From positions 1 through 38,488 of the forward strand of contig CADACC010000010.1 of the NCBI GenBank assembly GCA_902786275.1: a stretch of 38,488 nucleotides of DNA. The letters run 5' to 3'. The translations under genes were made by a program, and so were the position numbers. A model generated the notes under the pieces. It was not told where the DNA came from and ran no database searches. It saw only the letters and a program-made list of their open reading frames with translations. Positions within the stretch are counted from its first letter, which is position 1. Every line of letters begins with the position of its first letter. This DNA comes from an uncultured Erysipelotrichaceae bacterium (GTDB lineage: Bacteria; Bacillota_I; Bacilli_A; RF39; UBA660). This document shows positions 1-38,488 of this stretch, piece after piece.

Positions 1-182
1 TCTTTGATCATTTCTTCAATTCCATCATATAATGTGAAATCTTGATATGGACAATTTTTACAAGCTCCTGTTAACTTTACATATACATATCCATCTTCGA
101 ATTTTATAAATTCGATATCTCCACCTTCCATATTAAGGTAGGTTCTTATATTATCGATAATCTCTTTTATTTTATTTTCCAT
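1..182 (-). CDS. NifU C-terminal-domain (Nfu-type) Fe-S scaffold protein, partial
   Basis: The gene runs off the left edge of the window; only the first 60 codons are visible. The translated start carries the NifU C-terminal-domain signature: a GGD motif followed by a beta strand and then a CxxC motif (CKNCP), whose cysteines in this family hold a transient [4Fe-4S] cluster. The role expected from the family is to carry assembled clusters to target proteins; the SufS/SufU pair at 30263-31888 would feed the same pathway and MiaB at 35321 would be a consumer. The ATG at 182 is preceded by a GGGTGATTACCT ribosome-binding region. The family assignment is firm; whether another domain follows cannot be seen. 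Confidence 0.82.
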   Translation of the reverse strand, partial: MENKIKEIIDNIRTYLNMEGGDIEFIKFEDGYVYVKLTGACKNCPYQDFTLYDGIEEMIK

Positions 183-200
183 AGGTAATCACCCATAAAC

Positions 201-229
201 ATTATATAGCTATAACTTGCTCCTGTAAA
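201..229 (-). promoter_or_regulatory. promoter for the Nfu-like gene
   Basis: On the minus strand a TTTACA -35 box (229-224) lies 17 bp from a TATAAT -10 box (206-201), about 20 bp upstream of the ATG at 182. This fits a sigma-A promoter. Confidence 0.6.
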
Positions 230-245
230 CTTATTATGTTAAGAT
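217..245 (+). promoter_or_regulatory. possible promoter for the S1-domain gene
   Basis: TTGCTC at 217-222 and TAAGAT at 240-245 are 17 bp apart and face the S1-domain gene at 270. The boxes are weaker than others in the window, and the stretch is shared with the divergent Nfu promoter. Confidence 0.35.
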
Positions 246-269
246 ATGTTATGTAAAGAGGATGATTCT

Positions 270-617
270 ATGTATAAAATAAATGATATAATTAACTGCA
301 CTGTTTGTGGGGTTGAGAACTACGGTATATTCATTCGAACTGATGATAATTACACAGGCTTAATACATATTTCTGAAATATCAAGTGATTTTGTAAGAAA
401 CGTTAGCGATTATGCAAAAGTAGGGGAAAAGATTAAATGTCAGGTATTAGAAGTTAATGAAGAGTTAAAACAATTAAAATTAACAATTAAATATTTAAAC
501 TTTAAAGATGGATATTCAAGAGAAGAAATATCACATCTTGATCATGGCTTTGATACTCTAAAAGAATTACTTCCAAAATGGATGGAGGAAAAAAAGAAAG
601 ATTATTCCGAAGAATAA
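270..617 (+). CDS. S1 RNA-binding domain protein (YugI/CvfD-like)
   Basis: A 115-residue protein whose first 75 residues form one S1/OB-fold domain: GVENYGIFI followed by GLIHISEIS and, later, VGEKIKCQVLEV, the usual order of S1 strands. The rest is a short charged tail ending in KKKDYSEE. Proteins of this size in Bacilli (YugI/GSP13, CvfD) bind RNA or ribosomes; that role is inferred from the family. An in-frame ATG lies at 246, but the AAAGAGG Shine-Dalgarno at 255-261 sits just upstream of the ATG at 270, so I chose the latter. The gene is divergent from the Nfu-like gene and its stop codon is built into the terminator hairpin. Confidence 0.8.
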   Translation: MYKINDIINCTVCGVENYGIFIRTDDNYTGLIHISEISSDFVRNVSDYAKVGEKIKCQVLEVNEELKQLKLTIKYLNFKDGYSREEISHLDHGFDTLKELLPKWMEEKKKDYSEE

Positions 618-625
618 TCTTTTTA
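598..625 (+). terminator. rho-independent terminator of the S1-domain gene
   Basis: A 10-bp stem (AAGATTATTC / GAATAATCTT) with a four-base loop is followed by T residues. It includes the last codons and the TAA stop. Confidence 0.8.
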
Positions 626-634
626 TATACAAGA

Positions 635-723
635 TGGTGCCCAAGGCCGGACTTGAACCGGCACGAGCTTTAACACCCGCAGGATTTTAAGTCCTGTGCG
701 TCTACCTATTCCGCCACTTGGGC
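635..723 (-). tRNA. tRNA-Leu(TAA)
   Basis: Acceptor GCCCAAG pairs with its complement near the 3' end, CCA is encoded, and there is a long variable arm as in class II tRNAs. The anticodon loop CTTAAAA gives anticodon TAA, reading UUA/UUG, which suits this AT-rich genome. Confidence 0.95.
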
Positions 724-753
724 AGGCACTGTCTTATTAACTAAGACTTCTTT

Positions 754-782
754 AGTATAATATGTATTTGCTTTTTTTTCAA
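754..782 (-). promoter_or_regulatory. promoter of tRNA-Leu
   Basis: On the minus strand TTGAAA (782-777) and TATACT (759-754) are separated by 17 bp, about 30 bp upstream of the mature tRNA-Leu. Confidence 0.6.
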
Positions 783-838
783 GTACTTTTACTAGTTTTT
801 TTTGTAATTTTTTTCCTTGTTTTTAGCATAAAATATAA

Positions 839-868
839 TTGACATGTTTTAATTGAATATGTTATAAT
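839..868 (+). promoter_or_regulatory. consensus sigma-A promoter of the Ser-fMet-Asp-Phe tRNA operon
   Basis: A perfect TTGACA (839-844) and a perfect TATAAT (863-868) are 18 bp apart, 12 bp upstream of the first tRNA. This is the closest match to consensus in the window, as expected for a stable-RNA operon. Confidence 0.88.
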
Positions 869-880
869 CAGTTTGTGTCT

Positions 881-973
881 GGAGGAATACCCAAGTCCGG
901 TTGAAGGGACTGGTCTTGAAAACCAGGAGGTCGAGTAATCGGCGCAGGGGTTCGAATCCCTTTTCCTCCGCCA
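881..973 (+). tRNA. tRNA-Ser(TGA)
   Basis: A 93-nt class II tRNA with a long variable arm and encoded CCA. The anticodon stem CTGGT/ACCAG encloses CTTGAAA, giving TGA. The discriminator base is G, as usual for serine. First gene of a four-tRNA operon. Confidence 0.95.
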
Positions 974-982
974 CTTATTTAT

Positions 983-1059
<77 letters not shown>

Positions 1060-1061
1060 AT

Positions 1062-1137
1062 GGTTCCGTAGTGTAGCGGTTATCACGTCTGCCTGTCACG
1101 CAGAAGATCGCGGGTTCAATTCCCGTCGGAACCGCCA
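1062..1137 (+). tRNA. tRNA-Asp(GTC)
   Basis: 76 nt, acceptor GGTTCCG/CGGAACC, encoded CCA. The anticodon loop CTGTCAC gives GTC. Third gene of the operon, two bases after tRNA-fMet. Confidence 0.95.
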
Positions 1138-1140
1138 TTT

Positions 1141-1216
<76 letters not shown>

Positions 1217-1230
1217 GTTTTATAAATTAG

Positions 1231-1258
1231 CTTAGATGAAATCATCTAAGTTTTTTTA
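1231..1258 (+). terminator. terminator of the tRNA operon
   Basis: A 9-bp stem CTTAGATGA/TCATCTAAG is followed by seven T. The T-run abuts the stop codon of the convergent helicase gene (TAA at 1258-1256 on the minus strand). Confidence 0.88.
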
Positions 1259-2665
1259 TACCTCATTTACGAAAACAGAAGGATTATTTAAATCGATAAA
1301 AAGATATAGTTCTTCTTTTGTTCTTGTTAATGCTACATAGAAAAGTCTTCTTTCCTCTGGATACATTACTTTTTCATCAGTAGGTAATATTTTATTTATA
1401 AGAATATTTTTTTTACGTGATGGGAACCCATTTTTATTATTACTAAGGTTTAAAATAACTACTATATCTGCTTCAAGTCCTTTCGATTTATGTATCGTTA
1501 AGAATCGAATATTATCATAAGTTTTATTTTTATATATTATATAGCTATTTTTTACTTGTACATCTTTATCAATGTATTCATATATGTCAAAAGTATTTCT
1601 TGAAAGTATTAAAGTGGTTTTATTTTTTAATATTATATTATTAATTAGTTTTTTGAATTCTTTCTTTTTATCTATATAATATAATTTATTTATTTTTGAA
1701 TTAATATGATTATTTGATATTAAGTTTTTTTTGATTTGATAACTATTTTTCATTATAAATTTTCCTGCTACATTTACAATATGTTGAGGACATCTATATG
1801 TTTTGGTTATATAGAATATTTTTGAATTTATAAAATATTTTTGAAAATCGTATAGTAATTTAATATTTGATCCACTAAAACCATAAATCGATTGAAAATC
1901 ATCACCAACTGCTGTTAAAATGCCACTACTGGATTTTAAAATTGATTTTAAAAACTCAAGTCTTATTTTTGATATATCTTGGTATTCATCAACAAGTATA
2001 TGTTTATAGCTACATTTATATTTATCATTATTAATATTGTTAGTTGCAATCTTAATCATATCATCATAATCAATCATGCTATTTTCTTTTTTTACATTTA
2101 TGTAACTTTCTTGAATTATTTTTATAACATATAAAATGATAATTTCACTTTTAGAAAGTTTTTTGGTGTTTAGTTTTAGTATTTCGATATTTTCTGCATT
2201 AATTATGTTAATTATTGATTTGAAATATGAATTTATTGAATTAGAGTCAGTATTATTAATCAGATCGCTATATTTTTTTATAGAAAATATTCCTGTAATT
2301 CCTTTAAATATTCTATATAGTTTCTTCTTTAATTTTAAACTAACTCCTTCAAGAACATCATTTATTTTTTTATCTAACAAGTTATCTATCGCAATGTCAA
2401 ATTCGTTATTATCAATATATTTTAAAGCAAGCTTATGAAATGTGAATACGTCCACATTTTTATTACATTTATTTTTAAAATTATTTACTGTTTCATTTGT
2501 AAATGATATTACAAGTATATCTTTTTCGTCTATGCCACTATCAATAAGAAAGTTAATTTTTTTAAATAACGTTGTTGTTTTTCCACAACCTGCTCCGGCA
2601 ATTATTAACGAGTGACTATCAATGTGTTTTGCTGCTAAATCTTGCTCATTATCTGTATTTATCAT
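1256..2665 (-). CDS. compact UvrD/Rep-family superfamily 1 DNA helicase
   Basis: A 469-residue SF1A helicase. Visible motifs: Walker A AGAGCGKTT (23-31); motif Ia ISFTNETV; Walker B LVDEYQD (224-230); motif III GDDFQSIYGFSGS (from about 254); TYRCP in motif IV; TIHKSKGLEAD in motif V (390-400); and RRLFYVALTRTKEELYLF in motif VI. Family members use ATP to move 3'-5' on single-stranded DNA in repair or replication restart. UvrD, Rep and PcrA are usually 650-750 residues, so this one has small 1B/2B subdomains and lacks a C-terminal extension; the catalytic core is complete. The start is preceded by AGAAAGG. It stands alone between the tRNA operon and the racemase operon. The exact subfamily is uncertain. 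Confidence 0.88.
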   Translation of the reverse strand: MINTDNEQDLAAKHIDSHSLIIAGAGCGKTTTLFKKINFLIDSGIDEKDILVISFTNETVNNFKNKCNKNVDVFTFHKLALKYIDNNEFDIAIDNLLDKKINDVLEGVSLKLKKKLYRIFKGITGIFSIKKYSDLINNTDSNSINSYFKSIINIINAENIEILKLNTKKLSKSEIIILYVIKIIQESYINVKKENSMIDYDDMIKIATNNINNDKYKCSYKHILVDEYQDISKIRLEFLKSILKSSSGILTAVGDDFQSIYGFSGSNIKLLYDFQKYFINSKIFYITKTYRCPQHIVNVAGKFIMKNSYQIKKNLISNNHINSKINKLYYIDKKKEFKKLINNIILKNKTTLILSRNTFDIYEYIDKDVQVKNSYIIYKNKTYDNIRFLTIHKSKGLEADIVVILNLSNNKNGFPSRKKNILINKILPTDEKVMYPEERRLFYVALTRTKEELYLFIDLNNPSVFVNEV

Positions 2666-2721
2666 ATAAAGCCTTTCTGTAAATATAGTTAGTTTGTTTA
2701 ATATAATTTTTTCATTAGTGA

Positions 2722-2727
2722 TATAAT
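2722..2727 (+). promoter_or_regulatory. probable -10 box of the racemase/ligase operon
   Basis: TATAAT lies 20 bp upstream of the racemase ATG. Another TATAAT is at 2702-2707. Neither has a convincing -35 box 17 bp upstream, so the exact promoter is uncertain. Confidence 0.4.
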
Positions 2728-2746
2728 TAAATAGAGGTGTTTATTT

Positions 2747-3916
2747 ATGTATAGACCTACATATATAAAAGTGGATGGTAATGTAATTGAAAATAATGTT
2801 AGAAACATTATTTCTAATTATAGTGGATATAAATATTACTTTGGAGTTGTAAAAAATAATTCATATCATCATGGTATTTATTCAATTAAGTATTTAATAA
2901 ATGCTGGTATTAATTATCTAGCTGTGTCTTCTTTAGAAGAAGCTATAGCAATAAGAGAATATAATACAGAGATCCCAATTCTTTGTTTGGAACCGATTGA
3001 GTCTGAGTTTATTTTTGATGCAATTAACAATAACGTTACGATTACAATAGGATCATTAGACGAAGCAAAAAGCATAGAGGCATTAAAACTAACTGATACA
3101 TTAAAAGTTCACATGAAAGTTGATTCTGGCATGAATAGATTGGGTTTTAAGGATAAGAATAGTTTTAAAGATGCTTTTGATTTGTTATCTAATTTAAAAA
3201 AAGTTGATGTTGAAGGAGTTTATACCCATCTTGCAACTTCCGGCATATTTGATAAGCATTATAATGATCAAGTTGAGAATTTTAAGATGATTACAAGCTT
3301 GGTAGATTTATCTTTGTTTAAAATTGTTCATGTCGATAGGTCATTAACTCTTGTAGTACATGATAAACTTGATTTTGTTAATGGTACAAGACTTGGTATA
3401 TGCATGTACGGATTTGCGCAAAATATACCTAAAGGTGGTTTATTAACAAATTTTAAAAGAAGATATTTTCAAAACAAATATTCTATTAAAAATATTCATT
3501 TAACTAATAATCTTAACTTAAAATATGCTCTTTCAATGTATTCAAAAGTAATGGAAGTACGTAACGTTAAAAAAGGTGAATTCGTTGGCTACGGCGCCAA
3601 TTTTGTTGCAAAAGATGATATTGTGATTGCAACTATTCCTGCTGGATATGCTGATGGAGTGACTATGGATTTTAAATATGTATATATAAACAATAATAGA
3701 TATGATATTGTTGCTGAGTGTATGGATATGATTATGGTAAAAGTTAATGATGATATAAAAGTTGGCGATACTGTTGAAATAGTAGGTGATAATCAAAATG
3801 TAAAATATTTAGCATCTAGATTAAATTTGGTTGGTCATAAGTTTTTATCATTATTTACAAATAGAGTTCCAATTGTTTATACATATAATGGAGAAACTAG
3901 AGAAATAAAGTATTAG
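2747..3916 (+). CDS. PLP-dependent amino-acid racemase, alanine-racemase fold, substrate uncertain
   Basis: A 389-residue fold type III racemase. The PLP lysine is K36 in FGVVKNNSYHHG. HMKVDSGMNRLGF carries the Lys and Arg that in alanine racemase sit near the PLP and carboxylate. The second catalytic base is the Tyr of VGYGANF, and RLGICMYG and CMDMIMV are also present. Several usual alanine-racemase residues differ: the PLP-phosphate motif H-x-x-N-S reads HVDRS, and the Tyr that follows the conserved loop, nine residues before RVP (Y354 of the Geobacillus enzyme), is His here. This suggests a substrate other than, or in addition to, alanine. RBS AGAGGTG precedes the ATG. The ATP-grasp ligase starts 12 bp after the stop, so the two are surely co-transcribed. 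It could still be the cell's only alanine racemase. Confidence 0.82.
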   Translation: MYRPTYIKVDGNVIENNVRNIISNYSGYKYYFGVVKNNSYHHGIYSIKYLINAGINYLAVSSLEEAIAIREYNTEIPILCLEPIESEFIFDAINNNVTITIGSLDEAKSIEALKLTDTLKVHMKVDSGMNRLGFKDKNSFKDAFDLLSNLKKVDVEGVYTHLATSGIFDKHYNDQVENFKMITSLVDLSLFKIVHVDRSLTLVVHDKLDFVNGTRLGICMYGFAQNIPKGGLLTNFKRRYFQNKYSIKNIHLTNNLNLKYALSMYSKVMEVRNVKKGEFVGYGANFVAKDDIVIATIPAGYADGVTMDFKYVYINNNRYDIVAECMDMIMVKVNDDIKVGDTVEIVGDNQNVKYLASRLNLVGHKFLSLFTNRVPIVYTYNGETREIKY

Positions 3917-3928
3917 GAGGATTTGAGT

Positions 3929-5137
3929 ATGGATTTTGAAGTACTTATTATTGGTAGTGATGTTAATGCATATTATATGGCTAGATGTACTCATGAAGCA
4001 TATAATAAAAAAGCGTACATGTTAATAAAAGATAATCTAGCTTTTACAAAACATTCAAAAATTATCAATAGAATTTATAATGATAAAATTTGGGATGAGA
4101 ATTGTTTTATATCAGCAGTTAATGAATTTTTAATGAAACATGCAGACAAGAAAGTCGTTGTTATTTCATCTAATGAAACTTATGCAGAGTTTCTTGTGCG
4201 TAATAAATCAAGATTTAAGAGTAATATACTATTTAATTATCCTGATATGGATATCCTTACATCACTTACTAATAAAGAGTTATTTTACAAAACATATAAA
4301 TCTTCGATTCTTAATTTTCCTAAAACAATTTATTTTGATTTAAAATCTTCATCTCTTGATGATGTTAAACTTGATTTTCCTGTTGTAATTAAACCTGCTA
4401 ATGTAGTTCTTTATAATCACGTCTCTTTTAAGGGTAAGAAGAAAATTTATAAAGTGTTTGATCAGGAAGAACTTAAAGATGTTATTAATTCTATTAAATC
4501 TTCACAATATAATGATACAGTTATTTTACAGGAATATATTCCTGGTGATGACTCACATTTATTTGATTCTGTTGTGTATTGCGACAAAAATGGGAAAGTT
4601 GATTTGATTTCTTTTGCGCAAATAGGATTACAAGAGCATAAACCAAGCATGGTTGGAAATGCTGCAGTGTTAATAAACGGTTATAATACTTTTGGTGTTG
4701 ATAATTCCGAGATGATTTCAAGTATTAAGTCTTTTATGGAGACCATCGGATATAAAGGTTTTGCTGAGTTTGATTTAAAGTATGATCATCGAGATCATAA
4801 ATTTAAGGTATTAGAGATTAATGCAAGGCAGGGAAGATGTAGTTACTATATAAGTAAAGCAGGGTATAATCTTGTAAAAATATTGGTTGATGATTTAATT
4901 AACAATGAAAGATTAGATTACACTATAGTTGATAAAAAGGTTATGTTATCATTTGTAAATAAGTCGATTATTAAAAAATACATTGTTAATCAAGAATTTA
5001 AAAAAGAGGCTCTTAAAATGTATAAAGATGCTGTAAATCCTTTAAAATATGAAAAAGATTTTTCAATATTTAGAGAATTGTTATATATTAAAAGGGATAA
5101 AAATTATAATAAGTCTTATAGGAATTATAATTGGTAA
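3929..5137 (+). CDS. ATP-grasp ligase, D-aspartate-ligase-like, probable peptidoglycan branch enzyme
   Basis: A 402-residue ATP-grasp enzyme. The N-terminal region (VLIIGSDVNAYYMARCTHEAY) is a Rossmann-like pre-ATP-grasp domain. The ATP-grasp core has FPVVIKPAN (ATP-binding Lys), ILQEYIPGDDSH, the FAQIGLQEH strand, and the metal-ligand end GFAEFDLKYD...FKVLEINARQGR. The length and the PGDD and GLQEH-type motifs resemble, from memory, enterococcal D-aspartate ligase (Asl-fm), which adds D-Asp to the peptidoglycan stem lysine and is encoded beside a racemase. I infer that this enzyme uses the D-amino acid made by the upstream racemase; the substrate is not proven. A TTG at 3923 is only 2 bp from the AGGAGG at 3915-3920, so the ATG at 3929, 8 bp downstream, is the start. 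Confidence 0.75.
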   Translation: MDFEVLIIGSDVNAYYMARCTHEAYNKKAYMLIKDNLAFTKHSKIINRIYNDKIWDENCFISAVNEFLMKHADKKVVVISSNETYAEFLVRNKSRFKSNILFNYPDMDILTSLTNKELFYKTYKSSILNFPKTIYFDLKSSSLDDVKLDFPVVIKPANVVLYNHVSFKGKKKIYKVFDQEELKDVINSIKSSQYNDTVILQEYIPGDDSHLFDSVVYCDKNGKVDLISFAQIGLQEHKPSMVGNAAVLINGYNTFGVDNSEMISSIKSFMETIGYKGFAEFDLKYDHRDHKFKVLEINARQGRCSYYISKAGYNLVKILVDDLINNERLDYTIVDKKVMLSFVNKSIIKKYIVNQEFKKEALKMYKDAVNPLKYEKDFSIFRELLYIKRDKNYNKSYRNYNW

Positions 5138-5176
5138 GAAAAACTTTAAAAAAAACAATTTTTTTGAATTCTTCTA

Positions 5177-5205
5177 TTGACTTATCATACGATAAATGAT
5201 ATATT
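5177..5205 (+). promoter_or_regulatory. promoter of the Val-Thr-Tyr-Gln-Lys tRNA operon
   Basis: TTGACT (5177-5182) and TATATT (5200-5205) are 17 bp apart, 28 bp upstream of tRNA-Val. Confidence 0.75.
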
Positions 5206-5233
5206 TAATTACGTCCAGAGATTGGGCGATGTC

Positions 5234-5310
5234 GGGCGTTTAGCTCAGTTGGTTAGAGCACTTGCCTTACAAGCAAGGGGTCATAGGTTCGAGTCCTATA
5301 ACGCCCACCA
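5234..5310 (+). tRNA. tRNA-Val(TAC)
   Basis: 77 nt, acceptor GGGCGTT/AACGCCC, encoded CCA. The anticodon loop CTTACAA gives TAC. Confidence 0.95.
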
Positions 5311-5317
5311 TTTTTTT

Positions 5318-5393
5318 GCCGACTTAGCGTAATTGGTAGCGCAACTGACTTGTAATCAGTAGGTTGGGGGTTCGATTCCCTCAGTCGGCACCA
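5318..5393 (+). tRNA. tRNA-Thr(TGT)
   Basis: 76 nt, acceptor GCCGACT/AGTCGGC, encoded CCA. The anticodon loop CTTGTAA gives TGT. Confidence 0.95.
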
Positions 5394-5398
5394 CTTTT

Positions 5399-5482
5399 GG
5401 AGGGTTAGCGAAGTGGTCAAACGCGGCAGACTGTAAATCTGTTCCTTCGGGTTCTATGGTTCAAATCCATAACCCTCCACCA
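5399..5482 (+). tRNA. tRNA-Tyr(GTA)
   Basis: 84-nt class II tRNA with a long variable arm closed by TTCG, encoded CCA. The anticodon loop CTGTAAA gives GTA. Confidence 0.95.
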
Positions 5483-5490
5483 CTTTTTAA

Positions 5491-5566
5491 TGCCTCGTAG
5501 CCAAGTGGTAAGGCATCAGACTTTGACTCTGACATTCCGAAGGTTCGAGTCCTTCCGAGGCAACCA
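5491..5566 (+). tRNA. tRNA-Gln(TTG)
   Basis: 76 nt, acceptor TGCCTCG/CGAGGCA, encoded CCA. The anticodon loop CTTTGAC gives TTG. The 5' base T pairing with A is usual for tRNA-Gln. Confidence 0.95.
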
Positions 5567-5572
5567 TCTTAT

Positions 5573-5648
5573 GTCCCGTTAGCTCAGCTGGTAGAGCATT
5601 TGACTTTTAATCAAAGGGTCCCGAGTTCGAATCTCGGGCGGGACACCA
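5573..5648 (+). tRNA. tRNA-Lys(TTT)
   Basis: 76 nt, acceptor starting GTCCCG, encoded CCA. The anticodon loop CTTTTAA gives TTT. Last gene of the five-tRNA operon. Confidence 0.95.
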
Positions 5649-5659
5649 TTTTATTTGTT

Positions 5660-5683
5660 AAAAAAGCTGAAAAGCTTTTTTTT
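5660..5683 (+). terminator. terminator of the five-tRNA operon
   Basis: AAAAAAGCT/AGCTTTTTT stem with a GAAA tetraloop and a T-run. Confidence 0.85.
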
Positions 5684-5692
5684 AATATATTA

Positions 5693-5721
5693 TTGCATTT
5701 TTATTGGTAATATAATATAAT
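5693..5721 (+). promoter_or_regulatory. promoter of the Arg-Pro tRNA pair
   Basis: TTGCAT (5693-5698) and TATAAT (5716-5721) are 17 bp apart, 26 bp upstream of tRNA-Arg. It starts just after the preceding terminator. Confidence 0.78.
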
Positions 5722-5747
5722 GAATATGCGTGAAAAAAACGTAATTC

Positions 5748-5824
5748 GCGCTCTTAGCTCAATTGGATAGAGCGTTAGACTACGGATCTAAAGGTTAGGG
5801 GTTCGACTCCCTTAGGGCGCACCA
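5748..5824 (+). tRNA. tRNA-Arg(ACG)
   Basis: 77 nt, acceptor starting GCGCTCT, encoded CCA. The anticodon loop CTACGGA gives ACG, which needs A34-to-inosine editing (TadA) to read CGC and CGA. Confidence 0.94.
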
Positions 5825-5831
5825 TTATTTT

Positions 5832-5908
5832 CGAGAAGTAGCACAGCTTGGTAGTGCACTTGGTTTGGGACCAAGGGGTCGCAGGTTCGAATCCTGTCTT
5901 CTCGACCA
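5832..5908 (+). tRNA. tRNA-Pro(TGG)
   Basis: 77 nt, acceptor CGAGAAG with its 3' partner CTTCTCG, encoded CCA. The anticodon loop TTTGGGA gives TGG. Confidence 0.94.
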
Positions 5909-5918
5909 CTTGATTATT

Positions 5919-5942
5919 AGGACTATTTATAGTTCTTTTTTT
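5919..5942 (+). terminator. terminator of the Arg-Pro tRNA unit
   Basis: Stem AGGACTA/TAGTTCT (one G·T pair) with a four-base loop and eight T residues. It ends just before the convergent endonuclease gene. Confidence 0.75.
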
Positions 5943-5956
5943 ATGTCCCAAACCAA

Positions 5957-6691
5957 CTAATTATACTTATTGCATAATCTATGTAGATTTCTAAACTCAA
6001 TTCTAAAAGATGTTCCGTGGTCCGAAAATTTTCCTATATATTTACCACTTTTATGTACACCAGTTTTAAATGTAACATTTATAATTCCATTTTCAACCAA
6101 TTTAATAAATTCTTCAAAACTCTTAAGTTCATACATATATATTTTTTCATATTTGTAATAATATGTATTATTAATGATTTTTTTATCAAACGTTATAACA
6201 GCTATTTTTGAATCTTTTCTTACCAATTTATCATTTAACGTGTCAAAGTCCCAGTATATGTCATTGTTAATCAATTTATCATTATTATATATGTTTAATT
6301 CAAGCCTTTTTTTTATGTTGTTAATACTTAATTTATATAAATATTTATACCCAACCTTGCACATCTTATTACCATATATTGTTCCCTTAAAAACTTTTAT
6401 GTTTTTGAAATCACGGTCTGGGTAACCGAAATGTTCTGAAATCCATTGTGCAGCTGGAAAATGAATGCCATCAGGAGCACTATTAAATAATTCAATAGTA
6501 GCATCCCTATGTTTATAAACCGACTTTATTTCTATATCCATAAAGTCCGGTATGTTAAAGTCACCACCTGTTGAACCAAGCTCGCTTTCTAATGTTAATC
6601 CTGCACCATTTTTATAATTGTTGATTGATTTTATGTACCCTTTATTCTTTATTTTTTCAAATTCTTTTTGAAGTATATTAAATGAATTCAT
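5957..6691 (-). CDS. MvaI/BcnI-family (MutH-related) restriction-type endonuclease, no methylase nearby
   Basis: A 244-residue protein. Its N-terminal third has the PD-(D/E)XK active-site pattern of the MvaI/BcnI family: GAGLTLESELG (E35), then IPDFMDIEIKS with D49 and the E54-x-K56 pair. A small hydrophobic and basic beta-rich remainder follows, ending in a GKFSDHGTSFRIEFR strand pair. Family members are monomeric type II enzymes that nick or cut short sites and are structurally close to MutH. No methyltransferase lies within the window, so it may be a remnant restriction enzyme, a mismatch-repair-type nickase, or rely on a distant methylase. An upstream in-frame TTG at 6706 is rejected because the AAAGGAG Shine-Dalgarno lies between it and the ATG at 6691. 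The gene sits directly after a tRNA array, a common insertion site. Confidence 0.75.
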   Translation of the reverse strand: MNSFNILQKEFEKIKNKGYIKSINNYKNGAGLTLESELGSTGGDFNIPDFMDIEIKSVYKHRDATIELFNSAPDGIHFPAAQWISEHFGYPDRDFKNIKVFKGTIYGNKMCKVGYKYLYKLSINNIKKRLELNIYNNDKLINNDIYWDFDTLNDKLVRKDSKIAVITFDKKIINNTYYYKYEKIYMYELKSFEEFIKLVENGIINVTFKTGVHKSGKYIGKFSDHGTSFRIEFRNLHRLCNKYN

Positions 6692-6751
6692 ATTTTCTCC
6701 TTTCAATAATAATATTACCTAAAAGTTTCTGATTTCCTTTTTTTTCGAGTA

Positions 6752-6760
6752 TGTTATAAT
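6752..6760 (+). promoter_or_regulatory. extended -10 promoter of the cca-like gene
   Basis: TGTTATAAT is an extended -10 (TG at 6752-6753, TATAAT at 6755-6760). Transcription starting 6-8 bp downstream would leave a leader of only about 10 nt before the ATG at 6777. Confidence 0.6.
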
Positions 6761-6776
6761 TTTTTTGGTGATATTA

Positions 6777-7451
6777 ATGAACGAGATAATATATAATGTG
6801 TTGAATTCGATTGAAAATATGGGTTATAAGTCATATATTGTCGGCGGCTATGTTAGAGATTTTATTTGGAATATTAATTCAAATGATGTTGATATATGCA
6901 CAAATGCTCCATCTTCAGTAATTATAGATTTATTTAGAGAGTATAAACCTAAATTGTTTAAGTATGATTCAGTTAAATTTAATATAAGTACTTTTCATTT
7001 TGATATTTCAAGGATAAGAAGAGAAGTAGTTGTCAATAATAGGACCGTAGTAGAATACACAGATAATTTATTCGATGATTATAGTAGAAGAGATTTTACG
7101 TTTAATGCAATTTATATGAATAAATTAGGCCATATAATAACCTATGATAGTTCATATACCGATTGTGTGAATAAAGAAATAAGATTTATTAATAACTCAT
7201 TTGACAAAATAAATGAGGATCCATCTAGGTTACTAAGATATGTTTATTTTGTAATGAAGTATAATCTTGACTATACAAGTGTTAGTTTTGATGTGCATAG
7301 ATTTAAAAAGTTTATTAAAGAAAAAAGTAATGCTCATATTGTTAACTATTATGTAGGTAAGATTTTAAAGAGTAAACATGGTGATAATCTTTATAAGGTA
7401 TTAAATGACATAGGAATTTATAGGTTTTTGAATACATTTTTGATTGACTGA
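6777..7451 (+). CDS. cca: CCA-adding / poly(A) polymerase family nucleotidyltransferase, short form
   Basis: A 224-residue protein that matches the class II nucleotidyltransferase head and neck: IVGGYVRD (20-28), the metal-binding DVD (37-39), a third acidic residue in FHFDISR (D76), RRDFTFNAI (104-112) and EDPSRLLRYVYF (147-158). Bacterial enzymes of this family are near 400 residues; the body and tail helices that hold the tRNA are missing, and only about 50 bp separate the stop from the next gene, so nothing has been displaced by a frameshift. Every tRNA gene here already encodes CCA, so only repair of ends would be needed. Position upstream of dnaD matches the Bacillus cca neighbourhood. 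The GGTGAT ribosome-binding site places the start at the ATG 6777 rather than an upstream TTG. Confidence 0.75.
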   Translation: MNEIIYNVLNSIENMGYKSYIVGGYVRDFIWNINSNDVDICTNAPSSVIIDLFREYKPKLFKYDSVKFNISTFHFDISRIRREVVVNNRTVVEYTDNLFDDYSRRDFTFNAIYMNKLGHIITYDSSYTDCVNKEIRFINNSFDKINEDPSRLLRYVYFVMKYNLDYTSVSFDVHRFKKFIKEKSNAHIVNYYVGKILKSKHGDNLYKVLNDIGIYRFLNTFLID

Positions 7452-7504
7452 AAAATAATTTATATATAAAATAATTAGTAGACGTAGTAAAGGAATGTAA
7501 GCTT

Positions 7505-8092
7505 ATGAAAACAACAGATTATTTTAAAAGTACAACATTTTTCTATAATAATTTTATTTTAAAAAAAATTCTCGATAATAAGCTTTCACTTGAGGAGTTT
7601 GTTCTGCTTGTTTATTTTACAAATTTACATGTAGATAAACTAGATATTAAAGATGTTCAAAAGAAGACTTTTTTATCTGAAAAACAGATTTATAGTGCAT
7701 ATAATGGATTAATTGAGAAGAAAATTGTGTCACTTGAAGTAGTTGACGATAATGGTAAGATTGATGAAATTATTTCCCTTGATAATTTTATTAATGAAAT
7801 AGACACCGATGCAAAGAAATCAAATAACAATAGTGATTTTGATTTAATAGTGTCTTCTTTTGAAAAATATTCTAAAGTAAAAGTGTCTGATGCGGATAAA
7901 CTAGTTTTTACTACATGGTTAGAAAATGGACACTTAGTTAATGAAATTTTAGATGCATTTGAAAGAGCAAATTATAATGGCATATTTTCATTAAGATATA
8001 TTGATAAATACTTAAATGAGGGTAATAAACATGAATCATCTAATTTAATGATTAATAAAGAATTAGATGAAGAAGACTGGTTAAATGAATAA
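7505..8092 (+). CDS. dnaD: DnaD-like replication initiation / primosome protein
   Basis: A 195-residue protein. Residues 20-85 look like the winged-helix DnaD N-terminal domain (helices around LSLEEFVLLVYFTN, then KKTFLSEKQIYSAYNGLIEKKIV). Residues 115-170 carry the DnaD C-terminal helical domain ending in the family signature FSLRYIDKYLNEG. In Bacillus DnaD helps load the replicative helicase at origins and at PriA-marked restart sites. It is shorter than the roughly 230-residue Bacillus protein. Location between cca and PBP1/recU is the Bacillus order. The acidic tail ending EEDWLNE is typical. Confidence 0.78.
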   Translation: MKTTDYFKSTTFFYNNFILKKILDNKLSLEEFVLLVYFTNLHVDKLDIKDVQKKTFLSEKQIYSAYNGLIEKKIVSLEVVDDNGKIDEIISLDNFINEIDTDAKKSNNNSDFDLIVSSFEKYSKVKVSDADKLVFTTWLENGHLVNEILDAFERANYNGIFSLRYIDKYLNEGNKHESSNLMINKELDEEDWLNE

Positions 8093-8093
8093 C

Positions 8094-8123
8094 AAAAAAA
8101 GATTGGTATAACCAATCTTTTTT
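8094..8123. terminator. bidirectional terminator between dnaD and the PBP gene
   Basis: GATTGGT/ACCAATC stem with an ATA loop, flanked by A7 on the left and T6 on the right, so it can end transcription from both sides. Confidence 0.85.
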
Positions 8124-10692
8124 AATTTCCAGTATTTTCTCCGCTTTGTTGTGTTTCATTAGAATTAGTTTGTGTATTGTCTCCTTGCGGATTTTCAGTT
8201 GGAGTAACTTTAACAGTTACCGATTGTCCGGAACTCATGTTACATTTAAAGATGCTATAAGCACTTTTAACAATAAATGTATAACTTGTTTGTGAACCAC
8301 TTGTTGTGTATGTATAAGAAGTTCCATTTGTAAATCCTAAGTTAGTTTCAGTTCCATCAGCATTTTTTACAGATACTTGATATCCAAGTGAACCAATATT
8401 ACTTGAGTTATATTCTAATCTCTTTTGTAAGTATTGAGCTGCGTGATTATCATAGTACTTATTGAAGTGTTCTTGTAAGTAGTTTTGATCAATAGCTTCA
8501 GGAGTTTTTATTGCATTCCATTTAATAGTAACAACATTTTGATTACTTGTTGCAGTTACTCCAGTTGGATTTGTAAGTTGAGCGAATCTTGAAGAAGTTT
8601 CAGATGGCTCTGTACCTTTTTTAAATAATTCTGTTCCAACTAAATCGCTTGGAGTACAAGCACTTGGAGATTGTGCAGGGAAGGTTTGCATTTCTACTTT
8701 AGCACTAACAACACTTGATGGTTTTTTGAATTTTTCATTTTTAGGATATACCTTCTTAGCAACTGATGCCATAATTGAACGTCTTGCCTTACCACCAGTT
8801 GCACTTACTAAGTATCTTTCCTTAGTTAACTTATCATATCCGTACCAAAGTGCTATAGAGTATGATGGAGAATATGTTATATTCCAGTGGTCCATTGTTA
8901 CGTTATCTGGTAGTCCAATTTCTTTTCTTTGTTTTGCATCAACAGTAGTTGTACCACCTTTGGCAGCAACCTCAGTTCCGCTTATGTTAATATTACCACC
9001 GACATTTTCTTTACCAGCTGTAACTAAAATACTTGTTATCATATAAGCTGTTGAGTCGCTCATTACTTTTTCTTTTGTATATTTATGTTCATATACTTTT
9101 TCAGTTTCAGGATCAATTATTTTTGTGAAAGAATATGGTTCAATATAATAACCGCCACGTCCATATGCAGCGTATGCAGCGGACATTGTTAATGGATTAA
9201 CACCATCGAATGATCCAATTGATGCTGATTCAAATGGTCCTTCAGGTCCGTAGTTAATACCAAGACCATGTACAAAGTTTCTTAAGTCTTCCATGTGATC
9301 TTTACTTACAGCCTGGAAAGCTTTAAGTGCAGGAATATTACGAGATCCAACTAGTGCACGTCTTGCAGTAATTAATCCTTTATATCCTCGGTCAAAGTTA
9401 TTGATCTTTTTACCAGAAGAGTATGTATATGATTCATCTAAGAACATTGAATATGTAGAACCGTTTAAGAATTCAAAATATGGTCCATAGTCAAATAGTA
9501 TCTTGGCAGTTGAACCAGGTTGACGCTTAATATCTGTTGCTCTGTTTAATCCCTTTGCTGTATAGTTTCGACCACCTGATAAAGCTGTTATGGATCCATC
9601 TTTAACGTTTGTTATTGCCATTCCAAATTGAATAGAATCGTTAGGGAAGGTAAATAGTTCACCTTTTTCTAAACTGTTTAGTGTTGATTGAACTGATCTA
9701 TCTAATGTTGTATATACTTGAACCGGTGTTTTATAAATATTTATTCCGGTTTTTTTCTCAACGTCTTTAACAACAAAATCGATAAATGCTTGATATTCAT
9801 TTGTTTTGTTTTCATCACGTTTAACAAGCATTGATGCGACTGATATTTTTTCTGCTTCTTCTTTTTCTTCTTTAGTTATATATCCGTGCTTAACCATTAA
9901 GTTAAGAACTGTGCTACGTCTTTTTTGAGCACGTTCTGGGTTTGCATAAGGATTATAGTATGTTGGATTTTGGAACATACCAGCTATTAATGATGCTTCT
10001 GCTAGGTTAAGATCTGTAACAGATTTTCCGAAGTAATATTGACTAGCTTGTTCAACCCCGAAGATACCAGAGTAGTTTAAGTCACCGTCATAACCAAGCC
10101 ATTGAGAGTTAACATAGAACTCAATAATTTCCTCTTTAGTATATGAGCTTTCAAGTTTAAATACTGCCATATAAATATCAGTAAACTTACGCACTATACC
10201 TTCGATACCAGAGTCTTTCTTATTTGTATAGGTATTTTTTATAACTTGCATGGTTAATGTTGATGCACCACCTGCATTTGAATTACCTAAAACTTGTCCA
10301 AATGATGCTTTTGCAAATCTTGCTGCATCAAAACCATTATGTTGAAAGAATCTTGAATCTTCTGTTGCAATAATTGAATCAATTAATACCTGAGGTAATT
10401 GTTCATATGAAACAAGTACGCGGTTTTCTGAACCAATTCTTGCAAATTCATTTCCATCTTTATCATAAAGCACAGTAGCTTCTTTTTTATAAAGAAGGTT
10501 TTTATCAAAGTTTGGCGATGAAATTATAATATATAATCCAAAGGCAAGAACCATTGTTAAAAACAAGATACCTAAGATTGCAATGATTGTTAATATCCAT
10601 GTTTTTTTATGTTTCTTTTTGGGTTTATCTTTTTTATCTTTCTTTTTGAATTTAGCTTTAATTCCATTTTTAATATCTTTTAGTTTTTTCAT
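8122..10692 (-). CDS. ponA: class A penicillin-binding protein (PBP1A-type glycosyltransferase/transpeptidase)
   Basis: An 856-residue bifunctional wall synthase. Order: Lys-rich cytoplasmic tail (1-30), membrane anchor (about 31-57), GT51 glycosyltransferase (ATEDSRFF with catalytic E111, GGASTLTMQ, YTKEEIIEFYVN), transpeptidase, a fibronectin-III-like segment (about 695-830) and a Thr/Asn/Gln-rich tail. Transpeptidase motifs: S394-T-A-K397, S450-R-N452 and K578-G-G580. The last is normally KTG or KSG, so KGG is unusual; the surrounding AAKGGTTT fits the motif position. The gene overlaps the upstream recU by ATGA, as in the Bacillus recU-ponA operon, with GGAGGT 6 bp before the ATG. The product acts at the outer membrane face building septal and side-wall peptidoglycan. 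Confidence 0.93.
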   Translation of the reverse strand: MKKLKDIKNGIKAKFKKKDKKDKPKKKHKKTWILTIIAILGILFLTMVLAFGLYIIISSPNFDKNLLYKKEATVLYDKDGNEFARIGSENRVLVSYEQLPQVLIDSIIATEDSRFFQHNGFDAARFAKASFGQVLGNSNAGGASTLTMQVIKNTYTNKKDSGIEGIVRKFTDIYMAVFKLESSYTKEEIIEFYVNSQWLGYDGDLNYSGIFGVEQASQYYFGKSVTDLNLAEASLIAGMFQNPTYYNPYANPERAQKRRSTVLNLMVKHGYITKEEKEEAEKISVASMLVKRDENKTNEYQAFIDFVVKDVEKKTGINIYKTPVQVYTTLDRSVQSTLNSLEKGELFTFPNDSIQFGMAITNVKDGSITALSGGRNYTAKGLNRATDIKRQPGSTAKILFDYGPYFEFLNGSTYSMFLDESYTYSSGKKINNFDRGYKGLITARRALVGSRNIPALKAFQAVSKDHMEDLRNFVHGLGINYGPEGPFESASIGSFDGVNPLTMSAAYAAYGRGGYYIEPYSFTKIIDPETEKVYEHKYTKEKVMSDSTAYMITSILVTAGKENVGGNINISGTEVAAKGGTTTVDAKQRKEIGLPDNVTMDHWNITYSPSYSIALWYGYDKLTKERYLVSATGGKARRSIMASVAKKVYPKNEKFKKPSSVVSAKVEMQTFPAQSPSACTPSDLVGTELFKKGTEPSETSSRFAQLTNPTGVTATSNQNVVTIKWNAIKTPEAIDQNYLQEHFNKYYDNHAAQYLQKRLEYNSSNIGSLGYQVSVKNADGTETNLGFTNGTSYTYTTSGSQTSYTFIVKSAYSIFKCNMSSGQSVTVKVTPTENPQGDNTQTNSNETQQSGENTGN

Positions 10693-11231
10693 TTTTTACC
10701 TCCAATAATTACATCTAGAACTTTTATATAATCAAGAATTATATTAAAGTTTATTTTATAACCGCTTTTTGCTATTTCCTCATATGGAATGCTTTTTCTT
10801 TTTTTGCTATTAATAAAATTAATTAGATCATCACCCTTATATAAATAGTATTCGCTTTTTATGTTTATAATTAAAAAACAAATTCCTTGGTGATTAATAA
10901 CCTTATTAATATGTTTAATTTGATTATTTGTTAGGTTAGATAAAGGAAAGGATGTTTTATTTAGAGTTTGTTTTGCATCAAACTCAACATAAAACCCTTT
11001 ATATATACCTTGGTAATCAAGTGTTGATGGCTCTTTAAAGTATGCTTTAGTAATGCTTTTATTATTATCAACACTTACTATTCCAATAGGAGTAGGCTTT
11101 TTATATATAATAGCAATATCATTATCCAAATAGTACTTGTTTGCATCGTTTATTAACGTTTCTAGGTTCATACCTCTATTGGCATGTGAAACTTTCTTTT
11201 TGTAGGCACTCTTGCTGTTTGGATATATCAC
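10689..11231 (-). CDS. recU: Holliday junction resolvase RecU
   Basis: A 180-residue protein matching Bacillus RecU along its length: YPNSK at the start, HANRGMNLE, IYKKPTPI, STLDYQGIYKGFYVEFDAKQT (the PD-(D/E)XK core with D, E and K ligands), KTSFPLSNLTNNQI, GICFLI and RKSIPYEEI. It resolves four-way junctions and works with RecA (13533). A GTG at 11240 could be read as the start, but it lies inside the AAAGGTG Shine-Dalgarno; the GTG at 11231, 6 bp downstream of it, gives the expected IYPN N-terminus. It overlaps the PBP gene by 4 bp, as in Bacillus. Confidence 0.93.
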   Translation of the reverse strand: MIYPNSKSAYKKKVSHANRGMNLETLINDANKYYLDNDIAIIYKKPTPIGIVSVDNNKSITKAYFKEPSTLDYQGIYKGFYVEFDAKQTLNKTSFPLSNLTNNQIKHINKVINHQGICFLIINIKSEYYLYKGDDLINFINSKKRKSIPYEEIAKSGYKINFNIILDYIKVLDVIIGGKK

Positions 11232-11397
11232 TATGATCACCTTTATACATTATAACAAATATACTTTTAAAATACTAGTTTTGAGAATTATGTTTTGTAA
11301 AGAAAAAAACTTATTTTGTCAGATATATATAAGTTTTGTCGAATCACTTTAATTTTCTATATATTTGTTGTATTAATTATACCTGAAAGGACATGTT

Positions 11398-11493
11398 ATG
11401 AAAATAGAATATTTAATTGGCAAAATTATTAGGGATTTGACGATAGCATCTATAGATTTTAATTCATACGTTGTTAAAAAGAAAAGAAGATAA
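11398..11493 (+). CDS. possible 31-residue basic small protein
   Basis: An ATG with GAAAGG 7 bp upstream opens a 31-codon frame with alternating hydrophobic residues (IEYLIGKIIRDLTIASIDF) and a basic end (VVKKKRR), followed by TAA. A terminator overlaps its last codons. The 340-bp stretch between recU and gpsB contains nothing else apart from the gpsB promoter, so this looks like an independent short transcription unit. I do not recognise the peptide. It could be a small membrane-associated protein or a transcribed RNA with a chance frame. Confidence 0.4.
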   Translation: MKIEYLIGKIIRDLTIASIDFNSYVVKKKRR

Positions 11494-11508
11494 ACCTTTT
11501 CTTTTTTT
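11476..11508 (+). terminator. terminator after the 31-codon frame
   Basis: AAAAAGAAAAG/CTTTTCTTTTT stem, nine-base loop, then T-run. The 5' arm is formed by the C-terminal Lys/Arg codons of the small frame. Confidence 0.65.
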
Positions 11509-11530
11509 ATTTAAAAAATATGGGGAAATA

Positions 11531-11559
11531 TTGACATTAAACGACAAAAAAAGTATAAT
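11531..11559 (+). promoter_or_regulatory. promoter of gpsB (and probably rnpB)
   Basis: Perfect TTGACA (11531-11536) and perfect TATAAT (11554-11559) with 17-bp spacing. RNase P RNA is directly downstream of gpsB with no terminator between them, so this strong promoter may serve both. Confidence 0.88.
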
Positions 11560-11591
11560 TTTCTATGTCAGTATAGTTAGAGGTGAAAATG

Positions 11592-11930
11592 ATGTATAAC
11601 GAAAAAATATTTTTAACTCCAAAGGAAATACTAGATAAGGAATTTAAAATTGATGCAAGAGGATATCGTCCTCAAGAAGTTGATAAATTTTTAGATATGG
11701 TAATTCGTGACTATTCTGAATTTTTAAATACAATTAAACGACAAGAAAAAGAAATTAGAGATTTAAATGATGATAATTTAAAATTAAAACAAGAAATTCG
11801 TCGTTTAAAGATGACTATTGAAGCTGCTGAAGCTGATGGTGAAGGAAGTCAAAGAAGTATAAGTAATGTTGATATGCTTCGCCGTATTAGTCAACTTGAA
11901 AAAATTGTTTTTGGAAAAGACGAACAATAA
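11592..11930 (+). CDS. gpsB: cell division protein GpsB (DivIVA family)
   Basis: A 112-residue DivIVA-domain protein. The N-terminal domain (LTPKEILDKEFKIDARGYRPQEVDKFLDMVI) is followed by a coiled coil (about 45-75) and the GpsB-specific C-terminal helix NVDMLRRISQLEKIVFG. In Bacilli GpsB shuttles PBP1 between side wall and septum, and the PBP gene is its neighbour. The ATG at 11592 aligns with the Bacillus start and has AGAGGTG 6 bp upstream; GTG 11583 and ATG 11589 are less likely. The stop codon lies inside the 5' strand of RNase P RNA helix P1. Confidence 0.9.
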   Translation: MYNEKIFLTPKEILDKEFKIDARGYRPQEVDKFLDMVIRDYSEFLNTIKRQEKEIRDLNDDNLKLKQEIRRLKMTIEAAEADGEGSQRSISNVDMLRRISQLEKIVFGKDEQ

Positions 11931-12288
11931 TATTAGTGACAAATGCTGCATATTTTGTTATGTAGAGGAAAGTCCATGCTCGCACAGTCCTGTGATGGCT
12001 GTAGTGTTCGTGCCTAGGGAATAAATAACCTAGGGTAGTTTATAACTAACGGCTCTAAAATAACCTTAACTGGTTAAAGTAAGTATAAAAGTGCCATAGA
12101 GACGATGCTTTTTGGAAACGAAAAGAGTGGAACGAGGTAAACCCCACGAGCGAGAAACCCAAATTTTGGTAGGGGAGTTTTTATTAGGGAAATCTAGAAC
12201 CTTTTTAAAAGACTGTATAACGGTAGATAAATATTTGTCGCTTTTCATTTTGAAAAGAACAGAACATGGCTTATTAAATATTATTTTT
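11926..12288 (+). ncRNA. rnpB: RNase P RNA, Bacillus (B) type
   Basis: Landmarks of B-type RNase P RNA occur in order: TGTAGAGGAAAGTCCATGCT, GTAGTGTTCGTGCCTAG, GAGTGGAACGAGGTAAACCCC, CGAGCGAGAAACCC, and near the 3' end AGAACATGGCTTA. The ends pair as helix P1: 11926-11934 (AATAATATT) with 12277-12285. The 5' end overlaps the last codon and stop of gpsB. The RNA is the catalytic part of RNase P, which trims the 5' ends of the 14 tRNAs in this window. The gpsB-rnpB order is that of Bacillus. Exact ends are inferred from P1. Confidence 0.95.
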
Positions 12289-12316
12289 GTTTTAAATTTA
12301 AAAGGAGTGAATAATC

Positions 12317-12790
12317 TTGAATGAGATAGGTAACATGCTTCGTGTTACAAGAGAATCATCTGGGGTTAGCATTGAAGAGGCGAGTCGAGACCTTAATATT
12401 AAAGAAGTAATACTTGAAAATATTGAGGATGGTAAAATCGGATCATTTAAAGATGTTTTTTTACTTAAAACATATATATATGATTATGCCAAATATTTAG
12501 GGCTTGATGGTGACAAATTAATTGATTCATTTAATGAATATTTATTTGAATATACATCGAAGATTCCAATTAAAGAAATTAAACAAGCTACGGAAGAAAA
12601 AACTAAAGAAGAAGAAAAAGAAGATGTAATATCTAGTCCATATACAATGGTTCCAAAGAAACATTCTAAAAGATTTTATACTATAGTTTATATATCTTTG
12701 GTTATCCTTGCAGTTTTGATACTTGCGTGGTCACTTAAACAAATTACAATTAATAAAAGAATAACTGATGAAATCAGTTATTTAGATTAG
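12317..12790 (+). CDS. rodZ: RodZ-like membrane HTH protein, minimal form
   Basis: A 157-residue protein: an N-terminal helix-turn-helix of the RodZ type (GNMLRVTRESSGVSIEEASRDLNIKEVILENIEDG), a charged linker rich in Glu/Lys (about 85-103), and one membrane segment (about 120-140) with a 17-residue exterior tail. RodZ links MreB filaments to the elongation machinery. The usual external beta domain is absent, so this is a shortened version. The position before pgsA and recA matches Bacillus ymfM. It starts at TTG 12317: AAAGGAGTG is 7 bp upstream and the nearby ATG at 12321 is out of frame. Confidence 0.78.
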   Translation: MNEIGNMLRVTRESSGVSIEEASRDLNIKEVILENIEDGKIGSFKDVFLLKTYIYDYAKYLGLDGDKLIDSFNEYLFEYTSKIPIKEIKQATEEKTKEEEKEDVISSPYTMVPKKHSKRFYTIVYISLVILAVLILAWSLKQITINKRITDEISYLD

Positions 12791-12800
12791 GAGAGTTTTT

Positions 12801-13397
12801 ATGAATTTACCAAATAAGATTACTGTTGCAAGAATTTTTGTTTCTGTTTTTGTTTTAGTTATGCTACTTATTCCATGGGAACAATTAGGAATTATGTTTC
12901 CAGTTTATACAATTGATGGAAACATAATTGTTGATTTAAAAATACTTATAGCTGGTGGGTTATTTGTGTTAGGTTCTTTTACAGATTTTTTAGATGGACA
13001 CATCGCAAGAAGTAGAAATATCGTTACAGATTTTGGAAAAGTTATGGATTCTATTGCTGATAAAATACTAGTTAATGGTGTTTTAATTATTCTTGCTAAA
13101 GAAGGAATGATTCCACTTGTAGTTCCTGTTGTTATCATAACTAGAGATATCGTTGTTGATTCATGTAAGATGATAAGTGGTAATAAAGGAAAAGTTGTAG
13201 CTGCGAGCATTTTAGGTAAGCTTAAAACAATTTTTATGATGGTAGGTTTAAGTTTAACAATGTTCTATAATTTACCATTTGAAATGATTGGTATTCCAGT
13301 TGCTAAAGTTTTAGTAATAGCTGCAACTATTTTATCTGTTGTATCTGGTGTACAATATTTTAATAATAGCAAAGAATTATTTATTAACGATAGATAA
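12801..13397 (+). CDS. pgsA: CDP-diacylglycerol--glycerol-3-phosphate 3-phosphatidyltransferase
   Basis: A 198-residue integral membrane enzyme of the CDP-alcohol phosphatidyltransferase family. The catalytic motif is complete: DFLDGHIARSRN followed by GKVMDSIADK, that is D-x2-DG-x2-AR-x8-G-x3-D-x3-D. Further membrane helices follow. It makes phosphatidylglycerol phosphate, the first committed step of phosphatidylglycerol synthesis. It starts 10 bp after rodZ with TAGGAGAG upstream, so the pair form an operon. NLPNKITVARI at the start is typical of PgsA. Confidence 0.93.
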   Translation: MNLPNKITVARIFVSVFVLVMLLIPWEQLGIMFPVYTIDGNIIVDLKILIAGGLFVLGSFTDFLDGHIARSRNIVTDFGKVMDSIADKILVNGVLIILAKEGMIPLVVPVVIITRDIVVDSCKMISGNKGKVVAASILGKLKTIFMMVGLSLTMFYNLPFEMIGIPVAKVLVIAATILSVVSGVQYFNNSKELFINDR

Positions 13398-13405
13398 CAA
13401 AATAG

Positions 13406-13436
13406 AACCTTTTTTAATACAAAAAAAGGTTTTTTT
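13406..13436 (+). terminator. terminator of rodZ-pgsA
   Basis: AACCTTTTTT pairs with AAAAAAAGGTT across a five-base loop, followed by T-run. Confidence 0.8.
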
Positions 13437-13471
13437 ATGTCATAATATATATATAAATCATTTATTGTTAT

Positions 13472-13500
13472 TTGCATTAAAAATCTTAATTTATTAATAT
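13472..13500 (+). promoter_or_regulatory. candidate recA promoter
   Basis: TTGCAT (13472-13477) and TAATAT (13495-13500) with 17-bp spacing. No GAAC-N4-GTTC LexA box of the Bacillus type is visible between pgsA and recA. Confidence 0.45.
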
Positions 13501-13532
13501 AGATTTGTCGGATTAACATTAGGAGAATAAAT

Positions 13533-14543
13533 ATGAAAGAGAAAAATAATTCTAAAGATAAAATCTTAGAACAAGTTATGAAAGATATAGAAAAACAATT
13601 TGGTGTTGGTTCTATTATGAAGCTTGGTGAAGAAGAACATAAAAATGTTGATGTAGAACCTAGTGGGTCTTTATCTCTTGATATAGCAATTGGTGTTGGT
13701 GGTCTTCCAAAAGGAAGAATAATAGAAATATTTGGCCCAGAATCTTCTGGTAAGACAACTTTGGCCTTACATGCAATTGCTGAAGTTCAAAAACATGGCG
13801 GAACAGCCGCATTTATTGATGCGGAGCATGCACTTGATCCTGTTTATGCAAAAAAACTAGGTGTTAATATTAATGATTTGTTACTATCTCAACCAGATAC
13901 AGGAGAGCAAGCACTTGATATTTGCAAAGCTTTAGTTCAAAGTGAAGCCGTTAATATAATTGTTATCGATTCTGTTGCGGCGTTAGTTCCACAAGCGGAA
14001 CTTGAGGGAGATATTGGAGATTCTCATGTTGGACTTCAGGCAAGAATGATGTCTCAAGCTTTAAGAAGTTTATCTGGAGCTATTAGTAAGACAAATACTA
14101 TTGCTATTTTTATAAATCAATTAAGAGAAAAAGTAGGGGTTTTGTTTGGAAATCCTGAAACTACACCAGGGGGACGAGCACTTAAATTCTATTCAAGTGT
14201 AAGACTTGATATTAGACGTGCTGAAACTATAAAAAATGGTGATAAGATTATTGGAAATAAAGTTAATATTAAAGTTGTAAAAAATAAAGTTGCTCCTCCA
14301 TTCAAAGTAGCTTCTCTTGACATTATGTATGGAGAAGGAATATCAAAAGAGGGGGAAATTATTGATATTGGAACAGAAATTGGGATACTTGATCGAAGCG
14401 GGGCTTGGTATTCATATGATGGTGACAAGATTGGCCAGGGTAAAGAAAGTACAAAACTTTATTTAAAAAATAATCCAGAGTTATGCGATAAACTTGAGAA
14501 TTTAATTAGAGAACATTACGGATTTGTTAAAAAGGAAAAGTAA
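13533..14543 (+). CDS. recA: recombinase RecA
   Basis: A 336-residue RecA, slightly shorter than usual because the acidic C-terminal tail is missing (it ends in GFVKKEK). Walker A is GPESSGKT (68-75) and [15 protein letters not shown] holds Walker B. The L1 region [12 protein letters not shown] and L2 region [22 protein letters not shown] are intact. It forms filaments on single-stranded DNA for homologous recombination and would trigger LexA cleavage if the cell has LexA. Start chosen at ATG after TTAGGAG. It follows pgsA, as in Bacillus but without cinA between. Confidence 0.97.
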
Positions 14544-14560
14544 ATTACTTTTTCTTTTTT
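14533..14560 (+). terminator. terminator of recA
   Basis: GAAAAGTAA/TTACTTTTTC stem (one bulged T) then T-run. The stop codon is inside the stem. Confidence 0.7.
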
Positions 14561-14561
14561 C

Positions 14562-14590
14562 TTGCGCTTAATAAGAAATGATTTTATAAT
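14562..14590 (+). promoter_or_regulatory. promoter of rny
   Basis: TTGCGC (14562-14567) and TATAAT (14585-14590) with 17-bp spacing, starting directly after the recA terminator. Confidence 0.7.
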
Positions 14591-14636
14591 TAATTTATAG
14601 GTGGGTTATACCTATTAGATTATTGGAGGAGAAAAA

Positions 14637-16187
14637 ATGGCTGATTTAAATCCCATTTTAACTCTTTGTATTGGACTTTTTGTTGGTGCAATTGCAATTT
14701 TAATTATAAATTTTATAAAAAATAAAAATGTAAATAGAAATGCACAAAAAATTATTGATGAAGCAAAAAAAGAAGCAGATAAACATAGAAGAGATGCTTT
14801 ACTTGAATTAAAAGAAGAATCTTATAAATTAAAACAAGAACTTGATGCTGAAATTAGAGAAAAAAAGGCAGAAAGTAAGGAAGCAGAAGGAAGACTACTT
14901 TCTCGTGAAAATAGTCTTGATAAACGTGAAGAAAATTTACAAAAACGTGACCAAATGCTTGAAGAAAAAGAAAATAATTTAATGAAGAAACAAAAAGAAG
15001 TTCAAGATAAAGAATTAAAAATGGACGAACTTATTAAACAAGAATTAACTGAACTTGAAAAAATATCTGGAATGAGCAAAGATAAGGCAAAAGACTTAAT
15101 TATGAAAAAACTTGAGTCAACAATGGAAAGAGAAATGACTGAGTTTATTAAGGAAAAAGAACAAGAAGCTAAACTAGTTGCTCATGATAAAGCAAAAGAT
15201 TTAATTGTTAGTTCAATGCAACGCTACGCTGAAGATGTTGTTGGTGAACAAACTGTATCTACAATTACACTTCCTAATGATGAAATGAAAGGAAGACTAA
15301 TTGGTAGAGAAGGAAGAAACATTAGAACTATTGAATCTGTTACAGGAGTAGACTTAATTATTGATGATACACCTGAGGCAATAGTTATATCTTCATTTGA
15401 TCCTTATAGAAGAGAAATCGCAAAAATAACTATTGAGACTTTAGTTAAGGATGGACGTATTCATCCAGGAAGAATTGAAGAAGTTTATGATAAAGTATGT
15501 AAAGATATGGATACTAAAGTAACTGAACTTGGTAATAATGCAATTTATGATCTAGGACTTACAAAAGTTGATCCTGAACTAGTTAAATTAATTGGACGTA
15601 TGCATTTTAGAACTAGTTATGGTCAAAATGTATTACAACACTCTATAGAAGTTGCAAGACTTTGTGGTCTTATGGCATCTGAACTTGGAGAAAATATTAA
15701 TTTAGCTAAAAGAGCTGGACTTTTACATGATATTGGTAAAGCAATTGATTCAGAAATAGAAGGAAGCCATGTTGATATTGGTGTTGATATTGCTAAAAAA
15801 TATCATGAAGATGATGTTGTTATTAATGCTATTGCATCACACCATGGAGATGCAAAACAAGAGTATACTATATCAGTTTTAGTTCAAGTAGCTGATACTT
15901 TATCTGCTGCTAGACCTGGAGCTAGAAATGATTCTCTTGAAAACTATATTAAGAGACTTGAACAACTTGAAGAAATTGGTAATTCATATGATGGTGTCGA
16001 AAAAACATATGCAATGCAAGCTGGTAGAGAAGTACGTGTTATCGTTAAACCTGATGAAGTTGATGATTTAACATCACATAAGATTGCAAGAATGATGAAA
16101 GAAAAAATTGAATCTGAAATGCAATATCCAGGTACAATAAAGATTACAGTTGTTCGTGAAACAAGAGCTCAAGAGGAAGCAAAATAA
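14637..16187 (+). CDS. rny: ribonuclease Y
   Basis: A 516-residue protein of usual length. Order: N-terminal membrane anchor (about 8-26), a long charged coiled coil (35-190), a KH RNA-binding domain ([16 protein letters not shown] around 219-234) and an HD domain with QHSIEVA (H335) and LLHDIGK (H364, D365). RNase Y is the membrane-bound endoribonuclease that starts much mRNA decay in Firmicutes. GGAGG lies 8 bp before the ATG. It is in the recA-rny order of Bacillus and shares the neighbourhood with RNase J (18061), its usual partner in decay. Confidence 0.97.
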
Positions 16188-16197
16188 AATATATAAA

Positions 16198-16224
16198 AAC
16201 AAACCATTTTTGGTTTGTTTTTTT
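16198..16224 (+). terminator. terminator of rny
   Basis: AACAAACCA/TGGTTTGTT stem with a TTTT loop and T-run. The right arm also holds the -35-like TTGTTT of the next promoter. Confidence 0.85.
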
Positions 16225-16243
16225 ATGTTTAATTTGATATAAT
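16215..16243 (+). promoter_or_regulatory. promoter of the herA-like gene, overlapping the rny terminator
   Basis: TTGTTT (16215-16220) and TATAAT (16238-16243) with 17-bp spacing. The -35 box is inside the rny terminator hairpin. Confidence 0.6.
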
Positions 16244-16268
16244 TTTTACTAGAATAGAGGTTGATTAG

Positions 16269-18029
16269 ATGTTTGGTGAACTAATACGTATTGACGGAAA
16301 CATTGTTATCGTAAAAAACCTTGTTGGTAAGGTCAACTTACAATGTCTTAATTATCATGTAATCATACCTGAGAAAGAAAGAAACGTAGTCGGGGAAATA
16401 TTACATATTTCTGAGGAAACAATAGAAATAAATTTAGTTGGAGAGATTATTAATAATCGATTCACTTTAGGTATGACTAAAAAACCTGGATCAGTTGAAA
16501 ATGTAAGATTTTTATATAAAAGTGAACTTGAACTTTTAATTGGTCATCAAAATGATATTGATGGTGAGTTTGAAGTTGGTGCATCATGTATTTATAATGG
16601 GTATAAAGTATGTGCTCGTACAAATACTTTTTTTGCCAATCACTTTGCAATTCTAGGTAACTCTGGTTTTGGTAAGTCATGTGGTGTTGCCAGACTTTTA
16701 CAAAATATTTTAAAGAATAAGAATAATCGAATTCCGCAAAATGCACATATTGTTTTATTTGATGCATATGGAGAATATAATCAAGCTTTTGATAGTTTAA
16801 ATCAAATTCCTGGTTTAAACTTTAAAAAGTTTACTACAGAATTTACAAGAAATAGCGATGCTGAAATACTACAGATACCAACATTTTTACTTGATGAAGA
16901 TGATTATACACTTTTACTTAATGCAGATTCTACAAGTCAAATGCATGTTATTAAAAAAGCATTAAAACTTGTTTACATATTTAATTCTGGAAATAGTGAT
17001 TTACTTCAATATAAAAATGAAATAATAGCTAAATGTATTATGGATATTTTATCAACAGGTAAAACTGCATCTCAGTTAAGAGACCAAATTGTAGCAGTTT
17101 TAACTAACTATAATACACCAGATATTAATCTTGATACGATTATTAGTCAACCTGGTTATAATAGAACACTAAGACAATGTTTAAATATTGATGATCAAGG
17201 TAAAATGGGCGCTTTAAATTTAGTTATTGAAGAACTTCAAAAGTATACTAAAGTTAATTCTGAAGAATTAACTCCTGTATTTGATTTTAATTATACACTT
17301 GAAGATTTTTATTACGCTCTTGAGTTTTCACTAATTAGTGAAGGATCTATTAATAGTCAAAGATCTTATGAAAAGAACAATTTACTTAAAAATAGATTAC
17401 TTAATATAATAAATAGTGAATATCGTAGATATTTTAATGTTGATAGATATATTTCGAAAGAAGAATTTATTACTAATTTATTTAAAACTGCAACAGGTGA
17501 AAATAATCAACTTGTTAATATTAACTTAAATAATGTTGATGATAGATTTGCAAAAAATATTGTTAAAATATATTCGAGAATGTTTTTTGAATATTCAACA
17601 AAGTTAGAGGATAGAGGAAGTTATCCAATTCATATAATCTTAGAGGAAGCTCATAGATATATTCAAAATGACATTGACCTAGAACTACTTGGTTACAACA
17701 TTTTTGATAGAATTTGTAAAGAAGGTCGTAAGTATGGTGTTATTTTGGGTATGATTACTCAAAGACCATCTGAACTTACAACTACAGTTTTATCACAATG
17801 TACTGATTACGTTGTATTTAGAATTTTCCATCCAGAAGATTTAAAAATAATTGAAAGTATTTCAACAAATATAACAGTTGATTCAATTGAAAGAATTAAG
17901 TCTCTTTCTCCTGGTAATGCATTTGTATTTGGTACAGCTTTCCAACTTCCTACATTTGTTCAACTTGAAATGCCAAATCCACAACCAAAAAGTGCAAGTG
18001 TTAATGTTGAAAATTTATGGTATCAATAA
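16269..18029 (+). CDS. HerA-type DNA translocase ATPase
   Basis: A 586-residue FtsK/HerA superfamily ATPase. An N-terminal HAS-barrel-like region (GELIRIDGNIVIVKNLVG) precedes Walker A GNSGFGKS (130-137), Walker B-like HIVLFDAYGEY and the second acidic IHIILEEAHRYI. Near the C-terminus GRKYGVILGMITQRPSEL and TTVLSQCTDYVVFRI form the sensor and arginine-finger region typical of HerA. HerA forms hexamers that pump double-stranded DNA; archaeal HerA pairs with NurA nuclease, and bacterial ones may pair with nucleases or Sir2 proteins in defence. No such partner is adjacent here: it lies between RNase Y and RNase J as a single-gene unit. RBS AGAGG is 8 bp upstream. Function in this organism is unknown. 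Confidence 0.85.
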   Translation: MFGELIRIDGNIVIVKNLVGKVNLQCLNYHVIIPEKERNVVGEILHISEETIEINLVGEIINNRFTLGMTKKPGSVENVRFLYKSELELLIGHQNDIDGEFEVGASCIYNGYKVCARTNTFFANHFAILGNSGFGKSCGVARLLQNILKNKNNRIPQNAHIVLFDAYGEYNQAFDSLNQIPGLNFKKFTTEFTRNSDAEILQIPTFLLDEDDYTLLLNADSTSQMHVIKKALKLVYIFNSGNSDLLQYKNEIIAKCIMDILSTGKTASQLRDQIVAVLTNYNTPDINLDTIISQPGYNRTLRQCLNIDDQGKMGALNLVIEELQKYTKVNSEELTPVFDFNYTLEDFYYALEFSLISEGSINSQRSYEKNNLLKNRLLNIINSEYRRYFNVDRYISKEEFITNLFKTATGENNQLVNINLNNVDDRFAKNIVKIYSRMFFEYSTKLEDRGSYPIHIILEEAHRYIQNDIDLELLGYNIFDRICKEGRKYGVILGMITQRPSELTTTVLSQCTDYVVFRIFHPEDLKIIESISTNITVDSIERIKSLSPGNAFVFGTAFQLPTFVQLEMPNPQPKSASVNVENLWYQ

Positions 18030-18061
18030 AAAAGATTTACTTAAAAAAGTAAATCTTTTTT
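18028..18061. terminator. bidirectional terminator between the herA-like gene and RNase J
   Basis: A 15-bp arm AAAAAAGATTTACTT pairs with its complement at 18047-18061. A- and T-runs on both sides let it serve the two convergent genes. Confidence 0.9.
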
Positions 18062-19734
18062 TATGATTGTTTAACTTCCATAATTACTGGAAGAATAATA
18101 GGTCTTCTTCCTGTAAGTTCATTAATAAATGGATGAAGTTCAAGAATTATTTGGTTCTTTAAATCTAGATAGCTGTATGTATTATTTTGTAAGTAATTCT
18201 TAACAATGTCATTTATTTTATTTTCTATTTGTTGAATTAAGGCTTGGTTTTCATTAACCATTACAAAACCTCTAGTTGTAACGTTTGGTTTAATTAGTAA
18301 AGTTCTTGTTAGTGGATTGATGTTTAGTATAGTAACTAAAATACCATCGCGGCTCATTAGTTTTCTATCTTTAATAACAACTGATCCAACTTCACCAATT
18401 CTAGATCCATCTACATAAACATCTCCGGCTTGTACTTTTCCTTCTTTTTTAGCTCCATCTTTTGTTAATAAGACAACATCACCATTTTGACATACAAATG
18501 TATTTTCTTTTGGAACACCACAACTTTCAGCTAAATTACAGTGTTCTGTTAACATTCTATATTCACCATGTATTGGCATAAAGTATTCTGGTTTAATTAA
18601 TCTAAGCATCCATCTAAGTTCATCAGCTTTAGCGTGACCTGATGTATGAACATTACTTAGTTCTGAATTTGTAAATACTTTAACGCCTTTTAAATAAAGT
18701 TTATTTATAACTCTATTTATACTTGCAGCATTACCTGGAATAGGTGATGATGAAAATACAACTAAATCATCAGGCATTAATGTAACTTGTTTATGAACAC
18801 CATTTGCAATTCTTGATAAAGCTGCAAGTGGTTCACCTTGTGTACCAGTACATAAAATACATATCTCATTTTTCTTTAAATCTTTAGCTTTATTAGCATC
18901 AATAAATATTGATCTATCATCTAAAAGACCATTATTTAATGCTATCTCAATTGCATTTTCCATACTTCTTCCGTATGTAATGATTTTACGATTATTTTCT
19001 TTACATGTTTCAACAATATGTTTAAGTCTAAATATATTTGATGCAAATGTTGCGATAATAACACGACCAAAATGTCTAGAAATAATATCATTTAATGTAT
19101 CATCAACAAAACTTTCAGAATTTGAAAAGCCAGGAACTAAAGCATTTGTTGAATCAGCAAGTAGGATCTTAACACCTTTTTTGCCTAGTTCAGCCATTTT
19201 GTGTAAGTCAGCCATAGGGCCAATTGGAGTTAAATCAAATTTAAAGTCTCCTGTGTGGAAAACTATACCATTTGGTGTATGAACAGCTATAGCAAAACTT
19301 TCTGGTATTGAGTGTGTTGTTGTAACAAATTCAACAAAGAAATGTTTTGTTTTGATTGTTGAATCTTTATCAATAGTTTCAAAATCATTATATGGTATAT
19401 TTCGATCATTTAATTTCTTTAAAATTAAATCTTTAGCAATAGGAGATGCATATATTTTAGGTATTTTTACACTTTGTAGTAAAAATGGTATACCACCTAT
19501 GTGATCTTCATGACCGTGAGTTATAATTAAAGCTTTAATTTTATCTTCATTTTGTTTTAAGTATGTAAAATCTTGAATAACGTAGTCAACTCCTAAAAGT
19601 TCATCTTCAGGAAACATTACTCCAGCATCAATTATAATTATTTCATCATCATGAGTTATACAATACATGTTTTTTCCAACTTCGCCTAAACCACCTAAAG
19701 CGATTACAGACGTAGTTTGTCCGTCATTTTTCAT
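18061..19734 (-). CDS. rnj: ribonuclease J
   Basis: A 557-residue metallo-beta-lactamase/beta-CASP RNase of usual length. Motifs: IIIDAGVMFPED, the zinc motif THGHEDHIGG, THSIPES, HTGDFKFD, LADSTN, and in the beta-CASP and later parts IATFASN, CTGTQGEP, TSGHAKADE and MPIHGEYRML. RNase J combines endonuclease and 5'-3' exonuclease activity and matures rRNA and decays mRNA. In Bacillus rnjB lies near recA and rny, so this could be the J2 counterpart, but as the only copy visible I cannot assign J1 or J2. The start at ATG 19734 gives the standard GGLGEVGKNMY N-terminus. Confidence 0.95.
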   Translation of the reverse strand: MKNDGQTTSVIALGGLGEVGKNMYCITHDDEIIIIDAGVMFPEDELLGVDYVIQDFTYLKQNEDKIKALIITHGHEDHIGGIPFLLQSVKIPKIYASPIAKDLILKKLNDRNIPYNDFETIDKDSTIKTKHFFVEFVTTTHSIPESFAIAVHTPNGIVFHTGDFKFDLTPIGPMADLHKMAELGKKGVKILLADSTNALVPGFSNSESFVDDTLNDIISRHFGRVIIATFASNIFRLKHIVETCKENNRKIITYGRSMENAIEIALNNGLLDDRSIFIDANKAKDLKKNEICILCTGTQGEPLAALSRIANGVHKQVTLMPDDLVVFSSSPIPGNAASINRVINKLYLKGVKVFTNSELSNVHTSGHAKADELRWMLRLIKPEYFMPIHGEYRMLTEHCNLAESCGVPKENTFVCQNGDVVLLTKDGAKKEGKVQAGDVYVDGSRIGEVGSVVIKDRKLMSRDGILVTILNINPLTRTLLIKPNVTTRGFVMVNENQALIQQIENKINDIVKNYLQNNTYSYLDLKNQIILELHPFINELTGRRPIILPVIMEVKQS

Positions 19735-19782
19735 AAAAATCTCTTCTTTCTTTAAAATAAAACAAGTTTAATAACTGATAAT

Positions 19783-19811
19783 AATATATCATAAATAGCA
19801 TGATTTGTCTA
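19783..19811 (-). promoter_or_regulatory. promoter of RNase J
   Basis: On the minus strand TAGACA (19811-19806) and TATATT (19788-19783) with 17-bp spacing, about 50 bp upstream of the start. Confidence 0.55.
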
Positions 19812-19866
19812 GTGTATGACCATTTAGTGTACAGTTTTAAAGTACTTTTATGTTATTTATTATATA

Positions 19867-19875
19867 TGTTATAAT
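19867..19875 (+). promoter_or_regulatory. extended -10 promoter of ftsY
   Basis: TGTTATAAT, an extended -10, 34 bp upstream of the ftsY ATG. No good -35 is visible 17 bp upstream. The 174 bp between RNase J and ftsY hold only these two divergent promoters. Confidence 0.6.
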
Positions 19876-19908
19876 ATATAAGTAGTTTACAAAAAAGGAG
19901 GCATATTT

Positions 19909-20907
19909 ATGGGATTATTTAGCAAAATTAAAAGTATATTAAATAAGAATAAAGATTTAGAAACTAAGACAGAAGAAGAAAAAGAAGAAATACAAAAATA
20001 TGATGAAGGCTTAGAAAAAACAAGAAAAGAATTTGTTTCTAAGTTATCTCTTCTTGGTATTAAATTCAATAAAGTATCTGAGGAATATTTTGAAGAATTA
20101 GAAGAAGTATTAATTAATGCTGATTTAGGTGTAAATACAGTAATGAACTTTATGGACAGACTTAGAAAAAGAGTTAAACAAGAAAACATAACAGATACTA
20201 AGTTTTTAAATGAAGTTATCGTTGATGAACTATTTATTGTGTATGTTAATGGTGAATCTATTTCTGATAAAATCAATATTCAAGAAAAAAACCCAACAGT
20301 AATACTTATGGTTGGTGTAAATGGTGTAGGTAAAACAACAACAATTGCTAAGCTTGCTTATAAATACCAAAATGAAGGTAAAAAAGTAATGATGATAGGA
20401 GCTGATACATTTAGAGCTGGTGCAGTTACACAGCTTAATGAATGGGCGGATAAACTTGGTTGTTTATTTTTAGGTAGTGATGAAAAAGATCCTGCATCGG
20501 TTGTATATGATGGGCTTGTTAAAGCTAAAGAAGAAAATGTTGATATTGTATTTATTGATACAGCTGGAAGACTTCAAAATAAAGTTAACTTAATGAATGA
20601 ACTTGAGAAAATCAATAAAGTTATTGGAATGCATGTTGATGGCGCACCACATGAAACTTTATTAGTTATTGATGCATCAACTGGTCAAAATGGTATTTCT
20701 CAAGCTAAAGCATTCAAAGAAATAACAAATATAACAGGTATAGTTTTAACTAAACTTGATGGAACTGCTAAAGGTGGTATTGTTCTTGCTATTAAAGAAG
20801 AGGTAAATATTCCTGTTAAGTTTATTGGACTTGGTGAAAAAATGACTGATTTAAAAACATTTGATATTGAAAACTATATATATGGTTTATTTAAGGATAT
20901 GATGTAG
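19909..20907 (+). CDS. ftsY: signal recognition particle receptor FtsY
   Basis: A 332-residue SRP receptor. A short charged N-terminal segment (1-40) lacks a long acidic domain, then the N domain helices and the G domain: GVNGVGKTTT (136-145), DTFRAGAVTQL, IDTAGRLQNK and LTKLDGTAKGG. C-terminal GLGEKMTDLKTFD is typical of FtsY. It docks the SRP-ribosome complex at the membrane and forms a GTPase pair with Ffh (22779). Start chosen from GGAGG upstream of ATG. It directly precedes ylxM as in Bacillus. Confidence 0.96.
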   Translation: MGLFSKIKSILNKNKDLETKTEEEKEEIQKYDEGLEKTRKEFVSKLSLLGIKFNKVSEEYFEELEEVLINADLGVNTVMNFMDRLRKRVKQENITDTKFLNEVIVDELFIVYVNGESISDKINIQEKNPTVILMVGVNGVGKTTTIAKLAYKYQNEGKKVMMIGADTFRAGAVTQLNEWADKLGCLFLGSDEKDPASVVYDGLVKAKEENVDIVFIDTAGRLQNKVNLMNELEKINKVIGMHVDGAPHETLLVIDASTGQNGISQAKAFKEITNITGIVLTKLDGTAKGGIVLAIKEEVNIPVKFIGLGEKMTDLKTFDIENYIYGLFKDMM

Positions 20908-21207
20908 ATGAAAGATTATGTTTATTATAATGACTTATTTATTATTTATGCATCACTACTTACACAAAATGAAAGAGAAACATTTAAAGATTATTATCAA
21001 GAAGATTTATCATTAACTGAAATATCTGAAAACAAAAGTGTAAGTCGAGCTGCTGTTCAAAAGATGATTAAAAATGTTTTAGATAAGCTTAATTATTATG
21101 AATCTAAATTACACATATATAAAAATAATAAAAAGTTAGAAGATTGTTTATCTATTAATGATATAAATGATATTAAAAAGATAATTAATGAAATATTGGA
21201 GGGATAA
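20908..21207 (+). CDS. ylxM: YlxM-family helix-turn-helix SRP-associated protein
   Basis: A 99-residue protein resembling YlxM/p13: a sigma-region-4-like helix-turn-helix (LTQNERETFKDYY then LSLTEISENKSVSRAAVQKMI) and a C-terminal helix. YlxM proteins lie between ftsY and ffh and are reported to act on SRP assembly or GTPase control. The ATG follows the ftsY stop with no gap, so translation is coupled. The helix-turn-helix need not imply DNA binding. Confidence 0.85.
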   Translation: MKDYVYYNDLFIIYASLLTQNERETFKDYYQEDLSLTEISENKSVSRAAVQKMIKNVLDKLNYYESKLHIYKNNKKLEDCLSINDINDIKKIINEILEG

Positions 21208-21211
21208 GTAA

Positions 21212-22207
21212 GTGAATAATTTCTTTATGGCTTTTCCTCCATTAATGTTTATATTTATATTTATTATTATAATTATTGGGACCGTAAAAAATGGAAGAAG
21301 AAAAAAAGTTGTCTTAAAAGAAGAAATTGTTAATAAATATAAAAGTATTGCTTATGATTTAATTAATAATAATCCAGAATTTGATAAAGCAAGATCTAAT
21401 TATAAAATCCAATCTTTATTTGCATATTTATTTTTAGGTCTTTCACTTGCATCTATGTTTGTATTTGTTCAACTAAATGTTTTATTCGGGATTTTAGGAT
21501 TTATTTTATGTATGGTTATTTTTATCGTTATTATTTCAAAAAGAAATGATAAAGCTATTTTTAATAATGTACTTCCAAAAGTATTAAATAGATTTAATAG
21601 TGATATTATTTATGATCACTATAAAAAAATGGATAAAAGTATTTATAGGGAAGCCAGATATGAAAGCTTCGATAGATATTCATCTGATGATTATATAACA
21701 GGTAAAGTGCATAATTGTCCGTATGAAATGGCTGAGGTACATACCGAAAGAAGACATACTGATAGTAAAGGTAGAACACATTACTCAACCATATTTCATG
21801 GTATGTTCGCAAAAATCACTTTAAGTAAGAGTTTTGATGGGTATTTATCAATTGTTAATAATAAAATAAAGTTATTTAATAGAGATCAATATATCACTAT
21901 TGATAATGAAGCATTTGAAAAAATATATGATGTATTTACTGATGATAAAATAAAAGCGATGAGACTTTTAACACCAGATGTAACTACTAAAATGATTGAT
22001 ATATATAATGATACGGGCTTATATTTTGAAATAAAAATATATGGTAATAATCTATATTTAAGAGTGTACACTTCTGCAATGTTTAGTTTTGCATTTTCTA
22101 ATGTAGAAAAAGAATCTAAGGATATAGCAAATAGTATTGCTAAACTTGATAGTATTTATAAAATTACTGAAAATATAATAAATGAAATAGAAGGGTTTGA
22201 TGTTTAA
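21212..22207 (+). CDS. DUF3137 membrane protein
   Basis: A 331-residue membrane protein: one hydrophobic segment at 8-25 and a hydrophobic hairpin at about 70-108, then a soluble domain with the DUF3137-type stretch MAEVHTERRHTDSKGRTHYS, FHGMFAKITLSKSFDGYL and a later region with LYFEIKIYGNNLYLRVYT. The function of the family is not known to me; members often sit beside LemA proteins, as here. The GTG start is chosen because GGAGGG lies 8 bp upstream. The stop overlaps the lemA start by one base (TAATG), showing tight coupling. Its place within the ftsY-ylxM-ffh cluster is unusual. Confidence 0.75.
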   Translation: MNNFFMAFPPLMFIFIFIIIIIGTVKNGRRKKVVLKEEIVNKYKSIAYDLINNNPEFDKARSNYKIQSLFAYLFLGLSLASMFVFVQLNVLFGILGFILCMVIFIVIISKRNDKAIFNNVLPKVLNRFNSDIIYDHYKKMDKSIYREARYESFDRYSSDDYITGKVHNCPYEMAEVHTERRHTDSKGRTHYSTIFHGMFAKITLSKSFDGYLSIVNNKIKLFNRDQYITIDNEAFEKIYDVFTDDKIKAMRLLTPDVTTKMIDIYNDTGLYFEIKIYGNNLYLRVYTSAMFSFAFSNVEKESKDIANSIAKLDSIYKITENIINEIEGFDV

Positions 22208-22722
22208 TGCCATTTTTAGTAATAATTGGAGTAACTGCATTTTTCATATTTTTAGAATTTAATTCTATTATATATTTAAGAAATAGAGCAAGAAGAAGTT
22301 ACTCAGTAATTGATGTATTTTTAAAAAAGAGATTTGATTTAATTCCTAATTTAGTTGAAACTGTAAAAGGTTATACTAAATATGAAGGTGAAACTATTGA
22401 AAATATCGTTAAACTAAGAAATAAGTTTAGTGATGGAGATTATAGCGCAGGAAGTAAACTTAATAGTGAGTACACTAAACTTTTAGCTCTAGCTGAAAGT
22501 TATCCTGAATTAAAAGCATCAGAAAACTTTTTAAAGTTACAAAAAGAGTTAACTAAAGTTGAAAATGAGATAGCAGCATCTAGAAGACTTTATATAAATG
22601 ATGTTACCAACTATAATACAAAGATACAAAAATTTCCTCATATGATATTTGCTCTTTTTATTGGAGCTAAACCTATGGAACTTTTATCATTTGCAACTGA
22701 AGAGGTTAAGGTTAAGTTTTAA
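22207..22722 (+). CDS. LemA family protein
   Basis: A 171-residue protein with an N-terminal membrane segment (about 3-20) and the conserved LemA helices: [73 protein letters not shown]-like order, and FPHMIF. LemA proteins are anchored with a helical domain, of uncertain role; some occur with membrane metalloproteases or DUF3137. Its ATG overlaps the stop of the DUF3137 gene. Confidence 0.9.
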   Translation: [171 protein letters not shown]

Positions 22723-22747
22723 AGATAGATTAATCTATCTTTTTTTG
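22721..22747 (+). terminator. terminator of the ftsY-ylxM-DUF3137-lemA operon
   Basis: Perfect palindrome AAAGATAGATT/AATCTATCTTT followed by T-run. It contains the lemA stop at its left end and runs straight into the ffh -10. Confidence 0.8.
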
Positions 22748-22754
22748 TTATAAT
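22746..22754 (+). promoter_or_regulatory. extended -10 promoter of ffh, fused to the upstream terminator
   Basis: TGTTATAAT directly follows the terminator T-run, 24 bp before the ffh ATG. Confidence 0.6.
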
Positions 22755-22778
22755 TATTAATTGTAAGGGTGATATAAA

Positions 22779-24080
22779 ATGTTTGAATATATGGGAGACA
22801 GAATTAGTAAAGCTATCAAAAATATTCGTGGTATGGGTAAAATTACTGAAGATAATATTTCTGATGCAATGAGAGAGATTCGTGTTGCTTTACTTGAAGC
22901 AGATGTTAACTATCAAGTTGTAAAAGAATTCATTAATAATGTTAAGGATAAATTATTAGGTGAAGAAGTACAAAAATCTTTAAAACCAGATGAATTATTT
23001 ATTAAAGTTATCAAAGATGAACTTGTTACGTTATTAGGAGGCGATTATAAACCTCTTGAAGTTAATAAAAAACCTACAGTTCTACTTTTAGCTGGTTTAC
23101 AAGGTTCAGGTAAAACAACTACTGCCGGTAAACTTGCTAATTATTTAAGAAAAAAACATGCTAAGAAACCTATGCTTGTTGCATGTGATATTTATAGACC
23201 TGCTGCTATAGATCAACTTCAAACTATCGGTAAACAATTAGGTATTGAAGTTTATACTGAGGGAAAGAAAAATCCTGTTGAAATAACTAAAAATGCATTA
23301 TCATATGCAAAGAAAAATGGATATGACTATATAATTATCGATACTGCTGGTCGTTTACAAGTTGATGAAGCTTTAATGCAAGAATTAAAGGATATAGCTG
23401 AAGTATCAAATCCTGATGAAGTAATTTTAGTAATTGATGCTATGATGGGTCAAGATGCTATAAATGTAATTAATGGATTTAATGATGCTTTAAATTTAAC
23501 TGGTGCAATACTTACTAAATTAGATGGTGATACTAAAGGTGGAGTTGCACTATCTGTTCGACATTTAACCAATGTTCCAATTAAATTTGTAGGTGACTCT
23601 GAAAAACTTGATGGATTATCAGAATTTTATCCTGAAAGAATGGCAGAACGTATTTTAGATATGGGAGATATTTTATCTATTGCTGAAAAAGTTGAAAGTG
23701 TTATCAGTGAAGATGAAGCTAAATATTCTGCTAAGAGAATGCAATCTGGTAAATTTGATTTAGAAGATTTCTTAACTACTATGAAACAAATAAAGAAGTT
23801 AGGTCCTCTAGAAAAAATACTTAAAATGCTTCCTCAAGCAAGGTCTATGGGACTTTCTAATGTTCAGGTAAATCCAAAAGATATGGCTCATGTTGAAGCT
23901 ATAGTTTTATCAATGACACCAAAAGAAAGACGTAATCCAGATATTTTAAAAGCATCTCGTAAACAAAGAATTGCCAAAGGCTCTGGAAGAAGCGTTGAAG
24001 AAGTAAATAGACTTTTAAAACAATTGGAACAAATGAAACAAATGATGAAACAAATGAGTAATGGCAAGATGCCGTTTTAA
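22779..24080 (+). CDS. ffh: signal recognition particle protein Ffh
   Basis: A 433-residue SRP54. N domain to about 90, G domain with AGLQGSGKTTTAGKLA (from 105), DIYRPAAIDQL, IIDTAGRLQVDE and LTKLDGDTKGG, and a Met-rich M domain (from about 300) with RMQSGKFDLEDFL, SMTPKERRNPDIL, SRKQRIAKGSGRSVEEVN and a final run of Lys, Gln and Met ending GKMPF. It binds signal peptides and SRP RNA and pairs with FtsY. RBS AAGGGTGAT precedes the ATG. It has its own promoter. Confidence 0.97.
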   Translation: MFEYMGDRISKAIKNIRGMGKITEDNISDAMREIRVALLEADVNYQVVKEFINNVKDKLLGEEVQKSLKPDELFIKVIKDELVTLLGGDYKPLEVNKKPTVLLLAGLQGSGKTTTAGKLANYLRKKHAKKPMLVACDIYRPAAIDQLQTIGKQLGIEVYTEGKKNPVEITKNALSYAKKNGYDYIIIDTAGRLQVDEALMQELKDIAEVSNPDEVILVIDAMMGQDAINVINGFNDALNLTGAILTKLDGDTKGGVALSVRHLTNVPIKFVGDSEKLDGLSEFYPERMAERILDMGDILSIAEKVESVISEDEAKYSAKRMQSGKFDLEDFLTTMKQIKKLGPLEKILKMLPQARSMGLSNVQVNPKDMAHVEAIVLSMTPKERRNPDILKASRKQRIAKGSGRSVEEVNRLLKQLEQMKQMMKQMSNGKMPF

Positions 24081-24098
24081 TGAATAGGAGGTTTTATT

Positions 24099-24428
24099 AT
24101 GCCAAGTATATCTAAAGGTGACTTTTGGGATGAGTTTTTAAGTTTTACAAATATGCCTATGACTGCTTATTTTGATATTTTTGATAGAGAAGAAGGAAGT
24201 CTGAAACTATTTACACACACTCACGATTTTAAAGTTATTAAAAATAGTGATATTGTTATGGATTTATATCATGTTATTAAAGGTAGAAGAGATTCAATTG
24301 ATTATATAAAAGCTGATGAGATTACTAAAACTTATTTTAGAGTCCTTGGAGATAGTTTTTTAAAAGATATTGAAGCTGAACTTGCCGCAAGAGGTATTGT
24401 TATAGAACCTCATAAAAAACACAGTTAA
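24099..24428 (+). CDS. hypothetical protein downstream of ffh
   Basis: A 109-residue soluble protein I do not recognise. It begins PSISKGDFWDEFLSFTNMPMTAYFDIF and contains mixed helix/strand segments, with a helical end (DSFLKDIEAELAARGIVIEP). No cysteines, signal peptide or membrane segment. AGGAGG 8 bp upstream makes the start firm. It follows ffh by 18 bp, where many Firmicutes have rpsP, so it is probably translated from the ffh mRNA. Confidence 0.7.
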   Translation: MPSISKGDFWDEFLSFTNMPMTAYFDIFDREEGSLKLFTHTHDFKVIKNSDIVMDLYHVIKGRRDSIDYIKADEITKTYFRVLGDSFLKDIEAELAARGIVIEPHKKHS

Positions 24429-24487
24429 TATTTGCCCAAACACTATATATATACTTTCATAATTTATTATAGAAAGGATAATATATT

Positions 24488-24793
24488 ATGTTTCAAGAGG
24501 TAAATAAAACTAATGAATCTGTTTCATATGAAAAAACAGATTATCAATTTCAAGGTGATATGAACCAAGGATGCATGAGTCAACCTCAAATGATGTGTCC
24601 TAATATTTGTGAAGCACCAAGAGAACGTGTTTGTCATAGATATTTTTGTTATGATGTACCTCACATTGTTCCTTGTAATACAAGAATAATTAACCATCAT
24701 ATTTATAAACATACTTATGTTCCACAATATACTTGTTGTGAAGAAAATGAGTGTTCTAATGTATATGACAATTGTCCAAATAACTTCTTTTAA
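24488..24793 (+). CDS. Cys/His-rich small protein, reminiscent of spore-coat CotD family
   Basis: A 101-residue protein with no membrane segment. The first 40 residues are polar; the rest is rich in Cys, His and Tyr: MMCPNICE, VCHRYFCYDVPHIVPC, IINHHIYKHTYVPQYTCCEENEC and DNCPNNFF, with 10 cysteines in all. The V-P-H-I-x-P followed by N-H-H and H-x-Y pattern recalls CotD-like coat proteins, which are rich in His and Cys and become cross-linked in the spore coat. That is from memory and weak; it could instead be a metal-binding or disulfide-linked surface protein. RBS GAAAGG is 10 bp upstream of ATG. Single-gene unit with its own terminator. Confidence 0.6.
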   Translation: MFQEVNKTNESVSYEKTDYQFQGDMNQGCMSQPQMMCPNICEAPRERVCHRYFCYDVPHIVPCNTRIINHHIYKHTYVPQYTCCEENECSNVYDNCPNNFF

Positions 24794-24809
24794 GAAGTTA
24801 TTTTTTTTT
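24779..24809 (+). terminator. terminator of the Cys/His-rich gene
   Basis: AATAACTTCTT/AAGAAGTTATT stem with the stop codon in the loop, followed by T-run. Confidence 0.85.
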
Positions 24810-24810
24810 G

Positions 24811-24816
24811 TATAAT
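24811..24816 (+). promoter_or_regulatory. possible -10 box upstream of the DUF2779 gene
   Basis: TATAAT directly after the terminator T-run; no clear -35. It is 122 bp from the DUF2779 ATG; the AT-rich leader between them holds no recognisable riboswitch. Confidence 0.35.
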
Positions 24817-24938
24817 GATTATAAGAAATATAGAAGTTATATCACTTATTTTATATGGTTAAATAGTTTTTTATATAAAAGAATAAGGAAAACGCATGAT
24901 AACCATTTATTAAATTAAAAATTATATAGGAGGTTACT

Positions 24939-26807
24939 ATGGCTATAAGTAAAACTGATTTTATTAATTATTCAAGATGTCCAAGATATGCTTTTTTAGA
25001 TAAAGTAAAAAAGGATAAATTAGAAGCAGACATTTCAATTGATGAATATAAAAGCCAAGAAAGAAATGAATATATAGAAGAAATGCTTGGAACGATGTAT
25101 GAAGTTGATGATGAAGGGAATGAAACTGATTTAATAGATGTTCCAAATAGACAACTTGAAGCTATGATTGAATACTATAAACAAGTGGAACTTGAAACAG
25201 GTAGACTTACTAATACTTATTTTGGAGGAAAAACAACTTTTTCAGAGTCAACCTATAATCAAGAGTGTTTTGATTTTAACCATAATGGAGTTAAATATTT
25301 ATGTTATGTCGATGTTTATAATGAAAATGAAGATGGTATAAATATAATTGAGGTTAAAGCAACAACAACTAATATGTATAAGAAACTTGGTTACACTAGC
25401 AAAGATAAAGAGTTTATTAGTATTTTTGAAAAAAATGGACCTTTTTATAAATTAAAAGGTGATTTATATGATTTGAATCAAATTCAAGATTTTGATATTG
25501 ATAAATATCAAAAACAAGTTGAAAAACTTTTTGATAGATATGGAACTGGTAAATATTTATATGATTTAGCGGTTCAAAGATTTATATTAGAAGGTGAATA
25601 TAAGTCTTCTGGTAATCAAGATAAATTAAATGATGTTCATTATTATTTAGCTGTTTTAAATGCTGACTATATTTTTGATGGTAAATATGAAGATGGTAAA
25701 GCAGTTTATAGCATGGATGAAGATGGAAATGAAATAATAAACTTTTTTGATTTTACAAATATTACCAAGTTAATGCAACCTAAGATAGAAGAAGATGCTA
25801 AAAAAATTGAAAGAATTTTATTTGATTTAAAAGATCAAAAATGTGATTTAGGTAAATGGTGCCAATATAAAAAACCAGGAGGTTGTAAATATTTTAATCA
25901 AATATGTGGAAGCTTAATTCCTCATAAAAATAGTAGTTTAAATTATATATCTAATGGTCAAGGATTTATGACACCAAATGGTAGAATTAAAGGATTAGAT
26001 TTAATTAACCAAGGATATTTAAATCTTTTAGACGTTCCAGAAGAATGGATTACAAGAAAAACTCATATGATTCAACGAGATTGTGTACAGTTTAATAAAG
26101 AATATATAAATAAAGAGAAACTAAAAAAAGGTTTAGAACAGATAGAATATCCAATATATCATTTGGATTTTGAAACATTTCCATGTCCTATGCCTAGATT
26201 TAAGGGAGAGTTTCCGTATATACAGTCTCCATTTGAATTTTCTTTACACATAGAAAAAGAACCTGGAGTATGCGATAAGTTTAAAGATAATTATGTGTTT
26301 TTAGCTAAAACTCACAATGATGAAAGAGAAGAGCTAGTTAAAAAACTTATTGAATATATTGATGGTGATAAAGGAACTTTATTTGCTCAGAATGTTCCGT
26401 TTGAAAAAGGTAGAATAAAAGAATTATCCAAGATATTCCCGGAGTATAAAGATAAACTTATGAAAATATACAATAGGGGATTTGATTTGCTTTGGCTTGT
26501 AAATACATCTAGTAAAATGTATGAAGACTTAGGTTATAGTGAAGAAGATGCTAAAGTGTTTAATTATTATCATCCTGATTTATCTGGATCATTTTCTATT
26601 AAGAAAACACTTCCAGTATTTTCAGATTTAACTTATAAGGATTTAACGGTTAAAAATGGTACTGAGGCTATTGTTGAATATGCTAATTATAATAAAATGA
26701 GTAAAGAAGAATATAATATTAAGTATCAAGCGTTAATAGACTATTGTCAGCAAGATACATGGGCAATGGTTGTAATTTTGGACGAATTACGTAAACTTGT
26801 CAAATAG
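24939..26807 (+). CDS. DUF2779 protein: Cas4-like Fe-S nuclease fused to a DEDD exonuclease
   Basis: A 622-residue protein that reads as two nucleases. The N-terminal half resembles Cas4/AddB-type PD-(D/E)XK nucleases: DFINYSRCPRYAF (C14), YLCYVDVYN with D125, and IIEVKATT with E138-x-K140, followed by cysteines C302, C308, C316 and C323, which with C14 could hold an Fe-S cluster. The C-terminal half carries a DEDD exonuclease pattern: YHLDFETFP (D410, E412), a middle segment FAQNVPFEKGRI, and YCQQDTWAM (D606). This layout matches the DUF2779 family, whose cellular role is not known to me. The start follows TAGGAGG by 8 bp. It is free-standing, with no cas genes near, so it is not part of a CRISPR system. 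Confidence 0.8.
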   Translation: MAISKTDFINYSRCPRYAFLDKVKKDKLEADISIDEYKSQERNEYIEEMLGTMYEVDDEGNETDLIDVPNRQLEAMIEYYKQVELETGRLTNTYFGGKTTFSESTYNQECFDFNHNGVKYLCYVDVYNENEDGINIIEVKATTTNMYKKLGYTSKDKEFISIFEKNGPFYKLKGDLYDLNQIQDFDIDKYQKQVEKLFDRYGTGKYLYDLAVQRFILEGEYKSSGNQDKLNDVHYYLAVLNADYIFDGKYEDGKAVYSMDEDGNEIINFFDFTNITKLMQPKIEEDAKKIERILFDLKDQKCDLGKWCQYKKPGGCKYFNQICGSLIPHKNSSLNYISNGQGFMTPNGRIKGLDLINQGYLNLLDVPEEWITRKTHMIQRDCVQFNKEYINKEKLKKGLEQIEYPIYHLDFETFPCPMPRFKGEFPYIQSPFEFSLHIEKEPGVCDKFKDNYVFLAKTHNDEREELVKKLIEYIDGDKGTLFAQNVPFEKGRIKELSKIFPEYKDKLMKIYNRGFDLLWLVNTSSKMYEDLGYSEEDAKVFNYYHPDLSGSFSIKKTLPVFSDLTYKDLTVKNGTEAIVEYANYNKMSKEEYNIKYQALIDYCQQDTWAMVVILDELRKLVK

Positions 26808-26883
26808 TTGTATAAATTTGACATATTGCTTGTATAGTTTACATAACATTTAGTATATTATTATTGTAAGGACGTGATTTAAA

Positions 26884-27084
26884 ATGTTATACCCATCAAT
26901 TGATAAATTACTAAATGTAGTTGATTCAAAGTATATGCTTGTTCACATTGCTTCAATTAGAAGTAAACAAATGCACGATACAAATCATTATCAAATGCTT
27001 GAAAAAGATTACGTAAATAAAAAAGAACTTGGACGTGCACTTGAAGAAGTTGATAAAGGGTTAATAAAAGTCATAAAAAAATAA
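26884..27084 (+). CDS. rpoZ: RNA polymerase omega subunit
   Basis: A 66-residue protein matching omega: MLYPSIDKLLNVVDSKYMLVHIASIRSKQM, then KKELGRALEEVDKGLI. The usual start MLxPSID and the SKY/xRAxQ-type core are clear. Omega assists RNA polymerase assembly. RBS AAGGACG lies 10 bp before ATG. A TTGACA at 26818-26823 could be a promoter element, but the -10 is poor. Confidence 0.88.
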   Translation: MLYPSIDKLLNVVDSKYMLVHIASIRSKQMHDTNHYQMLEKDYVNKKELGRALEEVDKGLIKVIKK

Positions 27085-27111
27085 AAAGGGGAAGACTTTT
27101 ATATAAATGCA

Positions 27112-27137
27112 AAAAAAGACTTGAAAAAGTCTTTTTT
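27112..27137 (+). terminator. terminator of rpoZ
   Basis: AAAAAAGACTT/AAGTCTTTTTT stem with GAAA tetraloop. The TTGAAA in the loop is also the -35 of the next promoter. Confidence 0.85.
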
Positions 27138-27149
27138 ACATGTTATTAT
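27121..27149 (+). promoter_or_regulatory. promoter of tRNA-Ala, overlapping the rpoZ terminator
   Basis: TTGAAA (27121-27126) and TATTAT (27144-27149) with 17-bp spacing and a TG at 27141-27142. The -35 lies in the terminator hairpin. Confidence 0.6.
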
Positions 27150-27163
27150 TAACTTGTTCTTTT

Positions 27164-27240
27164 GGGGAATTAGCTCAGCTGGCTAGAGCGCCTGCCCTGC
27201 ACGCAGGAGGTCAAGGGTTCGAATCCCTTATTCTCCACCA
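27164..27240 (+). tRNA. tRNA-Ala(TGC)
   Basis: 77 nt, acceptor GGGGAAT/ATTCTCC (one G·T pair), encoded CCA. The anticodon loop CCTGCAC gives TGC. Confidence 0.95.
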
Positions 27241-27250
27241 TTTAGAATTT

Positions 27251-27277
27251 AACTAACTAGAAATAGTTAGTTTTTTT
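27251..27277 (+). terminator. terminator of tRNA-Ala
   Basis: AACTAACTA/TAGTTAGTT with GAAA tetraloop and T-run. Confidence 0.88.
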
Positions 27278-27296
27278 ATTACAATAATTAAAAAAC

Positions 27297-27325
27297 TTGA
27301 CAAATGTTCGATAATATGTTATATT
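27297..27325 (+). promoter_or_regulatory. promoter of the orphan gene at 27351
   Basis: TTGACA (27297-27302) and TATATT (27320-27325) with 17-bp spacing plus TG at 27317-27318. A near-consensus sigma-A promoter. Confidence 0.75.
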
Positions 27326-27350
27326 TATGTCACTTAAGGGGGAATATAAA

Positions 27351-27815
27351 ATGAGTAAATTAAATAATGATGATTTATTTGAATTAGGTGGAAAAATAGT
27401 ATTTGTAGGTGCAGCAACTGCTATAATGGTTTGTGCACACGAAGCTAAAGAAAAAATCAGTCGTGATGAATATAAACAAAAATATCATAAATGTAGTGTT
27501 ATTTCTGTTTGCGATGGAGAAATAAATATACATTCAAATCAAGATACAAATAAGCTTTGTAGAGAGTTAAGTTACAAAGTAGCTCAACAAGATGATGATG
27601 AGCTAGTTATATATGTATATTCTCAAGATAAAAATGAGAGAGATCTATATACAAAATATATTGAATCTAAAATTTATGTTACAGAAGATGGTAATGTGTT
27701 ATTTGATGAAGGCACAATTAGTGAAAATGATTATTATGAATATATTACAACTCTTGTAAAAGATCAATCAAGTAATGGGCAACGTGTAAGAGTTAATACT
27801 GGAAAAGAGAATTAA
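27351..27815 (+). CDS. hypothetical protein with a hydrophobic N-terminal segment
   Basis: A 154-residue protein I do not recognise. Residues 13-31 (GGKIVFVGAATAIMVCAHE) are hydrophobic and may be a weak membrane segment or a buried strand. The middle is beta-rich (CSVISVCDGEINIHSN, DDELVIYVYS) and the end polar. AAGGGGG 9 bp before ATG sets the start; an in-frame ATG at 27327 is rejected because it precedes the Shine-Dalgarno. Strong promoter and own terminator suggest a well-expressed single gene. Confidence 0.65.
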   Translation: MSKLNNDDLFELGGKIVFVGAATAIMVCAHEAKEKISRDEYKQKYHKCSVISVCDGEINIHSNQDTNKLCRELSYKVAQQDDDELVIYVYSQDKNERDLYTKYIESKIYVTEDGNVLFDEGTISENDYYEYITTLVKDQSSNGQRVRVNTGKEN

Positions 27816-27823
27816 TATTAAAG

Positions 27824-27853
27824 AAAAAGAGGTTAATTAAACCTCTTTTTTTT
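27824..27853. terminator. bidirectional terminator before the yolD-like gene
   Basis: AAAAAGAGGTT/AACCTCTTTTT with AATTA loop and T-run; usable in both directions by the convergent units. Confidence 0.85.
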
Positions 27854-28175
27854 ATTCATATTTAATATTTAATATATCATCAAATTTATATGGTTTTTTA
27901 TCAACAAATATTAATTTGTTGATTGAATCTAGTTTTGTAATTATTCCTGTTACAAAACTATTTTTATACTTTCCAAATATTGTTAATGTTACTATTGAAT
28001 TACTATTATAAGCTTCAACTATTAAGCTTTCTAGTTCCATGATTTGATCTTCAGAAAATTCTGGTTTAATATTCTTTGTATTTTTATTTATGTATGTGTT
28101 TATTTCATCTTCGGAAATAACAGAGTGAAATGCTGCCCATTTCATCATTCCACGATCTTCACTTTTATTATTCAT
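27852..28175 (-). CDS. YolD-like protein
   Basis: A 107-residue protein with the YolD pattern: DRGMMKWAAFHSVISEDE at the start (family consensus RGxxKWxxFxxLxE), a helical middle, and beta strands SIVTLTIFGKYKNSFVTGII and KLIFVDKKPYKFDDILNIKYE. YolD proteins are often found beside Y-family polymerases and may regulate translesion synthesis. It overlaps the polymerase gene (8 bp), confirming an operon. The polymerase is upstream in this operon. RBS is AGGAGG inside the polymerase 3' end. Confidence 0.8.
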   Translation of the reverse strand: MNNKSEDRGMMKWAAFHSVISEDEINTYINKNTKNIKPEFSEDQIMELESLIVEAYNSNSIVTLTIFGKYKNSFVTGIITKLDSINKLIFVDKKPYKFDDILNIKYE

Positions 28176-29415
28176 GATGTCCTCCTATCTTTTCATTTCT
28201 TTCCAATATAGTTGAATCTTCAAGTAGTGCCGATGCTTTAACTAAACTATTTTTCCCAAACTTTGCTTTTACTATATCAATAGAATGATTTAGTTTTTCA
28301 TCTCTTTGTTCTTTTTCAAAATCTTTAAATAAGTTAAGTTGAATAGAGTTATTTTGAGAAAGTTTACCAAGTGATATCATTATCTTTCTTATAGCTGAAC
28401 CATCATAATATTGTTCTATCATTTGATTACATACTTTGATTATTTCTTTTGGATCTCTAGTTGGAGCATCAAGTTTCATAGAGTGATAAAAACCTCCAGT
28501 AACATATTTATTATAGCCAAGGCCAAAACTTATTAGTTGACAATCATAATTTGATGCTCTAAGTCTTGCACAAACAACTTCTACCATTTCTTCGACAAGT
28601 ATTCCTATATTAGCTTTATAGTAATCTTTATGAAGCATTTGACTGTGTGAAAAAGACTTTTCTTTTGGTGGAACTTTTAAATCGCTAATAATACTTTCAT
28701 CAAGTCCATTACAACTTCTCCAAAGCTGCACTCCCATAACACCAAATTTTTTTCGAAAATCTTCTTTATCATGCTTTGCAACATCACCAACAGAATACAT
28801 TCCTAAATTGTTTAATTTTTTTTCCATTGCGGGTCCTATTCCCCACATATCAGAAAGTGGTGATATTTTCCATAACTTCTTTTGCACGTCATCCATAGTC
28901 CACTTAGCTATACCATTTTTATATAGTTTTGCTTCAGTATCCATAGCTATTTTTGCAAGAAGCATGTTAGGGCCAATTCCACAGTTTGCTGTAAGGCCAG
29001 TTTTTTGTTCTACTGTTTTAAGTATTTCTTCAGCAAGTTCTACATCTGTTTTGCCATAATATTTTAAATAACTTGTTACATCTAAAAAACATTCATCAAT
29101 AGAGTAGATGTGTAAATCTTTAGTATCAACAAAATCAAGGTAGATACTAACAACTTTCATACTCATTTCAGAGTATAGTTTCATTCTTGGATCAACTATC
29201 ATATATTTAACACCTTTAGGTATTTCATATAATCTTCCTCTTGATTTTATACCTTGTTTTTTTAAACATGGCGTAATTGCAAGAGTAAGTGCACCCTGAC
29301 CTTGAGTGGTTGATGCAACTACTAAAGGAACTTTAAAGGGGTCAAGACCACGATCAATACATTCACAAGATGCGAAGAAACTTTTTAAATCTATGCACAT
29401 AAATGTTCTTTTCAT
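28168..29415 (-). CDS. Y-family DNA polymerase, UvrX/YqjW type
   Basis: A 415-residue error-prone DNA polymerase. Catalytic acids: FMCIDLKSFFAS (D near residue 6) and HIYSIDECFLDVT (D, E). GIGPNMLLAKIAMD and WGIGPAMEKKLNNLG (helix-hairpin-helix) follow, with the little-finger region near HSQMLHKDYY. The palm segment LVVASTTQGQGALTLAITPCLKKQGI is the UvrX/UmuC-like form found in Firmicutes with YolD. It copies damaged DNA. ATG at 29415 (not the GTG upstream) lies 8 bp after AGAGGG. No LexA box of the Bacillus type is seen; the promoter is in the palindrome at 29434-29464. Confidence 0.9.
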   Translation of the reverse strand: MKRTFMCIDLKSFFASCECIDRGLDPFKVPLVVASTTQGQGALTLAITPCLKKQGIKSRGRLYEIPKGVKYMIVDPRMKLYSEMSMKVVSIYLDFVDTKDLHIYSIDECFLDVTSYLKYYGKTDVELAEEILKTVEQKTGLTANCGIGPNMLLAKIAMDTEAKLYKNGIAKWTMDDVQKKLWKISPLSDMWGIGPAMEKKLNNLGMYSVGDVAKHDKEDFRKKFGVMGVQLWRSCNGLDESIISDLKVPPKEKSFSHSQMLHKDYYKANIGILVEEMVEVVCARLRASNYDCQLISFGLGYNKYVTGGFYHSMKLDAPTRDPKEIIKVCNQMIEQYYDGSAIRKIMISLGKLSQNNSIQLNLFKDFEKEQRDEKLNHSIDIVKAKFGKNSLVKASALLEDSTILERNEKIGGHHE

Positions 29416-29433
29416 CTTGACCACCCTCTAACT

Positions 29434-29464
29434 ATATATATTATAGCATATTTATAATATATAT
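29434..29464. promoter_or_regulatory. palindromic divergent promoter region (Y-polymerase / pseudouridine synthase)
   Basis: A perfect 12-bp inverted repeat (ATATATATTATA at 29434-29445, complement at 29453-29464) with a 7-bp centre. Each arm contains TATAAT reading outward: minus at 29445-29440 for the polymerase, plus at 29453-29458 for the pseudouridine synthase. Confidence 0.6.
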
Positions 29465-29509
29465 TTTGTTAATAATATGTTAAAATATCTTTGTTATTTG
29501 GTGATTGTT

Positions 29510-30163
29510 ATGAATAAAAAGAAACTAGATATAATTTATGAAGATAAATATATTATTGCAGTTAATAAACCTACTAAATTATTAACCGTATCAACATTAA
29601 AAGAAAAAGAAAAAACTTTATTTCATGAGGTTAGTTTGTATGTAAAAAAGAAACATAAATCTAATAAAGTTTTTATTGTTCACAGACTTGATAAGGATAC
29701 ATCTGGCATTGTTATATTTGCTAAAGATATAGATACAAAAAATATTTTACAAGATGAGTGGAATAAATATGCTCAAGAAAGAAAATATATTGCTTTATTA
29801 AAAGGAAAAATAACTCCAAATAAAAAAGAACTTAGAAATCGTTTAAGTGAAACTAAAACTAATTTAGTTTATATTGATGATGATAATAAAAAAGCTAAAG
29901 TTGCGATAACTAAATATGAACTTATTAAATATGTAGGTAATAATTCTTTGGTTGATATAGAAATACTAACTGGTAGAAAAAATCAAATAAGAGTTCAACT
30001 AGCAAATTATGGTTATCCTGTTATTGGAGACTATAAATATAATAAAAATAAAACTTTTTATAACAGATTAATGCTTCATGCATCTAGAATTATTTTAATT
30101 CATCCAATTACAAAAGAACTTCTTACTTTAGATTCAAGATTACCTAAAGAATTTAATTTGTGA
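29510..30163 (+). CDS. RluA-family pseudouridine synthase
   Basis: A 217-residue protein with the RluA catalytic motif VHRLDKDTSGIVIFA (Asp of HRLD is the nucleophile), preceded by IIAVNKPTKLLTVS and followed by GRKNQIRVQLANYGYPVIGDYKY near the end. There is no S4 domain at the start, and it is shorter than RluD (about 300), so it is a stand-alone catalytic domain. It isomerises uridine in rRNA or tRNA; the target cannot be read. The ATG at 29510 follows GGTGATT; an upstream ATG at 29477 precedes the Shine-Dalgarno. Confidence 0.88.
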   Translation: MNKKKLDIIYEDKYIIAVNKPTKLLTVSTLKEKEKTLFHEVSLYVKKKHKSNKVFIVHRLDKDTSGIVIFAKDIDTKNILQDEWNKYAQERKYIALLKGKITPNKKELRNRLSETKTNLVYIDDDNKKAKVAITKYELIKYVGNNSLVDIEILTGRKNQIRVQLANYGYPVIGDYKYNKNKTFYNRLMLHASRIILIHPITKELLTLDSRLPKEFNL

Positions 30164-30221
30164 TAGAATATAGTATATTTTTAGGTTAATTCAATTTTCA
30201 ATTAAATATTTTTATGAATAT

Positions 30222-30227
30222 TATAAT
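30222..30227 (+). promoter_or_regulatory. probable -10 box of sufS-sufU
   Basis: TATAAT lies 36 bp upstream of the sufS start. No clear -35. No other signal is seen in the 99-bp gap. Confidence 0.4.
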
Positions 30228-30262
30228 TTAGATTATAAATATTTGTTTTGGAGGTGATATAT

Positions 30263-31459
30263 ATGAATAGATCTGATTTTCCAATGCTTGATCAAGATTT
30301 AATATATTTTGATAATGGGGCTACAACATTTAAACCTAATACTGTAATTAGTTCAATTAATGAATATTATACAAAATACTCAGCTAATGCACATAGAGGT
30401 GACTACGATATATCATATAAAGTAGATTTAAAATATGAAGATGTTAGAGATAAAGTAAAAGATTTTATTAATGCCAAAGAAAAAGAAGAAATAATTTTTA
30501 CCTCTGGAACAACGATGTCTTTAAATTTAGTTGCATCAGCTTTTTTTGAAAAATATTTAGAATCTGGAGATGAAGTTTTAATAACAAAAACTGAACATGC
30601 ATCAAATGTTTTGCCTTGGTTTAATTTAGCTAATAAATTAGGAATAAAAATAAGTTATATAGATCTTGATAGTGATTATCACGTTACAATTGATAATGTA
30701 AAAAAAGCTATTACTAATAAAACTAAAGTCATATCACTTGCTTATATTACAAACGTAATTGGTGATAAAAGACCTATAAAAGAAATTACAAAGATTGCTC
30801 ATGAGAATAATATCTTTGTTGTTGTTGATGCTGCTCAAGCAATCGCACATACTAAAATTGATGTTCAAGATTTAGATATAGATTTTTTAGCGTTTTCTGC
30901 GCATAAAATGTATGGACCAACTGGAGTTGGAGTTTTATATGGTAAAAAAGAATTACTAGATGAAGCTAATCCTTATATGCTTGGTGGAGGAATGAATGAA
31001 TCATTTGATAATGAAAATGAAGTTCTTTTAAAATCTCTTCCTTATAAATTTGAAGCTGGGACACAAAATATTGCAGGTGTTATTGGACTGGGAGCTGCAA
31101 TAGATTATATAAATAATATTGGTATTGAAAATATTTCGGTTTATGAATCAAAACTAAGAGATTATTTAATTAATAAGCTAGAAAAAATAAGTTTTATTGA
31201 TATTATCAATTATGAAGCTGATGGAGCAATAGTATCATTTAATGTTGATAAAATATTTTCACAGGATGTTGCTTATTATTTAAATAAATATAATGTATGC
31301 GTTAGAGCTGGTAATCACTGTGCTAAGCTAGTTAAAAATGTAACAGGAGTTACAAACTCTGTTAGAATTAGTTTAGCTTTATATAATACTGAAGAAGAAA
31401 TTGATGAAGTTGTTAATCTATTAAGTGATTATGAAAAGATTAGAAATGAGATGATTTAA
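30263..31459 (+). CDS. sufS: cysteine desulfurase SufS
   Basis: A 398-residue PLP enzyme of the SufS type: YFDNGATTFKP at the start, EEIIFTSGTTMSLN, TEHASNVLPW, VVVDAAQAIAHT, the PLP lysine in FSAHKMYGPTGVG, and the catalytic cysteine in VRAGNHCAK. The enzyme draws sulfur from cysteine as a persulfide. GGAGGTGAT immediately upstream sets ATG 30263. The sufU gene starts at the next base after the stop. The absence of sufB/C/D nearby is a difference from Bacillus. Confidence 0.94.
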   Translation: MNRSDFPMLDQDLIYFDNGATTFKPNTVISSINEYYTKYSANAHRGDYDISYKVDLKYEDVRDKVKDFINAKEKEEIIFTSGTTMSLNLVASAFFEKYLESGDEVLITKTEHASNVLPWFNLANKLGIKISYIDLDSDYHVTIDNVKKAITNKTKVISLAYITNVIGDKRPIKEITKIAHENNIFVVVDAAQAIAHTKIDVQDLDIDFLAFSAHKMYGPTGVGVLYGKKELLDEANPYMLGGGMNESFDNENEVLLKSLPYKFEAGTQNIAGVIGLGAAIDYINNIGIENISVYESKLRDYLINKLEKISFIDIINYEADGAIVSFNVDKIFSQDVAYYLNKYNVCVRAGNHCAKLVKNVTGVTNSVRISLALYNTEEEIDEVVNLLSDYEKIRNEMI

Positions 31460-31888
31460 ATGGATGATGAAGTAAAAAAAGAAATAATACTTGAAAATTA
31501 TTCAAATCCATCTAATTATCAAAAGATAGATGATGGGTCATATGAAAAATATAATACTAATAATGATTCTTGTGTAGATAATTTAAACTTTTATATAAAG
31601 ATTGAAGATAATATTATTAAGGATTTAAAATTTGAAGGTGAAGCTTGTGCTATTAGTAAAGCATCTTCATCTATATTTACTGATAATGTTATTGGTAAAT
31701 CAATAAATGATGCAATTACTTATATAGGTGAATTTGAAAACATGATAGATCAAAAGCCTTATAATGAAGATACTTTAAAAGATGCTTGTTGTTTTTGTGA
31801 TATATATAAACAAAATAATCGAAGAAACTGTGCATATCTTCCATATAGAGGTTTAAAGAAATATCTTGAAAATTATATAAATAAATGA
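31460..31888 (+). CDS. sufU: SufU zinc-dependent sulfur transfer protein
   Basis: A 142-residue SufU. The zinc/sulfur ligands are visible: SCVDNLNF (Cys plus Asp), GEACAISKASSS (Cys) and RNCAYLPYRGLKKYL (Cys). Extra cysteines in DACCFCDIY are unusual. In Bacilli SufU takes sulfur from SufS via its zinc-bound cysteine. Start codon directly after the sufS stop, so translation is coupled. Confidence 0.9.
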   Translation: MDDEVKKEIILENYSNPSNYQKIDDGSYEKYNTNNDSCVDNLNFYIKIEDNIIKDLKFEGEACAISKASSSIFTDNVIGKSINDAITYIGEFENMIDQKPYNEDTLKDACCFCDIYKQNNRRNCAYLPYRGLKKYLENYINK

Positions 31889-31904
31889 TATATTTTATCT
31901 TGTA

Positions 31905-32111
31905 AAGCGATTTAAAATGAGACAAGTAATATAAGTTTTTTATTTATAGAGATCTAATGGTTGGTGTAAATTAGAAATAAATATTTATATGAATCTACTC
32001 ATATAGTGAAGTTAATAGCTTCCGGCTATAATTTAGTCGTTATTTAAATAAAGATAATAAAAGGATGGTACCGTGTTTATTAAAACACTCCTTAGGGACC
32101 ATTCTTTTTTT
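31905..32111 (+). promoter_or_regulatory. T-box leader, probably tRNA-Ser responsive
   Basis: A T-box riboswitch upstream of the unknown gene and serS. The T-box sequence AGGATGGTACCGTG is at 32062-32075, with the TGGT bulge that pairs to the tRNA 3' end. Stem I features are AGAGATC and GGTTGGTGTAA (about 31950-31972) and a specifier region GAATCTACTC (31989-31998) with a Ser codon TCT. The terminator pairs GGATGGTACC with GGGACCATTC and ends in T-run at 32105-32111. When uncharged tRNA-Ser binds, the antiterminator forms and serS is made. Specifier assignment is moderately sure; the serS target supports it. The 5' end is approximate. Confidence 0.88.
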
Positions 32112-32130
32112 ATTTATCAGGAGGTTCTTC

Positions 32131-32931
32131 ATGGAAAGGAAAGAGGTTTTTAGTTTTAGATATCATAGAGATTACTCGGGAAGTCATAACGTATTTAAAG
32201 TTTATACAAGAGAACCGTTTAATGAAAGACGTAAATCTGAGTATGATAAACCTGAATTAGTAGAGGGTGAAATTGTTGAACATAGACTTGGAGGAATAGA
32301 CAAAAAATATGATCCAAGAATTTATGGTATTGTTAAGTCATATGATGGTAAAGCTTACGCAGTAAGTTTTAATGATTCATACAATTATGACAAAATAATA
32401 GCTCATGAAGGATTAAATAGTGGTGATTTTGTAGATACAAAAGTAATACCAGTTAGTGAGTTATCGGATGATTATGAGCTTACTCCATCAAGAGAAGTTA
32501 CAGATGGTTTTAGTGGACCAGCTAATCGTAAATATTCACCATATGATCAGTGCCATAATTATATAAGTCCAGATGAACCAATGTATGAAGTTGATGAAAT
32601 TTATTTAATAGTTATGAGACTAGTTGCATATTTTTACTCACTTCAAAAGTTAGGTATTAAACAGCTAGTTGTTACATCTGATTCTGAATTTTTACATCAG
32701 ATAGAAATCCACTCGTTTACATTATTCAATCATACTATGTATAATAATAGTAAATTTGATTTTAAAAGAGTTGGCGTATATTGTCCAGATGCAAAAGGTA
32801 TTGTCCTTGTTAGAAGAGAAGTTGTAGCTGAATATAAAAGAATGGGTTATGAAGTATTAGAATTTGGTACTCCAAAAAAAGATAGACAAAGAGGAAGGAA
32901 AGATAGAAATGATCGACATAAAATTAATTAG
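32131..32931 (+). CDS. unknown protein under the serine T-box, overlapping serS
   Basis: A 266-residue soluble protein I do not recognise. N-terminal 25 residues are charged; a beta-rich region (GEIVEHRLGGIDKKYDPRIYGIVKSYDGKAYAVSF) could be a small barrel; the middle has a Pro/Gly-rich stretch; residues about 150-245 have helices and strands (DEIYLIVMRLVAYFYSLQ, GIKQLVVTSD, RVGVYCPDAKGIVLVRREVVAEY); the C-terminal tail is very basic (KKDRQRGRKDRNDRHK), suggesting RNA binding. CAGGAGG sits 6 bp before ATG. It lies between the T-box and serS and overlaps serS by 23 bp, so its synthesis follows serine charging. No catalytic motif is visible. Confidence 0.7.
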   Translation: MERKEVFSFRYHRDYSGSHNVFKVYTREPFNERRKSEYDKPELVEGEIVEHRLGGIDKKYDPRIYGIVKSYDGKAYAVSFNDSYNYDKIIAHEGLNSGDFVDTKVIPVSELSDDYELTPSREVTDGFSGPANRKYSPYDQCHNYISPDEPMYEVDEIYLIVMRLVAYFYSLQKLGIKQLVVTSDSEFLHQIEIHSFTLFNHTMYNNSKFDFKRVGVYCPDAKGIVLVRREVVAEYKRMGYEVLEFGTPKKDRQRGRKDRNDRHKIN

Positions 32932-34195
32932 AGAAAATAGAGAATTAGTAAAAGAAAATATTAAAAAGAAATTTCAAGATGAGAAATTACCTTTAGTTGA
33001 TGAAGTATATGAACTTGATATTAAAGCTAGAAATATGCAAACTGAAGGCGATAATTTAAAGGCTGAAAAAAATAAATTAAGTAAAGAAATTGGTATTTTA
33101 ATGAAAGATGGTAATAAATCTGGAGCTGATGAAGCGAAAGAAAAAATTGCATCTATGAGTGCTAGAATTGCTGAAATTGATGAGGAATTACCTCAAATTC
33201 AAGAAGATATTAAGAAAAAAATGATGGTTATTCCTCAAATAATTGATGCATCTGTTCCAATTGGTAAAGATGATTCTGAAAATGTTGAAGTTCAAAAATT
33301 TGGTGACCCAGTTGTTCCAAGTTATGAAATTCCACATCATGCGGATATTCTTGCAAGACTTGGTGGACTTGATAAAGAATCTGCTGGTCGTACATCAGGA
33401 GAAGGATTTTATTTTCTACTTGGTGATATAGCTAGACTTCATGAAGCTATGATAGCTTATGGACGTGATTATATGATTGATCATGGATTTACATATGCTA
33501 TACCTCCATTTATGATTAGAAGTGATGTTGTAAATGGTGTTATGAGTTTTGCAGAAATGGAAGCTATGATGTATAAAATCGAAGGAGAAGATTTATACTT
33601 AATTGGTACTAGTGAACACTCAATGATTGGTAGATTTAAAGGTCAAATGTTAAAACCTACTGATCTACCAGTTAGTTTAACTGGATATTCACCTTGTTTT
33701 AGAAAAGAAGGTGGAGCACATGGCCTTGAAGAAAGAGGACTATATCGTGTTCATCAATTTGAAAAACAAGAAATGATTGTTATATGTAAACCAGAAGAAG
33801 CAATGTCTTGGTATGAAAAAATGTGGAAATGTACTGTTGAAATATTTAGAAATATGGACATTCCAGTAAGACAACTTGAGTGTTGTAGTGGTGATTTAGC
33901 TGACTTAAAAGTTAAATCTTGTGATATTGAGGCATGGAGTCCTAGACAAAAAACATATTTTGAAGTTGGATCTTGTTCTACTTTAGGTGATGCTCAATCT
34001 AGAAGACTTGGCATTAGAGTTAAAGGTGACGAGGGAACATATTATCCTCATACTTTAAATAATACTGTTGTTGCAACGCCAAGAGGTTTAATTGCTTTAC
34101 TTGAAAATAATTATAATGAAGATGGATCTGTAAATGTTCCAAAAGTATTAAGACCATATATGGGTGGAATAGAAAAAATAGAACCAATTAAATAA
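32909..34195 (+). CDS. serS: seryl-tRNA synthetase
   Basis: A 428-residue class II synthetase. MIDIKLIRENRELVKENIKKK and the coiled-coil arm (about 27-100) that grips tRNA-Ser are typical. Motif 2 FRKEGGAHGLEERGLYRVHQFEKQEM and motif 3 EVGSCSTLGDAQSRRLGIR are present with the class II arginines. Details differ from Bacillus (GGAHGLEERG rather than AGSAGRDTRG; ECCSGDLADLK and WSPRQ nearby), resembling a divergent SerRS group. GAGGAAGG lies about 10 bp before ATG 32909, in the end of the preceding gene. The T-box at 31905-32111 controls expression. Confidence 0.94.
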   Translation: MIDIKLIRENRELVKENIKKKFQDEKLPLVDEVYELDIKARNMQTEGDNLKAEKNKLSKEIGILMKDGNKSGADEAKEKIASMSARIAEIDEELPQIQEDIKKKMMVIPQIIDASVPIGKDDSENVEVQKFGDPVVPSYEIPHHADILARLGGLDKESAGRTSGEGFYFLLGDIARLHEAMIAYGRDYMIDHGFTYAIPPFMIRSDVVNGVMSFAEMEAMMYKIEGEDLYLIGTSEHSMIGRFKGQMLKPTDLPVSLTGYSPCFRKEGGAHGLEERGLYRVHQFEKQEMIVICKPEEAMSWYEKMWKCTVEIFRNMDIPVRQLECCSGDLADLKVKSCDIEAWSPRQKTYFEVGSCSTLGDAQSRRLGIRVKGDEGTYYPHTLNNTVVATPRGLIALLENNYNEDGSVNVPKVLRPYMGGIEKIEPIK

Positions 34196-34202
34196 ATGAA
34201 CT

Positions 34203-34247
34203 AAATATGTATAGTAACTGCTCGACAGTACTATACATATTTTTTTA
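34203..34247 (+). terminator. terminator of serS
   Basis: AAATATGTATAGTA/TACTATACATATTT with an inner CTG/CAG and a small loop, then T-run. A strong hairpin. Confidence 0.9.
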
Positions 34248-34257
34248 CATTATTTTA

Positions 34258-34286
34258 TTGAACTTTACTTTTTTATATATTATAAT
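34258..34286 (+). promoter_or_regulatory. promoter of the secreted repeat protein gene
   Basis: TTGAAC (34258-34263) and TATAAT (34281-34286) with 17-bp spacing, 36 bp upstream of ATG. Confidence 0.75.
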
Positions 34287-34322
34287 TAATTCAAGATAGA
34301 AAGAGGATATGGAGGAAATTTG

Positions 34323-35240
34323 ATGAAAAAATATTTATTATTTTTAATTATGTTTGCAATGATGTTTATTGCAATTGGAAAAGTATCTGCAGCTGATGCT
34401 ATTATGATTACACCAGATGTTTATGATACTTATACTGGAGAAGCTGATAGTAAATCTAAATTAACATTTAATTTTACTGCTGATTATAACGCTGATTCAG
34501 AAATTGTTGTTTCTTTTACACAACAAGCTGGAGTTGATCATTTTACTTTAGATTTTATAGAGTCAACTCAATTTGAAGTTGTAAAAGGTAAAACTCAAGT
34601 TGAAGGAACAACAGATCAATTTTATGCAGTATTAAAACTTAAAAGTGCTGTTACTGCAGGTACTAATTTAGAGTTTACTGATATTTATGTATATCATAAA
34701 GAAGGTGCTTCAGAAAACTGTGAAGTTGGTGTATCAGCAGCCATCAAAAATGATGAAAAGACTTGTGCTGATTCAGTACCAGAAAACAATATCTATTATA
34801 ATGATTTAGGAGAAACAATTTCTGCTGAACAATATGATTATGAATGTTTACCTCATGTTTGTGGTATTGTAAAAGTTGGAGAAACAACTCATTATTTTGA
34901 TAATGAAGGTAAAGAAGTTTCAACTGAAGAAGAAATGTTAGCTTCATGTAAATGTCGTTATGATTCTAAAACTGATAAATATTATGATTTAGAAAATAAA
35001 GAAATTTCTAAAGAAGAATATGAAAAGATTTGTTTATGTAGAACTGAAGATGGAAAAGACGGTAAAATTTATTATTGTAAAAAAGGTGAAGTTTGTACTG
35101 CTGAGGAATTTGAAAATCAATGTCCTCCAGATGTAACAACTGGTGCATCTATTCCATATGCTGCTATTATAAGTGGAACTGTTCTTGCAGGTATTTGTGT
35201 AGTAGTTGCTTCTAAACGTAACAAATTTAAAAGAATATAA
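34323..35240 (+). CDS. secreted, membrane-anchored Cys-rich repeat protein
   Basis: A 305-residue surface protein I cannot assign to a family. Order: signal peptide (1-24, ending VSAADA); a beta-rich acidic domain (25-135) like a cohesin or Ig-like fold; four degenerate tandem modules of about 20-25 residues starting near 157, 190, 219 and 249, each of the form YY-x3-G-x2-[IV]-[SC]-x-E-E/Q-[YF]-x-C-x-C; and a C-terminal membrane helix (277-296) followed by SKRNKFKRI on the inside. There is no LPxTG motif. The modules carry nearly all cysteines. RBS GGAGG precedes ATG; a TTG at 34320 is too close. It probably acts on the cell surface; function unknown. Confidence 0.72.
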   Translation: MKKYLLFLIMFAMMFIAIGKVSAADAIMITPDVYDTYTGEADSKSKLTFNFTADYNADSEIVVSFTQQAGVDHFTLDFIESTQFEVVKGKTQVEGTTDQFYAVLKLKSAVTAGTNLEFTDIYVYHKEGASENCEVGVSAAIKNDEKTCADSVPENNIYYNDLGETISAEQYDYECLPHVCGIVKVGETTHYFDNEGKEVSTEEEMLASCKCRYDSKTDKYYDLENKEISKEEYEKICLCRTEDGKDGKIYYCKKGEVCTAEEFENQCPPDVTTGASIPYAAIISGTVLAGICVVVASKRNKFKRI

Positions 35241-35251
35241 TTAAAAAAAAT

Positions 35252-35283
35252 AAAGAATAAGATTTAAATCTTATTCTTTTTTT
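35252..35283 (+). terminator. terminator after the repeat protein gene
   Basis: Palindrome AAAGAATAAGATTT/AAATCTTATTCTTT then T-run, which is followed without gap by the miaB -10. Confidence 0.82.
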
Positions 35284-35291
35284 GTTATAAT
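35283..35291 (+). promoter_or_regulatory. extended -10 promoter of miaB, fused to the upstream terminator
   Basis: TGTTATAAT begins in the terminator T-run, 29 bp before the miaB ATG. Confidence 0.55.
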
Positions 35292-35320
35292 CTTTTTATG
35301 TTTTAAAGAGGTGATTATAT

Positions 35321-36730
35321 ATGAAGTTACCAAATTTATCAGATGCAAGAAAAAGAACTGATAAGAAAACTGAATATATTTATTTAGATAAAGAATATGA
35401 TAAGTCTATTTTTAAGGGTAAAAAGTATTTTATTAAGACTTATGGATGTCAAATGAATGTTCATGATAGTGAGGAAATATCAGCACATTTAGAAAATATT
35501 GGTTTTTCTAAAGTTGAAGAAATGGAAGATGCTGATATTGTCATTTTAAATACATGCGCTATAAGAGAAAATGCTCATGATAAACTATTTGGCTTTTTAG
35601 GAAGATGTAAACATGTTAAAACAACAAGTAATCCAAATTTAATTATTGCTATTTGTGGATGTATGGCTCAAGAAGAAAGTGTATGTAGTACTATAAAGGA
35701 AAAATATCCGTATGTAGATTTAGTTTTTGGTACACATAATATATGTGATTTAGAAGAACTATTAATTAATAAATCTGAAAAACAAAATATAGAAGTTTTA
35801 TCTTGTGAAGGTAATGTATACGAAAATATTAAATATAAGAGAGATTCTAAATTTAAAGCTTGGGTTAATATTCAGTATGGCTGCGATAAATTTTGTACAT
35901 ATTGTATTGTTCCATATACAAGAGGAAAGCAAAGAAGTAGAAAATCAGCTGACATATTAAAGGAAGTAGAGGAACTTGTAAAAGATGGATATAAAGAAGT
36001 AACTTTACTTGGACAAAACGTTAATGCTTATGGAAAAGATTTAGATGGCGAATTATCTTTTGCTGAACTTCTTCAAAAAGTTGCTGATACAAAAATTGAA
36101 AGAGTTAGATTTGTAACTTCACATCCTTGGGATTTTACTGATGAAATGATTGATGTAATAGTAAATAATGATAATGTAATGAACTATATTCATTTGCCAC
36201 TTCAATCAGGATCAGATAGAATTTTAAAACTAATGGGTAGACGTTATACTAAAGATGAATATATTAAATTATTTAATAAGATCAAAGATAAAGTTAAAGG
36301 TGCATCTATAACTACTGATATTATTGTAGGTTTTCCTAATGAATCAGAAGAAGATTTTAAAGAAACTTTAGATGTTGTAAACATATGCAAGTTTGATAGT
36401 GCATTTACATTTATTTATTCACCTAGAGAGGGAACTCCAGCAGCTAAGATGGATGATAAGATTTCTTTAGAAGAAAAAGAAAAAAGACTTTATGAACTTA
36501 ATGAATTAATAAATAATTATTCACTAATGAATAATAAGAAATATGTTGATAGAGTTGAGAAAGTACTTGTTGAAGGAATTAATGAAAAAGATTCATCAAA
36601 ATTATTTGGTTATACAGAGACAATGAAACTAGTAAACTTTGAGGGTTCACAAGATTTAATAGGACAAATAGTAGATGTTCAAATAACAGAAGCTAAAAGT
36701 TTTAGTTTAGATGGTAAATTAAAAAGGTAA
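35321..36730 (+). CDS. miaB: tRNA-2-methylthio-N6-dimethylallyladenosine synthase MiaB
   Basis: A 469-residue radical-SAM methylthiotransferase. N-terminal cluster cysteines: TYGCQMNVHDSE, LNTCAIRENA, ICGCMAQEE. The radical-SAM motif is CDKFCTYC, followed by PYTRGKQRSR, then HLPLQSGSD and a C-terminal TRAM domain (about 400-465). It adds a methylthio group to i6A37 of tRNAs reading UNN codons, using two [4Fe-4S] clusters. RBS GAGGTGAT precedes ATG. The N-terminal extension before TYGCQMN is about 40 residues, normal in Firmicutes. Confidence 0.97.
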   Translation: MKLPNLSDARKRTDKKTEYIYLDKEYDKSIFKGKKYFIKTYGCQMNVHDSEEISAHLENIGFSKVEEMEDADIVILNTCAIRENAHDKLFGFLGRCKHVKTTSNPNLIIAICGCMAQEESVCSTIKEKYPYVDLVFGTHNICDLEELLINKSEKQNIEVLSCEGNVYENIKYKRDSKFKAWVNIQYGCDKFCTYCIVPYTRGKQRSRKSADILKEVEELVKDGYKEVTLLGQNVNAYGKDLDGELSFAELLQKVADTKIERVRFVTSHPWDFTDEMIDVIVNNDNVMNYIHLPLQSGSDRILKLMGRRYTKDEYIKLFNKIKDKVKGASITTDIIVGFPNESEEDFKETLDVVNICKFDSAFTFIYSPREGTPAAKMDDKISLEEKEKRLYELNELINNYSLMNNKKYVDRVEKVLVEGINEKDSSKLFGYTETMKLVNFEGSQDLIGQIVDVQITEAKSFSLDGKLKR

Positions 36731-36752
36731 GAGTTATTTCTTACCTTTTTTT
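36721..36752. terminator. bidirectional terminator between miaB and the nuclease gene
   Basis: AAAAAGGTAAGA/TCTTACCTTTTT with a six-base loop. It contains the miaB stop and the end of the convergent nuclease gene. Confidence 0.85.
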
Positions 36753-37351
36753 AATTTACTAATATTTGTACTAACAAGTGCTAATATCATAGCAATTAAT
36801 ATTGCAATGATATCATAGAATTTGTTAATGTTATCTAAGAAAGTATTCTTTTCTTTTTTTATTGTATGTTTAGTTTTTTTAACTTTGTTTTTAGCTTTAT
36901 CATTATTCCAAATGTTAAGCTTATTTAATTTTGCATAATTTTCAAATTCGATTAGTTCAGATGTATATTTATAGTCACTATATAAATATGCAACTTTAGC
37001 ATATCCATTTTTAACTATTTCATTTTGAACTAATTTTTTATCTGCCCAAATCCAAGCAATGTCTCTTTCGTATTTATCTTTTTTATCTGATTTTGGATCA
37101 TATTCTATATATATTTTTTTTGCATTTGTTAATAGCTCACAAGTAAACTCTTTAGCTTCATTTGCATATAATTCGTTTTTATCTATTTCTGGTGAATCTA
37201 TTGCAATAAATCTGACTTTTTCTTTCTTTTTATCTATTATTAAACTTGCTGTATCTCCATCAATACATTTATCTAGCTTTACTTCAATTTTTTTAGCGTA
37301 TGTAATTGTTGGAAATAATAAAAGAGTAATAATAATTAACATTTTTTTCAT
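36734..37351 (-). CDS. membrane-anchored thermonuclease (SNase family)
   Basis: A 205-residue exported nuclease. N-terminal signal peptide (1-19, ending ITYA), SNase domain with IDGDT (D31, D33), VRFIAIDSPE (R47, D52, E55) and ERDIAWIWAD (R96), which match the calcium and catalytic residues of staphylococcal nuclease (D21, R35, D40, E43, R87). A basic Lys/Thr linker (about 152-168) leads to a C-terminal membrane helix (176-194) and a KKGKK end. So the nuclease is held on the outside of the membrane, probably to degrade external nucleic acids. The ATG is 24 bp from the palindromic promoter. Confidence 0.9.
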   Translation of the reverse strand: MKKMLIIITLLLFPTITYAKKIEVKLDKCIDGDTASLIIDKKKEKVRFIAIDSPEIDKNELYANEAKEFTCELLTNAKKIYIEYDPKSDKKDKYERDIAWIWADKKLVQNEIVKNGYAKVAYLYSDYKYTSELIEFENYAKLNKLNIWNNDKAKNKVKKTKHTIKKEKNTFLDNINKFYDIIAILIAMILALVSTNISKLKKGKK

Positions 37352-37374
37352 TATATCAATTCTTTCACGAAACT

Positions 37375-37399
37375 ATTATAACACAAAGTGTGTTATAAT
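37375..37399. promoter_or_regulatory. palindromic divergent extended -10 promoters (thermonuclease / DUF3592)
   Basis: A perfect 11-bp inverted repeat (ATTATAACACA, then 3 bp AAG, then TGTGTTATAAT). Each arm reads TGTTATAAT outward, giving back-to-back extended -10 boxes for the nuclease gene (minus) and the DUF3592 gene (plus). Confidence 0.7.
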
Positions 37400-37428
37400 A
37401 AAGGTGTAAAAAAAGGAAGTTGATTTAT

Positions 37429-37833
37429 ATGATTACTGAAGAAGCAAAAGCACACATGAAACCGTTTTTGGTTTTAATGATTATTGGTGTATTAATTTTT
37501 ATAGTTGGTGTAGCAATATCAATTAATTATATATTTATATATCCAAAGAGCAAGGGGAAAGTAGAAGCTGTTATTACAGATATCTCACATGATACTACGA
37601 CAGTTAATTATGAGGTTAATGGTAGAATCTATAAGAAGGTTTATACTGTATATTCTTCAAATTATTATGTTGGAAAAAAAGTAAATGTGTTGTATAATAA
37701 GGCACATCCACAGAAATCTATGATTTCTAGTTTTAGGTATTTATCATTAATAGGACCTGGAATTGGAATAATATTTTTAGGTGTTAGTGGAATAGGACTT
37801 TTATTTATATATCAAAAATACTATAGAATTTAA
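37429..37833 (+). CDS. DUF3592-like membrane protein
   Basis: A 134-residue protein with two membrane segments (about 13-34 and 107-128) and a beta-rich extracytoplasmic loop: GKVEAVITDISHDTTTVNYEVNGRIYKKVYTV, then GKKVNVLYNKAHPQKS. The pattern of a conserved YxV/VxY strand, then V-x-V-x-YN-x2-P-x-x-S is that of DUF3592. Function unknown. GGAAG is 10 bp before ATG 37429; the TTG at 37420 is less likely. Confidence 0.75.
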   Translation: MITEEAKAHMKPFLVLMIIGVLIFIVGVAISINYIFIYPKSKGKVEAVITDISHDTTTVNYEVNGRIYKKVYTVYSSNYYVGKKVNVLYNKAHPQKSMISSFRYLSLIGPGIGIIFLGVSGIGLLFIYQKYYRI

Positions 37834-37859
37834 TTTGCATTATTTAGGGGGATATAGAA

Positions 37860-38012
37860 ATGCTATCTGATAAAGTTGATGAAATAAGATATCAATTAGA
37901 ATGTTTATTTGCAAAAGTGCTTCAAGCTACTGTTTTAAAAAATTACATAGAAAACATGTACTATTATGAAATGAAGCATGCAGAGCAAGACGAACCAAAA
38001 AGAATAAGATAA
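37860..38012 (+). CDS. small 50-residue protein
   Basis: An ATG with TAGGGGG 8 bp upstream opens a 50-codon frame, mostly helical (SDKVDEIRYQLECLFAKVLQATVLKNYIENM) with a charged end (QDEPKRIR). The last base of line-end A at 37860 is the start. It follows the DUF3592 gene by 26 bp and precedes a terminator, so it is likely co-transcribed. I do not recognise it; the amphipathic helix suggests binding to another protein. Confidence 0.6.
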   Translation: MLSDKVDEIRYQLECLFAKVLQATVLKNYIENMYYYEMKHAEQDEPKRIR

Positions 38013-38013
38013 T

Positions 38014-38048
38014 AAAAAAAGATAATCTATAATGATTATCTTTTTTTT
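38014..38048. terminator. bidirectional terminator between the small gene and tRNA-Met
   Basis: AAAAAAAGATAATC pairs with GATTATCTTTTTTT across a TATAAT loop. It can serve the plus-strand operon and the minus-strand tRNA. Confidence 0.85.
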
Positions 38049-38055
38049 ACTTAAT

Positions 38056-38132
38056 TGGTAGCGACGGTGTGATTCGAACACACGACCTGCCGGGTATGAA
38101 CCGGATGCTCTAGCCAGCTGAGCTACATCGCC
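38056..38132 (-). tRNA. elongator tRNA-Met(CAT)
   Basis: 77 nt, encoded CCA. The anticodon loop TTCATAC gives CAT. The body closely matches Bacillus elongator tRNA-Met and lacks the initiator features seen at 983-1059. A tRNA-Ile2 (lysidine) reading is less likely. Confidence 0.92.
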
Positions 38133-38154
38133 ATTTCTTTGCTTGATAATATGA

Positions 38155-38183
38155 ATTATAGCAAAAAAAAATTAAGAATACAA
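38155..38183 (-). promoter_or_regulatory. promoter of tRNA-Met
   Basis: On the minus strand TTGTAT (38183-38178) and TATAAT (38160-38155) with 17-bp spacing, 22 bp upstream of the tRNA. Confidence 0.72.
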
Positions 38184-38255
38184 CAATTTTCTTTCTCTAA
38201 TTCTTGATATATTCAGTTAAATAAAGTAAAATTAAGAAAGTGAGGTAGGAAATAT

Positions 38256-38488
38256 ATGAACAAAGATCAAAAAACATTAATAATAATTATTGCAATAATT
38301 GCTGTATTTGCAACTGCGTTTGGTATATATGCGTACAAACATAATAAAAAAGAAAATTGTCGCATTAAAGAAACTGATGCTGTAAAATTTAAAAAAGAAT
38401 ATGAAGAATATAATGGTAAAAAATATGATAATTCTGATATTGAATATTTTACTGTTAAATTATCTAATAAAAATTTATTTAAATATGT
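38256..38488 (+). CDS. N-terminally anchored extracytoplasmic protein, partial
   Basis: The gene runs off the right edge; 77 codons are visible. A short cytoplasmic start (MNKDQKT) leads to a membrane segment (about 8-29: LIIIIAIIAVFATAFGIYAY), then a charged region with VKFKKEYEEYNGKKYDNSDIEYFTVKL. The segment FKKEYEEYNGKKY followed by a strand recalls the lead-in of small membrane-tethered thioredoxin-like proteins in Firmicutes, but the CxxC part, if any, is beyond the edge. AGGTAGG precedes ATG. Confidence 0.6.
   Translation, partial: MNKDQKTLIIIIAIIAVFATAFGIYAYKHNKKENCRIKETDAVKFKKEYEEYNGKKYDNSDIEYFTVKLSNKNLFKY

Follow-up and report, generated by a model that had tools for sequence, protein, structure and literature searches.

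We describe a two-gene unit in which a racemase of the alanine-racemase fold (PLP fold type III) is followed directly by an AslA-type ATP-grasp ligase, and which is probably an operon for a D-amino-acid branch of peptidoglycan, with the fold-type-III enzyme replacing RacD and D-Asp as its most likely substrate. The pair lies on a 38,488-nucleotide stretch of DNA (hereafter, the window) from an uncultured Erysipelotrichaceae bacterium of the gut. The bacterium is of Bacilli type, with a small genome of 1.10 Mb (89.6% complete), and the closest relatives that bear a name are metagenome assemblies of Bacilli/Tenericutes, including some from goat rectum and cecum. The comparison set comprised 386 genomes of the host's family, 80 of which carry the ligase; G000 denotes the host genome and G001-G004 its genus-mates. 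Gene content of the host genome is given as found by family-profile searches, which diverged genes could escape.

The pathway envisaged follows that of Lactococcus lactis, where racD and aslA share one operon, AslA adds D-Asp to the Lys of the precursor and AsnH then amidates the D-Asp (PMC4155827). For the host organism we infer substrate, acceptor and chemistry as follows. The racemase would convert an L-amino acid, most likely L-aspartate, to its D form, using PLP on Lys36 and a Lys/Tyr two-base mechanism. The ligase would use ATP to activate the side-chain carboxylate of D-Asp and join it to the stem-peptide diamino acid of a cytoplasmic precursor, at the amino group left free on that residue's side chain, and the product would be a side chain for a D-Asp cross-bridge, or for D-Asn after AsnH-type amidation. 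In the host lineage, an Alr-fold racemase would take the place of RacD.

The two genes are a real two-gene unit (Table 1). The sequence-only reading of this DNA had reported a fold type III racemase and an ATP-grasp ligase 12 bp apart, and the open reading frames, the PF01168 and PF00842 matches and the gap (3917-3928) between the racemase stop codon (3914-3916) and the ligase ATG all agree with it. An in-frame TTG at 3923 had been listed as the ligase start; the relatives begin at the ATG (3929).

Table 1. Features of the racemase-ligase pair, in window coordinates
Feature	Position	Strand	Basis
Ribosome-binding site of racemase gene (AGAGGTG)	2733..2739	+	sequence read
Alanine-racemase-fold (PLP fold type III) racemase, 389 aa	2747..3916	+	PF01168 E 5e-44, PF00842 E 2e-28
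Codon of Arg198, Asn203 position	3338..3340	+	alignment (HVDRS)
Lys/Arg-rich insertion of ~30 residues between barrel and C-terminal domain	3422..3517 (approximate)	+	alignment
Codon of Asn372, Tyr354 position (alanine specificity)	3860..3862	+	alignment (FTNRVP)
Ribosome-binding site of ligase gene (AGGAGG), overlapping racemase stop	3915..3920	+	sequence read
Putative AslA-type ATP-grasp ligase (D-aspartate ligase family, carboxylate--amine ligase), 402 aa	3929..5137	+	homology, context, model
Predicted ATP-grasp metal-binding residues Asp282, Glu296, Asn298	4772..4822	+	invariant from window to Peptoniphilus (alignment)

General family models place the ligase loosely: Pfam yields weak ATP-grasp matches, NCBIfam holds no specific ligase model for it (the best, PRK12767, scores 53 bits vs a cut-off of 218) and a sequence search of the PDB returned no match. 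The AF2 model (pLDDT 76.9) has a clear ATP-grasp fold, with the L-amino acid ligase 3vot as best PDB match (E 1.8e-14, TM ~0.6). A tblastn search of plasmid records recovered 'carboxylate--amine ligases' of Lactobacillus (L. crispatus, L. fermentum, L. curvatus) at 28-32% identity over 99% of the ligase length, with E-values down to 5e-58, and no named Enterococcus or Lactococcus AslA was found in these records. Profile A1, a ligase profile built without lactobacilli, scores the Lactobacillus ligases at 323-346 bits. In L. curvatus the ligase gene comes after aspS and an amino-acid racemase gene whose product scores 238.7 bits vs the TIGR00035 asp_race cut-off of 93.1, and in L. crispatus it comes directly after asnB. 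The earlier description of the ligase as D-aspartate-ligase-like is thus upheld, in that it falls with the Lactobacillus AslA-type enzymes; homology and gene context make it a putative member of the AslA (D-Asp ligase) family.

Solitary full-length homologues of the ligase, at 30-31% identity, occur in Peptoniphilus (loci L043-L045) with neither a racemase nor an asnB neighbour. The cross-bridge of that genus is Orn-D-Glu, and these homologues are candidate ligases for it.

Across the host's family, the window-type ligases form a single clade in the ligase tree (clade A; n=52, support 100). An Alr-fold racemase gene lies at most three genes upstream of 48 of these 52 ligases, in almost every case as the immediate neighbour. 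Over the family as a whole, the racemase and ligase genes stand side by side at ~47 places, which is more than chance would give. AsnB/AsnH-type genes lie within three genes of the ligase at 32 of the 52 clade-A loci, and most or nearly all of the operon AsnB proteins cluster together, near the AsnB of L. crispatus. Further neighbours in relatives include FemAB (four loci), MurT/GatD (near two), a SpoVB/MurJ-like flippase gene that overlaps the ligase gene by 4 bp in G024 and, upstream in G380, a MraY-like protein; together with asnB/asnH, they point to a role in peptidoglycan. The suggestion of a D-amino-acid pathway in the sequence-only reading gains from these data, as the pair behaves as one evolutionary unit among cell-wall genes. 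Its description of the substrate as unknown was too agnostic, D-Asp being the best candidate, and nothing suggests the soluble dipeptide that it offered as an alternative product.

Outside clade A, a RacD-type racemase (PF01177, TIGR00035) follows eight ligases of the family, as well as one from another family, and two of these RacD-linked ligases are also followed by AsnB; many other ligases outside the clade have neither racemase. Among the family loci read, none had both kinds of racemase beside one ligase. The host genome yielded no match to PF01177 and has the PLP enzyme beside the ligase instead. An Alr-fold racemase hence occupies the place of RacD within one bacterial family, which extends the earlier remark, made against the enterococcal arrangement, that a PLP enzyme stands here in place of a cofactor-independent aspartate racemase. 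With the ligase tree rooted at its midpoint, replacement of the RacD type by the Alr-fold enzyme is the likely direction of change.

All 47 full-length linked racemases fall inside one clade of 63 sequences (support 99; tree of 148 sequences), whose sister group consists of 38 ordinary, unlinked Alr of ~355 aa from the host's family. Residues are numbered here as in Bacillus stearothermophilus Alr unless window numbers are stated, and their roles were assigned by alignment to published structures, the single-sequence model reaching a pLDDT of only 41. The linked clade conserves Lys39, Tyr43, Arg136, Ser204, Arg219 and Tyr265 (in the window racemase, Lys36, Tyr40, Arg131, Ser199, Arg215 and, for Tyr265', Tyr282); with these catalytic residues kept, its members should be working two-base PLP racemases.

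The entryway to the active site has been remodelled in the linked clade. Tyr354 and Asp171 belong to the entryway residues by which specificity for alanine is controlled (PMC3146814, PMC3485190). Position 354 of the clade is occupied by Asn, Asp, Lys, Thr or Ser, with Tyr never among the common residues; Asp171 is replaced by Gly in 92% of members and is acidic in 0%; and Cys311 and Asp313, which 100% and 97% of the sister group possess, are down to 33% and 60%. The window racemase departs from the alanine-specific entryway set (Tyr354, Tyr284', Asp171 and Arg290'; PMC3146814), with Asn372, Gly166 and Met307 at the positions of Tyr354, Asp171 and Arg290' and with Tyr284' kept as Tyr301. Ordinary Alr of the family vary at position 354 too, so this departure weakens the case for alanine activity without excluding it. 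The sequence-only reading had put a His at the active-site Tyr near RVP, which is a misalignment: the equivalent of Tyr354 is Asn372, and the His, which lies in VGHKF, matches a different Tyr in the C-terminal domain.

The same reading had also noted the loss of the Asn in the PLP-phosphate motif. Arg198 does take its place in HVDRS, and the loss as such is not diagnostic, since ordinary Alr of the family lack Asn203 as well (Ala in 82%); we accordingly rejected it as a specificity marker. What is specific to the clade is the gain of a basic residue, Arg or Lys at this position being present in 76% of members and in 0% of the sister Alr (38 sequences) and of the remaining Alr (39 sequences). 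The insertion between barrel and C-terminal domain, with a mean net charge of about +7 in the linked clade, is absent from the sister Alr and could bind the membrane, the ligase or a nucleotide precursor. A substrate path with fewer acidic and more basic residues would suit an acidic substrate.

A few racemases of the clade lack an adjacent AslA-type ligase and have another ATP-grasp gene next to them (L251:3577-4596, L252:3653-4672, L253:115-1137 and L249:3406-4455). The racemases of G209, G051, G237 and G380 are followed by such a different ATP-grasp protein, which in the three tested (G209, G051 and G380) matches PF14397 ('sugar-transfer associated') and may represent a second, unrecognised family of D-amino-acid ligases. 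Window position 198 is Arg or Lys in 37 of the 47 racemases with an AslA-type ligase and Ser in all four with the PF14397-type partner, a hint, coming on the Ser side from one small subclade, that this residue co-varies with the ligase partner.

Several observations count against a D-Asp operon. The window racemase scores 236.8 bits, above the TIGR00492 alanine racemase cut-off of 168, and retains Cys-Met-Asp at positions 311-313. Searches of the host genome found no second PF01168 gene, and the genus-mate G002 retains the racemase without any ligase. Another Alr is somewhat rarer where the linked racemase is present (7 of 64 genomes) than where it is absent (70 of 322; Fisher p=0.059). No asnB/asnH adjoins the window pair; the single AsnB of the host genome differs from the main operon type and belongs to a second one, which ligase-free genus-mates share. 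A basic residue at position 198 is absent from 10 of the 47 linked racemases, and the only MurE found in G000-G004 carries the meso-DAP-like DNPR motif, whereas AslA is known to act on Lys.

Part of this evidence could be accommodated by a racemase of dual or broad specificity that supplies D-Ala to the stem peptide and D-Asp to the branch, a reading that we regard as unlikely. A sole Alr-family gene, in a genome that is small and also carries a Ddl-like gene, would suit it, as would a widened inner layer, with Asn for Tyr354 as in VanT, and Thr or Ala there in lysine-preferring and broad-specificity racemases. The partial depletion of a second Alr hints likewise at partial redundancy, the linked enzyme covering some of the D-Ala requirement. 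The conserved Arg gain and the loss of the entryway Asp, however, suggest specialisation, and genomes with two enzymes exist.

It is less probable still, and in our judgement quite unlikely, that the racemase is an ordinary alanine racemase clustered by chance with a cell-wall ligase that obtains its D-amino acid from uptake or from an unrecognised racemase. The TIGR00492 score, the coexistence of a single PF01168 gene with a Ddl-like gene, the ligase-free G002 and the lower frequency of a second Alr (p=0.059) are what one would expect of such an enzyme. The linked clade is nevertheless separate from the ~355-aa Alr of the family, seven genomes, G020 among them, have both kinds, the alanine entryway residues are changed throughout the clade and, where the Alr-fold racemase is absent, the ligase adjoins a RacD-type one. 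Moreover, PF01168 is absent from 234 of the 386 family genomes (60%), many of them more than 90% complete, and the genus-mate G003 has a Ddl-like gene and no Alr-family gene; the family is thus not dependent on Alr for D-Ala. A sole Alr gene was for this reason rejected as proof of a D-Ala function. The sequence-only reading had held that a branch pathway would be contradicted by a racemase that was the only alr and made D-Ala alone, together with muropeptides free of such a branch: the first part agrees with what was found in the 89.6% complete genome and leaves some probability to a D-Ala role, but the frequency of genomes without any Alr-family gene makes a sole alr a weak test.

A branch built from a D-amino acid other than D-Asp (D-Ser or D-Glu, for example), with a shift in ligase specificity, we consider very unlikely. 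Asn at the position of Tyr354 recalls the VanT serine racemase, the distant Peptoniphilus homologues (30-31%) belong to a genus with an Orn-D-Glu cross-bridge, and searches of the host genus (G000-G004) for MurI (PF01177/TIGR00067) and Dat (PF01063), either of which would account for its D-Glu, returned no match. Against this, the RacD/AslA/AsnH context points to Asp, and D-Glu is needed by every wall-bearing member of the family, yet the racemase is present in 64 of 386 genomes. Asn at position 354 is also found in ordinary family Alr and in an unlinked clostridial-type Alr, on which ground the serine-racemase reading was demoted; the NCBIfam cut-offs for VanT-G and VanT-CELN lie well above the scores of the window racemase (175 vs 460 and 96 vs 900 bits), and its 389 aa leave no room for the N-terminal membrane domain of VanT. 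That one Alr-fold enzyme of the host genus makes D-Asp for the branch and also supplies the stem with D-Ala and perhaps with D-Glu, there being no MurI or Dat found, seems equally improbable.

The stem peptide of the host genus bears on the proposed D-Asp branch through its diamino acid. MurE is present in the host genome and in G001-G004, and DAP-type walls with bridges of acidic D-amino acids exist (A4gamma). Specificity cannot be read from the MurE motif by itself (PMC3829189). A second MurE, with the motif DDPH, is encoded in G020 and other relatives, and tandem MurE-like genes, one DDPH and one DNPR, were seen at loci L310, L320 and L321 (G020, G010 and G005), which suggests that several genera of the family have two stem-peptide ligases. 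As for D-Glu, it is possible that the missing source is filled by scavenging or by an unrecognised racemase; Chlamydia uses DapF (PMC5885031).

Among characterized systems, the D-Asp operon that we favour most resembles the RacD-AslA-AsnH system of L. lactis and lactobacilli (PMC4155827), with which it shares a homologous ATP-grasp ligase, a racemase in the same operon and, in most relatives of the window pair, an adjoining asparagine-synthase-like gene amid cell-wall neighbours. It differs in its PLP fold type III racemase, RacD being cofactor-independent (PF01177), in that no asnH adjoins the window pair, and in the meso-DAP-like motif of the host MurE. With Alr (TIGR00492; 1SFT and relatives), the racemase shares the fold, PLP lysine, catalytic tyrosine, Arg136/Arg219 and phosphate-binding serine; unlike Alr, the linked clade has lost Tyr354 and Asp171, has Arg at the position of Asn203, is relaxed at Cys311/Asp313, bears the basic insertion and sits in an operon with an AslA-type ligase. 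VanT, a membrane-bound serine racemase, has the Alr fold and Asn at the Tyr354 position, whereas the window racemase has no membrane domain and no VanC/VanG-type ligase in its context. The lysine-preferring and broad-specificity racemases Lyr and Bar have an Alr fold in which the inner-layer Tyr is replaced (PMC3485190). They match the window racemase weakly in sequence, prefer basic substrates, and work in the periplasm with no associated ligase.

To our knowledge, no fold-type-III racemase has been shown to act on aspartate, and a literature search showed none. If the proposed pathway holds, evolution has turned a PLP racemase with the alanine racemase fold towards acidic amino acids and put it in place of RacD in an established route of cell-wall synthesis. 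The substrates handled by this classic antibiotic-target fold would then span a wider range, and peptidoglycan of the D-Asp/D-Asn type would be predicted for a large group of gut Bacilli, most of them uncultured. The 63 racemases of the clade, with their two ligase families, provide a natural data set for mapping specificity residues.

Directly downstream of the pair, the window carries seven tRNA genes (Val, Thr, Tyr, Gln, Lys, Arg and Pro; 5234-5908). These are followed on the minus strand by a gene for an MvaI/BcnI-type restriction endonuclease (5957-6706; PF15515, E 1e-37), with no methyltransferase seen among the nearby ORFs examined; the endonuclease is found at the matching place in G001 too.
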